A DNA stretch of 64,000 nucleotides, from assembly GCF_000430625.1 (NCBI RefSeq), contig NZ_AUMJ01000035.1:1-64000 (forward strand), written 5' to 3'. Both the position numbers and the translations under genes were made by a program. Every line of letters begins with the position of its first letter. Position 1 is the first letter of the stretch. The notes under the pieces were generated by a model. The model worked only from the letters and a program-made list of their open reading frames with translations. It had not been told where the DNA came from and ran no database searches. This DNA is from Aneurinibacillus terranovensis DSM 18919 (GTDB taxonomy: Bacteria > Bacillota > Bacilli > Aneurinibacillales > Aneurinibacillaceae). Below are positions 1 to 64,000 of the stretch, one piece after another.

Positions 1-183
1 AAGCAATACCGGACAAAGTGGATGGCACGAACGTGTTCCAAGCTTGAGACCCGTCTTCTTTATGCAAGACCCTACTCCCCTGAATCAAAAGGTAATGAGA
101 AGTCCGATGTAATGAGAAGCCAATTTGCAATTGCTGCAGTTTAACGGCAATCTATGCAAATTAACTTCTCATTATTCTGCCAT
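1..183. other. Window edge and left flank of the recombinase element
   Basis: No complete gene is visible. On the minus strand one frame stays open from about position 88 to the window edge and reads like protein (for example VLHKEDGSQAW and TFVPSTLSGIA), so it may be the start or middle of a gene continuing outside; I cannot identify it. The remainder carries short repeats, described separately, which may mark the left end of the recombinase element. Confidence 0.3.
93..174. repeat. TAATGAGAAG repeats with an 18-20 bp inverted repeat
   Basis: TAATGAGAAG occurs in direct orientation at 93-102 and 110-119, and inverted at 165-174. The second and third copies extend into a longer inverted repeat, TAATGAGAAG-NN-AATTTGCA, whose arms are 110-129 and 155-174. 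It lies just beyond the stop of the last recombinase gene. Known RIT elements have terminal inverted repeats with sub-repeats, so this is a plausible element end or recombinase-binding array; that role is inferred. Confidence 0.5.
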
Positions 184-654
184 TCATCTACCCAGGTTTT
201 TAAGCCAGTTCCTCAACCCGGCATTGCTTTGCCATTCCGGAAGTTTGCCCGAGACGACGTTATTCGTGCTTTTCTCCAGCGCTTTTCTTTTCATTTCTCC
301 ATCAATGCGTGCATAAATTTCGGTGGTCTGGATATCCACATGACCAAGAAAATCGCGGATGTAGATCAGATTCACACCAGACTGCAACAAATGAACGGCC
401 TTACTGTGCCGGAGACAATGAGGGGACAACGGATTCGGAAACAATGCGGGAGTGCGTGCTCTGGCAGCTTCCGCATATTTTTTCACAATGTAAGCTATCC
501 CTTCGCGAGTAAGTTTGTTTTTTGAGCGGTTTTGAAATAATGGATACGCTTGCGCATGCGGCTCTTTCCAATTATTTTCGTCCAGATACTGGTTTAAAAG
601 CACTGCCATCGGCTTCATGAGGGGAACCATTCTGCTTTTTAAAGATGTGGGCAC
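184..654 (-). pseudogene. Third tyrosine recombinase of a RIT-type trio, front half missing
   Basis: This is the C-terminal half of a tyrosine recombinase (phage-integrase family). The catalytic HCLRH box, the LGHV box and the nucleophile region TTEIYAR are visible. The 156 residues compare with roughly 300-340 for a full third member of a recombinase trio. The reading frame opens in the middle of the catalytic domain, so the first catalytic Arg and the Lys, plus the N-terminal DNA-binding domain, are absent. It overlaps the end of the preceding recombinase by about 80 bases in another frame, which suggests a deletion joining the end of gene two to the middle of gene three. It is probably inactive, which would leave the element immobile or dependent on a copy elsewhere. 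Confidence 0.75.
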
Positions 655-1591
655 AGGTTGAAGCGACTTGACGAATCAGTTCAGGGTAAGCTTCTACAGT
701 GAGCCGCAGATAATGCTGAGTAGCAGCGACGGAGGTATGCCCGAGATAAGTGGATAGAATCGGAAGTGCGCAATAAATGTCGATGCCGTTTTGGGTTTGG
801 CTGGCTAGCGTATGCACACAGAACGTATGACGCAGGTCATGCAATCGAGGTCCGTTTCCTTTGCCGCCATGGGAGATCCCGGCTTTCCATAAAAGTGTCC
901 TGAACGTTTTGTAAACCTGGTCGCGCGACAAGGGAGTGCCTCGTTTGTTTCGGAAAAAATAATCGTTTGGCGACGTATTGTTGTTAAACCGGGCATCATA
1001 ATCGGCAAACATTTGCCAAAGGCGCTCCGACAGGGGAATCAAGCGATCCTGGTTGAATTTGGAGGCACGAATAAATACCACGCCGGCAAGCAGATCCACA
1101 TCGGATTTTTTGAGATGGATCGCCTCTGAAATCCGCAGTCCACAACTGTACAACAGGCGCAGCAACAAAGGGAAGACCTCTTTTTTACTCGAAAGACGAT
1201 GTGCCGACATACCATCGCATGCATGAAAGAGACGGTTGATTTCGTCGTGAGTAAAGATATAGGGAATAAAGTCGCCGCGGCTCACTTTACGCTTTCCCGG
1301 TGGAATAAACGCATCATATCCGTTATCTTGCATATACAAAGCAAATTGACGAAGGTCACTGGCGCGATGCTCCCATGTTCGTACACTCTCATTCTTTCTT
1401 CTTTCCGTCCAATCCAGCACTAATCGTTTGGTCAGGGATGGCGTCTTCATCGCATACGGTATCGAAAATTCTGAAAACCTGCGGAGATTTTCGCTGGTTG
1501 TCTCGTATTTGTAGCCCAAGCTCATTTTAAGCCGGACAAAATCCTGTAGAAGCGCTGCAAACGGGCCGGAAAATCGGGCTTCTTTCTTCAC
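572..1591 (-). CDS. Tyrosine recombinase, second gene of a RIT-type trio
   Basis: A complete site-specific recombinase of about 339 residues. It has an N-terminal SAM-like core-binding region (first ~100 residues), then the catalytic domain with Arg in SCGLRISEA, HDLRH, LGHTS and a Tyr in TQHYLRL. I prefer a GTG start at 1591, because GAGGAGGTG lies about nine bases upstream and the preceding recombinase stops at 1594; an in-frame TTG at 1621 is the alternative. The gene lies between two other tyrosine recombinases in the same direction with almost no spacing. This is the arrangement called RIT (recombinases in trio), where the three proteins are thought to act together in moving the element. 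Exact site specificity cannot be told from sequence. Confidence 0.85.
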   Translation of the reverse strand: MKKEARFSGPFAALLQDFVRLKMSLGYKYETTSENLRRFSEFSIPYAMKTPSLTKRLVLDWTERRKNESVRTWEHRASDLRQFALYMQDNGYDAFIPPGKRKVSRGDFIPYIFTHDEINRLFHACDGMSAHRLSSKKEVFPLLLRLLYSCGLRISEAIHLKKSDVDLLAGVVFIRASKFNQDRLIPLSERLWQMFADYDARFNNNTSPNDYFFRNKRGTPLSRDQVYKTFRTLLWKAGISHGGKGNGPRLHDLRHTFCVHTLASQTQNGIDIYCALPILSTYLGHTSVAATQHYLRLTVEAYPELIRQVASTCAHIFKKQNGSPHEADGSAFKPVSGRK

Positions 1592-1593
1592 GA

Positions 1594-2766
1594 TCAGAAC
1601 ACCTCCTCGCCCTTGTTCCAATCGAACGGTGGCGGAGTCAAGGCACAGTTTCTGAGTTGTTGAATATCTATTTGCAAATACACGGAAGTGGAGGCGGTTC
1701 GGGTATGTCCCAGTATCTCTGAAATGACGGGCAGCGGCGTCTTTTCTTCCAATAAAGCACTGGCCAAACTGTGGCGTAGGGCATGAGGCCCGTGCCGCTT
1801 GCCATCCACAATCTTGATCCCGGCTTTCCTTAAATAATGGGTCACAATGCTGTGCAGCGTAGGCGCTTCTAATTTCCCTATAGGTGGAATAAGGCGAAGA
1901 AAAATCGCATTCGTTGTTGTGCAGTCCGGTCTTGCGTATTTGAGATAATCAATGAGCGCCAGTCCGATGTCCTCCAGCAAGGGAAGAATCATTGGCTTTT
2001 CGGTTTTGGCCTGAATGATTTCAATCGTGTTCTTCTCCCACTTCACGTGTTCAAACGTGAGGTCACAAATGTCCTGAGCTCGCAGCCCTAGCCTGGCCGC
2101 AAGCAGCAGGATAGCATAATCACGTTTGCCCTTTGGATTTCCGCGATCAACACACTGCAATAACTTTTGTACATCTTCTTTGGGATAGGCAGAGGGCACT
2201 TTGGTTCTGCTTCTGTAACCGTCCCGCGGGACGATATAGGCGTAATCCTTTGGCGTAAGCCTCTGTTGAAACAGATAATGAAAAAATGTCCGCAGAGCGC
2301 AGAGCGTACAGTGGATCACGGCGGGAGAATAATTCGTGAATGTCTGGATGAAGCCGAGAACCAGATTATCATGTAAGTCTTGTATTCGCTGTATGCCGCG
2401 GCTATGGAGATAGTCGGAGAAACGATCCAGATAGATGGCAGCGGACTGGATTGTATCGGCAGCAAACCCTTCTGCCTGTCGCTGATCCAGATAGTTTTGA
2501 AACACCGTCTGAAATTGAGGATGAAAAACGTGTACTTTTCGCTTTGCTTTCGCGAGGATGATGCCGTGCTGCTGGTAGTCTGTCAGTACATTCACGGCTC
2601 GGGCGCAAATGGCCAAATTGCGGGGCAAGTTGCGAAAGGCCGTAATCTCGTAGACTTCTTCCAAAAAATCAAGTCCCATTTTGGCGTTGAGGAATTCTGA
2701 TGGAGCGATCGATGAAATACATCGTTTTTCTGGAGGAGCCGCAAGGCTGATTAACAAGCTGTGCAC
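1594..2766 (-). CDS. Tyrosine recombinase, first gene of a RIT-type trio
   Basis: Tyrosine recombinase of about 390 residues with all catalytic landmarks: Arg in ARLGLRAQD, HALRH, LGHTRT and Tyr in TSVYLQI. The N-terminal ~200 residues form the usual core-binding domain. It is the promoter-proximal gene of the trio, and its stop sits two bases before the likely start of gene two, so the two are surely translated together. The start is uncertain. The longest frame begins at GTG 2766 without a good ribosome site; an internal Met at 2679 (MGLDFLEE) is possible. Upstream of it lies the truncated ABC ATPase gene, with the presumed right end of the element between them. Confidence 0.83.
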   Translation of the reverse strand: MHSLLISLAAPPEKRCISSIAPSEFLNAKMGLDFLEEVYEITAFRNLPRNLAICARAVNVLTDYQQHGIILAKAKRKVHVFHPQFQTVFQNYLDQRQAEGFAADTIQSAAIYLDRFSDYLHSRGIQRIQDLHDNLVLGFIQTFTNYSPAVIHCTLCALRTFFHYLFQQRLTPKDYAYIVPRDGYRSRTKVPSAYPKEDVQKLLQCVDRGNPKGKRDYAILLLAARLGLRAQDICDLTFEHVKWEKNTIEIIQAKTEKPMILPLLEDIGLALIDYLKYARPDCTTTNAIFLRLIPPIGKLEAPTLHSIVTHYLRKAGIKIVDGKRHGPHALRHSLASALLEEKTPLPVISEILGHTRTASTSVYLQIDIQQLRNCALTPPPFDWNKGEEVF

Positions 2767-2838
2767 GCACTGTTTACTTTATGGAGCACAGAACGGGCAT
2801 CGCATCATAGATGACCATATGGTCAAACGGGTGGTTGA

Positions 2839-2861
2839 GGGAGAATTGTCATGATTCTCCC
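2839..2861. repeat. Perfect 8-bp inverted repeat near the element's right end
   Basis: GGGAGAAT (2839-2846) and ATTCTCCC (2854-2861) pair across a 7-base loop. It lies between the first recombinase gene and the direct repeats at 2881-2933. There is no T-run, so it is not an obvious terminator; a recombinase or regulator site is possible. Confidence 0.5.
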
Positions 2862-2880
2862 TTTCTTTCAAATAAGATTT

Positions 2881-2933
2881 GGACAAGATTTCCGTCAAAG
2901 CTCGGACAACAAACGCCGTCAAGTTATGGACAA
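2881..2933. repeat. Three GGACAA repeats spaced 23-24 bp, presumed RIT right end
   Basis: GGACAA occurs at 2881, 2904 and 2928, and CCGTCAA at 2892 and 2916, giving two and a half copies of a ~23-24 bp unit. The array lies 20-30 bases from the point where the ABC ATPase loses homology. Tandem recombinase-binding units at an element end fit this position. I see no matching inverted array at the left edge of the window, so the pairing of ends is unproven. Confidence 0.5.
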
Positions 2934-3297
2934 TATAGTATGTCATTAACACTTGAATCCGATCCTTTGTCACACCAGGAACCATGCGTGCAAAGTGAAT
3001 TAAATTTTTATACCCGCTCAAAAATTTATACATTTCTGGATTTTCAACAATTGCTCCGACCTGGACGATAGCCTTCTCATAATTTTCTTTTATGCTTTGT
3101 CCGCCAATTAAAACATCTCCTTCAGTAATACTCATTAAGCCAACCATCATTCGGATGGTTGTTGTTTTTCCCGCTCCGTTCGGACCTAACAATCCGAATA
3201 CCTCACCTTTTGGCACTTCAAAACTTAAATGATTAATTATTACTTTATTTCCAATACGTTTAGTCAGATTACGAACTTGCAGAATCGGCGTCGACAT

Positions 3298-3867
3298 GTG
3301 TTCTCCTCCTTTATATATCCAAATCATCATACACACGATTTATTATAAAAACGAAAACTCTTTCTTAACTTTTTCTTAACTTTATACAAGTCCTCCTGTT
3401 TTAAATACTGTTTTAAAAGTTAATTTATTACAATTAAGGAAAATGAACCAATTAATCCTCAATCAAATAACTCGATAGGTCAAAACTGAGTAATCTAGAG
3501 AGGAGGCTAACGCATTCTTCAGGTGGTATCTACCCTCTAGCAACCCAGCGCTTTTTTCTCATCGGCTTCCACTTCCGTGCGTCCTATAATTGGAAATACA
3601 CCAGACATGATCATGTATGTTTTTATGCATTTAATTTTACCTCAATCGGTATGGCTTTACTCTCCACTGAGGACCACTGTATAAAAGCGAATACTTCCCT
3701 ATGTAAGTTAATGGGTTATACGGAATGTTAATATTGCCCAAACAAAAAGAAAAAAAGACACTAACGATTATGTTAATGCCTGATTATACTTTGTAACTAC
3801 AATGTGTAAAAACCTAATTTGTAGTCCACAAAGATGAATTTAATATTCTTGAAAATTACAGCTCATC
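3298..3867. other. Intergenic, no supported gene
   Basis: AT-rich gap between the ATPase remnant and the DUF3219 gene. One 25-codon minus-strand frame starting near 3615 has no ribosome site and is not believable. I see no RNA motif or terminator that I would defend; a promoter for the ATPase remnant should lie near 3310-3400. Confidence 0.4.
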
Positions 3868-4170
3868 TTAACCAATCTCAATTAGCTCTAATTTAAAATC
3901 ACCAACTGAGTTTTCCTTATAAAGGTTTGTAAAAGAAGTCGAATAGTTATTTATTGTTCCTCTAAATTTCAGGTTACTCTCAGGAACTTTAACATCAAAA
4001 GTGTTCTCATATAATAGCGTTGTTATCATATGATACTCTTCACCACTTCTTACTTTAAAATCAAAGGCGATTTTATGTAATTCCTTGCCGGTTTTTCCAT
4101 CATTTATAACTCCCTCTTGATATCCAGTTACTTTTATATTAACATCATTCAAAATTACCTCAGTGACCAT
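3868..4170 (-). CDS. DUF3219 (YkvR-like) small protein
   Basis: A 100-residue soluble protein that resembles the B. subtilis YkvR family (DUF3219): an N-terminal MVTEVILNDV strand, then FDFKV, YHMITTLLYE, and the conserved NYSTSFTNLY followed by VGDFKLELIEI. The whole is predicted as mainly beta. Its length equals the family's usual ~95-105 residues, so it is intact. AGGAGGTG precedes the start at 4170. Its function is not known. It stands alone between the ATPase remnant and a transposase fossil. Recognition is from memory of family sequence, so moderate certainty. Confidence 0.7.
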   Translation of the reverse strand: MVTEVILNDVNIKVTGYQEGVINDGKTGKELHKIAFDFKVRSGEEYHMITTLLYENTFDVKVPESNLKFRGTINNYSTSFTNLYKENSVGDFKLELIEIG

Positions 4171-4442
4171 ATCAACACCTCCTCTAATGCCTCATACAGC
4201 AAATCATAGCAGTAATTTTTATTATTCACAAATAGGGCGTCCAATTTTTTTAGAAGGCGATGCGTTCTAAAATAAATGATACTGTATTGAAATTACCTTT
4301 ATTTTTATACACCTATTTGGGAGTGAACAAAAATAAGATACTCGTTGTATTAATATATCGGAAATTATCGATATAATAAATTTTGTGGTACAAAAGTGAA
4401 CTTTTATAGCATTGTTATTGATGGCCGTTGAACTGACAGACG

Positions 4443-4908
4443 AATTCGACATTTGAATACCCCTGCTACATCCATGCCGAGCTTCCGCGCACAAACTGCG
4501 ACTCATGCAACCGAATCATGCGGGTGCATGTACCATGGGCATTGAATAAACCGAAGCATTATTTTACGCTTCACTTTGACGCGCTGATCATGCTTTTGTC
4601 TAAAGATGTGACGATCTTTATGGATCCTGAGCAGAAGAACGTCATATGCGTGACCAAAGAGAAACACTCCAGTACCTGGAACGAATGCAGAAAACAGCTA
4701 GAAGCGCACGGAGACAAGGCCGAGCAAGTAACGGAAGTATGCATGGATATGTCGCCTGCCTTCATCAAAGGTGCTGGGGAGCATTTCCTGAATGCGGCGA
4801 CACGTTTGACAAGTTCCACGTCATTCAGGCGGCCAACGAAGCCGTCGATGAGGTACGGCGGTCCGAGAGTAAAAGTAGCACTGAACTCAAGAATACACGC
4901 TATATGTG
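4443..4908 (+). pseudogene. ISL3-family transposase fossil, frameshifted
   Basis: From about 4443 one frame reads FEYPCYIHAELPRTNC, then VPWALNKPKHYFTLHF, then CMDMSPAFIKGAGEHF, all typical of ISL3-family DDE transposases (the DMSPA stretch holds a catalytic Asp). At about 4790 homology moves to another frame and continues as FDKFHVIQAANEAVDEVRR, so there is a frameshift. It ends at a stop at 4908, right against the MFS gene. The N-terminal zinc finger, part of the centre and the C-terminal half are missing, and a stop lies just upstream at 4434. No terminal inverted repeats are seen. A dead IS remnant. Confidence 0.82.
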
Positions 4909-6156
4909 ACTATTCGGTGTGCCTTGTTGGGTGTTGCCCTCTGCTTCCCATTGTTTCAGCTTCCGATCCGACGGCAAGAAAATCGTGAGTATTCCTATAA
5001 CGGGTAAAAAACTGCATAGCATCATCGTAAAATTCAGGCCATAAACATCAGCCAGTTTTCCGAGAAGGACGGAACCGATAGCTCCCATTCCAAACGCCAA
5101 ACCAACAATCAACCCTGAAACGGTGCCAATCTTGCCCGGTATCAATTCTTGAGCATAAACGACTGTAACAGAGAAGCTCGACAAAATAATAAAACCTAGA
5201 ATAAGAAAAATTGGATAAACCCAAAACAAACTAACATGCGGAAGTAAAAGCGCGAAGGGCGCTGCACCAAGCATAGAAAATAAAATCATAGTCCTTTTTC
5301 CGAAACGGTCCGCCAACGGTCCCCCTAAGAAGGTACCAAGTACCCCGGAAGCCAAAAATACAAAAATATAATATTGCGCATTTTTAATGGATAATCCATA
5401 GTGATTAATTAAATAAAATTGATAATAGTTTGAAATTCCAGCGGAGTACCATGATCGGGCAAATACGAGAAAAATAAGGAGAAGAATAGCAAAGGTGATT
5501 TTCTTTTGTTTCTCCCCATTAAATTCTTTTGTTTGTTTTGTTTTGCTTACTTTTGGAAAGTAAACAAGCTGTTGACTATACCAAGCAGAAACATATAGCA
5601 GCACAAGGACAGCCAAAGCAGCGACAAAGGTAAACCAGATGGAACCGAATTGCCCCAATGGAACGAAAATTAAGGCTGTCATAATTGGTGCTAAGGACTG
5701 TCCGGCGTTTCCCCCCACTTGATAAATCGATTGCGCAAGTCCTCTCTTTACGCCTGCCGCCATATAAGCAACCCGGGATCCCTCCGGATGAAAAGACGCA
5801 GATCCTAAACCAATAAAAACTACTGATAATAAAACAGAAGGAAAGCTAGGGGCATAGGCTAAGCCTAGCATTCCGATCAAGGATAATCCCATTCCAAATG
5901 GCAGCATATAAGGCGAGCTCCGCTTATCAGTATACCAGCCAACAACCGGCTGCATGATGGAAGACGTCATACTTAAGGCAAAAGCAATCCACCCAAGTTG
6001 GACATAAGATAAATGCATGCTTTTCGCTAAAATTGGGAAAATAGCCGGTACAACCGATTGCATTGAATCGTTTAATAAATGAACGAAACTAATTGCAAAT
6101 AAAATTCGATATACAGTAGATTGAACCATCGAACTTGATTTTACAACCACTTGCAT
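4900..6156 (-). CDS. MFS exporter, fosmidomycin-resistance (Fsr) type
   Basis: A 418-residue major facilitator superfamily transporter with twelve hydrophobic segments. The N-terminal part carries the Fsr signature: HLLNDSMQSVVPAIFPIL, a QPVVGWYTDK loop, FHPEGSRVA and QVGGNAGQS. Members export fosmidomycin and sometimes other drugs by proton antiport in the cytoplasmic membrane. GGAGAGGTG precedes ATG 6156 at good spacing. The last residues overlap the ISL3 fossil by nine bases on the opposite strand, so the true C-terminus may have been altered; HSH-like family ends differ, but all transmembrane segments are present. No regulator is adjacent. Substrate is inferred from family only. Confidence 0.85.
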   Translation of the reverse strand: MQVVVKSSSMVQSTVYRILFAISFVHLLNDSMQSVVPAIFPILAKSMHLSYVQLGWIAFALSMTSSIMQPVVGWYTDKRSSPYMLPFGMGLSLIGMLGLAYAPSFPSVLLSVVFIGLGSASFHPEGSRVAYMAAGVKRGLAQSIYQVGGNAGQSLAPIMTALIFVPLGQFGSIWFTFVAALAVLVLLYVSAWYSQQLVYFPKVSKTKQTKEFNGEKQKKITFAILLLIFLVFARSWYSAGISNYYQFYLINHYGLSIKNAQYYIFVFLASGVLGTFLGGPLADRFGKRTMILFSMLGAAPFALLLPHVSLFWVYPIFLILGFIILSSFSVTVVYAQELIPGKIGTVSGLIVGLAFGMGAIGSVLLGKLADVYGLNFTMMLCSFLPVIGILTIFLPSDRKLKQWEAEGNTQQGTPNSHI

Positions 6157-6374
6157 ATTTAATTCACCTCTCCAAAATGATTTCTGTCTACAATTTCAAT
6201 TCCCATGCAACTTTTTCTCAATTAAATTAAAATTACAATATTTATTATTGTACTCTACTTTGATCCCCAAATAAAACCGGTTATCTACGTAGGAGTTATT
6301 TTACTGGCGGAACGTTATCGGACATCGCCTTAGTTTTATGCATCAAGACAATAAAGAAGCTTTCCCAGGTTGAA
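6157..6374. promoter_or_regulatory. Upstream region of the MFS exporter
   Basis: AT-rich stretch on the 5' side of the exporter, expected to hold its promoter. No operator that I can defend, and no gene. Confidence 0.35.
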
Positions 6375-6541
6375 CTAGGTCGGCTGCCTCCGTTTGGTTT
6401 TCATAATTTCAATTAGAGTCCGTTTCCCCATCAGAGATGAATACGGATAAAAATTCTTAATGCTTTTTATTGGATACTCATCTTTCACAAAAGATGGGAT
6501 ATACCCATGCATCGCAGCAATGCCTTTAATGGAATCGCCCA
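6375..6541 (-). pseudogene. Unidentified coding fossil next to the dioxygenase remnant
   Basis: On the minus strand a frame reads VLVLGDSIKGIAAMHGYIP, then ... KDEYPIKSIKNFYPYSSLMGKR, ending at a stop at 6375. Its composition looks like real protein, but it has no start of its own and begins inside the frame of the catechol dioxygenase remnant. I do not recognise the family. It may be the tail of another gene joined by deletion. Confidence 0.4.
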
Positions 6542-6544
6542 GCA

Positions 6545-6613
6545 CTAATACTCGACCGACTCGTTTATATCCATGACTCTAAGTTCAGCTCTTCCAATCC
6601 GCATGATTCCCAT
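6545..6613 (-). pseudogene. Catechol 2,3-dioxygenase, first 22 codons only
   Basis: ATG at 6613, preceded by GAGGGTGAT, opens MGIMRIGRAELRVMDINESV, which matches the extreme N-terminus of bacillar extradiol catechol 2,3-dioxygenases (usually ~300 residues), then a stop at 6545. Everything after the first beta strand is missing. The ribosome site and start are intact, so this is a gene beheaded from behind by deletion rather than a random match. Very short, hence moderate confidence. Confidence 0.55.
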
Positions 6614-6788
6614 TAAGATCACCCTCTTAGTTAATTTATAACCGTATACATATCATAAAATATTTTAAATTCTGAATCTATCATCTATCATGCTGTATTT
6701 TCTGTTCGATTTTTCCTTATTTTCGTATGGATAATATCAAACATGTAAATAATGTTAATATAATCGCTTAAAACGATGAGAATAAATG

Positions 6789-6980
6789 AGAAAAACTCGC
6801 GGGCGTTGCCGCTCGTCCTTTTTCTGCAGGGAAGCGAAACGGCCGCTTAGTGACCGGAAGGTCGGACCGACAAAACATCCGGGTATCTCAAGGATGGACA
6901 ATTGTCGGTCTGATCGCCCTTCCGGCCACACGCTCCACATCGAAAAAGCAACGTTCGGCACACTCCCGCGAGTTTTTCTC
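6789..6980. repeat. About 190-bp long imperfect palindrome
   Basis: Outer arms GAGAAAAACTCGCGGG (6789-6804) and CCCGCGAGTTTTTCTC (6965-6980) pair perfectly over 16 bp. Further in, GTTGCCG/CGT/CTTTTTC stretches pair imperfectly. The inner part repeats the pattern: CCGGAAGG and ACCGACAA near 6853-6876 pair with TTGTCGGT and CCTTCCGG near 6902-6926. The smallest loop is closed by CATCC and GGATG near 6886-6895. The whole can fold as one long cruciform or RNA rod. No coding potential. It may be a MITE-like or palindromic mobile repeat, or a structured RNA. Confidence 0.7.
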
Positions 6981-6992
6981 AGGTGACCAATG

Positions 6993-7042
6993 GAAGAAAG
7001 TATATGTTGCTTTAACACTGTAAAGCAACATATACTTTCTTT
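6993..7042. repeat. 21-bp perfect hairpin with 6-base loop
   Basis: GAAAGTATATGTTGCTTTA (6996-7014) pairs perfectly with 7021-7039 across ACACTG, and the stem can extend by two A-T pairs. No T-run follows on either strand, and a separate normal terminator for htpX lies just beyond. It is only a dozen bases from the long palindrome. Possibly an IS scar, protein-binding site or part of the same mobile repeat. Confidence 0.7.
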
Positions 7043-7049
7043 AACGGCA

Positions 7050-7086
7050 AAAAAATATGGGCTACTGAAAAGACAATAGCCCATAC
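7050..7086 (-). terminator. Rho-independent terminator of htpX
   Basis: On the minus strand ATGGGCTA pairs with TAGCCCAT and is followed by a run of seven T. It lies 30 bases after the htpX stop. Confidence 0.85.
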
Positions 7087-7117
7087 TATTTCCATCAAAA
7101 AGATGTCTGATTTATCA

Positions 7118-7993
7118 TTATCCTTGTAAGCGTCGAATGCGATCCTCGAGATCAGGGTGACTGGCAAATAATCCAAGCCATCCTTTTTTTCCATTAATTT
7201 TAAAAGCGGCAATAGATTTCTGAGCAGTGTCCACCGGCTCAGTCGTTTGTTTAAGAGATTGCAAGGCGTGGATCATCTTCTCTTTTCCAGCCAGGTGAGC
7301 ACCACCATCATCTGCACGATATTCGCGATAACGGGAGTAAGCCATTACAACGATGCTTCCCAGAATCGAGAACAAAATGTCAAACACAACCACCGCGATG
7401 AACTGAACAAGAGGTGCGACATCTTCTTTTACAAATCGTGAAGCAATAAACGCACAAATTCGCGACAAGAAAACGACAAAGGTGTTGATAACTCCCTGCA
7501 CAAGGGTCATCGTAACCATATCCCCATTTGCAATATGGGCTACTTCATGAGCTAATACCCCTGTAATAGCCACACTATCCGTTCGTTCCAATAAACCTCG
7601 TGATACTGCAACCATGGAACGGTTTTTTGTTGGTCCTGTCGCAAAGGCATTAACTTCGGGTGAATCATAAATTCCTACCTCAGGCATTACCTTTAACCCT
7701 GCTTTATTAGACAAGCGGTATACTTCATCTAGCAGCGCACGCTCATACGGATGTATAGCACCGTTTGGATCAATGACGTGAATACCCATTACCCATTTTG
7801 CCATTAATCGTGAAAGAGCAAGAGAGATTATCGCTCCTGAGAAACCTACCACAGCACTAAAGACTAATAATGTATTAAAATTAATACCCTGGGCCGTAGC
7901 ATATCTTTGCACACCCAGAATACTTGTCACAATGCTGATGGTTACAATGACAAGCACGTTGACCAATAAAAATAAACCAATTCGTTTAAACAT
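7118..7993 (-). CDS. htpX: HtpX membrane zinc protease
   Basis: Integral-membrane M48 metalloprotease that degrades misfolded membrane proteins. Two N-terminal membrane segments (about residues 5-25 and 35-60), the zinc site HEVAH, and two further hydrophobic segments around residues 150-210 are visible, then the conserved YRADDGGA stretch with the third zinc ligand Glu nearby (REYRAD) and a C-terminal SHPDLEDRI tail. Length ~291 residues is normal. The start at 7993 (MFKRIGLF) is chosen because GGGAGAAG lies just before it; the frame runs 11 codons further upstream without support. It is a single gene with its own terminator; in bacilli htpX is often stress-controlled, but no operator is visible here. 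Confidence 0.93.
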
Positions 7994-8090
7994 CTCTTCT
8001 CCCTTTCTTTTATCTTTTTCTATCATGTTGTTTTATACTGTTTTTATACGTAAGAAACATACAAAGGGATTCACTTTTTATTAAAATTAA

Positions 8091-8114
8091 ATCCCCGCCT
8101 ATACACGCGGGGAT
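8091..8114 (-). terminator. Terminator after the GGDEF-EAL gene
   Basis: ATCCCCGC and GCGGGGAT pair across an 8-base loop, followed on the minus strand by TTAATTTT. It lies 16 bases after the stop at 8130. Confidence 0.8.
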
Positions 8115-8129
8115 AGCATCACTTTGCTC

Positions 8130-9821
8130 TTAGTTGTTCCTATGGAGAAGTTTTTCAATCTCTTCAGATGGAAGTGGTTTGCTGAATAAGAATCCCTGTC
8201 CCTCCTGGCAGCCTTCCTGGTGTAAAAAACTCCACTGTTTTTCCGTTTCTATTCCCTCGGCCAATACTTTAAGATTTAGAGCCTGTGCCATGGATATGAT
8301 AGCTTTAACAATAGCTTCATCATTCGAATTAGGAAGTTCACTTACAAATGAGCGATCGATCTTTACAATATCTATTGGGAGATTCTTTATATGATTAAAT
8401 GACGAATAGCCTGTTCCAAAATCATCAATGGAAATATGTACTCCCATAGCTTTTAGCTGATTTAGCTTATCGATCACTTCACTCCCGTAATTAATCAGTA
8501 CACTTTCTGTAATTTCAATTTCAATCCATTTAGCGTCTAAATCTGATTCCCGTAAGGCATCTGCTACCATTTCCACAAGATTCTGTTGTTTAAATTGTAA
8601 AGTAGACAAGTTAATAGACATAATGAAAGGTGCGTAGCCTTCATTCTGCCATTCCTTATTTTGTTTGCACGCTGTTCGAATTACCCATTCACCAAGAGGA
8701 ATTATAAATCCGGAGTTTTCAGCAATAGGAATGAATTTATCAGGCGGAATAAAGCCCCATTCAGGATGATTCCATCTAAGTAGTGCTTCAACCCCCACCA
8801 TTTTTTTGTTTTGTATATTTATTTTAGGTTGGTAGTACAATTGTAGTTTATTTGACTTTAAAGCGATACGCAGTTCCTGTTCGAGCGTTGTCCGGTTAAC
8901 AAAATCGTTTTCCATTTCTTCCGTATAAATTTCATAATGATTCTCGCCACTTTCTTTCGCATAGTACATAGCCGTATCAGCCCGGCGTAGCAAGCTCTCG
9001 GAATCCTCGCCATGAGTTGGATAAATAGAAACTCCCAGACTTGGAGTAATGGAAATTTGATAGCCCTTTATATCAAACGGTTCCTCAAATATGTGCAATA
9101 TTTTAGCGGCAGTCGCTTTTACGTCCTCTATACTTTGTATGTTTGACCAAACGACCGTAAACTCATCTCCCCCAATTCTAAACATAGTAGTTAGTTTGGA
9201 GTCCAGGCGCTCATTCATACGACAGGCTATCGCTTCTAACAATCCATCCCCTACTTTATGACCCAGTGTATCATTTACCAGCTTAAAACGGTCCAGATCA
9301 ATAAATATGGTTGCAAACATTGATTGCTCATGTCTGGCATTCTCAATTTCTTGTTCTATGTATTCATGAAAACCTCGACGATTACGTAAATGGGTTAGTG
9401 GATCATAATAGGCAAGTTCATATATTTGACGCTCGATTTCTTTTTGTTTGGTAATATCTCTCCGGATAGAAACATAACTGATTGGATTTGGGGAGCCTTT
9501 TGGAAACGGTACAATGATTGTATCTACCCAAAAGAAAGAACCATCTTTCGCCCGATTTCTAATACACCCTTCCCAAATGTCTCCTTTACGTATTGTCGTC
9601 CACATCTCCTTGAAAAAATCTTGTTTGTGATAACCGGAGTTTATCATCTGGTGTGTACTTCCCAGTAACTCTTCTTCCCTGTATTTAGATATCTCACAAA
9701 ATTTTTCATTAGCATAGGTTATGACGCCTTTTTCATCTGTGATGACTAAAATTGAACTTTGATCAAGCGCATATTTAATGCTTTCAATGGCTTCCAAAAG
9801 CTTATGCTCAATTTGTAACAT
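8130..9821 (-). CDS. PAS-GGDEF-EAL cyclic-di-GMP enzyme
   Basis: Cytoplasmic, 563 residues, no membrane segment. A PAS domain with PAC tail (about residues 10-135, FCEISKYREEELLG and YVSIRRDITKQKEIERQ) precedes a GGDEF domain (140-300, intact IGGDEF) and an EAL domain (310-560). The EAL part keeps the residues needed for hydrolysis: EALLRW, the NLS strand, EITES, IDDFGTGYSS, KIDRSF, and EGIET. So both synthesis and breakdown of c-di-GMP are possible, with the PAS part as sensor; which one dominates cannot be read. The RxxD inhibition site is not obvious. A single-gene unit with a terminator behind. GGAAGGGAG precedes ATG 9821. Confidence 0.92.
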   Translation of the reverse strand: MLQIEHKLLEAIESIKYALDQSSILVITDEKGVITYANEKFCEISKYREEELLGSTHQMINSGYHKQDFFKEMWTTIRKGDIWEGCIRNRAKDGSFFWVDTIIVPFPKGSPNPISYVSIRRDITKQKEIERQIYELAYYDPLTHLRNRRGFHEYIEQEIENARHEQSMFATIFIDLDRFKLVNDTLGHKVGDGLLEAIACRMNERLDSKLTTMFRIGGDEFTVVWSNIQSIEDVKATAAKILHIFEEPFDIKGYQISITPSLGVSIYPTHGEDSESLLRRADTAMYYAKESGENHYEIYTEEMENDFVNRTTLEQELRIALKSNKLQLYYQPKINIQNKKMVGVEALLRWNHPEWGFIPPDKFIPIAENSGFIIPLGEWVIRTACKQNKEWQNEGYAPFIMSINLSTLQFKQQNLVEMVADALRESDLDAKWIEIEITESVLINYGSEVIDKLNQLKAMGVHISIDDFGTGYSSFNHIKNLPIDIVKIDRSFVSELPNSNDEAIVKAIISMAQALNLKVLAEGIETEKQWSFLHQEGCQEGQGFLFSKPLPSEEIEKLLHRNN

Positions 9822-9943
9822 ATGGCTCCCTTCCTTTTTGTTACTTAATACTGTGTTCCCTAGGCATTTTAGCGAGAATTTTTATACGACTAGTATTACA
9901 TAAAAAGTAGAATCATGAAATTAATTTATTGATAGTGTATATT

Positions 9944-9973
9944 AAAAAGCCGATCACGTAAGAGATCGGCTTC
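9944..9973 (-). terminator. Terminator after bshB2
   Basis: AAGCCGATC and GATCGGCTT pair across a short loop, followed on the minus strand by TTTTTAATA. It lies 18 bases after the bshB2 stop. Confidence 0.85.
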
Positions 9974-9990
9974 ACTCACCAGCGATAACA

Positions 9991-10638
9991 TTAAAATTGA
10001 TACGTCCAAAATCGTTCCTTAGTAAATCTCTCCCTTACTTTAGGATCTTTCTCAGCCTTTTTACTGATAGCGTGAAATTGAGATTGGTGTGAAGCAATGG
10101 CGGCAAGTTTTTGGTCCAGGTATTCGGCTACATCATTCGTTACATCCGGTTCTCCTAATACCTCAACCGAATTTTTCGCAACGGCCACGCAATACACGGT
10201 GGGGCGATTTTTCTGAGCTACGGTTTCTACTGCCCTGATCACGGCCGCTGCGCAAGCATTATGGTCCGGATGGACGCCGTAACCCGGGTAAAATGTGAGG
10301 ATGAGCGATGGCTTAATTTCCTCTATCACATCTTTTATCCGAATCGCCAGTTCTTCTTCGTCTTCAAATTCAACCGTTTTATCACGAATGCCAAAAAGCC
10401 GTAAATCATTTATTCCCATGTGCTCACATGCGTTTTCAAGTTCTTTTTTTCGAATCGCCGGCAGCGTTTCCCGGTTTGCAAAAAAAGGATTTCCCATGTT
10501 TCTCCCCATCTCACCTAACGTGAGGCAGACATAGGTAACCGGAATCCCCCTGCTTGTATACGATGCAATCGTTCCTGAACAACCCAATGCCTCATCATCA
10601 GGATGCGGAAAAATAACCAATAAATGTTCCTTCATCAT
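9991..10638 (-). CDS. bshB2: Bacillithiol biosynthesis deacetylase BshB2
   Basis: Zinc-dependent LmbE-like deacetylase (215 residues) that removes the acetyl group from GlcNAc-malate in making bacillithiol, the low-molecular-weight thiol of Firmicutes. The zinc motif HPDDE is at residues 12-16 and the second metal His is in the GVHPDHNA stretch. AAAGGAG precedes a double ATG at 10638/10635. It lies ten bases after yojF in the same order as B. subtilis yojF-yojG, which makes BshB2 the likely assignment rather than BshB1. It may also act in removing bacillithiol conjugates (Bca activity), which the sequence cannot separate. Confidence 0.9.
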   Translation of the reverse strand: MMKEHLLVIFPHPDDEALGCSGTIASYTSRGIPVTYVCLTLGEMGRNMGNPFFANRETLPAIRKKELENACEHMGINDLRLFGIRDKTVEFEDEEELAIRIKDVIEEIKPSLILTFYPGYGVHPDHNACAAAVIRAVETVAQKNRPTVYCVAVAKNSVEVLGEPDVTNDVAEYLDQKLAAIASHQSQFHAISKKAEKDPKVRERFTKERFWTYQF

Positions 10639-10648
10639 ACATTCTCCT

Positions 10649-11008
10649 TTAGAACGGTTTAGTGCTCAGTTGAAGAGCTACGCCAAGCTTCCCATCATTG
10701 TCGTAGCCTGCTAACAGCAATCTGCCCTTCTCGTCCACTTCCCAATGTGTGAGCCCTTCCGCATAAATCCAACCCAACTCGATTTTTAACCCTGCACGAT
10801 AAGGTCCATTTCCCGTAATTTTGCCACGTGTAATTTGCACCTGCCCATTTCGGATATACGCACCTGTTGAGAAAAAATTTTCATTTTGATGAGCCGCATA
10901 GGCTCCATTTGTCGTTTCTAAATGTATGTAAACCGCTTTGTTAAAAAAACCTTCTACCTGCTTTTGAACATCCTCAATGTGAATTGGCTTCAATTCGATA
11001 TCCCCCAT
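10649..11008 (-). CDS. yojF: YojF family protein (DUF1806), partner gene of bshB2
   Basis: A 119-residue soluble protein of the YojF/DUF1806 family: an ETTNGAYAAH stretch, then FFSTGAYIRN and GPYRAGLKIELGWIYAEGLTH, are the recognisable parts. It is full length. It begins at 11008 and is followed after ten bases by bshB2, so the two form an operon that ends at the terminator near 9944. The function of the family is not established. Conserved linkage with the bacillithiol deacetylase suggests a helper role in thiol metabolism, which is inference. Confidence 0.85.
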   Translation of the reverse strand: MGDIELKPIHIEDVQKQVEGFFNKAVYIHLETTNGAYAAHQNENFFSTGAYIRNGQVQITRGKITGNGPYRAGLKIELGWIYAEGLTHWEVDEKGRLLLAGYDNDGKLGVALQLSTKPF

Positions 11009-11433
11009 TTTTTCCAGTTACCTTTATATTTTAGCCAATTGATGCTGGATAAACCAGCTATTTTTTTAAAAAAGTAAGTTTATACCTATAGGTAAGTTAA
11101 TAATCTCTACGGTTCTTCGAATACATTTCAATTGTTGTGATTAGAATCGAAAGAGGCAGTGGAAAAGGCATCTATCTAAAATGCATAAGAAAGGTGTTTT
11201 ACAAATCATGTTGTGACCTGCGGAAATTTTTTAAAGGGAGAAGCGAATGAGAAAAAATCAACACTTTTCTTAAACAAAAAAAGCGCTTCCCCCCTTTGTC
11301 TACTGCAATCATTATAGTAAAAACAACAGTAATTTCCTCCACTTCTTTCTGTTTTTACGCGAAATCAGCAAAACAAAATTCGATTTTTAGGTTATAATAA
11401 TCATGAAAAAGGTAAAAAAAGGAGCTGTTAAAC
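11009..11433. promoter_or_regulatory. Divergent intergenic region, yojF and flavoprotein promoters
   Basis: A 425-base gap between genes pointing apart, so both promoters should be here. No RNA gene or convincing operator was found. AAAAAGCGCTTCC near 11279 only loosely resembles a catabolite-control site and is not called. Confidence 0.4.
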
Positions 11434-11997
11434 ATGTATGATATTGCTATTATAGGGGCTGGCCCTGCCGGCGCCAGTGCCGCTCTGTTTGCCGCAAAAG
11501 CCGGTAAAAAAACGTTGGTACTCGATAACGATAAAAGCATGACCAAACGGGCGTGGATGGAAAATCACTACAGTGTGATGGAAATTTCCGGTCCTGACAT
11601 GCTGGAAACAGGAAAGAAACAGGCGAGTAAATTCGGGGCGGAAATCATTGAAGAAAAAGCTGTAAACATTGTGAAACTGGACACCGGCCTGCGGATTGAA
11701 ACCGAAAATAGCTCGTATGAAGCAAAACATGTCATCCTCGCAACAGGAGCACTCGTTGACCTCGCGGAAAATGCTGGGTTGAAAACCAAGCCTGGAACTG
11801 AGCCGAGAATTAAAACAGTCATTGATGTAGACTCTAACGGGAAAACAAGTATTGATGGAATCTGGGCAGCAGGTACGGTAGCCGGGGTCAGTGTCCACAC
11901 GATTGTCACAGCGGGAGACGGAGCGAAAGTGGCCATTAATGTCATCAGTGAGTTAAATGGTGAACGTTACGTTGACCACGATGTGCTGAAGGGATAA
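11434..11997 (+). CDS. Short FAD-dependent NAD(P)-disulphide-type oxidoreductase
   Basis: A 187-residue flavoprotein resembling a minimal thioredoxin-reductase fold. The FAD motif IIGAGPAGASAA is at residues 6-17, an ATGALVDL stretch lies in the middle, and the C-terminal FAD-binding IWAAGTVAG and VTAGDGAKVA complete it. The NAD(P)H domain that splits the FAD halves in normal ~310-residue enzymes, and a redox CxxC, are absent. So it cannot work as a thioredoxin reductase by itself; it may use an external electron donor. Such short stand-alone versions are widespread in bacilli without known role. AAAGGAG is placed before ATG 11434. It is monocistronic, with a terminator at 12049. Confidence 0.85.
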   Translation: MYDIAIIGAGPAGASAALFAAKAGKKTLVLDNDKSMTKRAWMENHYSVMEISGPDMLETGKKQASKFGAEIIEEKAVNIVKLDTGLRIETENSSYEAKHVILATGALVDLAENAGLKTKPGTEPRIKTVIDVDSNGKTSIDGIWAAGTVAGVSVHTIVTAGDGAKVAINVISELNGERYVDHDVLKG

Positions 11998-12048
11998 AAA
12001 AGAGCCTTGAAGTATAACGTCAGGTACTTTTAAAGTACATAAAAGGGG

Positions 12049-12087
12049 AGCCTTGAATGATCTTGAATGATTATCAAGGCTTTCTTT
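12049..12087 (+). terminator. Terminator after the flavoprotein gene
   Basis: AGCCTTGA (12049-12056) pairs with TCAAGGCT (12074-12081), followed by TTCTTTTT. Confidence 0.82.
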
Positions 12088-12118
12088 TTACTTAACCGGT
12101 TGTAGTTCTATAAATGAA

Positions 12119-15010
12119 CTAACATAAAAAAGATGAGTGCCATTTCTCTTTATCCATAACGCACGTATACAACTCCTCAATCGCCGGCTGGCAATTTTCA
12201 TTCAATGCCATCATAAATACATAGGAAACATGTACTTCATCTGTCCATTTAACAGGGTAATGGAGCTTTGCTATTGCAATAGCAGGTTTTAACGTCTGAC
12301 TTAAATCGGCATGCGGGATGGCAAACATGTCATTTATATAGGTAGGCCCTAACTCTTCCCTTTCCCATACCTTTTGCAGAAACGTATCTTTTACATAACC
12401 TTGTTCGATAAGAAGAGCTCCAAGTTTTTCAATAATTTCTTTTTTAGTAAGACGAGCTTTTTCCTCAAGCATCAAAGAAGAAGAACATAAATCCGAGAGA
12501 CCCAGCCCTTTGGCTTTTTTCTGTTCATACACCGAATATCCCCGGATTTTTAGCAACCTTTCAATAAAGGTAAATCCGGTCCCATCGATAACTTCCTTCA
12601 TTGATATAAACGGGATACCCCCTAACAACGGATCGACTGTGCCGATTGTAGCAATAATATCGTACTTTTCATTCCATTCTTCAAATTGGCTGCGGATAGA
12701 GAGAGAAGTACCTAAAAGGTACGTAAGTCCTTCATCCTCAGAACCAAACCTCTCCTTCATTACTTTCTCAATATTCCTTGCTGCCCCTTCACCGGTAAGG
12801 CAAACAGAAATAACAGCCGGTCTTTTACTATTGTCTATGTAAGGGGAAGAAAGAGATGCTTCTTTTTGCCTTTTCATAGCCGCTGCAATTTGCTCCAAAG
12901 ATAAATCGGTATATACGCATTTTCGTAACACCTCTACGACTAAAGGCGTGGAAACAGGAGCTAATATTGTAACCTTTATATTAAACTTTTCCAGCCAGTC
13001 TTTCTCCCGCAAAAATAATGTCCCCATATCTCCTAACAGGAGTACGCCGTTCCCTTCGTCAGCTTTCTGAAGAGCAGTACCTATCCGGCTAATTGCCTGC
13101 TCTATTTTGTCATCCCAGTGAAGTTCAACGGCAATTGCATGGTTAACATGCAAGAGACGGTTAGCAACATCGGCCATACTGCGTGCAATTTGCCCATAGG
13201 AAGCAATAACAACACCTATTTTCGTATGATTTATTGTATTAGCCGGAAATAGCGCTTGATTTATATACATTGCAATAAGCCCAACCTCTTCTTCCGGAAG
13301 TGTTATACTCCAGGTAGTTTCAATCACTTCGCACATTTCACGCGCTATTTTCGTCTCAAACAAATAGTGATTGTCATTTGAATTGTACATATTTTTTCTC
13401 CCAAACAGGTTTCCTTCCTCCAGGCGGCCAATAATTCCCTTAATATGAATCGCCAGCACATAAAAGATTTGATGATAGTTTAACTTAACGTATTTGTTAG
13501 CAATCCAAAGCATTTGCTCAACAACACTGACAATTTTCTCACCCACAATTTTTATTAATTGCTGATGACCGCCATCTGTTTTCCCATACGATTCTCCAAG
13601 AATGTCTTCCAATCTCGAATCGAGTTCTTTGCTTACAATTAGCTGAACGAGTTCCTTTTTCTTTTCCTGTTCCTGTAAATTCCGATATCTTTCTTTAATC
13701 CAATCATACAGTTGGGGAACTTTTTTTTCCCATTCCGTTATTTCTGTCTGCATATGATACTCTCCAGGTAAAAATGAGTAATAATCCTTTTTTAATAAGC
13801 TTGAAGAGGCTGCACTTTCCCTGAAAGGAAATAGAGCAGCAATGTGCGGAGGAAGATCATGCCTATTTATAACAACTTTATCTTCCTCATCCTGGCTCAT
13901 GTATTGAAGAAATCCCTTTGCGAAAGATACACGTATATCACTGTGCAACTGTCCGGCATTTCCCGGACAATCATACGATAACAGAGCAGAAATGACTTCT
14001 CTGTCCACCTCCACCTCCTTACAAATGCGGTTTGTCTCCTCATGAAAAAAGTGAAAAATAAGATCCAGGCGTTCTTTCTCCTTCCATTCTGAAAGAGAAG
14101 GAAGTTCAATTGTCATCGGAATTCTTCTCCGAAGCGTTAACAGCAAACTAGATTCCGGGTGTTCTGTGGTTGCCCCAATAAGCAATATATTTGCTCTACG
14201 ATCAAAGTCAGTCTCTCCCAACCTTCTGTATAACCCCTTATCAATCAAATAAAATAAATTTTCTTGCCCTTCCGGAGAAAGCCTATGGATTTCATCGAGA
14301 AAGAGAATGCCGTCGTTTGCCTTATCTACTAATCCTACTTTTTCATTCTCTGCTCCAGTGAAAGCCCCCTTAACATAACCAAACAATTGAGCCATGAGAA
14401 GATGAGAATTTTTAGCGTAATCGGCGCAGTTAAAAACGATAAACGGAGCATCATCCCCCAGTCTTTTTTTCTCCTTTGCAAAATGGTACATTGTTTCTGC
14501 CATTCTGCTTTTCCCAACGCCTGAGGGCCCAAATAAAAGAGTGTGAAGACCTCGCGGTGGATATAAAACAGCTGCTTGCGCCTGCAATATTGCATTTTTC
14601 AGGCTTTCCTGCACTCCAACAATCCCTGAAAAGGAAAGAGGATGATTTTTGTTCATATTTTTTCCCGGTATTTGACTATTGTTTATTTGTTTCGATGAGA
14701 ACGCTTCCAATTCTTTTCTCAAATTAAGAATGGTAAATCGAGAAACATTAAAGCCTTTTTCCTGCAAACGATAGGTTACATCTCGATTTGATATGGAAGG
14801 ATTGTTTTTCAAAAGGTATGCTAATTCTTTTTTTAATAGGGGAATACGCCTTTTTCTTGAATCAGGGATGTTAGCCTTCTTCCGCAACAAAGTCACTGCA
14901 TCTCTTCTTACATTAAGCATATGGGAAATTTCCTCATCAGTAAGCGGATTCTTTTTGTCTTCTTTATCAATAATTTCTCGAATACGCAGCAGCACTTTTT
15001 CATCCACCAC
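12119..15010 (-). CDS. LevR-type sigma-54 activator with PTS control domains
   Basis: A regulator of about 963 residues in the LevR/ManR group. In order: DNA-binding helices (first ~110 residues, a YRLQEKGFNVSRFT helix-turn-helix); an AAA+ domain with Walker A GPSGVGKS and the sigma-54 contact loop GAFTGA; a PRD (about 480-580) with KLNYHQIF; an EIIA-Man-like domain starting GVVIASYGQIARSMADV; an EIIB-Gat-like part (PAVISVCLTGEGAA); and a terminal EIIA-fructose-type domain with AIPHAD. Phosphorylation of these by the PTS would set activity according to sugar supply. A start at GTG 15010 is chosen because GGGTTGGGA ends about six bases before it; the frame extends 18 codons upstream. It faces the gatABC-type genes, and the sigma-54 promoter between them is its obvious target. 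Confidence 0.92.
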   Translation of the reverse strand: MVDEKVLLRIREIIDKEDKKNPLTDEEISHMLNVRRDAVTLLRKKANIPDSRKRRIPLLKKELAYLLKNNPSISNRDVTYRLQEKGFNVSRFTILNLRKELEAFSSKQINNSQIPGKNMNKNHPLSFSGIVGVQESLKNAILQAQAAVLYPPRGLHTLLFGPSGVGKSRMAETMYHFAKEKKRLGDDAPFIVFNCADYAKNSHLLMAQLFGYVKGAFTGAENEKVGLVDKANDGILFLDEIHRLSPEGQENLFYLIDKGLYRRLGETDFDRRANILLIGATTEHPESSLLLTLRRRIPMTIELPSLSEWKEKERLDLIFHFFHEETNRICKEVEVDREVISALLSYDCPGNAGQLHSDIRVSFAKGFLQYMSQDEEDKVVINRHDLPPHIAALFPFRESAASSSLLKKDYYSFLPGEYHMQTEITEWEKKVPQLYDWIKERYRNLQEQEKKKELVQLIVSKELDSRLEDILGESYGKTDGGHQQLIKIVGEKIVSVVEQMLWIANKYVKLNYHQIFYVLAIHIKGIIGRLEEGNLFGRKNMYNSNDNHYLFETKIAREMCEVIETTWSITLPEEEVGLIAMYINQALFPANTINHTKIGVVIASYGQIARSMADVANRLLHVNHAIAVELHWDDKIEQAISRIGTALQKADEGNGVLLLGDMGTLFLREKDWLEKFNIKVTILAPVSTPLVVEVLRKCVYTDLSLEQIAAAMKRQKEASLSSPYIDNSKRPAVISVCLTGEGAARNIEKVMKERFGSEDEGLTYLLGTSLSIRSQFEEWNEKYDIIATIGTVDPLLGGIPFISMKEVIDGTGFTFIERLLKIRGYSVYEQKKAKGLGLSDLCSSSLMLEEKARLTKKEIIEKLGALLIEQGYVKDTFLQKVWEREELGPTYINDMFAIPHADLSQTLKPAIAIAKLHYPVKWTDEVHVSYVFMMALNENCQPAIEELYTCVMDKEKWHSSFLC

Positions 15011-15054
15011 ACTCACTCCCAACCCTTTATTTCGAAGTGTTTTTTGTGGACTAG

Positions 15055-15226
15055 TGTACCACATTTTTTGAATAGATACATTATTTTATTAAAACAAAAT
15101 TTTTTTTGATGCAGCTGAATAGTTTACGCTCCACATTTTATGCCACATAAACTGTTTTCACAATTTTTGTTGTCTTAACACTCCTTGCTTCTTTTCTTTT
15201 TTCATTTCACACATTTACTGCCACAC
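15055..15226. promoter_or_regulatory. Repeated CCACA elements, candidate activator sites
   Basis: TACCACAT (about 15057), CTCCACAT (15129), TGCCACAT (15141) and TGCCACAC (15219) repeat a common core upstream of the sigma-54 promoter. Enhancer-binding activators such as LevR bind repeated sites at this kind of distance (80-170 bases). The assignment is inferred from position. Confidence 0.4.
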
Positions 15227-15228
15227 TG

Positions 15229-15245
15229 TTGGTATAATATTTGCA
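15229..15245 (+). promoter_or_regulatory. Sigma-54 (-24/-12) promoter for the PTS operon
   Basis: TTGGTATAATATTTGCA has the invariant GG (15231-15232) and GC (15243-15244) separated by exactly ten bases, as needed for SigL. Transcription should start near 15256. It lies between a sigma-54 activator gene and the PTS genes it would control. Confidence 0.85.
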
Positions 15246-15295
15246 TAATTTTTAATATAATCCAGACCATTTAATAAATTGGAGGTGAATTATCT

Positions 15296-15322
15296 TTGAC
15301 AATAGTATTTACTTGTAGTTAG
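15296..15322 (+). CDS. Possible 8-codon leader peptide ahead of the PTS genes
   Basis: In the untranslated leader GGAGGTG (15281-15287) is placed eight bases before a TTG that opens eight codons (MTIVFTCS) and a TAG. A second ribosome site, ACGGAGG, then precedes the real EIIA start at 15365. The strong unused-looking ribosome site is the only evidence; it could be a leader peptide or the scar of an earlier start. Confidence 0.25.
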   Translation: MTIVFTCS

Positions 15323-15364
15323 TTACTCACTTTACACCTTTGTAAAGAACGGAGGTAGAAAACT

Positions 15365-15850
15365 ATGGAAACTATAGATCAGGATATCGTTATTAATGAA
15401 AACTTTGTTATTCTTAACATGGAAGAAAAAACAGTAGAAGGCGTGCTTTCTTTGATGGCCGCCACTCTGTTTGAGAGCGGTTATGTAAAAGATACTTTTA
15501 AAGATGCGCTTCTAGCCCGGGAAGAGATTTATCCTACGGGCCTTCCAGCTAGCTGCTGCGGTGTTGCCATTCCTCATACCGATGAACACCATGTAATAAA
15601 TCCAGCTATATGTATTGGAACGATAAAGAACCCTGTTTCTTTTAAAATGATGGGAAGCCCGGATGTTAGTGTAAACGTACAGCTTGTATTCGTATTAGCT
15701 ATAAAAGGTGCAAGCAACCAACTGAACTTACTGCAAAAATTAATGGGGATATTTTCCGACGAATCTCTACTCTCCGCATTTAAAGAAGCAACCAGTAAAC
15801 AACAAATACTAGAACATTTACAAAAGATTCTTTCACTTGGAACTAACTAA
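15365..15850 (+). CDS. gatA: PTS EIIA, galactitol/fructose type
   Basis: Phosphotransfer protein of the sugar PTS (161 residues). It takes phosphate from HPr on the His in AIPHTDEHH (about residue 76) and passes it to EIIB. The EIIA type-2 fold is recognisable from the GYVKDTFKDALLAREE helix and GLPASCCGVAIPH. It is first in a three-gene operon read from the sigma-54 promoter at 15229; CGGAGG lies in front of ATG 15365. The separate A, B and C proteins are the galactitol-type arrangement. The true sugar is unknown, because no dehydrogenase or aldolase gene accompanies the operon. Confidence 0.88.
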   Translation: METIDQDIVINENFVILNMEEKTVEGVLSLMAATLFESGYVKDTFKDALLAREEIYPTGLPASCCGVAIPHTDEHHVINPAICIGTIKNPVSFKMMGSPDVSVNVQLVFVLAIKGASNQLNLLQKLMGIFSDESLLSAFKEATSKQQILEHLQKILSLGTN

Positions 15851-15871
15851 TCAAGAGAGGCGTGATAATGT

Positions 15872-16153
15872 ATGAGTAAAAAAATTGCCGTTATCTGTGG
15901 TACAGGAGTAGCCACTTCTACTGTTGTTATGACAAAAATGAAAGCGTTTTTTCAAGAAAAAAATATCCCTGTTAATCTTGTACAGTCCAAAGTGTCAGAT
16001 ATTCTCAACCGTGCAGATGACTATGATTTAATCATCTCAACAACTACCGTTCCCGCCAGCCTGTCGGCAAAAGTAATCAATGCAGTACCACTACTTACTG
16101 GAATGGGGAAGGAAAAATTTTTCCAGGATATTGAAGCAGCTCTAAAAAAGTAA
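15872..16153 (+). CDS. gatB: PTS EIIB, galactitol type
   Basis: A 93-residue cytoplasmic EIIB subunit. The phosphocysteine is in VICGTGVATSTV near residue 9, followed by the phosphate-binding loop, and the rest has the alternating fold of GatB. It accepts phosphate from EIIA and gives it to the incoming sugar in EIIC. It begins 21 bases after gatA, with GAGAGGCGTG as ribosome site. Full length for the family. Confidence 0.9.
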   Translation: MSKKIAVICGTGVATSTVVMTKMKAFFQEKNIPVNLVQSKVSDILNRADDYDLIISTTTVPASLSAKVINAVPLLTGMGKEKFFQDIEAALKK

Positions 16154-16162
16154 GCGCTTTAT
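16149..16162 (+). promoter_or_regulatory. Weak cre-like site at the gatB stop
   Basis: AGTAAGCGCTTTAT differs from the catabolite-responsive consensus TGWAARCGYTWNCW at two positions. It overlaps the gatB stop codon inside the operon, where CcpA could act as a roadblock. Tentative. Confidence 0.25.
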
Positions 16163-16189
16163 ATTTAAAAATAAGAGGAGGTTTCATAA

Positions 16190-17554
16190 ATGAACGTTCT
16201 CCAGTACTTTATCGATTTAGGTCCGTCAGTCGTATTGCCTATTATTATTTTTCTGTTTGCTATTATTCTTAAAACGAAGCCGAGCACCGCTTTTCGAGCA
16301 GGATTAACAGTTGGTATCGGCTTCATCGGTATCAATCTTGTAATTGGATTGCTAATGGACAGCCTCGGACCCGCTGCAAAGGATATGGTTACCAGGCTGG
16401 GCGTCCATTTGAGTGTAATTGATGTAGGTTGGCCCGCCACCTCTGCTATTGCTTTTGGTTCCACTGTGGGAGCGCTGGCTATCCCAATTGGTCTAATACT
16501 GAATGTTGTTTTCTTAATTTTCGGACTCACAAAAACGCTTAACGTCGATATATGGAATCTGTGGCACATCGCGTTCACAGGCGCTCTCGTCAATATTATA
16601 ACAGGAAGTTTTACGCTGGGAATTTTGACTGTAATTATTCATGCTATGTCTCTCCTCGTCTTATCTGATCTGACGGCAAAGCATGTGGAAAAGTTTTACG
16701 GATACCCAAATATCACATTCCCTCATGGTACTTCCTGCGCCTATTACCTGTTTGCCTTACCGCTTGAAAAATTATTTAATATTTTACCTGGTATTAAAAA
16801 TTGGAAAGCTGATTCCGAGTCTATCCAAAAACGCTTTGGTATACTCGGAGAATCAACAGTTTTAGGGTTAATTCTGGGAATTATTATTGGTTTTTTAGCC
16901 GGATGGAGTGTAAAAGATTCCCTTCAATTAGGTGTTAAAACAGCAGCTGTTATGCTTGTTCTTCCCCGTATGGTTGCAATTTTAATGGAAGGGTTAATGC
17001 CAATTTCAGAAGCTGCAGGAGAATTTGTAAGGAATAGATTTCCTGATCGCGATGTATATATTGGAATGGACTCTGCCCTTGCAGTTGGTCATCCTGCAGT
17101 CATCGCTTCTTCCCTCATTTTAGTCCCTATTGCACTGGGACTCGCTGTCCTGGTTCCCGGTAATCAGGTATTACCTTTCGGGGATTTGGCAACGATTCCT
17201 TTTATTATCTGCCTAATGGTCCCTATCTTCAGAGGAAATATTATTCGTACAGTGATAGCAGGTGCAATAGCCATCGGGTTTGGTCTGCTGCTTGCAACGT
17301 ATATTTCTCCGCTCTTTACTCAGGCCGCAAAAAATGCAGGCTTCCATTTCCCACAGGGAGCAAACGCGATCTCCTCTCTCGTTGATGGGGCTGTGCCGAC
17401 AACTGCAATTTTTGTATTCGCTGCTAAATTAGGATACATTGGAATACTGGCTATTGGCGGTCTATCCCTGGGAACAGCAATTTACCTGCGTAAAAGAAAC
17501 AAATCAGATGGAAGAAATTCCAATATCGAATCAATTGAAAAGATAAGCGTGTAA
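16190..17554 (+). CDS. gatC: PTS EIIC, galactitol-type permease
   Basis: Membrane channel subunit (454 residues) with about ten or eleven hydrophobic segments. It starts with NVLQYFIDLGPSVVLPIIIF and carries FPHGTSCAYY, an RNRFPDRDVYIGMDSALAVGHPAV loop and GLSLGTAIYL, all typical of GatC (SgcC) proteins. It moves the sugar across the membrane while EIIB phosphorylates it. AAGAGGAGG precedes ATG 16190. Last gene of the operon; a strong bidirectional terminator follows directly. Confidence 0.9.
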   Translation: MNVLQYFIDLGPSVVLPIIIFLFAIILKTKPSTAFRAGLTVGIGFIGINLVIGLLMDSLGPAAKDMVTRLGVHLSVIDVGWPATSAIAFGSTVGALAIPIGLILNVVFLIFGLTKTLNVDIWNLWHIAFTGALVNIITGSFTLGILTVIIHAMSLLVLSDLTAKHVEKFYGYPNITFPHGTSCAYYLFALPLEKLFNILPGIKNWKADSESIQKRFGILGESTVLGLILGIIIGFLAGWSVKDSLQLGVKTAAVMLVLPRMVAILMEGLMPISEAAGEFVRNRFPDRDVYIGMDSALAVGHPAVIASSLILVPIALGLAVLVPGNQVLPFGDLATIPFIICLMVPIFRGNIIRTVIAGAIAIGFGLLLATYISPLFTQAAKNAGFHFPQGANAISSLVDGAVPTTAIFVFAAKLGYIGILAIGGLSLGTAIYLRKRNKSDGRNSNIESIEKISV

Positions 17555-17555
17555 C

Positions 17556-17599
17556 AAAAAGCCGTGGAACAATTATAAGAAACTGTTCCACGGCTTTTT
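17556..17599. terminator. Bidirectional terminator between gatC and the DUF1641 gene
   Basis: AAAAAGCCGTGGAACA (17556-17571) pairs with TGTTCCACGGCTTTTT (17584-17599), with a T-run on both strands. It serves the PTS operon and the convergent gene at 17620. Confidence 0.93.
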
Positions 17600-17619
17600 A
17601 GGCGTAAGGGAGGTTCCAA

Positions 17620-18204
17620 TTATTCAAGAATTTTCTTCTCTGATAAAACGTCGAGTAGAGCCTGTACAAATTTAAATCCTTTCTGAACCGCGGGGTCTTT
17701 TAACAATTTCAGCATTCCAAAAATCGATACGTTGGTTTGGTTTCGTTCAGCCCTTGCTTTCGCTTCTTTCACGATGGATATTCCTTCCTGAACGCGTTCC
17801 GTCACTGGTTCGGTCACCAGTTTAGCGGTATCGGTAACAACGGCCAGAGAATTCTTGTCTGTAATGATCGGTTCAACAACGGAAGCAATCCGATTAAGAA
17901 GCAGCATCATATCCGCAATTCTCGGCAGGTTTTCTATGATTACGGCGAGCGATTCCAGATTTTTTTTGTTAAGGGCAAGTTCTGAGAACCGTTCAAAACG
18001 CTCGGCCAAATAATTGATCGACTCTGTATCTCTCGCAAAAGATGAAACGATCTCAACACCCTGTTCCACTTTGCCCATAGCTTCCTGAATTTGAGGCAGC
18101 TTTTGGATGAGTGCCGTTAAAGCTTCCTGAACTTGCGGATCAGATAGTTCATTCAGCCATGTCAAGTTCTGTTCCGGAATTTGCTGTTTTGTTTCTATTT
18201 CCAT
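17620..18204 (-). CDS. DUF1641 (YjgD-like) protein
   Basis: A 194-residue helical protein of the DUF1641 family. The conserved C-terminal block SIFGMLKLLKDPAVQKGFKF is visible at about residues 160-180, after a helical array. In B. subtilis the relative YjgD lies next to the formate-dehydrogenase-like YjgC, and the family tends to go with molybdoenzymes or oxidoreductases. Here it is a single gene between two terminators with no such partner, although a sulfite-oxidase remnant lies 5 kb away. GGACGAAG-like sequence precedes the start. Function unknown. Confidence 0.8.
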   Translation of the reverse strand: MEIETKQQIPEQNLTWLNELSDPQVQEALTALIQKLPQIQEAMGKVEQGVEIVSSFARDTESINYLAERFERFSELALNKKNLESLAVIIENLPRIADMMLLLNRIASVVEPIITDKNSLAVVTDTAKLVTEPVTERVQEGISIVKEAKARAERNQTNVSIFGMLKLLKDPAVQKGFKFVQALLDVLSEKKILE

Positions 18205-18467
18205 TTATCTTCGTCCTTTCATCGGCCGCATTTTACAAGTAAGCAAGTAAGCAGGTAAGTACATGGTTGCTGTAATACAAAATGGTAAAATTTATTTATT
18301 AGGGTGCTGCAAATTTTCACATTTCATTCATAGTTAGTGGTCAGATGATGAATCTTTTTCTACCACGGATGCTTATTGTAAAATAGCCTGCTTTCAGTTG
18401 CGTACAAATTACTTTATCTATTTAACTATATTAGAATTATGCTTATGTTGCAAGATATATACAGCAA

Positions 18468-18493
18468 CAGCCACCCAGCTGAGCGGGTGGCTG
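18468..18493 (-). terminator. Hairpin after the MFS gene
   Basis: CAGCCACCC (18468-18476) pairs with GGGTGGCTG (18485-18493), 20 bases beyond the stop of the MFS gene. On the minus strand the T-run is weak (TTGCTGTATAT), so it may terminate only partly. Confidence 0.6.
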
Positions 18494-18513
18494 CAACTTC
18501 GATAGATACGTTC

Positions 18514-19734
18514 CTATGCGCTGGTGTCTTCACGTAACGGCTGATTTTTTATCCGTCTCACTCGCAGAGTGGCAGCGACACTATAGATAAGCAGGAATAA
18601 AACCATAAATAATGCAGACGTCCGATACATGATGGTGTAACTCGTTTCCATAGCCACGCTGCCAAGCAGCATCGCACCGATGGCAACACCTAAATCAAGC
18701 GAATTAAAAAACATTCCATTCGCCATCCCACGCATTTCCGGAGAAACTTCCTTAATCATCCACGCCTGGATAGAAGGCTGGATCATTCCATACCCGAGCC
18801 CATAAAATACAGCGGAAACCATTAACGAGAGCGTTGTTGTCGAAAAAGACAGGTTAGTAAGACCTAGAACGACTAGTAACGCTCCTGGAATAAGTACAGC
18901 CATCGGTCCTTTACTGTCAAAAATCTTCCCGGAGAACGGACGAATGACAAAGATGGCAATCGCGTTGACCAAAAAAAAGTTTCCCACATGAGAAATGTGC
19001 ATTTCTTTTCCAAACAAAGCCAAAAAGCTGAGCAGCCCGCCGTATGTCACGGAAAGAAGTAAGTTTAAAAAACAGGGCAAAAGCAGTTTTCTGTCCATGA
19101 TTTTGGTTTTACTGCCCACGCCTTCGGCTTTTGCGGCATTTTTTGTTTGTGGGGCATTTGTGGTTTGGGCGGGACGATTCAAGATGGCTAACGGAAAAAT
19201 ACAGGCGATAATAATCGTAGCAACCGCTGACAGAGTGCCGAATCCATACCCGCTTAATAGCGACAGTCCGATCATCGGTCCCATGGACATGGAAAGGCTG
19301 GTCGATAGTCCGAAATAGCCTATCCCCTCTCCTATTCGTTTCGCCGGAATGATATCGGACACCATTGTAGGGAGGATCGTACTGACCATTCCAAATCCTA
19401 TGCCGAATCCAATCCGCATCAAAAGAAGGGAAGAAATGGTTCCACACCAGTAATACCCGGCTGTGGAGAGAGTTGCGATACTTAACCCGATAAAAAGAAG
19501 GACATTCCGCTTTCCTTTTTGTAACGCTTCTGCCGTAAGAAAACGCGTAACAATCGCCGCCAGGGCAAATAAACTGGTCACCAGACTGACGGTGAAATCA
19601 CTTGCATGGAATGCTTCCTTCACATAAGGGGAAAAGGAAGGGAGAAGCATTTGCAAATTTAAAAATAAAAACAAGTTACAAATCGTTAATAATAAAAAGC
19701 TTTTCGTCCATAATCTCTCTTGCTGCTGTCCCAA
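18514..19734 (-). CDS. MFS efflux transporter
   Basis: A 406-residue major facilitator with twelve hydrophobic segments and the usual loop 2-3 and motif C regions (GIGFGMVSTILPTMVSDIIP, GPMIGLSLL). It resembles the drug/arabinose-efflux group such as YwoG or YfmO of B. subtilis. The start is TTG 19734, four bases after the marR stop, so the two are coupled. A MarR-family repressor directly upstream in the same operon supports a role in expelling a toxic compound, with the substrate unknown. The region GVGSKTK marks the cytoplasmic middle loop. Confidence 0.88.
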   Translation of the reverse strand: MGQQQERLWTKSFLLLTICNLFLFLNLQMLLPSFSPYVKEAFHASDFTVSLVTSLFALAAIVTRFLTAEALQKGKRNVLLFIGLSIATLSTAGYYWCGTISSLLLMRIGFGIGFGMVSTILPTMVSDIIPAKRIGEGIGYFGLSTSLSMSMGPMIGLSLLSGYGFGTLSAVATIIIACIFPLAILNRPAQTTNAPQTKNAAKAEGVGSKTKIMDRKLLLPCFLNLLLSVTYGGLLSFLALFGKEMHISHVGNFFLVNAIAIFVIRPFSGKIFDSKGPMAVLIPGALLVVLGLTNLSFSTTTLSLMVSAVFYGLGYGMIQPSIQAWMIKEVSPEMRGMANGMFFNSLDLGVAIGAMLLGSVAMETSYTIMYRTSALFMVLFLLIYSVAATLRVRRIKNQPLREDTSA

Positions 19735-19737
19735 TCT

Positions 19738-20211
19738 TCACACCAATCCTCTCATCATGTTGGTTATATTCTGATCTATTTGTGAAATGAGTGTTTTGAA
19801 GAGTTCCAGTTCAGCCGGTTCGATTCCACGAACGGCCTCTTCCAATGTACTCTTCTCGATCGGAATGGTCTGTTCCACCAGTGCCTTCCCTTTATCCGTT
19901 AGATAAACAAGGAATGCTCTTCGATCTGTCTCACTCATTTGTTTTTGAATCAAAGCTTTCTTATAAAGAACATCTAAGATACGGGTAGTGGTTGGCTGGT
20001 CCTTTGCTGTGCGAATTGCAATCTCCTTCTGATTAATTCCATCCTGCTGGCTGAGGCGATGGAGTATCACCCACTGCTCCGGAGTGATATCATATTCCTT
20101 AAAACGCTGAAATAATAAATGCGTTAACTTTCTGTATGTTCGACCCATAAAGAAGCCAATGGATTCATTAGACTGAGAACTATTCAACGAAGTATTCACA
20201 GAAGCATTCAA
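19738..20211 (-). CDS. MarR-family transcriptional regulator
   Basis: A 157-residue winged-helix repressor. The MarR fold is clear: YRKLTHLLFQRFKEYDITPEQWVILHRL, the recognition helix stretch KEIAIRTAKDQPTTTRILD, and the wing with DRRAFLVYLTDKG. It is the first gene of a two-gene operon with the MFS pump, and a perfect inverted repeat lies about 40 bases upstream, so self-repression released by a ligand is likely. GGAGGAAAAAAATT precedes ATG 20211 at slightly long spacing. Confidence 0.9.
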   Translation of the reverse strand: MNASVNTSLNSSQSNESIGFFMGRTYRKLTHLLFQRFKEYDITPEQWVILHRLSQQDGINQKEIAIRTAKDQPTTTRILDVLYKKALIQKQMSETDRRAFLVYLTDKGKALVEQTIPIEKSTLEEAVRGIEPAELELFKTLISQIDQNITNMMRGLV

Positions 20212-20250
20212 AGTAATTTTTTTCCTCCTGAAATTAATTTCTATAGCAAT

Positions 20251-20267
20251 TATATGTTAGTCATATA
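20251..20267. promoter_or_regulatory. Candidate MarR operator
   Basis: TATATGTTAGTCATATA is a 6-bp perfect inverted repeat with a 5-base spacer, the size usual for MarR family sites, between 40 and 56 bases upstream of the marR start. Confidence 0.5.
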
Positions 20268-21036
20268 TTATCGTCAATGGGTGCAGCCGAGCAACGACGA
20301 AAGATGAGGGTCGTGCGCATCGGCTTAAAAACAGCAAACCAGCTGCGTAAAACAAAGAAAAAATCGGCTGTTGACTTCCGCTGCCTTTTTTGTTCTTCCT
20401 CCCCCTTGTTGGTGAGGAACCAGATACCATTGGAATCAAGCAGCCGAAAAGCGTGTTCCATTATTTTGAAGGGCTTGTATTCTCCCAAAGGAAGCCCCCG
20501 CTTAAGGAGCGGCCTCTCCCACAAAAAAAGGCAAAAACATGGTAATCATATTGATCTTCCTATTGTAGTAAAGAAAATTCATTGGAAAATAATCGGTATT
20601 TTTAAGCCCTTTCATGTATGCTTTCGCATAATCCAGCCGGCAATAAAAATCCGTATACCTTCGATAGGCATCAATCTCGATTCCGTGCAGGAACGTAACG
20701 GAACCCCTGGTCCATAAAAACTGATGCAAGGCTTCTCAAAAAACAGAAAACCGGATTCATACCTGCATAAAACCACTTTTCAAATCTATTCATATTTTCC
20801 CCTTTTGTTTTCACACACGTATCCTTTTTCCCTCTATTTAACACAGTACAATTTAGTTGGTAAACATTCAATCCTTTATCAGCAAATCTATTTTTTGAAT
20901 TTTTCGTTAACTTAAAGCGGTAGGAAAATGGAACGATATTGGAACCATTAAGTAATACAAAAATGAAACATGCATAGGAATTAGAAAAGTTGCAACCGTT
21001 AACCATAAAAAATTTTCTTGCAACACGAAAGGAGAA
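20268..21036. other. Gene-poor stretch with degenerate minus-strand frames
   Basis: Three minus-strand frames of 60-110 codons overlap here and none resembles a known family. Protein-like stretches shift frame (for example GIEIDAYRRYTDFYCRLDY near 20600-20680), so an old gene may have decayed. The best candidate is a 40-codon frame at 20671-20793, because AAAGGGG precedes its ATG. I do not call a gene with confidence. Confidence 0.3.
20671..20793 (-). CDS. Doubtful 40-residue ORF
   Basis: ATG 20793 (MNRFEKWFYAG) is preceded by AAGGGGAAAAT, a decent ribosome site, and reads 40 codons to 20671. The sequence may continue in another frame (SVTFLHGIEIDAY), which would make it a frameshifted fossil. 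Unrecognised. Confidence 0.25.
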   Translation of the reverse strand: MNRFEKWFYAGMNPVFCFLRSLASVFMDQGFRYVPARNRD

Positions 21037-21798
21037 ATGATGAAATATTTTAAACGATTAACTTTACTTTTGCTAGGGATAACGTTAGTGCCATTATTGA
21101 TTCCGGCAAAAAACACGGATACCTTGGGCTCAGAAGTTAATTCGAAATCTTCAAATGTTACGCATGCCTCTGCTCCGTCATCACCAAACGCTGCGCATCG
21201 TCCAACTGTCTATACATTAGCCGATGCTGTACATGCTCCGGTTGCCATTACACCAGTCGATTCCCTGCATGCTTCCCATACTTCTACATCTGAAATCAAG
21301 AAGAGCGCGCTCTTTACACATACATCCGCTGTTAAGGCGGTTCCACAAAAAATTGCCGGAAAGAAAACAACGTCCGGGAAAATAAGCCGCAAGAAAAAAG
21401 TCAACAGACCGCTTAAGAAGAAAACCCCTGTTCATGTAACGAAAGAAAAGAAACGTAACTTTAGGTATATTAAAAAATTCAGAGGAAACATATCAGCCTA
21501 TACAGACCGTGAATCAGGATTGACGTCACGGGACGGTGATTATGGACTGACCGCTTCAGGCTATCGGACAAGAGCGGGCTGTACCGTCGCCGCTGACCGT
21601 TCGATTCCTTTTGGTACCATCCTTTATATCGAAGGCATCGGATATCGAACGGTACATGATCGGGGCGGGGCAATTCGGGGTAACAAACTCGATGTTTATA
21701 TGCCTAGTTTAAAAGCAGTAAACAAATTTGGCCGCCAACACCTCGATGTCTATATCATCAAATGGGGGAATGGCAAGCGAGCCAGGCATGGAGTTTAA
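21037..21798 (+). CDS. Exported 3D-domain protein, probable cell-wall lytic enzyme
   Basis: A 253-residue secreted or membrane-tethered protein. A signal segment (residues 3-22, RLTLLLLGITLVPLLIP) is followed by a low-complexity linker rich in Ala, His, Ser and Thr, then a very basic stretch (about 105-150, many Lys), then the 3D domain (about 150-253). Its aspartates are visible in TVHDRGG, KLDVYMPS and LDVYIIKWG. 3D domains are found in MltA-type lytic transglycosylases and spore-germination relatives such as YabE and YocH; the fold cleaves or binds peptidoglycan. The basic linker may bind teichoic acid or the wall. AAAGGAG precedes the start. No LysM or SH3 domain is present. Confidence 0.87.
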   Translation: MMKYFKRLTLLLLGITLVPLLIPAKNTDTLGSEVNSKSSNVTHASAPSSPNAAHRPTVYTLADAVHAPVAITPVDSLHASHTSTSEIKKSALFTHTSAVKAVPQKIAGKKTTSGKISRKKKVNRPLKKKTPVHVTKEKKRNFRYIKKFRGNISAYTDRESGLTSRDGDYGLTASGYRTRAGCTVAADRSIPFGTILYIEGIGYRTVHDRGGAIRGNKLDVYMPSLKAVNKFGRQHLDVYIIKWGNGKRARHGV

Positions 21799-22151
21799 GT
21801 GCCGATCGTTTGTAAATGTTTTCCGAAACTGCGCATCACCCAAAGGTGAAACAGCGCCTGGGTTGAAAGATATAGGTACCACGGTAAAGCAGGAACAAAA
21901 TCATGGATAGCGACGTGTATATATTTTTGATGTAAGATTTCACGGAATTCCAGGCGTCCGTTATGCGGACCACTCGTTTGGGCAAGCAACCCACCTGTGA
22001 TAAAGTACAGCACTCGATTTTTTGAGCTGTGTTCAGGTGAAAACGTTAATTCCAATATTGGTTTGGGAAAGAATCGAACAAAAATATACAGGTTGTTCTG
22101 CGAATCCATATGTACTTTGATAAACGGATAAAGAAAATGAGGCAGCTACTT
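21795..22151 (-). pseudogene. Unidentified truncated coding region
   Basis: A minus-strand frame is open from the TAG near 22151-22153 to the stop at 21795 and looks coding (RVLYFITGGLLAQ, GRLEFREILHQKYIHVAIHDF, FHLWVMRSFGKHL). The only internal Met start (22109) has no ribosome site, and an in-frame stop separates it from an upstream coding-like stretch (PPDRAAYWAARYYAK). So this is probably the C-terminal part of a broken gene of about 110 surviving codons. It overlaps the last bases of the 3D-domain gene. I do not recognise the family. Confidence 0.45.
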
Positions 22152-22185
22152 GGCATAATAGCGGGCTGCCCAATAAGCGGCCCGG

Positions 22186-22410
22186 TCAGGCGGCAAAGCT
22201 GTTTGCTTCAGAATTTACGACTTTTGGTTGGTCTCCATTTGTGTGATTGTCTTCATTTTTTTGTGTGTCTTCATGGTCTTTTGCCATAAGTTTCCCACGC
22301 TCTTCAAAAGAATCATGAAACGTATAAACTCTTCCTTTATAGTTAAAAGAGCCAAACCCGTGGAAATATGGATTTCGGCTCGCGTAGAAATACGTTAAGT
22401 TTTTGATATC
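22186..22410 (-). pseudogene. Second unidentified coding fossil
   Basis: A minus-strand frame of 75 codons, opened only by a stop at 22411, reads LTYFYASRNPYFHGFGSF, then NYKGRVYTFHDSFEERGKLM and an acidic Asn-rich tail ending NSFAA. No start codon occurs before Met at codon 40. The balanced composition suggests the C-terminal end of a real protein. Family unknown. Confidence 0.4.
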
Positions 22411-22476
22411 TCAAAGCAACGAAAGCCCTGCCTCTCTTTCATCCTTACGGCTCCGATGACCGCGCCAGTGTGAATT

Positions 22477-22671
22477 GGGCTAACAAAAATATATAACGAC
22501 GTAACCTTTCTTGCTCAATTTTCTGTGTTTTTACATGGAATAAACGAAGAAATAGAATCGAAAAAGGAAGGTATTTTTTATGGAGGAATGATTACTTCTG
22601 AAGCAACTAATTTATTGTATACCACTATGTTTATAAAAGCAATAGAACATTTTATAAACCCTGCACATTAA
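22477..22671 (+). pseudogene. Third unidentified coding fossil
   Basis: A plus-strand frame without a start reads YNDVTFLAQFSVFLHGINEE, then IESKKEGIFYGGMITSEATN and FIKAIEHFINPAH before TAA 22671. Its Met at about 22588 has TATGGAGG in front and would give 27 residues. It may be a remnant or a small gene; I do not recognise it. Confidence 0.3.
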
Positions 22672-22710
22672 TCGCTAAGGCTGATTTTCAATTAATTTTA
22701 GAACAAGAAA

Positions 22711-22744
22711 AAGGCTGCTGAAATGACTGAACAGCAGCCTGACA
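22711..22744 (-). terminator. Terminator after adh and the sulfite-oxidase remnant
   Basis: On the minus strand AGGCTGCTG pairs with CAGCAGCCT, followed by TTTTTCTTG. Confidence 0.8.
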
Positions 22745-22759
22745 TAGTACACGTTACTC

Positions 22760-23189
22760 GCCCCTGGCTTATCGCCCCATCCTCCCATTGTTCCCCGTGT
22801 ACCTGGGGTTGAAAGTACGACCTTTTATTTCCGGAACACTCTATTACAGCCAAAATCGTTTTTGCGGGCATAGACAGCAAGTCTTCATAACGAAAAATGA
22901 GTGTTTTTTTACCCGGCCGCCAATTGGAAGAACAAATGCTTCCTCTGATAAAACCGGATAGGAGAAGTGATTCCTCTGATAAAACCGGATAGGAGAAGTG
23001 ATTCCTGCGGTAAAAATAGCGGGCCGGAATGGTGGATTCGAGTAAGAAATGAATCGGAGTTTCTTGATTATCGGGAAAGAGCTTTCTGGTTAGTAGATAA
23101 GGCTTCACGATTTGATTTTTATCCATGTTTGGATATATCTCCTGAAGGCAGTCACCTGCACCCCTTCCTCTTGTTTCTGCTTCTACCAA
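22760..23189 (-). pseudogene. Sulfite-oxidase-family molybdoenzyme, C-terminal two thirds lost
   Basis: The first ~140 residues match sulfite-oxidase/SorA-like molybdopterin proteins: PARYFYRRNHFSYPVLSEE, then LLSMPAKTILAVIECSGNKR with the molybdenum-ligand Cys, then QPQVHGEQWEDGAISQG. At that point homology ends and a terminator follows, so the rest of the catalytic domain and the dimer domain (about 230 residues) are gone. A 31-bp tandem duplication lies inside (see that entry). It starts at TTG 23189, three bases after the adh stop. Certainly not a working enzyme. Confidence 0.82.
22941..23002. repeat. 31-bp perfect tandem duplication inside the sulfite-oxidase remnant
   Basis: The unit TCCTCTGATAAAACCGGATA... 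occurs at 22941-22971 and again at 22972-23002 with no mismatch, so the duplication is recent. It shifts the frame by one base, and a missing A in the homopolymer near 22910 shifts it back. Confidence 0.9.
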
Positions 23190-23191
23190 TC

Positions 23192-24250
23192 TTAATCGAT
23201 GCTTAAAACAACCCGCCCGTTAATGGCGCCGTGCTCTAATCGTTCAAAAACATCGTTGACGTTTTCGAGCGGCTGGACTTCAATATTTGCTTTTACCTTT
23301 CCATCCGCTGCGAACTGTAACGCTTCTTTCAAATCGATGCGGGTTCCCACGATAGAACCGAGCACTTTTACTCCATTTAAAACCGTATCGAATATAGGAA
23401 TAGGCAGCTCGGCATTCGGGAGGCCGACGACGACGCAAGTGCCACCGCGCTTAACGGAATAATACGCCTGCTTGAATGCTTTTTGGGTAACCGCCACACT
23501 GATGGAAGCTTTTACTCCGCCAAGCTCTTCCTGAATTTTTTGTGCCGGGTCTACTTTCATTCCGTTAATCGCCATATTCGCACCGAGCCGTTCGGCCAGC
23601 TCTAACTTGTCGTCCTGGATATCTACGGCAACGACTTTAAAGCCCATCGCTTTTGCATACTGCAAAGCAATATGTCCGAGGCCGCCGATACCGTAAATGG
23701 CGACCCAGTCCCCCGCCTTTGCTCCGGATACTTTGAGCGCTTTATACGTCGTTACACCGGCACAGAAGATCGGAGCAGCTTCCTCATATGTGAGATTGTC
23801 CGGTACTTTGGCTACATAGGCTGCCGGAGCCTTACAATATTGGGCAAATCCGCCATCAACCGAGTACCCTGCATTCAATTGCGCTTTACAAAGCGTCTCC
23901 CACCCAGACAGACAGTATTCACATTCGCCGCATGCAGAATAAAGCCACGGAACACCTACCCGGTCCCCCACTTTTAACGACGTAACGTCATCCGCTACTT
24001 CCTCAATAATGCCAACACCTTCATGGCCAGGGATCAGCGGCATTTTTGCTTTGACAGGCCAGTCGCCCTGAACGGCATGCAGGTCTGTATGGCAAACACC
24101 GCATGCTTTAATGCGAACAAGAATTTCTCCCGGGCCAATCTCAGGCTTATTTACCTCTTTAATCTCGAATGGTTGGTTAAAATCCGGTGACACAGCTGCC
24201 TTCATATAACCTGTTCCTGCCGCTCTTTTATCCGTTACTCTTGCTTCCAT
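23192..24250 (-). CDS. Zinc-dependent alcohol dehydrogenase (AdhA/AdhT type)
   Basis: NAD-dependent medium-chain alcohol dehydrogenase that interconverts ethanol-type alcohols and aldehydes. Catalytic zinc ligands lie in CGVCHTDLH and PGHEGVG, the four structural cysteines in [15 protein letters not shown], and the nucleotide loop is [14 protein letters not shown]. It has 352 residues, of which the first 15 (before MKAAV) are an unusual extension; GGAGGAG in front of ATG 24250 supports the longer start. The gene is transcribed away from the iron alcohol dehydrogenase and its two-component genes, so the two dehydrogenases probably share a physiological setting. Confidence 0.92.
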
Positions 24251-24616
24251 ATAAAAACTCCTCCTCCATTTGGTTTGTCTGATTGTAACCGATATACTGG
24301 CGAATTGTACGGTTGACCGTTCGTCTGCCCATATTGCCTCTTGCGAATACAGAATAATTTACATACTATTAGAAATAAACAGTTTTTTCAACACCTCCCT
24401 TAGGAGTATGTAATCGCTTTCTAACTATCGGTAATGCAAACCGCATGCCAACATAAAAAACTGGAAGTATTTAACCGACTCGCTGGAGTTATCGTGCTTT
24501 TAAACGTCCCAGGCCGGTATTTTTTATACGAGATCAAGAAACACCGGCAATGTTTTGCCGTTTTCAGCCGATTTTTCGGCACACCTGGACAATAGATTGG
24601 AAGGAGAGCATGGAGG
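24251..24616. promoter_or_regulatory. Divergent region between the two alcohol dehydrogenases
   Basis: A 366-base gap that should hold two promoters. CGGCAATGTTTTGCCG at about 24547-24562 is a perfect 6-bp inverted repeat with a 4-base spacer, a possible regulator site. Because an NtrC-type regulator is encoded nearby I looked for a -24/-12 promoter; the nearest GG...GC spacing is nine, not ten, so none is called. Confidence 0.45.
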
Positions 24617-25765
24617 ATGCACATTTCAAAATTTGTGACGCCGGAAATTATCTTTGGAAAAGGAGCATTGAGCCAGGTAGGGGAATGCTGTTTGCGCTTA
24701 GGAGCGAAAAAAGTATTTATTGTCAGTGATCCCGGGGTTATGGAAGCCGGCTGGGTTGACAAAGTGACCTCCGTCTGCCGCTCTTCTCACTTACCTTATG
24801 AAATTTTTTGCGAAATAACACCGAATCCTAAAGACTATGAGATTACAAAAGGAGTGAAAGTCTATCTAGCGTCCGAATGTGATGCCGTGATCGGAGTAGG
24901 TGGCGGCAGTGCGATCGACGCGGCTAAAGCGATTTCCATACTGGCTACCAATGGCGGAAACATTCATGATTATGAAGGCGTCGATAAAATTCAGTATCCT
25001 CTTCCACCGCTCGTTATGCTCCCCACTACAGCAGGGTCGGGAGCAGAAGTTTCACAGTTCTCCGTCATTGTCGATTCCGTACGCCAGGTAAAAATGACGA
25101 TTGTCTCAAAATCACTCGTACCAGATATCGCCATCACCGATCCTTATACTCTAGTGACAAAAAATCGGGAATTAACTGCAGAAACCGGAATGGATGTATT
25201 GACCCATGCGATCGAAGCGTTCGTCAGTTTGGCCGCCACTCCCTTGACGGACGTTCAGGCAAAGAACGCTCTCACCCTGGTCGCGAAATATTTGCGTCCT
25301 TCCACCGCTTCCCATACGAATGAGGAAGCAAAAACAGCAATGGCGATGGCCAGCATACAGGCAGGCCTTGCCTTCTCTAACGCTATTCTCGGTGCCGTTC
25401 ACGCGATGTCGCACGCTGTCGGCGGATATTTAGACATGCCTCATGGTAAATTAAATGCTATTTTATTGCCTTATGTAATGGAATTCAATCTTCTTGCGGC
25501 ACCTGACAAATTCATGGAGATGGCTCAATTAATGGGAATCAACATTGCCGGTTTGACGAGTGCAGAAGCGGGAAGACTCGCCATTCTGCATGTGAAACAA
25601 CTTGCACTGGATATTGAAATTCCACTGTGCCTTTCTGAAATTGGGCTAAAAGAAGAATACATCCCCAGGATGAGTCAGGCGGCCCTAGAAGATGTTTGTA
25701 TTCTTACTAATCCGCGTGATGTGACGGTAAGCGATTTGGATCGAATATTTCGCAAAGCATTGTAG
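24617..25765 (+). CDS. Iron-containing alcohol dehydrogenase, ErcA-like
   Basis: Group III iron-dependent alcohol dehydrogenase, 382 residues. The NAD motif GVGGGSAIDAAKA is at about residue 95, and the metal-binding Asp and His residues lie in METGMD-VLTHAIEAF and in AVHAMSHAVGGYLDMPHG. Its direct neighbours, a soluble histidine kinase ten bases downstream and an NtrC-type regulator, match the setting of ErcA proteins, dehydrogenase-like factors that take part in control of ethanol oxidation in Pseudomonas and relatives. It could thus be an enzyme, a regulatory sensor, or both; the metal ligands appear complete. AAGGAGAGC precedes ATG 24617. Confidence 0.88.
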   Translation: MHISKFVTPEIIFGKGALSQVGECCLRLGAKKVFIVSDPGVMEAGWVDKVTSVCRSSHLPYEIFCEITPNPKDYEITKGVKVYLASECDAVIGVGGGSAIDAAKAISILATNGGNIHDYEGVDKIQYPLPPLVMLPTTAGSGAEVSQFSVIVDSVRQVKMTIVSKSLVPDIAITDPYTLVTKNRELTAETGMDVLTHAIEAFVSLAATPLTDVQAKNALTLVAKYLRPSTASHTNEEAKTAMAMASIQAGLAFSNAILGAVHAMSHAVGGYLDMPHGKLNAILLPYVMEFNLLAAPDKFMEMAQLMGINIAGLTSAEAGRLAILHVKQLALDIEIPLCLSEIGLKEEYIPRMSQAALEDVCILTNPRDVTVSDLDRIFRKAL

Positions 25766-25775
25766 GTGACAGGCC

Positions 25776-27461
25776 ATGATAGAAAATAAAGAAGAAATGA
25801 TACAGCTTCTTACGGGAGTTAAATCCTCCCGGCGCAATTATTACAATGAATTGAAAAAAAATATCCTTGAAATTCAGAAGAAAAATATGCAGCTTGAAAT
25901 TATTAATGAAGTCGTTAAAAGCTTTAACGTTGATATGTCGTTAGATGATATGCTGCAAAACGTTGCTCATAAATTAAGGCGAATTTTATCGTTTACCCGT
26001 CTTTCTTTATCTACGCTGGAAAAAGGCGAACTCGTGATAAGCAATGTCTACCCTCAGAAATTAACCGCCCTGCCGCCCGGAACCGTGCTTGAAAAAGAAA
26101 ATTCGCTTTATTGGAAAGCCATTCAAGGAAAAAAAGCGGTAATTTATCATATTTCGACTACCCCGGAAACGGACAGCATGTACACGGAAGAGAAGGTACT
26201 GCGGAATTTTTCTATCTCGCAGCTCCTGCTCATCCCACTCTTTAGTAAGCGACAGGCAATTGGTGTAGTAAGCCTGGGATGCAGCATTCCGTTTACGTAT
26301 GACGAGTCTGACTTAGCTTTTCTTCAACAATTAGCCGATCAGCTGGCTGTCTGTATTGAAAACGCCCGTTTATATAATGAAGTGCTCCAGGGGAAAAAAG
26401 AGTGGGAAAAAACATTTAGCGCCGTCACCGATCTACTCCTGTATATAGACATGGACTATACCATTCTGCGTTTTAACCAGGCTGTGAGCACATTCTTGCG
26501 TATACCGGAGGAAGACATCTACGGGCAAAAATATTATAAACTGTTGTATGGCAGCGATTTCTCCTACCCTATCTGTCCGTTGACGGAAAGCTACCAATCA
26601 CAACAAACCGTTTACTGCCAGTTAACTCTTGTGGGGAACCGGATATGCGATATATTTGTCTACCCTGTGCTTGACGAAGAAAACCGGATGTATGGAGCCA
26701 TTCTGTACATTAAGGACGTTACAAAAAAGTTACATATTGAAGCCCAGCTTATTCAATCTGGAAAACTGGCGGCCATTGGTGAGATGGCAGCAGGTATAGC
26801 CCATGAATTAAACAATCCGTTAACGGCCATTCTCGGCAATACCCAGCTTCTTCTGAGGGATAAGGAAACGAATAGCCCTGAACAGCAGTTGCTGCACAGT
26901 ATATTCAACTGCGGAAAGCGATGCAAAAGCATCATCCAGAATCTCCTCACTTTTTCACGGCAGGATGATTATTTATTTCATGAATGTTCCCTTAACCTAG
27001 CTGTTGAGCAAGTGCTAAGCCTGGTAAGTTATCAAATTGAAAAAAATAATATTCGGATTATTACCGAATTCGAGCCTGACTTACATTCAATTGAAGGAAA
27101 CCAACAGCAAATTGAACAAATCATTCTTAATCTCCTGTTAAACGCGAAAGATGCGCTTAGTGAAACGAGGGAGGAAAATAAAATCATTGTCATCCGAACC
27201 GGCAATAAAAAAACTGAGCAGGGAGATCTGGTTTTTTTACAAGTGCAGGATAACGGCTGCGGGATAAAAGAAAGAGAGATGGGTGAAATTTTTCATCCTT
27301 TTTTTACCACGAAGGAACTACAAAAAGGAACAGGGCTCGGTTTATCTGTGAGTCTGGGGATCGCAAAATCACACGGAGGAACGATTGAAGTCGAAAGCAA
27401 AGCGGGGAATGGGAGCACGTTTACTCTCCTCCTCCCCATCTCCGGTAAAGAAGACGCGTAG
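25776..27461 (+). CDS. GAF-PAS sensor histidine kinase
   Basis: Cytoplasmic sensor kinase of 561 residues with no membrane segment. An N-terminal coiled coil (residues 1-45) leads into a GAF domain (about 50-205, ending QLADQLAVCIENARLYNEV), a PAS domain (about 215-330, with GAILYIKDVTKK), the H-box HELNNPLTAILGNTQLLL, and an HATPase with NLLLNAKDAL, DNGCGI and GTGLGLS. The NtrB-like H-box and the NtrC-type gene 41 bases downstream make them a pair. Starts ten bases after the dehydrogenase gene, so all three are one operon. The signal may be alcohol- or redox-related, inferred from context. Confidence 0.92.
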   Translation: MIENKEEMIQLLTGVKSSRRNYYNELKKNILEIQKKNMQLEIINEVVKSFNVDMSLDDMLQNVAHKLRRILSFTRLSLSTLEKGELVISNVYPQKLTALPPGTVLEKENSLYWKAIQGKKAVIYHISTTPETDSMYTEEKVLRNFSISQLLLIPLFSKRQAIGVVSLGCSIPFTYDESDLAFLQQLADQLAVCIENARLYNEVLQGKKEWEKTFSAVTDLLLYIDMDYTILRFNQAVSTFLRIPEEDIYGQKYYKLLYGSDFSYPICPLTESYQSQQTVYCQLTLVGNRICDIFVYPVLDEENRMYGAILYIKDVTKKLHIEAQLIQSGKLAAIGEMAAGIAHELNNPLTAILGNTQLLLRDKETNSPEQQLLHSIFNCGKRCKSIIQNLLTFSRQDDYLFHECSLNLAVEQVLSLVSYQIEKNNIRIITEFEPDLHSIEGNQQQIEQIILNLLLNAKDALSETREENKIIVIRTGNKKTEQGDLVFLQVQDNGCGIKEREMGEIFHPFFTTKELQKGTGLGLSVSLGIAKSHGGTIEVESKAGNGSTFTLLLPISGKEDA

Positions 27462-27502
27462 CCTGACCTGCTAAAAATGACGAGTAGAAAAGAGGGGTTC
27501 AA

Positions 27503-28972
27503 TTGGCACGTATTTTAATCGTCGATGATGATAACGAAGTGCAAAACTTTTTTTCCTATCTGTTAAGCCGCAAAAAAGACTTCCACATTTTCTTTGCTTC
27601 CACTGGGGAGGAGGTACACACTTCAATAGCCAGTGAATCATATCAGTTGGCCATCGTAGATTTAAAGTTGCCCGATACGAATGGAATTGAGATTCTTAAG
27701 ATTTTAAAACAAAAAAACCCGGCTTGCAAAGTTATCATCATGACAGGGTACAGCACGGTAAAATCGGCTTTAGACGCCATTCGGCTTGGCGCCGACGACT
27801 ATATTGAAAAACCCTTTGACGACATTGGAGAACTCGAAAAAACCATTGATAAAATGCTGGCGCCGGAAATAAATTCCGAGCAGGATGAGCCTGTTGATTT
27901 AGCCGAACAAACGGGTTTTGTTATCGGAACAAGCATCGGGATGCGTAATCTTTTTACCCTTGCCTATAAAATAGCCAGAAAAAATGTGAACGTTCTGATT
28001 GAAGGAGAGACCGGTACCGGAAAAGAAGTCCTTGCCCGTTTTATACATCAAGCCAGCCTTCGCCTTAATCATCCTTTTATTGGTGTCAACTGCGGGGCAC
28101 TGACGGAAACCTTATTAGAGAGCGAGTTGTTCGGGCATGAGAAAGGAGCCTTCACAGGGGCCACGCAGCTTCGGAAAGGGCTGTTTGAAATTGCAAGCAA
28201 AGGAACGCTGTTTCTTGATGAGATCGGTGATGCCTCCCCTTCCATTCAGGTAAAATTATTACGTGTTCTGGAAACGCGGGAATTTATGCGTGTTGGCAGC
28301 GAAAAGCATATCCACACCGATGCTCGCATTATTGCAGCATCCCATATAAATTTAAGCGAAGCAGTAAGGCTTGGAAAATTCCGTGAAGATTTATTATACC
28401 GGTTGGATGTGGTGAAGCTGCACATCCCGCCCCTCCGCCAACGAAAAGAGGATATCCCTTATCTAATCAACCATTTTTTAAAACGACATACAGGGAATGA
28501 GCTTACCTTTTCCCAGGATGCAATGGAGGCGATGCAGCGCTACGAGTGGCCGGGCAACGTACGCGAACTATCGAACGTGATTACCCGGGCAATTACATTG
28601 GCAGACGGAGAAACAAAAATCATCACAGCGGACTATTTGCCACTTTCGCTTACAAAATCAGACGCTCTTCCTCACCGTTCAAGTAACGCGCAAAACAGCG
28701 AAAAAATTGAATTGCAGAGTTCTCCCCATCTCGATCAATTTCTTGACGACTGGAAAGAAAATATTATCTTTCAGTGGAACAGCAAGCATATTATCGATTA
28801 TCCAACCATTGTGGAACAAACCAGTAAACTGGAACAGGTTGTACACGATGCTTTTGTCAAAAAGGCACTTCGCGAAACGTTCGGCAATCGCCAGGAAGCT
28901 TCCCGAATGCTCAATATCAGTCCCCGCACTCTTCGCTACCTGCTAAATGAAAAGGGCAAAGGTCATACGTAA
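27503..28972 (+). CDS. NtrC-family sigma-54 response regulator
   Basis: A 489-residue regulator with three parts. Residues 1-120 form the receiver (VDDDNEV acidic pocket, phospho-Asp in [22 protein letters not shown]). Residues 145-370 are the AAA+ domain with GETGTGKE, the sigma-54 loop GAFTGA and the [10 protein letters not shown] Walker B. The C-terminus carries a Fis-type helix-turn-helix ([20 protein letters not shown]). It starts at TTG 27503 with AGAGGGG in front. It should activate a sigma-54 promoter after phosphorylation by the adjacent kinase; the target is not visible in this window. Confidence 0.93.
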
Positions 28973-29004
28973 CCGCCTAACCTCTATACAAAACAGGCTT
29001 ACGC

Positions 29005-29036
29005 TAAAAAAAGGGGTATTTTTGTCCCCATTTTTT
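29005..29036 (+). terminator. Terminator of the iron-ADH/two-component operon
   Basis: AAAAAAGGGG pairs with CCCCATTTTTT-type sequence (29005-29014 with 29026-29036), with a T-run on the plus strand. Confidence 0.75.
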
Positions 29037-29176
29037 GCATAATCGGGCGCGGATCTTTTTGCTTAGCTTTTTGTTCCACGTGCCACCCCGTTTGTCTCCC
29101 GACGAAAAATTGCCCACATAATTTTAGCAAGCTGTGCAAACCCTTTTACTAAGATTAATGTTTAGCAGGTGATGAG

Positions 29177-29737
29177 ATGGAAAATACAAATACTGAGCGT
29201 TTACATACTCTTTTACAGGAACTTCAGCAGTCTCTTCAATCCTTGACTCCCGCAGAAATGAACGCAAATAACCAGGCTGTTTTTCAAACCTTTCCGGCGC
29301 TTCAACAGGCCATCGGGCCTTTAACCGTTGAAGTGAACCAGATGCAGTCGAACGGAAATCTAACGAGTGAACAGGTGGATCAGGCTAGACAAAACATAAC
29401 GACTATACGAACAGCGATTCAAACGATCACCGGACAAATCGAACAAGCTGAGGGTGCCGTTGTTACCAATTATCGTTCTGCTCTGGGCCCGCACAAGGAA
29501 CAGTTTGAGTCTGTTTCAGATTCCGAACAACAAACGATGAATGCGGGCGCTTACTATTCCGTGCAAGCGTATAGAGAATATGAAAACATCATCCAATTGC
29601 TCCATGAAATCAACGCCGAATTGATGGATATGAGCCAGAGTTTAGAACATCAACTGCTTGATGAACAGCCTGACCCGCCGGTCATTCTTGATCAAAATTT
29701 TGAAAGCGACCCGGCTCCGTCCCGCCTGTCGCCCTGA
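29177..29737 (+). CDS. Helical hypothetical protein
   Basis: A 186-residue acidic, Gln-rich protein with no signal peptide or membrane segment. Long helical stretches (LHTLLQELQQSLQSL, then VDQARQNITTIRTAIQTITGQIEQ and IIQLLHEINAELMDMSQSLEHQL) suggest a coiled-coil bundle. The C-terminal ~25 residues are Pro/Asp-rich, and the last ~95 bases overlap the 3' part of the truncated epimerase reading frame on the other strand. GGTGATGAG precedes ATG 29177. I do not recognise the family; it could be a structural or spore-related protein. Confidence 0.65.
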   Translation: MENTNTERLHTLLQELQQSLQSLTPAEMNANNQAVFQTFPALQQAIGPLTVEVNQMQSNGNLTSEQVDQARQNITTIRTAIQTITGQIEQAEGAVVTNYRSALGPHKEQFESVSDSEQQTMNAGAYYSVQAYREYENIIQLLHEINAELMDMSQSLEHQLLDEQPDPPVILDQNFESDPAPSRLSP

Positions 29738-29744
29738 TTCGCCT

Positions 29745-30133
29745 GACTCAACAACCTCTTGTTCTGCATTATTTCCGTAGGCGCACTCAGAACTGAAATT
29801 AACGACACGTTTCACGTTCGATAACCGGCAGGCTTCAAATACATGAGTGGTTCCTACCGCATTCGTCATAACAGTCTGGTAAGGAATCTCCCGGGAAAAA
29901 TACGGATGTGAAATAGCAGCCGTATGAATCACAGTATGAATTTGATTTTTGCGGATCGTCTCTACTAGAAGCGGTAAATCTGCTAAATCCCCCTGGACAT
30001 ACGATACTCTCTCATTTTCATTATTATTTCCTGTCCGCCTATCGTAGCTCACCACGGTGTGGCCTTCACTGCTAAGTATTCTCACAAGCGTGCGACCAAG
30101 AAATCCCATACCGCCTGTTACCAGAACCCTCAT
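29745..30133 (-). pseudogene. NAD-dependent sugar epimerase/dehydratase, N-terminal fragment
   Basis: The first ~125 residues are the Rossmann half of an extended short-chain dehydrogenase: GGMGFLGRTL for the cofactor, VQGDLAD, VIHTAAISHP, and the catalytic Ser strand VVNFSSECAYG. The YxxxK active-site stretch and the whole substrate half (about 180 residues) are missing. The frame runs on to 29642 as unrelated sequence antisense to the neighbouring gene. It starts at 30133 in an ATGA overlap with the agmatinase stop, so the pair was once an operon. Confidence 0.78.
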
Positions 30134-31047
30134 TGTTGTCCACCATCCCTTTTTGCTACCGCAAGGAGGCTGAGAAATTCAAATACAACGGTTGCGGCAG
30201 TAAGAGCGGTAACTTCCGATGGATCAAGGGCTGGAAGAACCTCCACAAGATCAAAGCCAACGAACTGCAAACCGGCAAGTTTCCGTAGCATATATTGCGC
30301 TTCCGTGCTGGAAAAACCGGCAATTTCAGGCGTGCCGGTTCCCGGGGCGTATACCGGGTCAAGAAAATCAATATCGAATGTAAGGAAAACTTTCGACTGT
30401 CCAACACGCTGACAGACCTGCTGCATGGTTTCCGGCAACCCAATTTCCCTTACCTCGTCTGCTGTAATAACCTGCAGACCCAGTGTGCGCGCCTCCTCAA
30501 TATCGTCCGGATGATACACGGTTCCCCTCATCCCAATCTGAATGGAACGGTACGGATCGATCAGCCCTTCTTCAATAGCCCGCCGGAACGGAGTACCGTG
30601 CGTGTATTTTTCACCCCAGTACTCATCCCATGTGTCTCCATGCGCATCAAAATGAATGAGTGACAGAGGACCGTGAACAGCAGAAATAGCCCTTAACTCC
30701 GGCAAGGAAACAGAATGGTCACCTCCCAGCACAATAGGAACGGTTCCCTTCTCAGCCCACGCTTTAACATGTTCCGTTATGTTTAAATGACTGCTCTTGG
30801 TATTACCGGGAATAATCATAATATCTCCACCGTCTACCCCGTTCAGGTAATCAACTGGTCGAATATGGTGAAAAACATTTGCCGGACGAAGCAGGGCAGA
30901 CGTTCTGCGAATCGCTTCCGGGCCGAATCTCGCTCCGGAACGGTAGCTTGCTGCCGTATCAAACGGGGCCCCAAGGATAACAAACGTTAATCTAATGTCT
31001 AATTCGAAACAAACGAATGTGATTAATTGAATATATGCGATACCGCA
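30130..31047 (-). pseudogene. speB: Agmatinase/arginase-family ureohydrolase lacking a start codon
   Basis: Ureohydrolase of the agmatinase type, which cuts agmatine to putrescine and urea using two Mn ions. The metal ligands are visible in GGDHSVSL, FDAHGDTWD and FDIDFLDPV. The N-terminal family sequence (FVILGAPFDTAASYRSGARFG and beyond) is read in the same frame back to 31047, but no ATG, GTG or TTG occurs before a stop there, so the first ~30 residues and the start are lost. The first usable Met (30819) would omit essential fold and is unlikely to make an active enzyme. The 3' end overlaps the epimerase start. Confidence 0.72.
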
Positions 31048-31187
31048 TCAGTTGATGTAATTTTGCATCAGGTTAAATCAAAAAATAGCCCGAAATCACT
31101 ATAAACAGTGGCGCGGACTATTTCGATTCATTTGTATTTTGCCAAAGAAGGTCTCGAAATTTCTAACCAAGACTTACGTCAGCCTAA
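31048..31187. other. Short intergenic stretch
   Basis: No gene. It is likely that part of the agmatinase 5' end has been deleted here. GAAATA-rich sequence without a clear terminator. Confidence 0.35.
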
Positions 31188-31475
31188 TTACCTTTTCGCT
31201 CGTACTGCGTAGGCGTCATGAATATTTCCAAATACGGTAAACGCGGCTCCACAGTTGAGGCATTCAGGCTTTTCATCTATTTTAGCTCCACAAAATGGGC
31301 ATATATATATTAGTAAAACTCTCATCGGCTGTATTTCTCTATGCTGAGCACATAGATTGGGCTCATCACTTCCGCCTTGGAATTCCTCTCCGCACACTTC
31401 ACATATGCCATACAGTTTAGGTGATTGATATCCGCGCTCTGTTGTTCTCGCAGGAACATAGCGGACTACATCCAT
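31188..31475 (-). CDS. Zinc-ribbon hypothetical protein
   Basis: A 95-residue protein with two probable metal sites. CEVCGEEF with LCAQH makes one, and CPFCGAKI with CLNCGAAF makes a classical zinc ribbon. The basic C-terminus is short. No catalytic domain is present. AAAGGTTTGA lies before ATG 31475. It is a lone gene of unknown function; such ribbons often bind nucleic acid or a protein partner. Confidence 0.68.
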   Translation of the reverse strand: MDVVRYVPARTTERGYQSPKLYGICEVCGEEFQGGSDEPNLCAQHREIQPMRVLLIYICPFCGAKIDEKPECLNCGAAFTVFGNIHDAYAVRAKR

Positions 31476-31600
31476 TTTTTATCAAACCTTTCGCTTATTT
31501 ATACTCTTATTATACTTGGATGAAAAAGTAAATTGTATCGGCAATCGTCGAATTTTGTCCACACGCGGGATGAAAACGAAAATCCGATCGGAAGAAAAAC

Positions 31601-31632
31601 AATAAAAGAGCCCCTAGAGGAGCTCTTTTATT
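31601..31632. terminator. Bidirectional terminator
   Basis: AATAAAAGAGC (31601-31611) pairs with GCTCTTTTATT (31622-31632). On the minus strand it directly follows the stop of the SpoVIF-like gene. Confidence 0.85.
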
Positions 31633-31640
31633 ATTTACTC

Positions 31641-31910
31641 TTACAATTTATTTTGCAACAATTTGGTTAGCGATTTTAAATTGCTTCCCTGAATGTTGTA
31701 TTTCTTTATATAGTAAAAAATGCGATCTTCTTTTTCCTTGTCAATGGATATATTCGCAATGGCACCTAATTGGCGAATTAACTGACGAACTTTCTGCTCG
31801 TCATTCAAATCGCCCTGTTTTAGTGTCCCGGCCAGACGTTCGAGTTTAGACGGATCTACATTTTTGTCCTGCAATTTATCAATAATTTTTTTTGGGATTT
31901 TATTATCCAT
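31641..31910 (-). CDS. SpoVIF-like stage VI sporulation protein
   Basis: An 89-residue protein that resembles the SpoVIF (YjcC) family, which is made in the mother cell late in sporulation and is needed for proper spore coat assembly. The family traits are an N-terminal MDNK start, then ... DEQKVRQLIRQLGAIAN and the conserved KEKEDRIFYYI, followed by a short helical tail. The start at 31910 is chosen because GGGGGGTGA is placed before it; the frame begins three codons earlier with GTG. It is slightly basic and soluble. A cluster of other spore-type genes lies just beyond. Confidence 0.72.
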   Translation of the reverse strand: MDNKIPKKIIDKLQDKNVDPSKLERLAGTLKQGDLNDEQKVRQLIRQLGAIANISIDKEKEDRIFYYIKKYNIQGSNLKSLTKLLQNKL

Positions 31911-32090
31911 TCCTGTCACCCCCCATCATGCAGTCGGTCATCTCTCTGCTGTCCTCCTCTTCACTTATATGTTGACATAGTATGTAAAAGGATAAGATCT
32001 TGTATAGGCGGCTGCCGTAATCCCTACAAATAAGGCGGGGAAGTACGGACACCGCCGCTTCCCCTTTGCACCTTCATCCTCCGCTATCTA

Positions 32091-32213
32091 TTAAACGCCT
32101 CCTCCTGCCGCAAAACCATAGCAGGAACATGCAATGACTGCGATTAAAATGAAGAGTACCAGAATGACCCCGATTTCATTTCCCGGACCAAAAAAACTTC
32201 CAAAGCCTGACAT
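32091..32213 (-). CDS. YjcZ-family sporulation protein, 40 residues
   Basis: MSGFGSFFGPGNEIGVILVL followed by FILIAVIACSCYGFAAGGG: a Gly-rich head and one hydrophobic segment, exactly the YjcZ/YhfT-type small sporulation protein pattern of bacilli. GAAAGGAGG lies in front of ATG 32213. The proteins are thought to lie in the spore membrane or coat; role unknown. Too short for usual gene cut-offs. Confidence 0.85.
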   Translation of the reverse strand: MSGFGSFFGPGNEIGVILVLFILIAVIACSCYGFAAGGGV

Positions 32214-32438
32214 GTATAACGCCTCCTTTCTCTTGTTCCTTAGTATGGTATGCTGCCCCACTCTTTTCTGTATGGGCTACAGCCTGATTATAGTGATATA
32301 TACAATCTCGTGCCTAAGCGATCCCGGCTGAAACAGCGTGAAGTTATAAAATTAGGTGAACCAACCATATCGGGAGTTTCTCTTGACCCATATACTGTAT
32401 AGCAAGCTGAAAAAAGCTTAGGGAAAGGAGGATAAAAA

Positions 32439-32765
32439 ATGAATACTAATCTAATGCAATCTGCCCAAAAGAATATTGGCAACTGGATGTTAATCAACAC
32501 CAAATCCGGTACGTACCACGGTAAAATTGAAAGTGTTGATGGTCAGGGAATAACCGTTTTATTGCCCTCTCACTACAGCCCTTCAGGACCTATCAAGGTG
32601 ATTGAGAAAAGCGTAAAATCACAAGAAAACCTTACGGCCGCACAATATTACTACGGATATCCCTATAGATATCCATACTACGGTGGTGGGTATTATCCCG
32701 GCTACGCCAGATGGTGGTTACCCTTCTGGTGGCTCCTCGCACTCGGACTGCTCCTCTGGTGGTAA
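32439..32765 (+). CDS. Small protein with Lsm-like head and Tyr/Trp-rich tail
   Basis: A 108-residue protein in two parts. Residues 1-60 read like a small Sm/Lsm beta-barrel (NIGNWMLINTKSGTYHGKIESVDGQGITVLL). Residues 68-95 are rich in Tyr, Pro and Gly (AAQYYYGYPYRYPYYGGGYYPGY), and the end (ARWWLPFWWLLALGLLLWW) is a Trp-rich membrane segment. Proteins of this build are found in spore-formers and are thought to be spore coat or spore membrane parts; the Tyr-rich strip could be crosslinked. GGAAAGGAGG precedes ATG 32439. Named by features only. Confidence 0.75.
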   Translation: MNTNLMQSAQKNIGNWMLINTKSGTYHGKIESVDGQGITVLLPSHYSPSGPIKVIEKSVKSQENLTAAQYYYGYPYRYPYYGGGYYPGYARWWLPFWWLLALGLLLWW

Positions 32766-32796
32766 CCTATCATAGTACCGGAACCGCAGTCTTATC

Positions 32797-32829
32797 CCCA
32801 TGGATTTCACAAGTCCATGGGTTTTTCTT
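32797..32829 (+). terminator. Terminator after the Tyr/Trp-rich protein gene
   Basis: CCCATGGA (32797-32804) pairs with TCCATGGG (32814-32821), followed by TTTTTCTTT. Confidence 0.87.
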
Positions 32830-32864
32830 TCATTCGCGGAATGACATAGGAAGGAGGCTGTAGC

Positions 32865-33290
32865 ATGCGTCTTATTGCTTCGAAATATACTGAAAATGAT
32901 TTTCCTTATATCCTCCGTTTAACCCAGAATGAAATCGGGGCCTATTTTTCAAGGAGAATCTACGATCAGGAAGTCAGACATAAAATCAAAATCAATCAAA
33001 CCTATATGATTTATAATGGTACTGAACGAATCGGATTTGTCTCCTTTCGCCCCCGTAACGATTTTCTGTATATTGATTCACTTGCCCTTGATCCCGCCAT
33101 GCAGAACAAAGGAATCAGCGGAAAAATTTTTAAATGGCTGCAGAAGAAAGTGCAGGAAAACAACCTCAATGGTCTCACCCTTCATGTTTACAAAACAAAT
33201 AAGCAAGCGATTAGGGCTTATCATAAAAACGGATTTTCAATTGTCGGTGAGGTCCCCAGCCATTATGCTATGAAGAAAACGATTAAATAA
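32865..33290 (+). CDS. GNAT-family N-acetyltransferase
   Basis: A 141-residue acetyltransferase of the GNAT fold. The acetyl-CoA binding region is visible as YIDSLALDPAMQNKGISGKI, and the C-terminal YHKNGFSIVGEVPSHYAMKK strand and helix is standard. It transfers acetyl groups to an amine; substrate unknown. GAAGGAGG precedes ATG 32865. Single gene between two terminators in the spore-gene cluster. Confidence 0.86.
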   Translation: MRLIASKYTENDFPYILRLTQNEIGAYFSRRIYDQEVRHKIKINQTYMIYNGTERIGFVSFRPRNDFLYIDSLALDPAMQNKGISGKIFKWLQKKVQENNLNGLTLHVYKTNKQAIRAYHKNGFSIVGEVPSHYAMKKTIK

Positions 33291-33311
33291 ATAAGCAGCA
33301 GAAGAAACCAA

Positions 33312-33348
33312 GAAAAAAGACGACCCATTGTATAAGCCGTCTTTTTTC
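33312..33348. terminator. Bidirectional terminator
   Basis: GAAAAAAGACG (33312-33322) pairs with CGTCTTTTTTC (33338-33348). It separates the acetyltransferase from the convergent small gene at 33395. Confidence 0.85.
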
Positions 33349-33394
33349 TTTACGATAAATATTTGAAAAATGTAGAGGTAGATACTGGTGATCT

Positions 33395-33499
33395 CTATGA
33401 ATGAAAGAACGCACTAAAAGCAAAAACGAGAATTAAAATAATCAGTACCGCTACGACAATATTCTGTACGGTCAGTTCTTCAAAAAAATTAAACCCCAT
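33395..33499 (-). CDS. 34-residue hydrophobic small protein, spore type
   Basis: MGFNFFEELTVQNIVVAVLI followed by ILVFAFSAFFHS: a short amphipathic head and one membrane segment. AGGAGAAAATGAGGT precedes ATG 33499. It resembles the YjcZ-type micro-membrane proteins of spore-formers in size and build, but without the Gly-rich motif, so it is called by features only. Confidence 0.65.
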   Translation of the reverse strand: MGFNFFEELTVQNIVVAVLIILILVFAFSAFFHS

Positions 33500-33726
33500 A
33501 CCTCATTTTCTCCTCTCTCATCTGCTAAAACAAAATATGCGAATCTCAGCGAAAGTGTATAGTCACCCGCCCTGTCTGGGTGAAAGTCTGCTCCATCTAT
33601 CCGCACGTATCCCCTTACAACAGAGTTATTTATCATTTTTGCTGCGGAAATCCGCTTCTGTTACCTCTCGAATCTCCGTTTCTTTTCATATGCTGTAAGT
33701 AACATTTATAGAAAGGAGACTGGTGC
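33500..33726. promoter_or_regulatory. Divergent region, small gene and S8 protease promoters
   Basis: No gene. AAGGAGAC lies directly before the protease start. No operator identified. Confidence 0.35.
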
Positions 33727-34791
33727 ATGATTAAGCGATACCTCATTCATACCAAGACTTCCATCGATCAGGCCCGTGAAACATGTATTAAGCACGGTGG
33801 TGTTCATATTCTTCATTGCCATAAATATTTTCCTTTCATTGTTGCGGAAATCGAAAATATGAAAAACTTAAAAAATCATCCTTGTATTTCTCATATTGAG
33901 GAAGATGTCCATATTCGTGTTCATAAAACTCATACACATGCAGGAAATCAGGTGGCTTTGAATGTTCCATGGAATATTGAAGTAATCAAAGCCCCTTTAG
34001 TGTGGCCAAAAAGCCAGGGAAGCGGAATCAGGGTAGGCGTATTGGACACAGGAATTGATTATACCCACCCGGCACTGCGCGGGCGGGTCGCCGGGGGATA
34101 CAATATTATCGCGCAAAACCGTAATTTTAGAGATGATAACGGGCACGGAACCCACATTGCAGGAACAATTGCTTCAGCCAACGCAAGAGCCGGCTTATTT
34201 GGTGTCGCCCCCCTCGCATCACTATACGGAATTAAAGTAATGGATCATAATGGAAGCGGAAGAGTCAGTGATACCATTAAAGGAATTGAATGGGCGATCG
34301 ATAATAAAATTCAAGTGCTGAATATGAGCCTTGGCAGTAGTAAATATAGCCAGGCTTTTGAACAGGCTACACGGATGGCCTTCCAGCGAGGGGTTATCAT
34401 GGTGGCTTCCGCTGGAAATGAAGGAAAGCGGGACCGCATCGTAAACAACATTGACTACCCGGCGCGATTCCCCTGGGTAATTTCCGTCGGAGCTGTCGAC
34501 CGCAACATGAAGAGGGCTTCTTTCTCAAGCACAGGCAACCGACTCGATATCATGGCCCCCGGTGTGGACATTCGAAGTACATGGTTAGGAGGCGGCTATA
34601 AAACGGAGAGCGGAACGTCTATGTCAGCAGCTCATGTTAGCGGTAGCGCCGCTCTTCTCATGAGTCTTCATCCAAACATGCAGTCATCCATGGCCAAAAG
34701 ATATTTTATGCAATTACAAAGTAGGATGGGGGCATTGCGCGAATATGGTCATGGAGTGCTTAATCTTACCCCTCTCTCTAGAGGAAGGTGA
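33727..34791 (+). CDS. Subtilisin-family serine protease without signal peptide
   Basis: S8 peptidase of 354 residues with the complete catalytic triad: Asp in VGVLDTGID, His in NGHGTHIAGT and Ser in SGTSMSAAHVSG, plus the oxyanion Asn in ASAGNEG. Residues 1-80 look like an I9-type prodomain (YLIHTKTSID, ending HPCISHIEEDVHIR), but no signal peptide precedes it. So it is either intracellular, like IspA, or exported/assembled in the developing spore, which the neighbouring spore-type genes favour. It is followed after nine bases by a methyltransferase. AAAGGAG precedes the start. Confidence 0.92.
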   Translation: MIKRYLIHTKTSIDQARETCIKHGGVHILHCHKYFPFIVAEIENMKNLKNHPCISHIEEDVHIRVHKTHTHAGNQVALNVPWNIEVIKAPLVWPKSQGSGIRVGVLDTGIDYTHPALRGRVAGGYNIIAQNRNFRDDNGHGTHIAGTIASANARAGLFGVAPLASLYGIKVMDHNGSGRVSDTIKGIEWAIDNKIQVLNMSLGSSKYSQAFEQATRMAFQRGVIMVASAGNEGKRDRIVNNIDYPARFPWVISVGAVDRNMKRASFSSTGNRLDIMAPGVDIRSTWLGGGYKTESGTSMSAAHVSGSAALLMSLHPNMQSSMAKRYFMQLQSRMGALREYGHGVLNLTPLSRGR

Positions 34792-34800
34792 GAGATTGTA

Positions 34801-35511
34801 ATGACTAGTAATTATTTGAAATTGTTGACCAGATTAGGGAAAGGTTCCTTCCACCCGGGCGGATTCGCCTACACCCAGAAGGTTCTGGCATCGCTGGCAT
34901 TGCCTCCTGGAACAAGGGTACTGGATGCGGGATGCGGCTATGGGGAGACGAGTACGTATCTAGCCTCCAAGTACAAATGTATGGTAACCGGCATTGATTT
35001 TCAGCACGCGATGATTCATTCCGCAAAAAATTTAGCCGCAAAAAAACAGGTCACGAAAGAAACTCAGTTTTTGGTCGCCGATATTACGCAGATTCCCTTC
35101 AACCACTATTCCTTCGATATGGTTCTATCCGAATCGGTCCTTTTTTTCGTCCCAATAAAAGCCACGCTAAAAGAGGTTAACCGGGTGTTGCGCCCAGGCG
35201 GAAAATTTATTGCGATTGAAACGGTAACTTCGAACAGGATGCCCACATCCCTTCGGAAAGAAGTTCAGGATTTTTACGGAATTAAATCGCTTCATTCTGC
35301 ACGGGAAATGGCTACCTATCTGTACAGCGCAGGATTTTCCAAGGTTACCCACTCGACGGTCCGTTCTTTTGTACCCACTTCAACAATGGATCCGCTATCC
35401 AAACAAATCTATTTAACACCGCAAGAGTGGAAACTGCTTATGGACAATAACCAGCTGCTGCTAAAAAGTTCACCCTACCTCGGCTTTACATGTTTTGAGG
35501 CTACAAAATAA
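34801..35511 (+). CDS. Class I SAM-dependent methyltransferase
   Basis: A 236-residue methyltransferase of the UbiE/small-molecule kind. The SAM-binding motif is LDAGCGYGETSTYLA, followed by GIDFQHAMI and an NHYSFDMVLSESVLF stretch, then NRVLRPGGKFIAIE. It starts nine bases after the subtilisin stop (GAGATTGTA as weak ribosome site), so it is translated with it. No substrate can be named. The pairing of a protease and a methyltransferase invites the idea of peptide modification, but no small precursor gene is next to it. Confidence 0.88.
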   Translation: MTSNYLKLLTRLGKGSFHPGGFAYTQKVLASLALPPGTRVLDAGCGYGETSTYLASKYKCMVTGIDFQHAMIHSAKNLAAKKQVTKETQFLVADITQIPFNHYSFDMVLSESVLFFVPIKATLKEVNRVLRPGGKFIAIETVTSNRMPTSLRKEVQDFYGIKSLHSAREMATYLYSAGFSKVTHSTVRSFVPTSTMDPLSKQIYLTPQEWKLLMDNNQLLLKSSPYLGFTCFEATK

Positions 35512-35514
35512 ACA

Positions 35515-35544
35515 GCAAAAGAGCTCGTAATTGAGCTCTTTTGC
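35515..35544. terminator. Bidirectional terminator
   Basis: GCAAAAGAGCTC (35515-35526) pairs with GAGCTCTTTTGC (35533-35544), shared by the methyltransferase and the convergent hsp20 gene. Confidence 0.9.
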
Positions 35545-35546
35545 CG

Positions 35547-35921
35547 TTATTCTACCGTGACAAACCGGCGAACATGCCGCTTCACTTCAGGCCGCTTCAC
35601 TTCTCCTGCTTTCCGCTTGGGGATTTGGATGGTGAGAATTCCATCCTTATAAGCGGCTTTCATGTCTTGTTCTTTCACATCTGTCGGGTACGGAATAATG
35701 CGTTCCATATACTTTTCATCCCGTTCCAGATGGTAGTGGATCTCTGTTTTCTTTTCTACTTCTACTCTGCGTTTAGCTGCTATACGTAAAGCTTTATCTA
35801 GAATTTCAACCTCTATTTCTTCCCGCTTAAAACCGGGCAGCTTCGCTGCTATCAATACCTCTGATTCCTGGACATCAATTTTAACGACGAGCGAATCTAA
35901 ATTATCAAACAAGTTTATCAC
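35547..35921 (-). CDS. Hsp20 / alpha-crystallin small heat-shock protein
   Basis: A 124-residue ATP-independent chaperone. The alpha-crystallin domain spans residues ~13-110: VVKIDVQESEVLIAAKLPGF, KREEIEVEILDKALRI, HYHLERDEKYMERIIPYP, and the final AAYKDGILTIQIPKRK strand with the dimerising IxI-type tail. GGAGGGGTGAT precedes the start 35921. In bacilli such proteins are often spore-associated (CotM, CotP); the neighbours here are spore-type. Confidence 0.92.
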   Translation of the reverse strand: MINLFDNLDSLVVKIDVQESEVLIAAKLPGFKREEIEVEILDKALRIAAKRRVEVEKKTEIHYHLERDEKYMERIIPYPTDVKEQDMKAAYKDGILTIQIPKRKAGEVKRPEVKRHVRRFVTVE

Positions 35922-36026
35922 CCCTCCCCTTTGATGACTCTACACCTACAATATGTATATCTGTACATTCGTGTATGGGCAAAAGCCCTGTTTATGTATT
36001 TTGGGCAAAAATTGTAAAGAAAATTT

Positions 36027-36067
36027 GGCTAGCGCAGGCCAAAGGCGCAGGCGTTAGCCTTAGTTGT
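36027..36067 (+). repeat. Dispersed REP-like palindrome, copy A
   Basis: The sequence GGCTAGCGCAGGCCAAAGGC followed by GCAGGCGTTAGCCTTAGTTGT can fold as a hairpin (GGCTAACGC/GCGTTAGCC-type arms). Copies B (41464-41505, inverted) and C (51957-52000) share the core GCGCAAGCGATAGCCTTA, and copy C also shares the flank TAAAGAAAA-TTGG. See the finding on this family. Confidence 0.7.
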
Positions 36068-36069
36068 AC

Positions 36070-36204
36070 TCACATTTTCTTTTTGATTTCACTTTTGCTT
36101 ACACCGAATTTTTCGGCTACGGAAGACACTGCGTTTTCTTTCGTAAAGCCGGCTTTAATTAATCTAAAAACATAGGCGATAATTTGAATCCAATTGATCC
36201 CCAA
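36070..36204 (-). CDS. 44-residue helix-turn-helix-like small protein
   Basis: TTG 36204 (with GGAGGGG six bases upstream) opens MGINWIQIIAYVFRLIKAGF, then TKENAVSSVAEKFGVSKSEI and KKKM. The second half reads like one helix-turn-helix (AVSSVAEKFGVSKSEIKKK), the first like an amphipathic helix. It lies directly after REP copy A. Unrecognised; possibly a tiny regulator or a spore protein. Confidence 0.68.
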   Translation of the reverse strand: MGINWIQIIAYVFRLIKAGFTKENAVSSVAEKFGVSKSEIKKKM

Positions 36205-36237
36205 TTAAATCCCCTCCTCCCAACATCACTGTTGCTT

Positions 36238-36909
36238 CTATTGATAGATTTTTTCGTGAGAGCGTGAAATGTCTTTATGTCCTATATCAGTTGGATGCGG
36301 GTCCCGAATCTTCTCACTGAAGTGAGTTTTTACACAAACTTTCCAGGTTCCGTGTTTGACTCTTCCTTTAAAATCGTTGTATACATCTGCAATCTTATAG
36401 TTGTAGTTCGCTATGAGTGTTTGGTCCCGTATTTCTGCATTAATCTGGTGAATATAGTTATTGGCTACTTTATAATTTTCGTCGTCACCTTTAAACGGAT
36501 TATAAATCGTCATGGTATAAATTTTTGCGTTTGATTTTATCCCCTGCCGAATCTCATGGAGGATTTTCAACCAATCCTTTTTAAAGTTCACCACTCCGGT
36601 ATTTGCACGGGAATCAGAGATGGAATAATAATTTGCCCGCGCACCGACGAGCAGATTGTTTCCACCGATACTAATCGTTATGACTTCAGCATTTTTTACG
36701 GCATATCGGGTAATCGGGTCAAATTTCAGCTGAGCGAGCAAAACTGAACTTTTTATACCTGAAATAGCCCGGTTGCTCAGATGAATATCCCCATGTTTTT
36801 TTTGCAGAAAATCACGAAAAAAATATACATATCCATACTGTTTCGTTGCCCCTATTCCCCGTGCAATGGAGTCGCCCAAGGCTGTATACCTTAGCTTACG
36901 ACCGGGCAT
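36238..36909 (-). CDS. GDSL/SGNH hydrolase, no signal peptide
   Basis: A 223-residue esterase or lipase-like enzyme of the SGNH superfamily. Ser lies in ALGDSIARG near residue 13, Gly in NRAISGIKS, Asn in SIGGNNLL, and the Asp/His pair in DPHPTDIGHKDI near the C-terminus. These four blocks make a complete active site. It acts on an ester, possibly in the spore wall or lipids. No export signal. GGAGGCGG precedes ATG 36909. Related bacillar proteins are often spore-associated (LipC is a coat/germination lipase), which fits the cluster, by inference. Confidence 0.88.
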   Translation of the reverse strand: MPGRKLRYTALGDSIARGIGATKQYGYVYFFRDFLQKKHGDIHLSNRAISGIKSSVLLAQLKFDPITRYAVKNAEVITISIGGNNLLVGARANYYSISDSRANTGVVNFKKDWLKILHEIRQGIKSNAKIYTMTIYNPFKGDDENYKVANNYIHQINAEIRDQTLIANYNYKIADVYNDFKGRVKHGTWKVCVKTHFSEKIRDPHPTDIGHKDISRSHEKIYQ

Positions 36910-37044
36910 GAAACCGCCTCCTCCTTCACCTCTCTATACCAAAATATTCAAGCTTTTCACACGTTGTATAAACACCGGCCTTTGAAAATAAAAAAACGCG
37001 AATACCTACGTATGTCATGTTATAGCTGTGCACCAATATGAAAA

Positions 37045-37072
37045 GAAGCAGCAGGACGAATCCTGCTGCTTC
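37045..37072 (-). terminator. Terminator of the DUF3900 gene, UUCG loop
   Basis: GAAGCAGCAGGA and TCCTGCTGCTTC form a perfect 12-bp stem (37045-37056 with 37061-37072), closed on the minus strand by TTCG, and followed by TTTT. Confidence 0.85.
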
Positions 37073-37124
37073 TACTTTTTAATCCAGTTTGTGAAATAGC
37101 GGAATGGCTATGATTCTGTGTGAT

Positions 37125-38219
37125 TTAGAACGGGAGTGCATCGTCAGACACAGTGAGTCGCTGCTTTCGTTCGATTTTTTCGAGCACATCCTGCATCTGG
37201 TCGGGCCGCAATAGTTCAACTGGGGATACCCCCTTCTCAAACTGAAAATGGTCTCCCTCAATCAGCAGCACATACCGGTCCCCCAACCTGGCAATGTGAA
37301 TGCATTCCCCGAAATCGGCAAGCAGGCCTTTAACCGAAACATGGTCGAGCTTTAACTTCATCTCTAAATCCGGCTTCTGTTCAACAAGGACCGCATTCGC
37401 TTCCATCACTTGCTCGGTCCCCCACTTCTCCTGCAAATTACGCTGGGGACTGGCCGCCCAGATCTCCATTTCTTCCTCTTCTTTCGTGCGGATGTCGCTG
37501 TTTTCCTCGGTCGTTGCCACAATATGCTCCTGTACCATAGTTAACACCTGACGGTTCATAATTTCAGGGACTGATTTTTCATAGGTGACAAACTTGAGAA
37601 AGTCTTCGAAATAGCGGGCATGGGAAGACTGGTGAATTTTTAATTCCCACTCTTCAACCATTCCCTCCTCAGGCATATACGGATACTGGATGGACTTTAT
37701 GTTTTTCGCATTGATGGCCATTTCAACCTGGCGTATCAAGCGCCGTTCATCGGCAATCGTGGCGATTTTTTGTTCAAAGTCGCACTTTAATACAAATAAA
37801 AAGGGGTCGTCGAAATACTGATTTAACTTGGCCCGGATCACAATGAGCGCCCCACCCCGTATCGCGTTCGTGTCCATGTAAGCTCTGACTAATTCTTCAC
37901 TGTTTGACTGGAAGTCCGCTTTGTCGGTGGATCGTAAAATCCTGCTGAACAGGTTATAGTTTGGATTGCTTTCGAGTCCAAATCCTGGTTCTGCCATAAA
38001 GCGGCCAATCTTTGTCGGCACCTGTTCGGTTTTTGGGTGCCGTTCTACTTTTCTCTTCGCAATCCGCATAAGTTCTCCTTCGAGGAAGGAATGAATCTCA
38101 CTGTCGGGGTAACTCACTTCATCGAGTGTCTGGTAATGCTTATACGATTTCTCGGGGTTGGCCCCCTGGCCTTCTACCCGAATCACAAAAAAGGATAAAT
38201 ATTGAATGATAAAATCCAT
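37125..38219 (-). CDS. DUF3900 protein
   Basis: A 364-residue cytoplasmic protein that I place in DUF3900 on overall sequence (MDFIIQYLSFFVIRVEGQG at the start, GGALIVIRAKLNQYFDDPFLFVLKCDFEQ in the middle, and SVKGLLADFGECIHIARLGDRYVLLIEGDHFQFEKG towards the end). The middle resembles nucleoid-associated NdpA/YejK proteins, a link I cannot confirm here. No signal or membrane segment. It ends at a strong terminator; the aspartokinase gene ends 30 bases upstream of it on the same strand, so the two may be co-transcribed. Confidence 0.72.
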   Translation of the reverse strand: MDFIIQYLSFFVIRVEGQGANPEKSYKHYQTLDEVSYPDSEIHSFLEGELMRIAKRKVERHPKTEQVPTKIGRFMAEPGFGLESNPNYNLFSRILRSTDKADFQSNSEELVRAYMDTNAIRGGALIVIRAKLNQYFDDPFLFVLKCDFEQKIATIADERRLIRQVEMAINAKNIKSIQYPYMPEEGMVEEWELKIHQSSHARYFEDFLKFVTYEKSVPEIMNRQVLTMVQEHIVATTEENSDIRTKEEEEMEIWAASPQRNLQEKWGTEQVMEANAVLVEQKPDLEMKLKLDHVSVKGLLADFGECIHIARLGDRYVLLIEGDHFQFEKGVSPVELLRPDQMQDVLEKIERKQRLTVSDDALPF

Positions 38220-38249
38220 AACGGTTATAACAGCTCCTCTAATTCACTG

Positions 38250-39611
38250 TTATACCCTGACCGGTACAAAAAACTCATCATACAGCGCTGCCACCGCTTT
38301 TTCTGCATTAACCGCTTTAACGCCGAACATCATGCTCACTTCGGATGAACCCTGGTTAATCATTTCAATGTTTACCCGCGCCTTTGCCAGGGCTCCGGTT
38401 GCGCGCGCCGTCGTTCCCACATTATGGCGCATTCCTTCTCCTACGACCATAATCATAGCCAGATTATGCTCCACCACAACATCTTCCGCGGCAAGCTCAT
38501 CTCTAATCCTTGCTATAATGCGGGCTTCCTTTTCCACATCCAATTGGTCCTGCCGGAGAATAATCGTCACATCGTCGATCCCGGACGGCATATGTTCATA
38601 AGAAATGCCTTCGTCTTCCAAAATGTGAAGCATTCTTCTGCCAAACCCAACTTCGCGATTCATTAAATATTTCCGTACATAAATACTGCAAAACCCGCTA
38701 TCGCTCGCGATGCCTACCACAGGATTGGCTGAACTTCTTCTCTCAAACACGATCATCGTCCCGGGAGCCATTGGATTATTCGTATTTTTAACGCAGACAG
38801 GTATACCCGCGCTGAAAGCAGGATACAGTGCTTCATCGTGAAACACAGAAAAACCGGCGTAGGAAAGTTCCCGCATCTCCCGGTACGTTAACTCCTTAAT
38901 TTCCTGCGGATGGTCAACCACATTGGGGTTGGCGGAAAATACCGAGTCCACATCGGTAAAATTCTCATACAGCTCGGCTTTGATGGCAGCAGCGAGAATC
39001 GACCCGGTAATATCCGACCCGCCGCGTGGCAGTGTAACGAGTGTGCCGTCAGGTGAGTAGCCAAAAAATCCCGGGAAAATCAAAATTCCCGACCTGTCAC
39101 GCAAGCTTTTAAGATTGTCATACGATTGCGGAAGAACCTGGGCGTTACCGTACTCGTCGCTCAGCATAAGCCCGGCGTCTTTCGGGTTTATGTAATGAGC
39201 GTCCACCCCTTTGCTTGCCAGAAAACGGGCCACCAGTTTTGCGTTGTTATCTTCCCCGCTTGCTTTAATGGCATCCATAAAACGTTCAGGATTGCTTGTG
39301 TTAGCGCTCAGTCTTTCTCTTATATCCGATTCAATTAAGCTTACGATTGCAGAATTAAGCTCAAGACCTTGGGCAATCTCCCGGTAGCGGTTGACCACAG
39401 CTTCGAGCTCCTTCGCGGTGTCCTCATTTTTGAGGTGGCATTCTGCCAAAGCAATTAACAGGTCGGTTACTTTCGTGTCATCTTTGGATCGCTTGCCCGG
39501 AGCCGAGACGACGATCAACCGGCGCTCTGGGTCCGCCAGAATAATATCACAAACTTTACGGATTTGTTCAGCGCTTGCTAAAGACGTTCCCCCAAATTTT
39601 GCAACTTTCAT
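38250..39611 (-). CDS. Aspartate kinase (AKIII, YclM type)
   Basis: ATP-dependent aspartokinase, first step to lysine, threonine and methionine and, in spore-formers, to dipicolinate. Residues 1-290 hold the kinase part (KVAKFGGTSLAS, GRGGSDITGS, and the FTDVDSVFSANP substrate loop); the rest carries two ACT domains (ISYEHMPSGIDDVTIIL and MIMVVGEGMRHNVGTTARA). Length of ~453 residues and build match the monofunctional threonine-sensitive B. subtilis enzyme III rather than the overlapping alpha/beta enzymes. The start at 39611 has GGAGGGTA before it; the frame extends 13 codons upstream. No T-box or lysine riboswitch is visible in front. Confidence 0.92.
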   Translation of the reverse strand: MKVAKFGGTSLASAEQIRKVCDIILADPERRLIVVSAPGKRSKDDTKVTDLLIALAECHLKNEDTAKELEAVVNRYREIAQGLELNSAIVSLIESDIRERLSANTSNPERFMDAIKASGEDNNAKLVARFLASKGVDAHYINPKDAGLMLSDEYGNAQVLPQSYDNLKSLRDRSGILIFPGFFGYSPDGTLVTLPRGGSDITGSILAAAIKAELYENFTDVDSVFSANPNVVDHPQEIKELTYREMRELSYAGFSVFHDEALYPAFSAGIPVCVKNTNNPMAPGTMIVFERRSSANPVVGIASDSGFCSIYVRKYLMNREVGFGRRMLHILEDEGISYEHMPSGIDDVTIILRQDQLDVEKEARIIARIRDELAAEDVVVEHNLAMIMVVGEGMRHNVGTTARATGALAKARVNIEMINQGSSEVSMMFGVKAVNAEKAVAALYDEFFVPVRV

Positions 39612-39770
39612 CGTGTTATACCCTCCAACCGTGGTGCGTGTTCCACTCATAATTTCCCCAGGTTTCCTTAGGCTGTGCAGTAAAGAAACCCTCTCGATTT
39701 TATATATAGTGGAAGCATACCATAAAATCGTTCGATTGAATGCACCGGATCGGTTATTTTTATAAATATC

Positions 39771-40421
39771 TTACAGCTGAATGCGGCCAGATATCGCTTC
39801 GCCCTTTAACGCCTGGTTCGCCAGCTGGTGCGCTTCCTTGTTTTCGTTGCGGGAAATTGCTTCGTAGTGCGGAACTATTCCAAGTTCCTTTATTTTTTGT
39901 TCGATGCGGTCAACCCAGCGGCTCACCTCGCCAAAGCTGGGCCACTCCCCGCTTAGCTGATTGATAACAACCTGGGAATCCCCACGGAACGTAACAGGTA
40001 TATGGTGAACACCCAACTCCTCCAGTTCACGAATAATGAGCCAGAAAGCAGCGAATTCAGCTTCATTGTTAGACCCGATTTGTTCAAAATACGCGTTTTT
40101 CCGGATGCGGTACGACTTACCGTCCTGTTCAAAATATATGACTGCGCCAAGTCCTGCCGTCTGATCTTCTTTGTGAAATCCTCCGTCAAAATATGCCACC
40201 ACGTTATGCGGCTCGGTTTCCACTGATTTTATATATTTTTCAAGTTCTTTTTTCGTCCAGCCGATTCCGGACTCATCGATAAAAGTCAGGGACGTGACCC
40301 GGCCCGTTTTTTCCATATCCCGAACCAGCAGCAACGCTTCTTCTGCCGAAAGCATTTCTGACGTCATCTGGACGCTTTTTCCTTTATTCGCACAGTATGT
40401 CCACTCAATAAGTACATTCAT
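39771..40421 (-). CDS. RNase H-like domain protein
   Basis: A 216-residue protein. Residues ~1-75 are a helical N-terminal part of no clear family. Residues 80-210 form an RNase HI fold with the acid residues in VAYFDGGFHK, SNNEAEFAAFWLII and FRGDSQVVINQL, and a late acid/His stretch. It may cut RNA in hybrids; the closest bacillar relatives are YpdQ/YpeP-type reverse-transcriptase-like RNase H proteins, some of which lack activity. The start at 40421 (MNVLIEW) has GAGAAGGTG before it. Single gene. Confidence 0.83.
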   Translation of the reverse strand: MNVLIEWTYCANKGKSVQMTSEMLSAEEALLLVRDMEKTGRVTSLTFIDESGIGWTKKELEKYIKSVETEPHNVVAYFDGGFHKEDQTAGLGAVIYFEQDGKSYRIRKNAYFEQIGSNNEAEFAAFWLIIRELEELGVHHIPVTFRGDSQVVINQLSGEWPSFGEVSRWVDRIEQKIKELGIVPHYEAISRNENKEAHQLANQALKGEAISGRIQL

Positions 40422-40451
40422 CCGGCGTTCACCTTCTCTCAAGATTGGCAA

Positions 40452-40598
40452 GTTATAGTTACCATTCAGTATAAACGATTCTTTCCCATTTTACCTCCTG
40501 AGTTGATGTTTGCTCTGTATAACTTGATTGTTATATTCGCTTGCACTAAACAATCATTTCCGATAATCCGCTTATGTTTAATCAACCATTAAATATTG
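40452..40598. promoter_or_regulatory. Divergent region ahead of the RNase H gene and the RNA
   Basis: Holds the RNase H promoter on the minus strand. On the plus strand TATAAT (40599-40604) with a weak upstream -35 (GTTTAA near 40576) would start transcription near 40611. Confidence 0.45.
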
Positions 40599-40609
40599 TA
40601 TAATAAAGT

Positions 40610-40818
40610 GTGGAGTGTAAAATCTCAGTCCGGTTGGTAGTCCGGACGCATGCGTTGGCGAAAAATCCCGGTGCGTGTAAGTAGCCTTCCCCCCTCGGGA
40701 TGTCCGTCACTCTTATGTTTTTAGAGGGGGGACTAGCAACAACGAGATGATGCTGCCACTAAGTGTAAAAAACATAAAAACCCCGATTTCGGCTGAAAAA
40801 GATCGAAATCGGGGTTTT
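40610..40818 (+). ncRNA. Candidate structured small RNA (~205 nt)
   Basis: No protein is encoded. A TATAAT precedes and a strong terminator ends it. Pairings seen by eye: TCCCCCCTC (40688-40696) with GAGGGGGGA (40724-40732), perfect 9 bp; TTATGTTTTTA (40713-40723) with TAAAAAACATAA (40766-40777); ATCTC+AGTCC (40622-40631) with GGACT (40730-40734) and GAGAT (40744-40748); GTCCGG with CCGGAC; ACGCAT with GTGCGT. Some exclude each other, so it may switch. The last helix lies beside the terminator, as in riboswitches. No known class that I can name matches. Confidence 0.6.
40779..40818. terminator. Terminator of the structured RNA
   Basis: AACCCCGATTTCG (40779-40791) pairs with CGAAATCGGGGTT (40804-40816), followed by TTTT. 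On the minus strand it also ends the remnant at 40820. Confidence 0.92.
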
Positions 40819-40819
40819 A

Positions 40820-40942
40820 TCATTGGTTTTGCGTCTCCTGATCCGGCGGTGGCGATGCCGCAGTATTAACAGCAGCATTCGTGGTTGTATCGGTTACGTT
40901 CGACGTCACACCGGTAGTTCCTTCATCCAAAACCTGGTTCAA
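40820..40942 (-). pseudogene. Short Thr/Ala/Pro-rich gene remnant
   Basis: A minus-strand frame (TTG 40942) reads NQVLDEGTTGVTSNVTDTTT, then NAAVNTAASPPPDQETQNQ and stop. No ribosome site precedes it. It looks like the C-terminal tail of a lost gene using the shared terminator. Unidentified. Confidence 0.4.
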
Positions 40943-41033
40943 AAAAAAATTTCAACAAGTATCATAAAAAATCAAAAACGGCGAACAATAATTTACGGTA
41001 TCAAAAACAAAAATTTGTCTAGGAGGAATTTTC

Positions 41034-41366
41034 ATGCCAAACAGCGCTCTTTACCAACAATTGAACCAATGCATACAAATTGTGAGTCAGCTGATGCAAA
41101 GGGAGCAACAATCCGCTCAAATGTTCCAGCAGTCTCTACAACAAGAGCAGCAAAATGCAGTCACTCTGCAGCAGCTCGTCCAAAGAGAACGTGAAGCAGC
41201 GCAAATTGCCCAAACTGCGCTTCGCGACAGTCAAATGTTTATGCAAGAACTGCAGCGTGTTCTGCAGACGTGTCAACAGATGGAAGTGAATATGCGTGCA
41301 ATGGAACAGGTGGTAGCCAGTGCGGCTGCCGTCAATCCACAGGGATTCCAGTATCGTCAACACTAA
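41034..41366 (+). CDS. Gln-rich coiled-coil small protein
   Basis: A 110-residue protein, nearly all helix, with Gln making about a quarter of it (QQSAQMFQQSLQQEQQN, QREREAAQIAQTALRD). The heptad pattern of Leu, Met, Val and Ile suggests a coiled coil; the end (NPQGFQYRQH) is loose. AGGAGGAATTTT precedes ATG 41034. In spore-formers such proteins are often coat or crust components (glutamine can be crosslinked by transglutaminase), and the next gene remnant is CotF-like, so a spore role is a fair guess. Not recognised as a named family. Confidence 0.68.
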   Translation: MPNSALYQQLNQCIQIVSQLMQREQQSAQMFQQSLQQEQQNAVTLQQLVQREREAAQIAQTALRDSQMFMQELQRVLQTCQQMEVNMRAMEQVVASAAAVNPQGFQYRQH

Positions 41367-41376
41367 TAGTTACCTC

Positions 41377-41398
41377 CCTCCCGTTGTTTATCGGGAGG
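41377..41398 (+). terminator. Terminator after the coiled-coil gene
   Basis: CCTCCCG (41377-41383) pairs with CGGGAGG (41392-41398); a T-run comes only ten bases later, so a weak case. Confidence 0.5.
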
Positions 41399-41463
41399 CC
41401 TTTCCCGTTTTTCATTTTTCAGTGGTGCCGTCTCGCGGCATGGTTGTCTTTGTCTTTATACGC

Positions 41464-41505
41464 ACAGCTAAAGCTATCGCTTGCGCCTTTGGCCGGGCGT
41501 TAGGC
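41464..41505 (-). repeat. Dispersed REP-like palindrome, copy B (inverted)
   Basis: Read on the minus strand it gives GCCTAACGCCCGGCCAAAGG followed by CGCAAGCGATAGCTTTAGCTGT, which agrees with copy A at about 34 of 41 positions. It lies at the exact upstream edge of the CotF remnant, in place of that gene's 5' half. Confidence 0.7.
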
Positions 41506-41529
41506 ATGAACACGTGAACTGACCAGGTT

Positions 41530-41688
41530 ATTGTTGGTCGCGGCCAAGAGTTCCATGAACAGGTAAGCAAGTACATGATGGACAAAGGTTTCTACCACGC
41601 TAATGATATATCGGAACAGATAAAACTCGACCTGCAAAATTCAAATATAGCGTTAAATCTCCCGGATAAAAACACGTCCCTGTTTTAG
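41530..41688 (+). pseudogene. CotF-like spore coat protein, C-terminal remnant
   Basis: From 41530 the frame reads IVGRGQEFHEQVSKYMMDKG, then FYHANDISEQIKLDLQNSNI and ALNLPDKN before TAG. The GFYHAxD...LDLxNAxxAL pattern is that of CotF-family spore coat proteins. There is no start codon or ribosome site, and REP copy B lies where the N-terminal part should be. Confidence 0.7.
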
Positions 41689-41748
41689 ATGAACTGAGGC
41701 CGTGCGACCAACACGACCTCCCATCCGGCTTTCAATCTGCTTTCCAGC

Positions 41749-43725
41749 CTACTGTCTTATCGGTGAAAACAGAACTTTCCCAGATATCGGCGGGACGGTA
41801 ATGGTCAGCCGCCCGTTCGAGGTAAAGACCGAGTGTCCCATCGGGGTGGATTCGGCGAGGTCGAGGGCGTCGTAAAATTTACCTGTATGCCAGTTCCCGA
41901 CGTTGATCGTAACCGTGCGTCCCGCTTCTTTATGGCGATTAAACACCAAGATAGCGAGGTTATTTTCCCGCTCCCTGCCAAAACGGTCTCTTCCTTCTGC
42001 AATCCACCGGATATATCCGTATACGTCTTCCCCAGAATAAAAGGAACGCCACTCGCCTGTTTTTAACACGTCGTTCGCATGGCGCAGCGCGATCGTTTTT
42101 TTGTACCAGGCAAGGAGTTCCTGGTTCTCCTTTCCCCACGGGTATGTCCGGCGGTTTAGCGGGTCTTCCCCGCCTTCCAATCCGGCTTCGTCGCCATAAT
42201 AAATGCATGGAACACCAGGAAATGTCATCTGCCACAACACCAGAAGTTTCAATTGGTTTATGCTGACATTTATTTTGTCCTCAACAGGCCAATCGGGCGG
42301 CAGCGAATCTCGCAGAACAGTCAGAACGCGGGTTACATCATGGCTTCCGAGCAGATTCATCGCTGTATAAAAATGATGCGGCGGATAGTTCTCGTACAGG
42401 CTCATCAGTGTGGCGCAGATGGCACGGGCATCCTGCTTGCCGGTAATAAAATCAAGCAGGGCACTGCGAAACGGGTAGTTCATGACGGAATCCAGCTCAT
42501 CCCCCATGAGATAGGCGCGCCGTCTGCCATAGCTGATTTTATTCGTGGCGTCTTCCCACACTTCCCCGATCAATACCGACTCCGGATCCTCCCTCTTCAT
42601 CGTGCTGCGGAATTGCTGAATGAATTCATCCGGCAGCTCATCAGCCACGTCCAGGCGCCACCCCCGCGCTCCAGCGCGCTGCCATGTTTTTAGCACGCTG
42701 TTGTGACCCGTAACGATAAAATCCAGGTAACCGGGTTCCATCTCGTTTACATTCGGCAGGATATGGATGTCCCACCAGCATTCATACGAATCGGGGTAGC
42801 GGGTAAAGAGATACCATGAATAATAGGGAGATTCTTTCGATTGGTACGCCCCTACAGACGGGTACGTTCCCTTCTTATTAAAATACACACTGTCGCTTCC
42901 GGTATGGCTGAATACACCGTCCAGAATCACCGAAATGCCCATCTTTTCCGCCTTTTCACACAGTTCCCGGAACAATTCGTTGTCACCAAACATGGGGTCA
43001 ATCGCGAGGTAATCGCCTGTATCATATTTATGATTGCTCGGAGATTCAAAGAGAGGGTTAAAATAAATCACCGTTACCCCGAGCTCTTTTAAATATTTTA
43101 ACTTCTTTTTTACACCTGCCAGATTACCGCCGAAGAAATCCCAGCAAATCACCTCCCGCGTTTCCGGGTTGCGAATATACAGCGGGTCATCATCCCAATG
43201 CGCGTGCAGAACGCTCCCCTTCTTCGGGTGGCTTACCTTTCCCCCGGGATTTCCATTATAAAAACGATCGACAAATATCTGGTACATGACGCTGTCTTTA
43301 AACCAGTTAGGGGTTCTTGCTTCCCCACGGTAAACGGTAATTTGATAATCAGAGAGAGGCAAGCCGGATATGCCGCCATGCCCGCCCTTCCCGGTGACAT
43401 TGCTGTAGTAAAAGCTGTCGCCGCCTTTGCGCACGATAAAGCTGTACCATAGGAGCATCGACGTCTGTGGGGCAAGCACCACCGCTTCATACCATTCCCC
43501 GCTCCCGCCTTTCGCTCCCCTGTTTTCCAATTCTTCCGGCAAAAAAGCTGCCGGCTTCATGACAATCTCGTCTACCGGCTGCCCGTCCTGATGCAGGAGC
43601 AGACTGGCCGAATCAATAGGCTGCTTGACCTGCAGCCGGAGAGTGATTGCAGTTCCGCACGGTACGCTTCCGAACGGCTCGCGAAAGATGGGGTGGTGCG
43701 AGTCGTGAATGATCCACTCAAGCAT
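41749..43725 (-). CDS. GH13 alpha-amylase-family enzyme (neopullulanase type)
   Basis: A 658-residue cytoplasmic glycoside hydrolase, no signal peptide. Residues 1-135 form an N-terminal beta domain; the catalytic barrel follows (VMYQIFVDRFYNG, DGVFSHTG). Nucleophile Asp lies in RGWRLDVADE, acid Glu in LIGEVWED, third Asp in LLGSHDVTR. A beta C-terminal domain ends at 658. It resembles neopullulanase/cyclomaltodextrinase or GH13_39-type enzymes and probably trims alpha-glucans or maltodextrins. It is the last gene behind glgP, the gap being 20 bases, so it belongs to the glycogen operon. Confidence 0.9.
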   Translation of the reverse strand: MLEWIIHDSHHPIFREPFGSVPCGTAITLRLQVKQPIDSASLLLHQDGQPVDEIVMKPAAFLPEELENRGAKGGSGEWYEAVVLAPQTSMLLWYSFIVRKGGDSFYYSNVTGKGGHGGISGLPLSDYQITVYRGEARTPNWFKDSVMYQIFVDRFYNGNPGGKVSHPKKGSVLHAHWDDDPLYIRNPETREVICWDFFGGNLAGVKKKLKYLKELGVTVIYFNPLFESPSNHKYDTGDYLAIDPMFGDNELFRELCEKAEKMGISVILDGVFSHTGSDSVYFNKKGTYPSVGAYQSKESPYYSWYLFTRYPDSYECWWDIHILPNVNEMEPGYLDFIVTGHNSVLKTWQRAGARGWRLDVADELPDEFIQQFRSTMKREDPESVLIGEVWEDATNKISYGRRRAYLMGDELDSVMNYPFRSALLDFITGKQDARAICATLMSLYENYPPHHFYTAMNLLGSHDVTRVLTVLRDSLPPDWPVEDKINVSINQLKLLVLWQMTFPGVPCIYYGDEAGLEGGEDPLNRRTYPWGKENQELLAWYKKTIALRHANDVLKTGEWRSFYSGEDVYGYIRWIAEGRDRFGRERENNLAILVFNRHKEAGRTVTINVGNWHTGKFYDALDLAESTPMGHSVFTSNGRLTITVPPISGKVLFSPIRQ

Positions 43726-43745
43726 TCGGCATCCCCTCTCTGTAT

Positions 43746-46178
43746 TTAAGAAATAATGACCGGGTTGATGTTCCAGATGCCTGCCGCGTACTCGGAAATC
43801 GTTCGGTCGCTTGCAAATTTTCCGGAATGCGCAATATTAGTAATCGCCATCTCCTGCCATTTCTGTTTGCTGCGAAACGCAGCATCGACCTGTTCATGCG
43901 CCTGTGCGTATGAAGCAAAATCCTTCAAGACAAAAAACTCATCATTACTCGTTAGCAGAGAGTAATAAATATGGGTAAACTCCATCTCTTCTTCCCCGAG
44001 AAATCCGTTTACAAGCTGGTCAAGCACCCGGCCAATCCGGTGGTTGCTGTTGTAAATATCTTTCGCCCTGTAGCCGCCATGCCTGTTATAAGCAAAAACT
44101 TCGTCCGCCGTCAGACCGAATATAAAAATATTGTCGTCTCCAACCTCTTCCTTAATTTCAACATTCGCCCCGTCGAGTGTGCCAATGGTAACCGCACCGT
44201 TCATCATCAACTTCATGTTGCCTGTCCCGGAGGCTTCTTTGCTGGCGGTAGAAATTTGCTCGCTCACATCCGCAGCGGGGATAATTTTTTCAGCAAGTGA
44301 CACCCGGTAATTTTCGAGAAATACCACCTTGATTTTATCCTGAATGGTTTTGTCGTGATTGACAACGGACGCCACCGTATTAATCAGCTTAATCACCCTT
44401 TTCGCCAGAAAATAGCTGGGTGCCGCTTTTGCGCCAAAAATAAACGTTCTCGGTATGATATCCAAATCCGGATTTTCCCGCAGCCGGTTGTATACATACA
44501 TGATATGGAGCACATTAAGAATTTGACGTTTATATGCGTGCAATCGTTTGATTTGCACATCAAAAATAGAATGGACATCTACGTCAATGTTCGTTTTTTC
44601 CTTAATAAATTTCGCGAGCAATAATTTATTTTGCTGCTTAACGTCCCGCACTCTTTCCTGAAACGAAGCGTCTCGCTTGTAGTCGGTTAACTTCAGTAAG
44701 TCAGACGGATTCATGATCCATTTCTCACCGATCACATCCGTAATTAAGTGTGCGAGCGCGGGGTTCGCCTTGAGCAGCCAGCGGCGGTGCGTTATCCCAT
44801 TCGTTTTATTATTAAATTTTTCCGGTGTAAACGCATAAAAATTTTTCATTTCCCGCTTTTTCAGGATTTCCGTATGAATTTTAGCCACACCGTTTACGCT
44901 ATGGCTGCCGACGATTGCTAGATGGGCCATCCTCACCTGGCCATCCCCGATAATGGCCATCTCGCTGATACGATCCCAGTCTCCCGGGTATTGGTTCCAC
45001 AAATCGCGGCAAAACCGTTCGTTTATTTCCTCCATAATCATGTAGATGCGCGGCAGGAGGGGCTTGATGATATCGATTGGCCATTTCTCCAGCGCTTCCA
45101 CCAGCGTTGTATGGTTGGTATAAGAAACGGTGTTTGTCGTGACCTGCCAGGCTTCGTCCCAACCCATGCCTTCTTCATCCATAAAAATGCGCATCAGTTC
45201 CGGAATCGCCAGAACCGGATGAGTATCATTAATATGAATCGCCACTTTTTCGTGGAAGCGGCAGAGCGAACCGCCGAGCGTTTTTTTATAGCTGCGGATA
45301 ATGCTCTGCAGGCCGGCGGAGACGAGAAAATACTGCTGCTTTAAGCGTAAAATCTTTCCCTCGTAGAAGGAGTCATCCGGATACAGAAATTCAGAAATTT
45401 GTTCTACAGATCGCTTGTAGGCAAGCATTTTATGATAGTCGCGGCCATTCAATGTTTGAAAATCAAAGTCCTTGATTGTCGATTCGGCGCTCCAGAGCCG
45501 GAGCGTATTGACCGTTTTATTTTGATAGCCGATAACCGGTATATCATAGGGGACCGCCAGTACAGGCTCATAGTTTTCATGTTCAAACACCATACGCCCG
45601 TTTATGTTCCCGATCCGCACATTTCCGCCGAAACGGACTTCCACCGCCCGGTCGGAACGGCAGATTTCCCATACATTCCCTTCTTTTAACCAGTATTCCG
45701 GCAGTTCCACCTGATAGCCGTCAACGATTTTTTGTTCGAACAGGCCGTATTTATAACGAATGCCACACCCGTGCCCGGGCAGATAGGAAGAGGCGAGAGA
45801 ATCGAGGAAACAGGCGGCGAGCCGTCCAAGGCCGCCATTTCCCAGCCCTGCATCAGGTTCGAGCGCTTCCAGTTCTTCCAGATGAATTCCCAGTTCTGCA
45901 AGACCTTCTTTACATAAATCCCTAAGACCAAGGTTAATAAGATTGCTCACGAGAAATTTACCGGGCAAAAACTCCATTGAAAAGTAATACAGTTGCTTTT
46001 CCCCTTTTTCCAGGTAACTGGAGTTGGTCGCAATCCAATTCTTGCTTATATGTTCGCGTATCATGCTCCCAAGCGCGGTATACCTGTCCATAGGTGCGGC
46101 GGACTCCACTGGTTCCCCATGCATGCTTTCTACACGTTTAATGAAGATTTTCTTAAAGCTTTCCTTATTTGAAAACAT
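43746..46178 (-). CDS. glgP: Glycogen phosphorylase
   Basis: Pyridoxal-phosphate enzyme (810 residues) that releases glucose-1-phosphate from glycogen. The PLP Lys lies in EASGTGNMKLMMNGA; the GNGGLGRLAACFLDS, KFNNKTNGITHRRWL and HAYKRQILNVL blocks are intact. Start 46178 is preceded by AAAGGAG; the frame runs 30 codons further upstream over glgA, which I reject. It follows glgA by 13 bases. Its product links storage to glycolysis. Confidence 0.97.
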   Translation of the reverse strand: MFSNKESFKKIFIKRVESMHGEPVESAAPMDRYTALGSMIREHISKNWIATNSSYLEKGEKQLYYFSMEFLPGKFLVSNLINLGLRDLCKEGLAELGIHLEELEALEPDAGLGNGGLGRLAACFLDSLASSYLPGHGCGIRYKYGLFEQKIVDGYQVELPEYWLKEGNVWEICRSDRAVEVRFGGNVRIGNINGRMVFEHENYEPVLAVPYDIPVIGYQNKTVNTLRLWSAESTIKDFDFQTLNGRDYHKMLAYKRSVEQISEFLYPDDSFYEGKILRLKQQYFLVSAGLQSIIRSYKKTLGGSLCRFHEKVAIHINDTHPVLAIPELMRIFMDEEGMGWDEAWQVTTNTVSYTNHTTLVEALEKWPIDIIKPLLPRIYMIMEEINERFCRDLWNQYPGDWDRISEMAIIGDGQVRMAHLAIVGSHSVNGVAKIHTEILKKREMKNFYAFTPEKFNNKTNGITHRRWLLKANPALAHLITDVIGEKWIMNPSDLLKLTDYKRDASFQERVRDVKQQNKLLLAKFIKEKTNIDVDVHSIFDVQIKRLHAYKRQILNVLHIMYVYNRLRENPDLDIIPRTFIFGAKAAPSYFLAKRVIKLINTVASVVNHDKTIQDKIKVVFLENYRVSLAEKIIPAADVSEQISTASKEASGTGNMKLMMNGAVTIGTLDGANVEIKEEVGDDNIFIFGLTADEVFAYNRHGGYRAKDIYNSNHRIGRVLDQLVNGFLGEEEMEFTHIYYSLLTSNDEFFVLKDFASYAQAHEQVDAAFRSKQKWQEMAITNIAHSGKFASDRTISEYAAGIWNINPVIIS

Positions 46179-46191
46179 ACATTTACTCCTT

Positions 46192-47616
46192 TCAGTTTTG
46201 CCCCCACTCATAGAGCTTTTGATACTGTTTCGCTGACTCATTCCAGCTATAATCAGTATTTTGGCCATTTTTTACAATGCCGAACCACACGGTTTTGTCG
46301 TGATAATAATGGACCGCCTGCCTTATCGTATCTAACATGTCGTGTGCATTATAATGGGCGAAGCTAAAACCATTCCCTTCCCCGGTATACCGGTTATACG
46401 CCTGTATGGTATCCTTTAACCCGCCTGTTTCGCGGACGATCGGTACGGTTTGATACCGAAGCGCAATCAGTTGTCCGATCCCGCACGGTTCAAACAATGA
46501 CGGCATTAAAAACATGTCTGCCCCTGCATAGATTTGGCTGGCCAGCCCTTCATCAAACAGAAAATGGGCAGATACTTTGTTCGGCCAGCGGTGCATCACG
46601 TGCCGGAAAAGATCTTCATATTTTTCTTCTCCTGTCCCAAGTACAACGAGCTGCAGGTCAATTTCCAGTATTTCTTCCAGCACATGAGCGATTAAATCGA
46701 GCCCTTTCTGCTGAACAAGCCGTGATACAAGTGCAACGACCGGTATGTCCGGATTAACGGGAAGCCCCAACTCATCCTGAAGTGCTGTTTTATTCATCTG
46801 CTTCCCGGCAGCGTCCGTGTAATTTACGTACAGATTCGGATCGGTAGCTGGATTGTATACGTCGTAATCAACCCCATTGACGATGCCGAACAGGGAATTC
46901 CTTTTTGCGCGCAGCAGGCCGTCAAGCCTTTCCCCGTAATACGGAGTTTGTATTTCCTGCGCATACGTCTCGCTCACGGTCGTCAACAAGTCCGAATACA
47001 CTAGCCCTGCTTTCATATAATTGACATCTCCGTAGAACTCCACCTTATCGTACGTAAAATACGAGTCACCGAGCCCAAACAAATTTCCAAGAATGCTATA
47101 CGGGAAGATCCCTTGATACTTCAAATTATGTATCGTAAAGGCGGTGCGAATGGTTTGATAGAACGGGAGATGCCGGTACTGGGCGTTAAGCAGCACGCTA
47201 ACCATACCCGCGTGCCAGTCGTGGCAGTGCAGCACATCGGGCACAAAATCCAGATGAGGGAGAACGTCGAGAATGGCCCGGCAGAAAAATGCGTACCGTT
47301 CCGCCTCATCATAGAATCCATAAATACCTGGACGCTTAAAGTAATATTCGTTGTCGATAAAGTAATAGTGAACCCCGTCATGTACGAGTTCCTCGACGCC
47401 GCAGTACTGTTGCCGCCAGCCGACGCTTACCGTATATGCCCCTTTTACCGCCATCTTCTCTTTAAACGCCGCGGGGATGTCTCCATATTTGGGCATGATG
47501 ACCCGCGTCTCGGTTCCCCGCTTCGTTAGTTCTTTCGGCAAAGAACCTATGACATCGGCTAACCCACCTGTCTTAATAAAGGGGGCACACTCAGACGCAA
47601 CAAAAAGCACCTGCAT
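46192..47616 (-). CDS. glgA: Glycogen synthase (ADP-glucose)
   Basis: GT5 glycosyltransferase of 474 residues that extends glycogen from ADP-glucose. The N-terminal KTGGLADV motif (residues 15-22), the GIVNGVDYDVYNP stretch and the C-terminal SLFEPCGIGQLIALRYQTVPIVRETGGL are clear. Start 47616 is chosen because GAGAAGGTAG lies in front; the frame has seven extra codons upstream. It lies between glgD and glgP in the operon. Confidence 0.97.
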   Translation of the reverse strand: MQVLFVASECAPFIKTGGLADVIGSLPKELTKRGTETRVIMPKYGDIPAAFKEKMAVKGAYTVSVGWRQQYCGVEELVHDGVHYYFIDNEYYFKRPGIYGFYDEAERYAFFCRAILDVLPHLDFVPDVLHCHDWHAGMVSVLLNAQYRHLPFYQTIRTAFTIHNLKYQGIFPYSILGNLFGLGDSYFTYDKVEFYGDVNYMKAGLVYSDLLTTVSETYAQEIQTPYYGERLDGLLRAKRNSLFGIVNGVDYDVYNPATDPNLYVNYTDAAGKQMNKTALQDELGLPVNPDIPVVALVSRLVQQKGLDLIAHVLEEILEIDLQLVVLGTGEEKYEDLFRHVMHRWPNKVSAHFLFDEGLASQIYAGADMFLMPSLFEPCGIGQLIALRYQTVPIVRETGGLKDTIQAYNRYTGEGNGFSFAHYNAHDMLDTIRQAVHYYHDKTVWFGIVKNGQNTDYSWNESAKQYQKLYEWGQN

Positions 47617-47680
47617 ACCATTTCTACCTTCTCTCATATAAATGTTGGACGGCAGACACTAAACCCGCCTGCTGTGTAAG

Positions 47681-48811
47681 CTATACAACCATTCGCTTTG
47701 CGACAACGAGCGGGTGGTCGAGTGTTCCGGCCAGCATCCGTCCCCCGGTAAGCGAAGCGTCTTTATCCATAATGGCATGCTCAATCCGGGCATTTGGTTC
47801 GATGTCACAATGCTGCAGAATAATACTATTTTTTATTCGGGCCCCTTTACGCACCTTCACACCGCGAAACAGTATGCTGTTTTCCACTTCTCCTTCAATC
47901 ACGCAGCCGTTCGCAACAAGCGAATTCTCCACCCGGGCTCCTTCCAGGTATTCTACGGGCGGCTCATCCTTCACTTTCGTGTAAATAAGTCTACGGCGCA
48001 GGAATAACTCATTCCATATCCCGGGATCAAGCAGATTCATGCTATTCCGGTAGTAGTCCTGAACGGAATAAACCGGCGCCATATACCCCTGGTACTCATA
48101 TCCATATACGCCGAGCTTATTTAAATAATTGCTAATCCCATCCTTTAAAAAGTCGTATTTTCCCTGAGAAACGCAAGTTTGAATAATATCGACCAGCAAT
48201 GATTTTTCGATAAGGAACATATCCATAAAAACATTGCTGATATCCGCCTTTCCGCTATCCGTCATGCCGTCGGCAGTCTCCATCGCCGTTATCCGGCCTC
48301 CCTCACCGATTTCCAGCCGTTTGCAGTGCTCATACCCCGCAGCACCCGGGTCAATTTTTTTGTAAAGTACGGTAATATCCGCACCAACATTTTGATGGAA
48401 CAGGAAAGGTTGGCAGTAATCAATGTTGCATATAATCTGGCTTCCCGCTATCAATACATATTTCTGGGACCCACGGCGGAAAAAATCAAGATGGGCTAAA
48501 AAATTCTGCAAGTCTCCTTTATAGACCCCCGATGTCACGTCAAACGCCGGGGGCAGGATGAACAATCCTCCGCGTTTTCGCGCAAGGTCCCATTCCTTAC
48601 CGGTCCCCAAATGATCCATTAAAGAACGGTATTTATGGAGTGTTAAAACGGCCGCATCACGTATGCCGGAATTCACCATATTTGAAAGTGTGAAATCTAT
48701 CATCCGATAGCGCCCGCCAAAGGGTACGGATGCGGGACAGCGAAAATACGTCAACTCATTTAACCTATCAAATTCATTTCCGAGGTTAATCACACCCATT
48801 ACTTGTTCCAA
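47681..48811 (-). CDS. glgD: GlgD, regulatory subunit of ADP-glucose pyrophosphorylase
   Basis: GlgD-type protein of about 376 residues, homologous to GlgC but lacking some catalytic residues; with GlgC it forms a more active heteromer. The N-terminal MGVINLGNEFDRLNELTYFRC replaces the GlgC nucleotide loop GGEGRRLG, so the catalytic Arg/Lys set is missing here. C-terminal left-handed beta-helix repeats follow. I prefer TTG 48811 with GGGAGGG upstream; ATG 48799 is possible, and the frame runs 37 codons further up over glgC. Confidence 0.93.
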   Translation of the reverse strand: MEQVMGVINLGNEFDRLNELTYFRCPASVPFGGRYRMIDFTLSNMVNSGIRDAAVLTLHKYRSLMDHLGTGKEWDLARKRGGLFILPPAFDVTSGVYKGDLQNFLAHLDFFRRGSQKYVLIAGSQIICNIDYCQPFLFHQNVGADITVLYKKIDPGAAGYEHCKRLEIGEGGRITAMETADGMTDSGKADISNVFMDMFLIEKSLLVDIIQTCVSQGKYDFLKDGISNYLNKLGVYGYEYQGYMAPVYSVQDYYRNSMNLLDPGIWNELFLRRRLIYTKVKDEPPVEYLEGARVENSLVANGCVIEGEVENSILFRGVKVRKGARIKNSIILQHCDIEPNARIEHAIMDKDASLTGGRMLAGTLDHPLVVAKRMVV

Positions 48812-48833
48812 CGGTATGTCCCTCCCCTGGTTT

Positions 48834-50009
48834 TTATTTCGAGCTAACCGCCCGGCCGTCAAATACGGATCGGTTTCGCACGGTCTGTTTTTCGCCGATA
48901 ACCGTAATTTCCGCAGCCTCATCGCCGCTGCCGACGGTCACCCCATCCTCAATCACCGTTCCCTCGCCAATAATGGCTCGTTCTACGATAGCATTTGCGC
49001 CTATTCGTACGTTAGGCATGATTACGGAATCTTTGATTACGCTTCCCTCGCCGACGCGGACACCGTAAAAAAGAACAGAGTGATCCACCGCGCCGAAAAC
49101 GGAGCAGCCTTCATTGATAAGTGAGCGGTGGACGCGAGCCCCACTAGCGATATACTGCGGCGGCTGGTTCGGGTTCACCGAATAAATGCGCCAATCATCG
49201 TCATTGAGGTCAAGGCGGGAACGGTCATCAAGCAGATCCATATTGGCTTTCCACAGGCTATCTATAGTACCGACATCCTTCCAGTAACCAGAAAACGGAT
49301 ACGCATACAATTTGCGGCCTTCTCCCAGCATCAGCGGAATGATATCTTTACCGAAATCATTGCTGGATGCCGCGTTCTCCTCGTCTTTGGTTAAGTATTT
49401 TTTTAGAAACTCCCAATTAAAAATATAAATCCCCATAGACGCCAGGTTGCTACCGGGTAGTTCCGGTTTTTCAACAAATTCTATGATTTTATCCTCTTCA
49501 TTCGTACTCATAATGCCAAACCGACCCGCCTCTTCCCATGGCACTTCGATAACCGAGATGGTTGCTTCCGCCTTTTTTTCTTTATGATATTTCAGCATCT
49601 GCCCATAGTTCATTTTGTAAATATGGTCGCCTGAGATGATGAGCACATACTTTGGATCGTATTGTTCGATAAAGCCTATATTCTGATAGATAGCGTTTGC
49701 CGTGCCTTTATACCAGCATCCGCCTTTTTGCTCAATAAACGGCGGGAGCACGCTGACTCCTCCACTGCTGCGATCCAGATCCCAGGCACTTCCAATGCCG
49801 ATATAGGAATGTAAGAGAAGCGGGCGATACTGGGTGAGCACGCCAACCGTATCGAGCCCTGAATTGGTGCAATTGCTCAATGTAAAGTCAATAATCCGGT
49901 ATTTCCCGCCGAACAGCACCGCCGGCTTGGCAATCTTTTCCGTTAGTACCCCCAGTCTTCTTCCTTCCCCACCGGCCAACAGCATTGCCACACATTCCTT
50001 TTTTCTCAT
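48834..50009 (-). CDS. glgC: Glucose-1-phosphate adenylyltransferase
   Basis: Makes ADP-glucose, the committed step of glycogen synthesis. The nucleotide loop [12 protein letters not shown] is at residues 12-23, then [20 protein letters not shown], the FVEKPELPG substrate loop, and a C-terminal beta-helix with hexapeptide repeats. 391 residues, normal. GGAAGGATAGC precedes ATG 50009; starts three bases after the glgB stop. Confidence 0.97.
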
Positions 50010-50012
50010 CTG

Positions 50013-51908
50013 CTATCCTTCCTTTTCTTCATCTTGTTTAAATAAGACCATCGCCAATGGAGGAATTTTGATATGTATGCTGCTGGGCTGGTTGTGCCAT
50101 TCTATGTTATCCGCCTGAATCAAGCCCCCGTTTACCACCCCGGATCCCCCATATTTTCCCGCGTCACTGTTGAAAACTTCCCGGTAGAGGCCGGGGCCGG
50201 GAACTCCGAGGCGGTATCCTTCGTATACCACGGGTGTAAAATTGCAGGCAGCGATGATATTTTCGCCTGTGCTTGTTTTTCGCATAAAGCTCACGATACT
50301 CTGGGTGTAATCGTGCGGGTCAATCCATGCAAAACCTTCCGGCTCGTGGTCGAGTTCCCACAATGCCGGTTCCTCCCGGTAAAATAAAAACAGTTCCTTC
50401 ACATACGTCTGGAGTTTGGCATGCATCTCAAAACCGAGCAAATCCCAATCAAGCTGTTGTTCATCCTTCCATTCATCGTACTGGCCGAACTCCCCACCCA
50501 TAAACAGGAGCTTTTTGCCCGGATGTACCATCATATATCCATACAGCACACGGGTGTTCGCAAACTTCTGCCAGTAATCCCCCGGCATTTTATTTAACAT
50601 CGACTTCTTACCATAAACCACTTCATCATGGGAAAATGGCAGGATAAAGTTTTCTGAGAATGCGTAAAACAACGAAAAGGTAAGAAGATGGTGGTGCCAT
50701 TTTCGGTGGACGGGATCGAGTTCCATATAGCGCAGCATGTCGTTCATCCAACCCATATTCCACTTAAAGTTAAATCCGAGTCCCCCGAGATAGGTCGGAG
50801 CGCTGACAAGCGGCCATGCCGTTGACTCTTCCGCCATCATAAGAGCATTCGGGTAACGTTTAAATACCGCTTCGTTTAGCTTCTTTAAAAATTCAATCGC
50901 CTCTAGATTTTCGCGACCGCCATAACGGTTGGGAACCCACTCACCCGGCCCTTTGCTAAAATCAAGGTACAGCATGCTTGCTACCGCATCCACCCGCAGG
51001 CCGTCAATGTGATACATTTCCATCCAGAACAAGGCATTGGAAATAAGAAAACTGACAACCTCGGGGCGGCCAAAATCGAAGCTTAGCGTACCCCACTCCC
51101 CTTTTTCCGCTTTTCGCATGTCCGCATACTCATAAAGTGATGTACCGTCAAACCGTCGCAGTCCGTGCGAATCTTTGCAAAAATGGCCGGGAACCCAGTC
51201 CAGGATAACGCCCACATTGGCATTGTGGAAGCGATCCACAAAATACATAAAGTCTTCCGGTTTCCCATAACGGCTTGTGACGGAATAGTAGCCTGTAGCC
51301 TGGTACCCCCACGAGCGGTCATACGGATATTCTGCGAGCGGCATCAATTCAACATGGGTATAGCCCATATCTACGACATACTCCACCAGTTCATCCGCCA
51401 GTTCCCGATAGGTATAAAAAGTACCATCCTCTTTTTTTTTCCACGAACCCGGATGGATCTCATAGATGATCATCGGTTTATGATAAGGGTCCTTCGTTCG
51501 TGCGTGCCATTCTTCGTCATGCCAGTCATAGCTGCCGAGCTGATAGACGATTGAAGCCGTGTTCGGCCGCTGCTCCGAATAAAAAGCGAACGGGTCCGAT
51601 TTAAGCAGAACCTCACCGTCTTCGGTATGTATTTCATATTTATACAAATCGCCAGCCTTGCAATGTGGAATAAACACGGTCCAAACACCGGAAGTTCCAG
51701 TTTTTTTCATCTGATGGTGCTGGCCATTCCACTCATTGAAATCGCCCGCAACATGGACTCGTTTCGCATGAGGAGCCCATACAGCAAACCGTACTCCGCT
51801 CACTCCGCTTTTACTGATGATATGCGCCCCGAGCATCCGATACGCATATAGTAAATTTCCTTCATGAAATAAATAGAGGTCATGTTCTGTTGGAAGCAAG
51901 CGGGCCAT
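50013..51908 (-). CDS. glgB: 1,4-alpha-glucan branching enzyme
   Basis: GH13_9 branching enzyme of 631 residues, introducing alpha-1,6 links. CBM48 N-terminal domain ([20 protein letters not shown]), then the barrel with [16 protein letters not shown], nucleophile Asp in [15 protein letters not shown], acid Glu in [10 protein letters not shown], and [13 protein letters not shown]. First gene of the glgB-C-D-A-P-amylase operon on the minus strand; the promoter should lie in 51909-52187. AAGGAGTG precedes ATG 51908. Confidence 0.97.
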
Positions 51909-52187
51909 GTATACACTCCTTTTTAAGAAAATAAGTGGTTATCGGTAAAGAAAACTTGGTTAGCGTCAAGCTAAGAGCGCAAGCGATAGCCTTATGTAAC
52001 CCTACTATTAATAAAGGGAGCACTCGCTCTAAATACAAGAGACAAAAAACTATCGCTGAAAAAGAGGAAAAAACAGAGGAGATACATTGATACTATTCAT
52101 ATTCATGACCATTTATGAAAAGAAGAAGAAAAAGGCCGGTTCTTCCGGCATTATGGAGCACGGTCTAACAATGATGTTTTCCGCCGC
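51909..52187. promoter_or_regulatory. Upstream region of the glycogen operon
   Basis: Should hold the glg promoter. In B. subtilis the operon is read by the sporulation factor SigE; I cannot recognise a clean SigE site here. The region contains REP copy C. Confidence 0.4.
51957..52000 (+). repeat. Dispersed REP-like palindrome, copy C
   Basis: GGTTAGCGTCAAGCTAAGAGC followed by GCAAGCGATAGCCTTATGTAA. It shares with copy A both the palindrome core and the flank GTAAAGAAAA-TTGGYTAGCG. It lies directly upstream of glgB. Confidence 0.7.
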
Positions 52188-53522
52188 TTAGCTTCCTATT
52201 GTTTGTTTTTCATATACGATGACTTGATTTCGCCCTAGTTGTTTTGCCCGATAGAGGGCCTGGTCCGCCGCCTCCATTAAATCTTTGGAGGTAGCATACA
52301 CTGTTGGAATAAAGGTGGCAGTGCCCACGCTGCAAGTAACGGTTTGATAGACAGGAGAACCGACGTGCGGGATGGCCAGCGCTTCGATATGGGTGCGGAT
52401 GGTTTCCGCTACATGGAGAGCTCCGCTCGATTCCGTTTCCGGCAGAATGATCACGAATTCTTCTCCCCCGTAACGGGCAGCCATGTCACCCGGGCGATTC
52501 AATTGTTCATCTATTGTTTTTGCTACCCTTCTAAGACAGGCATCCCCCCCGATATGCCCATACGTGTCGTTGTATGTTTTAAAAAAGTCAATATCCAGCA
52601 TAATCAAGGATAGCGGTTTTCCATTGCGCACAGCCCGCTTCCATTCCCGTTCCAAATACTCGTCAAAATAGCGGCGGTTGCCGATCCCCGTAAGTCCGTC
52701 CATATTGGATAGGCGGTGCAGAATATGATTGGCTTCCTGCAGCTTTTTTTCCGTGATTTTGCGTTCGGTTATATCCCTGAAAATGACGAGGGTAGCGGGC
52801 TTCCCGTTAAAAATAATGAACGCGGATGAAGTTTCCACAATTACAACACTCCCATCAAAACAAACATACTTTTTCTCTGTTGGCGGAAGCATTCCTTTGT
52901 TCATATAAAGTTGCTCCGTATGCTGAATCACTTTAATATGGGAGTCAGGGTGGACCACATCCAGAATCATTCTGCCAAGCAAATCATCCGGTTGTTGTGC
53001 TTTAAAAAAATTTACCGCCTTGCCATTTACCAGCACGATTTTCCCTTCTGAGTAAACCAGTATCGCGTCGGGTGAAAGCTCGACTAGACGCCGGTATCTT
53101 TCCTCGCTGTCCCGAAGCGTGGATTCTGCTTTTTTTCGTTCAGTGATATCGGTCAACGTACCGGAGACACCGATAATTGTACCATCTGCCTGAAAGGTCG
53201 GCCTTGCGAATACCTCCACCCACTTGAATTCGTTATTTTTGGTTACAAAGCGGATTTCACGGCAGCAGGACTCTTTTTTCCTGTCCATGAGCGCTTCAAA
53301 ATCATCGATGGTAAATTGATGGTCACCCGGAAATATGTAGTGTAAGAAGGGGGTTCCAAGACTTTGATTTAAGGAAAACCCGGTAATTTCCGTCCATGCC
53401 GGATTAAGGAACGTCCAAATCCCTTTGGCATTTGCTTGAAAAATGACGTCTTTACTATGGTTGACGACGGAGCGGTAGCAGTCTTCACTTTCCTGTACTT
53501 TTCGAAAAAGGGTATTGGCCAT
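52188..53522 (-). CDS. PAS-PAS-GGDEF diguanylate cyclase (3' part of a frameshifted gene)
   Basis: The readable 444 residues hold two PAS domains (about 10-130 and 140-265, with TDITERKK and RDITERK linkers) and a GGDEF domain (280-440) with RYGGEEF, so c-di-GMP synthesis is intact in principle. The same protein continues upstream in another frame into a five-helix membrane sensor (53369-54070). One T is missing in the run near 53553; restoring it gives a single ~627-residue 5TM-PAS-PAS-GGDEF protein. Met 53522 has no ribosome site, so it is not an independent start. Confidence 0.85.
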   Translation of the reverse strand: MANTLFRKVQESEDCYRSVVNHSKDVIFQANAKGIWTFLNPAWTEITGFSLNQSLGTPFLHYIFPGDHQFTIDDFEALMDRKKESCCREIRFVTKNNEFKWVEVFARPTFQADGTIIGVSGTLTDITERKKAESTLRDSEERYRRLVELSPDAILVYSEGKIVLVNGKAVNFFKAQQPDDLLGRMILDVVHPDSHIKVIQHTEQLYMNKGMLPPTEKKYVCFDGSVVIVETSSAFIIFNGKPATLVIFRDITERKITEKKLQEANHILHRLSNMDGLTGIGNRRYFDEYLEREWKRAVRNGKPLSLIMLDIDFFKTYNDTYGHIGGDACLRRVAKTIDEQLNRPGDMAARYGGEEFVIILPETESSGALHVAETIRTHIEALAIPHVGSPVYQTVTCSVGTATFIPTVYATSKDLMEAADQALYRAKQLGRNQVIVYEKQTIGS

Positions 53523-54070
53523 CGAAATATACCGGGCAATAAAAAAAGCAAAAAAACAACGCTAATAGAAATGGACCAATGGTATAGATAGACGGACAAA
53601 AGTAAACTTTTTTGCCCTATATTCAAATATAAACAAAGCGATAACAGAAGCAGGCAAAATACGTTCATGATTTGAGACTTTTTCCAGTACAAAATTCTCG
53701 CCCGTGAAAGAAACCCGCAGCCAATCCCGATTGCCAGCATAAAGATGGCTGCGGTTACAGAAGCGGGGTGGAATCCGAATAAAGCAATTCTTCCAGCGGC
53801 AATCATCGCAGCGGAGACCAGGGCCGCCGCCATTCCTCCGTATAAGGCAGCGATAATGACAGTAATGTGCCTGAGATCAACAATCACAGTTGGAGTAAGA
53901 CGAATGCTAAACAGCATCAAAACGATTCCCAGTAAGCCAAAAACAATGCCGAGGTTTATCCTCATCGCAAGCGGGGATGTTATACGAACAGGTTTATTTT
54001 TATAATAGTGACCGATGATAAAAAAAGAAGCTATTAAAACCGAAGCGTTCGTTATAAAATCCTTAAGCAA
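53500..54070 (-). pseudogene. 5TM-5TMR_LYT sensor domain (5' part of the frameshifted gene)
   Basis: About 185 residues with five or six hydrophobic segments, of the type that precedes GGDEF or histidine-kinase parts in LytS-like proteins (RITSPLAMRINLGIVFGLLG, then TVIVDLRHITVIIAALYGG and GGMAAALVSAAMIAAGRI). The frame changes in a T-run near 53553, with the proper continuation FFAFFIARYISMANTLF found in the neighbouring frame. GAAAGGAGGGGAG precedes ATG 54070. Whether this is a real mutation, a sequencing error or phase variation cannot be told. Confidence 0.8.
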
Positions 54071-54339
54071 TTTGCTCCCCTCCTTTCTTCTTGTCTATTT
54101 TCTTACCTATCTTTCGTTACATTTCTACTATTTGCAATCATCAAATAATACAAAATATAAAAAAATAAAGAAAAAGGCACTCTATGTAACATTTTACAAA
54201 AAAAAGCTGCCTTTTGCAAAAGTTTTTCGGCAACATATTCCAATTTGGTCAATGAAGGTAAAAATTTTCCAAGAAGTTCAATCAAATCGTCGGTAGCTTG
54301 ACAGCATTCTTTTAGATTTTGTGGCACCAATGAGAGGAT
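54071..54339. promoter_or_regulatory. Region upstream of the cyclase gene
   Basis: AT-rich, should contain the cyclase promoter. A 75-codon minus-strand frame lacks any support. Nothing else seen. Confidence 0.35.
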
Positions 54340-54590
54340 TCAGTGCGCATCCGTACTAGGAAATGGAGATTGTATCGATCGTGCTCAAAGGGTTTCTAAA
54401 ACACACCGATAGTTCGGGCGGCACAGCGACAACAACGTTTGGCGGCATGCAAAGAATGTCAGCCGGTACAGGGGTAATACATTCTGAAGTGAATCCATCG
54501 CAGGATGAGCCGGTAAATTTCCTGCAGCTCTGGTTTTTGCCTGAAGAAAATGGACTGAAACATCCCGGTGCAAGGAATGGAATGTTTCAT
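54340..54590 (+). pseudogene. Pirin-family protein, N-terminal-domain fossil
   Basis: The frame reads HPY-stop-EMEIVSIVLKGFLKH, then GGMQRMSAGTGVIHSEVNPS and VNFLQLWFLPEENGLKH: the pirin cupin core with the QRMSAGTGxxHSE motif. A stop codon replaces the residue after HPY, the first ~55 residues are absent, and after LPEENGLKH homology stops. The longer frame (54363-54758) ends in unrelated sequence. Not functional. Confidence 0.75.
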
Positions 54591-54913
54591 TTTTATTTTT
54601 GTGCAGTCTTTCCGTTGCATGGAAGTGTAAACTGTCCATGTTCCACCAAAAGGGAAGACCCTGTCCGAACATCTGGGCAGTTCAATGATGGAGAGTCGGA
54701 AGGAAAGACGTCTCCCTTTTTAGCGGAACACTGGGTAACGAAAGAAAACAAAAAATAAGAAACGAACCACTCCATTGCACACTGCTCCGAGGTGTAAGTT
54801 CGGCTACGACCATTCGTTTCAGTAAGAGCTACAAACAACTAGAACAATTGTCTGCAATCAAATCGACTGTGGATGCAAGGTGAAGAAATGAAGCATTCAC
54901 AGGACGCATCGCC

Positions 54914-56158
54914 TTATGGCATTATACCATTGGAGTTATCTCCATTCCCATTACCGGATGTGTCGTTGCTTTGTATCGTGGATAGAGCGGTGAGTTTTAC
55001 CGGCAGCGTTTGTTTCTTGCCATCGGTCGTGTAGACATCTACTTTCACTGTGTCTCCTACTTTGTATTTAAAAAGTTCAGAATGCAAACCGGAGGAATCT
55101 GTGATTTTGACGCCGTTTACCCCGACTATGACATCCCCTCTCTGCAGTCCACTCGCGCTCGCTTCAGAGGATTGTACGTTTGTAATAAAAACGCCGTAAT
55201 TGACCGGTATATTCGGTAAATATTGATTCGGAACTTGCTGTAAATCAATCGCGCTGACCCCTAATGCCGGATAATTCACATGCCCTGACTTTAGAATTTG
55301 CGTGATGATTTGACGCGCTTCATTAATTGGAATCGCAAACCCCATCCCTTCAACCCCCGTACTGGAGATTTTGGAACTGTTAATGCCGATGACCTGCCCT
55401 TCGACATTACATAAAGCGCCACCGCTATTGCCCGGATTGATGGCAGCGTCTGTCTGTAGAACAGCTTGCTGGTTAAGTGTCTGGCCGCTCGCTTCATCCG
55501 TCACCGGCATCATTCGGTTGGTCGCACTAATTACGCCCTCTGTAACGGTTTGATTAAATTCCTGCCCCAGTGGATTGCCGATGGCAATGGCCGGTTCACC
55601 GACCTGCAGCGTATCTGAGTTTCCTAATACTGCGGTTCCGGTTACATCCGACGAAGGGATTTGCAATACCGCCAGGTCGCTGTATTTATCCGTACCAATC
55701 ACGGATGCGTTCGTTCTCTTTCCATTTGGCAGTAACACTTCCACTTTTGCCGCACCTTCAACAACATGATTATTCGTTACAATATGTCCTTGATTATCCA
55801 AAATAATTCCCGAACCCTCACCCTGTTCCTGAACGCCTGAATTCCGGTTAAAGAAATCGGACGTACTGCTATAATTCACCACCCCAACAATGGCTGGCTT
55901 TATCTTTTTAACAGCCCCTACAATCCCGTCATTTATATTTACGGAAACATTGCTTACCGGAACTGTATGAGCGGGGACTTCGGCGCCTGCACTTACAGTA
56001 GACTGCGAAACAGGGAGTATATCTGATTTTATCATAAAAGATATTGTCGCAGCAGTAGAGGCAGAACCAATTAACGCCGATAAAACAACGGTAGAAATCC
56101 ATTTCGTTTTACCAGAACCCGCAGGTTTCTTATTGAATTCATCATTATAAAAACCCAT
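54914..56158 (-). CDS. HtrA/DegP-type membrane-anchored serine protease
   Basis: Surface-exposed quality-control protease of 414 residues. An N-terminal cytoplasmic part and one membrane anchor (residues ~19-45, TVVLSALIGSASTAATISFMI) lead to the trypsin-like domain with His in VTNNHVVEGA, Asp in YSDLAVLQI and Ser in NPGNSGGAL, then a PDZ domain (about 300-390, SEASASGLQRGDVIVGVNG). The tail ends in a Asn/Gly-rich stretch. This is the HtrA/HtrB/YyxA build of bacilli, usually controlled by CssRS or WalRK; no such genes are near. AAATGGAGGAAATGC-type ribosome site precedes the start. Confidence 0.93.
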   Translation of the reverse strand: MGFYNDEFNKKPAGSGKTKWISTVVLSALIGSASTAATISFMIKSDILPVSQSTVSAGAEVPAHTVPVSNVSVNINDGIVGAVKKIKPAIVGVVNYSSTSDFFNRNSGVQEQGEGSGIILDNQGHIVTNNHVVEGAAKVEVLLPNGKRTNASVIGTDKYSDLAVLQIPSSDVTGTAVLGNSDTLQVGEPAIAIGNPLGQEFNQTVTEGVISATNRMMPVTDEASGQTLNQQAVLQTDAAINPGNSGGALCNVEGQVIGINSSKISSTGVEGMGFAIPINEARQIITQILKSGHVNYPALGVSAIDLQQVPNQYLPNIPVNYGVFITNVQSSEASASGLQRGDVIVGVNGVKITDSSGLHSELFKYKVGDTVKVDVYTTDGKKQTLPVKLTALSTIQSNDTSGNGNGDNSNGIMP

Positions 56159-56317
56159 AGCATTTCCTCCATAATTTTTTTAGGTTACCCTTGATTCCAA
56201 TTATGAAGGCGTAATCTGAAATGAACATGAACCTAAGCTTAAAGAATGCTGAATCTTTTTAGTGTGTCTTAAATAATGTTATGGCAAACAGAAAGAAAGC
56301 GCATAAAATGCGAATCT
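56159..56317. promoter_or_regulatory. Upstream region of the protease gene
   Basis: Should hold the htrA promoter on the minus strand. No clear CssR-type repeat seen. Confidence 0.35.
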
Positions 56318-56660
56318 AGTCAAGAACACACTCCGCACGTCTTCCGCCAGGCAAAATCTCATTGATAACATTTTCAATTTAATATCATCGAAAGGTTATT
56401 CAGGAGTAAATATTGATTTCGAACTCCTAACCTCCGAAGATCGCGATTATTTTTCTGATTTCTTACGCCGGCTTAGAGACCGACTGAAACCGGCCGGTTA
56501 TCTAATAACAGCCGATGTTCCTGCAAAGGCCCGGGAAGATGTACCTTGGCTGCTGGGCTATGACTACGGCGCAATAGGTTCTGTGGTCGACCTTATGTTT
56601 ATTATGGCCTACGATTTTCATGAAGCAGGAAGTGCACCCGGCCCTGTAGCGCCTTGCTAA
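56318..56660 (+). pseudogene. GH18 (YaaH-like) spore peptidoglycan hydrolase fossil
   Basis: A plus-strand frame without a start reads ARQNLIDNIFNLI, then GYSGVNIDFELLTSEDRDYF, RRLRDRLKPAGYL, and VVDLMFIMAYDFHEAGSAPG. This is the GH18 barrel of YaaH/YdhD-type spore cortex hydrolases, with the catalytic-type DFE stretch. LysM domains, the start, and the C-terminal third are missing; a stop falls at 56660. Remnant of a germination enzyme. Confidence 0.82.
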
Positions 56661-56774
56661 CGCAGCACCAACAGATGATGAAATAAAGTTATTTCAAGAT
56701 AGATCCAACGGATGGATAAGCCGTAGCGTGATTTTTACGCTAATCCTTATTTTTAATCCAATAAACCAACCATT

Positions 56775-58928
56775 TTATTTGGCAAACTCCATTTCCCAAC
56801 TAAAATAATCATTATCAGGGTTCTTCTTATATCGCAGGTTGGCATCAAACTTATTTCCTTTTTTACTGGTTAATCCTTTTACAGTAACCACTCCGTTTTT
56901 AAGGAGCGATTTTATCATGGTTTTCGTTGGTTTTTTCTTCATAGCCGAGAGAAATTTATCATTTTTCCATATCACAAATTTGCAGCCGTTTTTCCAATTG
57001 CTGCATCCAAATCCTTTCTGCCCTTCAATGATGGCGTGCCCGCATAACGGACATTTCCCGAGTACCTCCGTTTGTTTTTTCTTAGTGGTTACTTCATTTA
57101 TAACTACTTCTTGTTCTTCTTTTATTTTAGCGACGGAATTCACAGTAAAATCGTAAATCAATTGTAAAAACGCATCTTTTGTAAATTTTTGTTTTTCAAT
57201 GTCCGCTAATGTTTTTTCCAATCGCCCGGTAAATTCCAGGTCAAAGAGTTCGTGAATGGGAAAGGTCTCAACTAATCTCCTGCCTAATTCGGTACACAAT
57301 AAATTTTTGTTCTCGGTACTAATGTAGCCAACATCTTTTAATTTTTTGATCGTTTCCGCTCTTGTAGCCGGTGTCCCTATACTGAATCCACTTAAAATCG
57401 CGTCCATCATATCTTCACTTTCTTCATCATCGTGACGCTTGCCGCACGTTTCCATTACCCGTAAAAGTGTTTTTTCCGTATGGTGTTTTGGGGGCTTGGT
57501 TATATGAGAAGAAATCGTATGGTCCGCGATGATTACTGTCTGATTCTTATGAACGAGAGGGAGCACGGTATCCTTCGACTCGATCTGTTCTACTTTTTTC
57601 CACCCTTCAACGAGTTGAACCTTTCCTTTAGAAATGAACACTCCGTCTATCTCATGATGGTTTATTTTCGTTGTGATTTTCGTTTCTTCATACTCCGCAA
57701 CAGGCATAAATTGCATAATAAACCGATTCACTATGGCGGAATAAATGATTTCCTCGTCTTTTGTTAATGACTTAGGTATAAGATATGTCGGTATGATGGC
57801 ACTATGGCTCTCTACCTTTGTGTTATCAAATACACGCTTTAATTTATTGAACTTAACTTCGTTTTCATAAGGTAGTCCTTTTTTCAAAACATCAAGCACC
57901 TTTGCAGCCCTACCTACAAGACTTTCCTCTAATACGACACTCGATGTGCGAGGATATGTGATAAATTTCTTCTCATACAAGGATTGCGCCACCTTTAAAG
58001 CTTTATCAGAGGTCCAACCTTTGTATTTACTCGTGATGTATCCCTGTAGATTTGAAAGATTAAATAAATAAGGTGGATATTCTCTTTTTTGCTCAACCTG
58101 CTTGTCGATTATAGTAGCTGTTTTATCTTGCAACGCTTGTTCAATCACTTCGAGATTTGCTTTATTTTTAAATTTCTCTTCTTTATTCTCAAAATATATT
58201 CCTTCGTATTCACGATTATCCTTTGTTTTAAATGTTGCGGTTAGCTTAAAGTATGTCTCAGGAACAAAGTTCTCAATTTCTTTATCACGATCATAAATAA
58301 TCTTTAATGTCGGCAACAGGACTCTACCAATATTTAATGCTTGTCCTGATCCCTTTTGATATTTTAACGTTGCCACCGACGTTAAATTAATGCCAATTAC
58401 CCAATCCGCCCATTGTCTGCTAATTCCAGCATCCTGAAGGGGCTTCATTTGTTTATTAGGCTTTATATTTTGCAATCCTTTACGTACTTCATCTGGCGTC
58501 CATTCATTTAACAATAATCGATATACACTCTTGTTTATTCCTGAATTATAGATGATGGTATCGCCAATGATTTGCCCTTCCCGATCGAAATCACATGCCG
58601 ATATCACCATGTCCACATCCGCTCGCTTTAACAGTCCATAAATGATCTTCAATTGTTTCGCAGCACCTGGATCTGTTTTATCTTTATCTCTGGGACTCGT
58701 TTTAACTTTGTAACAAAAAGAAGAGGGGATAAATGGGAAATTCCCCATACTCCACTTTGTCATTTTTGCATCGTAATCTTTTGCATCGTACAGCTGCAAT
58801 AAATGACCAAACGCCCATGTGATAATATAGTCCTTCCCCTCAAAGTACCCATCCCGTTTATTCTTAATCTGCAGCGCATCTGCAATATTTTTCGCGACGG
58901 ATGGTTTTTCTGCAATAATGACTTTCAA
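56775..58928 (-). CDS. topB: DNA topoisomerase III
   Basis: Type IA topoisomerase of 717 residues. TOPRIM domain (residues 1-150) with AEKPSV and DFDREGQ, active-site Tyr in KKFITYPRTSS (about residue 320), and a C-terminal zinc finger CPLCG...GCSNWKNGC (about 640-680) plus a DUF-like YKKNPDND tail. It relaxes and decatenates DNA. Start is TTG 58928 with AAAAAGGAGACG in front. Longer than E. coli TopB and similar to B. subtilis TopB (727). Ordinary housekeeping gene, though extra TopB copies also occur on mobile elements; nothing here suggests that. Confidence 0.95.
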   Translation of the reverse strand: MKVIIAEKPSVAKNIADALQIKNKRDGYFEGKDYIITWAFGHLLQLYDAKDYDAKMTKWSMGNFPFIPSSFCYKVKTSPRDKDKTDPGAAKQLKIIYGLLKRADVDMVISACDFDREGQIIGDTIIYNSGINKSVYRLLLNEWTPDEVRKGLQNIKPNKQMKPLQDAGISRQWADWVIGINLTSVATLKYQKGSGQALNIGRVLLPTLKIIYDRDKEIENFVPETYFKLTATFKTKDNREYEGIYFENKEEKFKNKANLEVIEQALQDKTATIIDKQVEQKREYPPYLFNLSNLQGYITSKYKGWTSDKALKVAQSLYEKKFITYPRTSSVVLEESLVGRAAKVLDVLKKGLPYENEVKFNKLKRVFDNTKVESHSAIIPTYLIPKSLTKDEEIIYSAIVNRFIMQFMPVAEYEETKITTKINHHEIDGVFISKGKVQLVEGWKKVEQIESKDTVLPLVHKNQTVIIADHTISSHITKPPKHHTEKTLLRVMETCGKRHDDEESEDMMDAILSGFSIGTPATRAETIKKLKDVGYISTENKNLLCTELGRRLVETFPIHELFDLEFTGRLEKTLADIEKQKFTKDAFLQLIYDFTVNSVAKIKEEQEVVINEVTTKKKQTEVLGKCPLCGHAIIEGQKGFGCSNWKNGCKFVIWKNDKFLSAMKKKPTKTMIKSLLKNGVVTVKGLTSKKGNKFDANLRYKKNPDNDYFSWEMEFAK

Positions 58929-58964
58929 AAAAAACGTCTCCTTTTTCGGTTAAATCTAAACATA

Positions 58965-60641
58965 CTAATCCGTTTCGGCATGAAAGGAGGCCTCCGGATG
59001 CAGCAATTGATAGGCACGCAGAGCGACCTCTATCGATAACCTTTTTTCTGATGACATGAAATCCTCACCGATTAATTCCTTTATTTTTTCCAGACGGTAG
59101 TATAGCGTCTGCCTGACAATTAACAGTTCCTGGGCTGAATCCTTTTTGGAGCCTTCGTTGTCGAGGTATACTTTTAGCGTCCAGAGCAGGTTGCTTCCTT
59201 TACTCCTGTCATACTCAATAATCGGCCCCAGATAATCGTCCACAAAAGAAGCCATAACTTCGCTATTTTCCAGGGGGAGCAGGAGCCTTAAGATTCCCAT
59301 ATCCTCGTAAAATACACTCGCGACTTTCCCCATAATATCGCGCGCTCTCAGGACAAATTTTGCATCCTGATAGCTTTGATAGGCATCCGCCAGTTTGCTG
59401 TAGGAACCACCGATGCCAATTGAAAACCCAATGTCACCATCATGTTCGTCTGTGCTTTTAAGATGAAGCGTTTGGATAATGGCATGCCACCGTTCTTTTT
59501 CCGGTTTCTTCACACTTACATCAATCGCTACCACAACAATATAATTTTCGCTGCTCGATATGGCCGGATGAAATCCGAATTTTTCAAAGGTAGAACGGAC
59601 AAGCAGCGCGTGGTAGAGGCGGTTGGCTTCACGTTCATCGTCCGGCGTTTCCTGATCCACCCTGTGCGTCATTTCGATGAGACAAACCCTGCAGCGCAGC
59701 GGCGTATTTTTTTTGGAATGCAATCCGGACAGCTTGCGAATCTCTTCTTCATCCTGCAGGCGTCTATTAATAAGATTATCCACCCAAACATTCTGTGAAT
59801 GTAAGGTTCGCTCTTCCATATACCGATTGCGCAGTAAATCCTGGGCTAAAGAAAGGGCTGCGCGGTCAAGGACCAACAGTTCGAATTCCTCCGGTTCCTT
59901 ATGTTCTATAATAAGTACCAGGTGAGCCCATGTTTGTCCTAAAGCTCCAACAGGCTGGATGAGAAACGTTGCGGTTCCCCGTTTTACTTGAAGGGGCCTG
60001 TCCTTTCGTTCCAGCCCTTTTTCTTTCATTATTTGTTGGACGATCATTTCTTTTAGCCTGAGCTGTTCCTCGATTCGTAAAAACGGGTGAGCCTGGCCCT
60101 TTCCCTGATTAGGGAAAAAAATAACCTGGGCATTGGTGCTTTCATGCAGTATTTTTAAAATTTTAGGAATGCCCTGGGAAGTCAGCGTGAGCCGTGTAAA
60201 TTCCCGAGAAATATTCTCAAGCGTCGTAAGCATCGAGTGCTGCTGATTGATAATAAAGGTATGTAAATCCTGGGTAATGTCTACAAAACGTACCGTTTCC
60301 TTAAATACGATAATCGGAAAGTCATTCTGATCGGCCAGTTCAATTAACTCTTCCGTTATCGTATCGAAATAATGGCCCAGTTCAATACAGAGGCAGGAAA
60401 CGCCGCTTTCAATCAGCCTCTGCACAAAGGAAATTTTATCAGACGTATTCCCGTACAACCCGATTCCGGTTGAAAGAATCATCTCTTCCCCATGAAGCAA
60501 CGTTTCAAAGTCGCACACTTCAAGAATATGCGCCCAGCGCACTCTTCTGGTTAAGCCAGACTTTCCGGCAACCACACACGCTTTTTGAAAAAGAGGCCGT
60601 GCAACCACATCGCCTACCGTTAAGCTGCAACCTAGAGTCAT
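58965..60641 (-). CDS. PucR-family transcriptional regulator
   Basis: A 558-residue regulator with the PucR build: an N-terminal purine-catabolism domain (GDVVARPLFQKACVVAGKSG, then VSCLCIELGHYF) and a C-terminal GGDEF-like CdaR region ending in a PucR helix-turn-helix (SAQELLIVRQTLYYRLEKI). PucR proteins activate purine, GABA or proline catabolism depending on the species. It lies divergent from mmsA and gabP, and a perfect inverted repeat in the shared region may be its binding site, so it is the likely local regulator. GGAG precedes ATG 60641. Confidence 0.9.
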   Translation of the reverse strand: MTLGCSLTVGDVVARPLFQKACVVAGKSGLTRRVRWAHILEVCDFETLLHGEEMILSTGIGLYGNTSDKISFVQRLIESGVSCLCIELGHYFDTITEELIELADQNDFPIIVFKETVRFVDITQDLHTFIINQQHSMLTTLENISREFTRLTLTSQGIPKILKILHESTNAQVIFFPNQGKGQAHPFLRIEEQLRLKEMIVQQIMKEKGLERKDRPLQVKRGTATFLIQPVGALGQTWAHLVLIIEHKEPEEFELLVLDRAALSLAQDLLRNRYMEERTLHSQNVWVDNLINRRLQDEEEIRKLSGLHSKKNTPLRCRVCLIEMTHRVDQETPDDEREANRLYHALLVRSTFEKFGFHPAISSSENYIVVVAIDVSVKKPEKERWHAIIQTLHLKSTDEHDGDIGFSIGIGGSYSKLADAYQSYQDAKFVLRARDIMGKVASVFYEDMGILRLLLPLENSEVMASFVDDYLGPIIEYDRSKGSNLLWTLKVYLDNEGSKKDSAQELLIVRQTLYYRLEKIKELIGEDFMSSEKRLSIEVALRAYQLLHPEASFHAETD

Positions 60642-60713
60642 TGTATCATCTCCAAATACTCATCAATTATATTTTTAATTTACAGGTAAATGTCTTACAA
60701 GGCTATAAATATT

Positions 60714-60735
60714 TTTACATTGTGTCTAATGTAAA
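60714..60735. promoter_or_regulatory. Candidate operator between pucR-like and mmsA
   Basis: TTTACATT (60714-60721) and AATGTAAA (60728-60735) form a perfect 8-bp inverted repeat with a 6-base spacer. It is about 75 bases from the pucR-like start and about 80 from the mmsA start. Confidence 0.5.
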
Positions 60736-60815
60736 CATTTTAAATTTTATATATGTTTAAGTTAATTGTACTTTTGTTAGATTTATATCCAAAAACATCG
60801 TAAGGAGGGTATGAC

Positions 60816-62279
60816 ATGTCGTCATTGGAGATTAGAACACAAACATTAAATAATTTCATTAACGGTGAATGGGTGAAGTCATCCGGCTCAAAGTATCAGG
60901 ATGTGCCAAATCCCGCAACGGGGGAAGTGTTATCCCGTGTACCGCTCTCTACCGAAAGCGATGTGAACAAAGCTGTACAGGCAGCGAAGATCGCTTTTAA
61001 AACATGGAAAAAGGTACCCGTACCACAGCGAGCGAGAATTTTATTTCAATACCAGCACAAACTTGTCGAACATTGGGAAGAATTGGCCCGTCTCATTACG
61101 ATGGAAAATGGGAAAAGTTACGATGAAGCGTATGGCGAAGTCCTGCGGGGCATTGAATGCGCGGAATTCGCCGCGGGTGCTCCCACATTGATGATGGGAA
61201 CCCAGCTTCCCGACATTGCCACAAATATTGAATCCGGCATGTACCGCTATCCGCTCGGCGTTATTGGCGGAATTACCCCCTTTAACTTTCCGATGATGGT
61301 ACCTTGCTGGATGTTTCCGCTTGCCATTGCATGCGGCAATACTTTTGTCCTAAAGCCTTCTGAACGGACCCCTCTGCTCGCCAACCGGCTTGCCGAACTT
61401 TTTAAAGAAGTGGGACTGCCTGACGGTGTGCTCAATATTGTGCACGGCGCACACGAGGTGGTAAACGGCATCCTTTCTCACAAAGATATTGCCGCTGTTT
61501 CTTTCGTAGGTTCTCAGCCGGTCGCCGAATATGTCTATAAAACCGCTGCCGCCAACGGTAAACGGGTACAGGCGCTGGCAGGAGCGAAAAACCATTCTAT
61601 TGTGATGCCTGATGCCGACTTAGACCTGGCAGTTAAAAACATCATCAGCGCAGCGTTTGGGTCCGCTGGCGAACGCTGTATGGCATGCTCTGTCGTAGTA
61701 ACTGTCGGAAATATAGCGGATGATTTGGTCAAGCGGCTTACAGAAGCAGCGGAAGATATAAAAATCGGAAATGGCTTAGATGAAGGGGTTTTCCTCGGCC
61801 CGGTTATTCGCGAAACCCATAAGGAAAGAACGCTGAATTATATTGAACTCGGGAAAAATGAAGGGGCGACCATGCTGCGCGACGGCAGAAAAGACCCGGA
61901 AACAACCAGAGAAGGATTTTTTGTTGGCCCTACTATTTTTGACCACGTAACACCGGGAATGAAAATTTGGGAAGACGAAATCTTTGCTCCTGTTCTTTCG
62001 ATCGTTCGGGCGAAAGACCTGGATGAAGCCATCGAGATTACGAATCAATCCGCGTTTGCAAACGGAGCTTGTCTCTATACAGACAGCGCCAAAGCGATCC
62101 GAAAGTTCCGCGATGAAATCGATGCTGGAATGCTCGGAGTCAATGTCGGTGTCCCTGCTCCTATGGCCTTCTTCCCATTCTCGGGATACAAGAATTCTTT
62201 TTACGGAGACCTTCATGTGAACGGGCGCGACGGTGTAGAATTCTACACCCGTAAAAAAATGCTCACCGGCCGATACTAA
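60816..62279 (+). CDS. mmsA: CoA-acylating methylmalonate-semialdehyde dehydrogenase
   Basis: NAD-dependent enzyme of 487 residues that oxidises methylmalonate or malonate semialdehyde to propionyl-CoA or acetyl-CoA, the last step of valine, thymine, beta-alanine or inositol breakdown. The catalytic Cys is in [14 protein letters not shown] (about residue 287), the cofactor motif is GGITPFNFP, and KPSERTP and [14 protein letters not shown] are conserved blocks typical of MmsA/IolA. GTAAGGAGGG precedes ATG 60816. No iol genes are near; with gabP downstream and PucR upstream, beta-alanine or GABA-type catabolism is the better reading. Confidence 0.95.
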
Positions 62280-62323
62280 GTTTCCATTAAACATCTTACG
62301 TCCATTACGTCTTATCAAGTATA

Positions 62324-62359
62324 TTCATAACCGAATCCATTCCGGATTTCGGTTATGAA
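62324..62359 (+). terminator. Hairpin between mmsA and gabP
   Basis: TTCATAACCGAATCC (62324-62338) pairs with GGATTTCGGTTATGAA (62344-62359) with one bulge. Only TAAAAAG follows, so it is a weak terminator or processing site rather than a strong one. Confidence 0.55.
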
Positions 62360-62381
62360 TAAAAAGTATGGTTCTGAATCT

Positions 62382-62395
62382 TTAAAGCGCTTTCA
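62382..62395. promoter_or_regulatory. cre-like site upstream of gabP
   Basis: TTAAAGCGCTTTCA (reverse TGAAAGCGCTTTAA) matches the catabolite-responsive consensus TGWAARCGYTWNCW with one mismatch. It lies 58-71 bases before the gabP start, near where a promoter would be. CcpA control of amine uptake would be expected. Confidence 0.45.
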
Positions 62396-62452
62396 AAACT
62401 AAGATAATGACTCTCTTAACATTATTTCACGATAAAACGAGGAGGAGAACAG

Positions 62453-63862
62453 ATGGATCATACAGATAAAGATTTAAAAAAGGATTTAAAAATACGCCAT
62501 ATTACGATGATCTCAATCGGAGGAGTCATCGGTGCAGGGCTGTTTGTGGGGAGCGGTGCCGCAATCCATTCAACAGGCCCCGGGGTCATTCTTTCGTATG
62601 CACTCGCGGGTTTGCTTGTCGTTTTTGTGATGCGGATGCTTGGGGAAATGGCTTCCGTTCACCCGACAAGCGGCTCCTTTTCTACGTATGCACGTGATGC
62701 TATTGGGCCATGGGCAGGCTACACGATAGGCTGGTTATACTGGTTTTTCTGGGTTATCGTTATCGCTATCGAGGCGACGGCGGGCGCGGGAATCATTAAG
62801 TATTGGGTTCCCGGCATTCCCCTCTGGCTAGTAAGCTTGATTTTAACGGTTTTGTTAACGCTAACAAACGTTTATTCGGTAAAATCATTTGGAGAATTCG
62901 AATACTGGTTTTCCCTCATCAAAGTCACAACCATCATTATTTTCCTATGCATAGGCATTGCCGTAATACTTGGAGTGATGCCTGGGACCCATTCACCGGG
63001 TCTGTCGAATCTTACAGGAATAGGCGGATTTATCCCGAAAGGAATAGGTTCCGTTCTATTGGGCATTACGATTGTCGTCTTCTCTTTTATGGGAACGGAA
63101 ATTGTTGCGGTGGCCGCAGGTGAATCGGCTGAGCCGTCGAAAGCGGTCCGAATCGCGACCAATAGCGTTATTTGGCGAATTCTTATTTTTTATATCGGGT
63201 CCATCTTCATTATCGTAACCCTTTTACCCTGGAACTCCGCCAACATTTTGAAAAGCCCGTTCGTTGCTGTCCTTGAACATGTTGGCATTCCCGCCGCAGC
63301 CCAGATTATGAACTTCATCGTGTTGACGGCGGTTCTTTCCTGTTTGAACTCCGGGCTGTATACGAACTCCCGCATGCTCTACGGAATGGCGCAAAAAGGT
63401 GATGCTCCTAAAGCGTTCCTCAAATTAAACCGCAACGGTGTACCTGTTCGCGCAATCCTTTTCGGAACGATTTTTGCTTATATTGGTGTTATCTTTAGCT
63501 ACGTTTCCCCTGACAAAGTGTTCCTGTTTCTCGTGAATGCCTCAGGAGGCATCGCGCTGTTCGTTTATCTTGTCATCGCCTTCTCCCATTTGCAGATGCG
63601 CAGAAGAATCGAACAGGAAAACCCGGTAGCATTGCAGGTAAAAATGTGGGCTTTCCCTTATCTGACGTATGTAACCATTATTGGTATTATCGGCATTTTA
63701 GTTGCTATGGCGGTCATTCCCGATTTGCGTTCCCAGTTCTATTTAACCAGCCTTGTTGGTGTTCTAGTCGTAGCGTCCTACTTTGTGTTTATGAAAAAAA
63801 GCGAGGGTGCCTCTACAGCAGCCAGCCGGGCACAAACGAAAGAAAAAGTAAAAGTTAAGTAA
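62453..63862 (+). CDS. gabP: Amino-acid permease, GabP (GABA permease) type
   Basis: APC-superfamily transporter of 469 residues with twelve hydrophobic segments. It tracks B. subtilis GabP almost throughout: RHITMISIGGVIGAGLFVGSG, AIGPWAGYTIGWLYWFFWVI, VYSVKSFGEFEYWFSLIKV, WNSANILKSPFVAVLEHVG, and AAQIMNFIVLTAVLSCLNSG. GabP imports GABA and related amines by proton symport. ACGAGGAGG precedes ATG 62453. It follows mmsA after 170 bases with its own likely promoter and a cre-like site. Confidence 0.9.
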   Translation: MDHTDKDLKKDLKIRHITMISIGGVIGAGLFVGSGAAIHSTGPGVILSYALAGLLVVFVMRMLGEMASVHPTSGSFSTYARDAIGPWAGYTIGWLYWFFWVIVIAIEATAGAGIIKYWVPGIPLWLVSLILTVLLTLTNVYSVKSFGEFEYWFSLIKVTTIIIFLCIGIAVILGVMPGTHSPGLSNLTGIGGFIPKGIGSVLLGITIVVFSFMGTEIVAVAAGESAEPSKAVRIATNSVIWRILIFYIGSIFIIVTLLPWNSANILKSPFVAVLEHVGIPAAAQIMNFIVLTAVLSCLNSGLYTNSRMLYGMAQKGDAPKAFLKLNRNGVPVRAILFGTIFAYIGVIFSYVSPDKVFLFLVNASGGIALFVYLVIAFSHLQMRRRIEQENPVALQVKMWAFPYLTYVTIIGIIGILVAMAVIPDLRSQFYLTSLVGVLVVASYFVFMKKSEGASTAASRAQTKEKVKVK

Positions 63863-64000
63863 TCGTATTCGTTTTCAAACATCGTTTTCGTTTCTTTTCC
63901 CGGTTGGCTTAACAGGGACTTAGAAACAAGCGGTGTTTTTTTATTTTAGATATATATTTTTATTTAGCTATATTTGGTTGATTTACAAATAATGAAACTT
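63863..64000. other. Window end, no feature
   Basis: AT-rich sequence after the gabP stop. AACAAGCGGTGTTTTTTTATT may be part of a terminator but no full stem is seen. Confidence 0.3.

Follow-up and report, generated by a model that had tools for sequence, protein, structure and literature searches.

What is the structured RNA that occupies positions 40610-40818 of the stretch of Aneurinibacillus terranovensis DSM 18919 DNA analysed here (64,000 nucleotides; the window), and what does it regulate when no protein-coding gene is evidently attached to it? An earlier note, made from the sequence alone, had described a free-standing structured RNA of unknown class, with a promoter, a terminator and about 205 bases without protein between them. 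No open reading frame (ORF) of at least 60 aa starts inside the RNA on the plus strand, in agreement with the last of these points.

The question of class is settled by a covariance-model search of the window. RF01764, the azaaromatic riboswitch aptamer (yjdF RNA) of Rfam, matches positions 40607-40723 of the plus strand over its full model (1-101) with 75.7 bits (gathering score 45; E 2e-13). This is a clear, full-length match to a known family, and the description as an unknown class falls on the very ground that the earlier note had named. Riboswitches of this class sense planar azaaromatic compounds, that is, flat molecules with nitrogen rings. The window RNA is almost certainly a member of the class (PMC4793209; structure, PMC10987639; tRNA-like fold, PMC9142559), and a genome search shows it to be the sole RF01764 copy in its genome. 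All other Rfam matches in the riboswitch region lie far below their own cut-offs, and no 6S family is found among the matches with E up to 10, which leaves the suggested divergent 6S RNA without support. Elsewhere in the window, at 22406-22493 on the plus strand, Rfam detects the small RNA BsrC (RF01410; 79.8 bits, cut-off 38).

The four helices of the class, P1 to P4, are all present on the plus strand between 40612 and 40713, and the structured, riboswitch-like character first proposed is thus upheld. P1 pairs 40612-40617 with 40708-40713 (98.5% of cells paired; 5 of 6 pairs changed on both sides), P2 occupies 40628-40647 (98.5% of cells paired) and carries the invariant T-loop-like loop UUGGUAGU at 40634-40641, and P3 is a hairpin at 40649-40677 in which all 5 counted pairs have changed on both sides. 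P4 (40688-40691 with 40697-40700, within 40688-40700) includes the strand UCCCCCCUC, which is complementary to the ribosome binding site (RBS) as in the rest of the class. The window also shares with the class the loop GGUUGGUAGUCC, the J3/4 segment GUA.CCUUCC and GGGAUGUCC; the invariant L2 loop UUGGUAGUCC and the J4/1 GUCC, which form the pocket floor in RF01764, are both in place. When the window element and 21 relatives (22 sequences) were aligned and scored on the stated P1-P4 structure, 97.4% of cells are paired and 15 of the 21 pairs have changed on both sides, against a mean of 9.0 in shuffled alignments, none of which (0/500) reaches 15; the compensatory changes by which a structured RNA was to be recognised in relatives are therefore found. 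The covariation score is 0.535, against 0.204 in shuffles. The signal is destroyed when the 3' partners are slid by 1-3 columns, a control that leans towards the drawn P1-P4 structure because this was taken from the Rfam consensus and the window. Upstream, a perfect TATAAT at 40599-40604 of the plus strand, about 7 bases before P1, is a probable -10 element from which the RNA would be transcribed, and a -10-like hexamer lies within the 42 bases upstream of 42 of the 56 riboswitches of the class-wide sample described below. The -35 is weak, and for this reason a generic promoter scan called no consensus promoter before the riboswitch.

Regulation in this class is translational: without ligand a strand of P4 pairs with the RBS, and ligand binding frees the RBS, giving an ON switch (PMC4793209, PMC9142559, PMC10987639). 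The 9-bp helix with a C6/G6 core noticed earlier is present, between UCCCCCCUC (40688-40696) and the RBS-like GAGGGGGGA (40724-40732, plus strand), and is the usual OFF state of the class, in which the P4 strand sequesters the RBS, not an antiterminator. This complementarity is beyond chance, at least 9 pairs being reached in 0.125% of 20,000 shuffles of the 3' part. Moreover, an exact anti-RBS:RBS complement of at least 7 bases (1.6% of shuffles) is kept in 52 of 66 relatives with yjdF, and since the anti-RBS sequences differ among them (e.g. CCCCCTC, CCTCCTC, CCTCCTT), it is the pairing itself that is conserved. The mutually exclusive helices and the alternative pairing of the G-run, both of which had been pointed out, are real and correspond to the aptamer P4 versus the P4-RBS pairing, in which the G-run pairs with the P4 strand over 9 bp. 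In the unliganded RNA, UCCCCCCUC would pair with GAGGGGGGA as in an ordinary translational platform, and a bound planar azaaromatic ligand would allow the aptamer to form (P1, P4 and the L2-J4/1 contacts) and free the RBS. As a class member the window riboswitch adds little; it is notable solely for the absence of its gene.

The yjdF profile PF11208 (DUF2992) was not found in the window's genome, which is assembled in 98 contigs with 100% estimated completeness; the same search was positive in 4 of 11 family genomes and in two control genomes, B. subtilis among them. A profile search revealed no convincing yjdF match downstream of the riboswitch, and no recognisable yjdF remnant is seen in the window. 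One frame before the terminator-like hairpin, RDDAATKCKKHKNPDFG followed by a stop codon, loosely resembles the C-terminus of YjdF (KxKHKGK); it is not claimed as a 3' remnant because the agreement extends to only about three residues and the profile gives no match at this place. The word free-standing is therefore true in effect, because the cognate yjdF is absent, but by descent the element belongs to a 5' UTR and is not a free RNA.

Such contexts are uncommon. An RF01764 element was found in 56 of 400 genomes of a class-wide sample, with yjdF directly downstream in 51 of the 56 riboswitches; downstream contexts other than yjdF were very rare in the original survey (PMC4793209). The five members without yjdF are the window, L012 (from G002, of the same family), L013, L089 and L090, and a phylum sample, from the scoring of which the unanchored locus L108 was left out, provides two more, L106 (G772) and L112 (G421). 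The four lowest-scoring elements of the whole class sample are among these five (32, 45.7, 63.7 and 66.5, with the window at 75.7), as expected under relaxed selection. At L089 (G343; 1501-1660, reverse strand), the riboswitch and its intact RBS are followed by a yjdF cut after 12 codons (MKLTVFHDGQFW) and then by unrelated sequence. This is direct evidence of cognate-gene loss and a precedent for the window. The two elements belong to the same class and neither has an intact cognate gene, but L089 keeps the first 12 codons of yjdF whereas the window keeps none.

Apart from the absence of yjdF downstream and in the genome and a terminator-like hairpin after the RBS, the window differs from the class by substitutions in the ligand pocket: A15→U and A17→U in J1/2, and A→G in J3/4. 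The J1/2 pocket strand (40619-40626, plus strand) reads AAAAUCUC where relatives have AAAAACAC. Its conserved motif AAACAC has become AAUCUC, and the conserved pocket wall ACAC thus reads UCUC; among the 68 sequences carrying the motif, AAACAC occurs in 63, AAUCAC in 4 and AAUCUC in the window only. In the crystal structure, A15 and A17 of J1/2 line the ligand pocket and A17 pairs with U58 of L2 (PMC10987639), the numbering used here resting on our own alignment to the description of the structure in that paper, not on coordinates. A17→U is confined to the window among these 68 sequences. A15→U is also seen in L089 and in L004, and since yjdF is intact in L004 the aptamer may still bind. The conserved A of J3/4 that is G in the window is also G in one intact relative. 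These changes fit an aptamer under relaxed selection, and they may have altered its specificity.

The reading that we favour, with a probability of roughly 0.78, is that of an azaaromatic riboswitch with an ordinary platform, orphaned by deletion of yjdF, whose aptamer is beginning to decay; given class membership, orphaning and decay are together likely. Because yjdF is absent both here and from the rest of the genome, such a deletion has most likely orphaned the element. The deletion itself is something that we infer, since no recognisable remnant marks it in the window. After the loss, the riboswitch would have remained, would make at most a short RNA ending near 40818 and may have begun to lose its aptamer. 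The RBS and anti-RBS, which decay need not spare, are intact and strong, and this argues against decay.

The neighbourhood bears on how the gene disappeared. The only other genome of the genus that was compared (G001) has the same flanking genes as the window, for an aspartate kinase, an RNase H-like protein and an alpha-amylase-family protein, the RNase H-like protein having related loci in other Bacillales genera (42-58% identity). In G001 about 60 bases and no riboswitch separate the RNase H-like and alpha-amylase-family protein genes, whereas in the window some 1.3 kb between them hold the riboswitch, the hairpin, a 43-codon open tail on the minus strand and a 110-aa ORF. Three other family members have the riboswitch with yjdF, and no copy at the same locus was seen among the family genomes compared. 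From these two genomes, the 1.3-kb island was either inserted in the window's genome or lost in G001. The combination of an orphan regulatory element and a gene tail suggests that the locus has undergone rearrangement and decay. As an alternative to deletion of yjdF, an insertion may have brought the region in together with another partner gene.

The alternative that survives best, although it is unlikely, is that the azaaromatic riboswitch still works but controls a new target, for which the retention of the RBS-anti-RBS pairing at 9 bp and the existence of other riboswitches without yjdF (L012, L106, L112) would speak. There is no start codon at the usual distance after the RBS at 40724-40732. 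The sole ATG frame after it (40747-40869, plus strand, 40 codons), whose 40-aa peptide is one candidate target, begins at a spacing of 15 bases and runs through the terminator, and is probably not a gene. The other candidate, a glutamine-rich ORF of 110 aa at 41034-41366 (plus strand), lies about 215 bases past the terminator, has a good RBS of its own (AGGAGG) and shows no Pfam, NCBIfam or family relatives. It is likewise unlikely that the riboswitch still senses a ligand, its specificity changed by the pocket substitutions, and now drives expression of a new gene or short peptide.

It is also quite improbable that the 5' UTR has turned into a trans-acting small RNA ending at the 40818 terminator. 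The promoter-like -10, the terminator-like hairpin and the lack of a protein between them would suit this explanation, but the short form is not conserved, no same-locus copy was seen in the family and the plus-strand U-tract is weak. The hairpin, bidirectional and terminator-like with 15 bp (40777-40818; -25.9 kcal/mol predicted), was not called by a generic terminator scan because the scan accepts loops of up to 8 bases and this one has 12. Of its two U-tracts, the one on the minus strand (UUUUUAUGUUUUUU) is stronger than that on the plus strand (UUUUAUCAUU), and the hairpin may therefore serve mainly the minus strand, where the 43-codon open tail at 40820-40951, possibly the end of a lost convergent gene and with no relatives in the family, ends at it. 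Least credible of all is the original proposal of an unknown class, a 6S-like RNA or an antiterminator: strong alternative helices do exist, but Rfam assigns RF01764, and antitermination through pairing of the G-run with the terminator CCCC was rejected on energy, the forced structures (-61.8 to -63.6 kcal/mol) lying more than 20 kcal/mol above the minimum-energy fold (-85.8).

A different departure from the class is seen in the same family. A sister genus carries an azaaromatic riboswitch without yjdF or RBS pairing (L012 1501-1640, G002:C4:29619-29760; also L091). Like the window, it is an aptamer without yjdF and its sequence is closely similar, but in place of the RBS it has a perfect 11-bp terminator hairpin (GCCACUCUAAGCUUGUUUUAGAGUGGC) with U6, and the next gene is that of a PAS histidine kinase. 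Because this hairpin reuses the 3' strand of P1, a ligand-stabilised P1 would prevent termination, and the arrangement suggests a possible transcription-terminating variant of the class. With a terminator in competition with P1, this copy would represent a transcriptional form of a class that has been described as translational; a literature search returned nothing directly on a transcriptional azaaromatic riboswitch or on orphaned riboswitches. L012 is a more novel lead than the window riboswitch, and the one to pursue.

To our knowledge, neither the natural ligand of the azaaromatic class nor the function of YjdF has been established. Each of the rare contexts without yjdF (5 of 56 in the class sample) either documents the loss of a gene or points to another target. 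If the window riboswitch does still sense a ligand and drive a new short peptide or gene, then it and the terminator-type riboswitch of G002 would mean that the family has recruited the azaaromatic aptamer to control targets besides yjdF, and this would provide a handle on the natural ligand.
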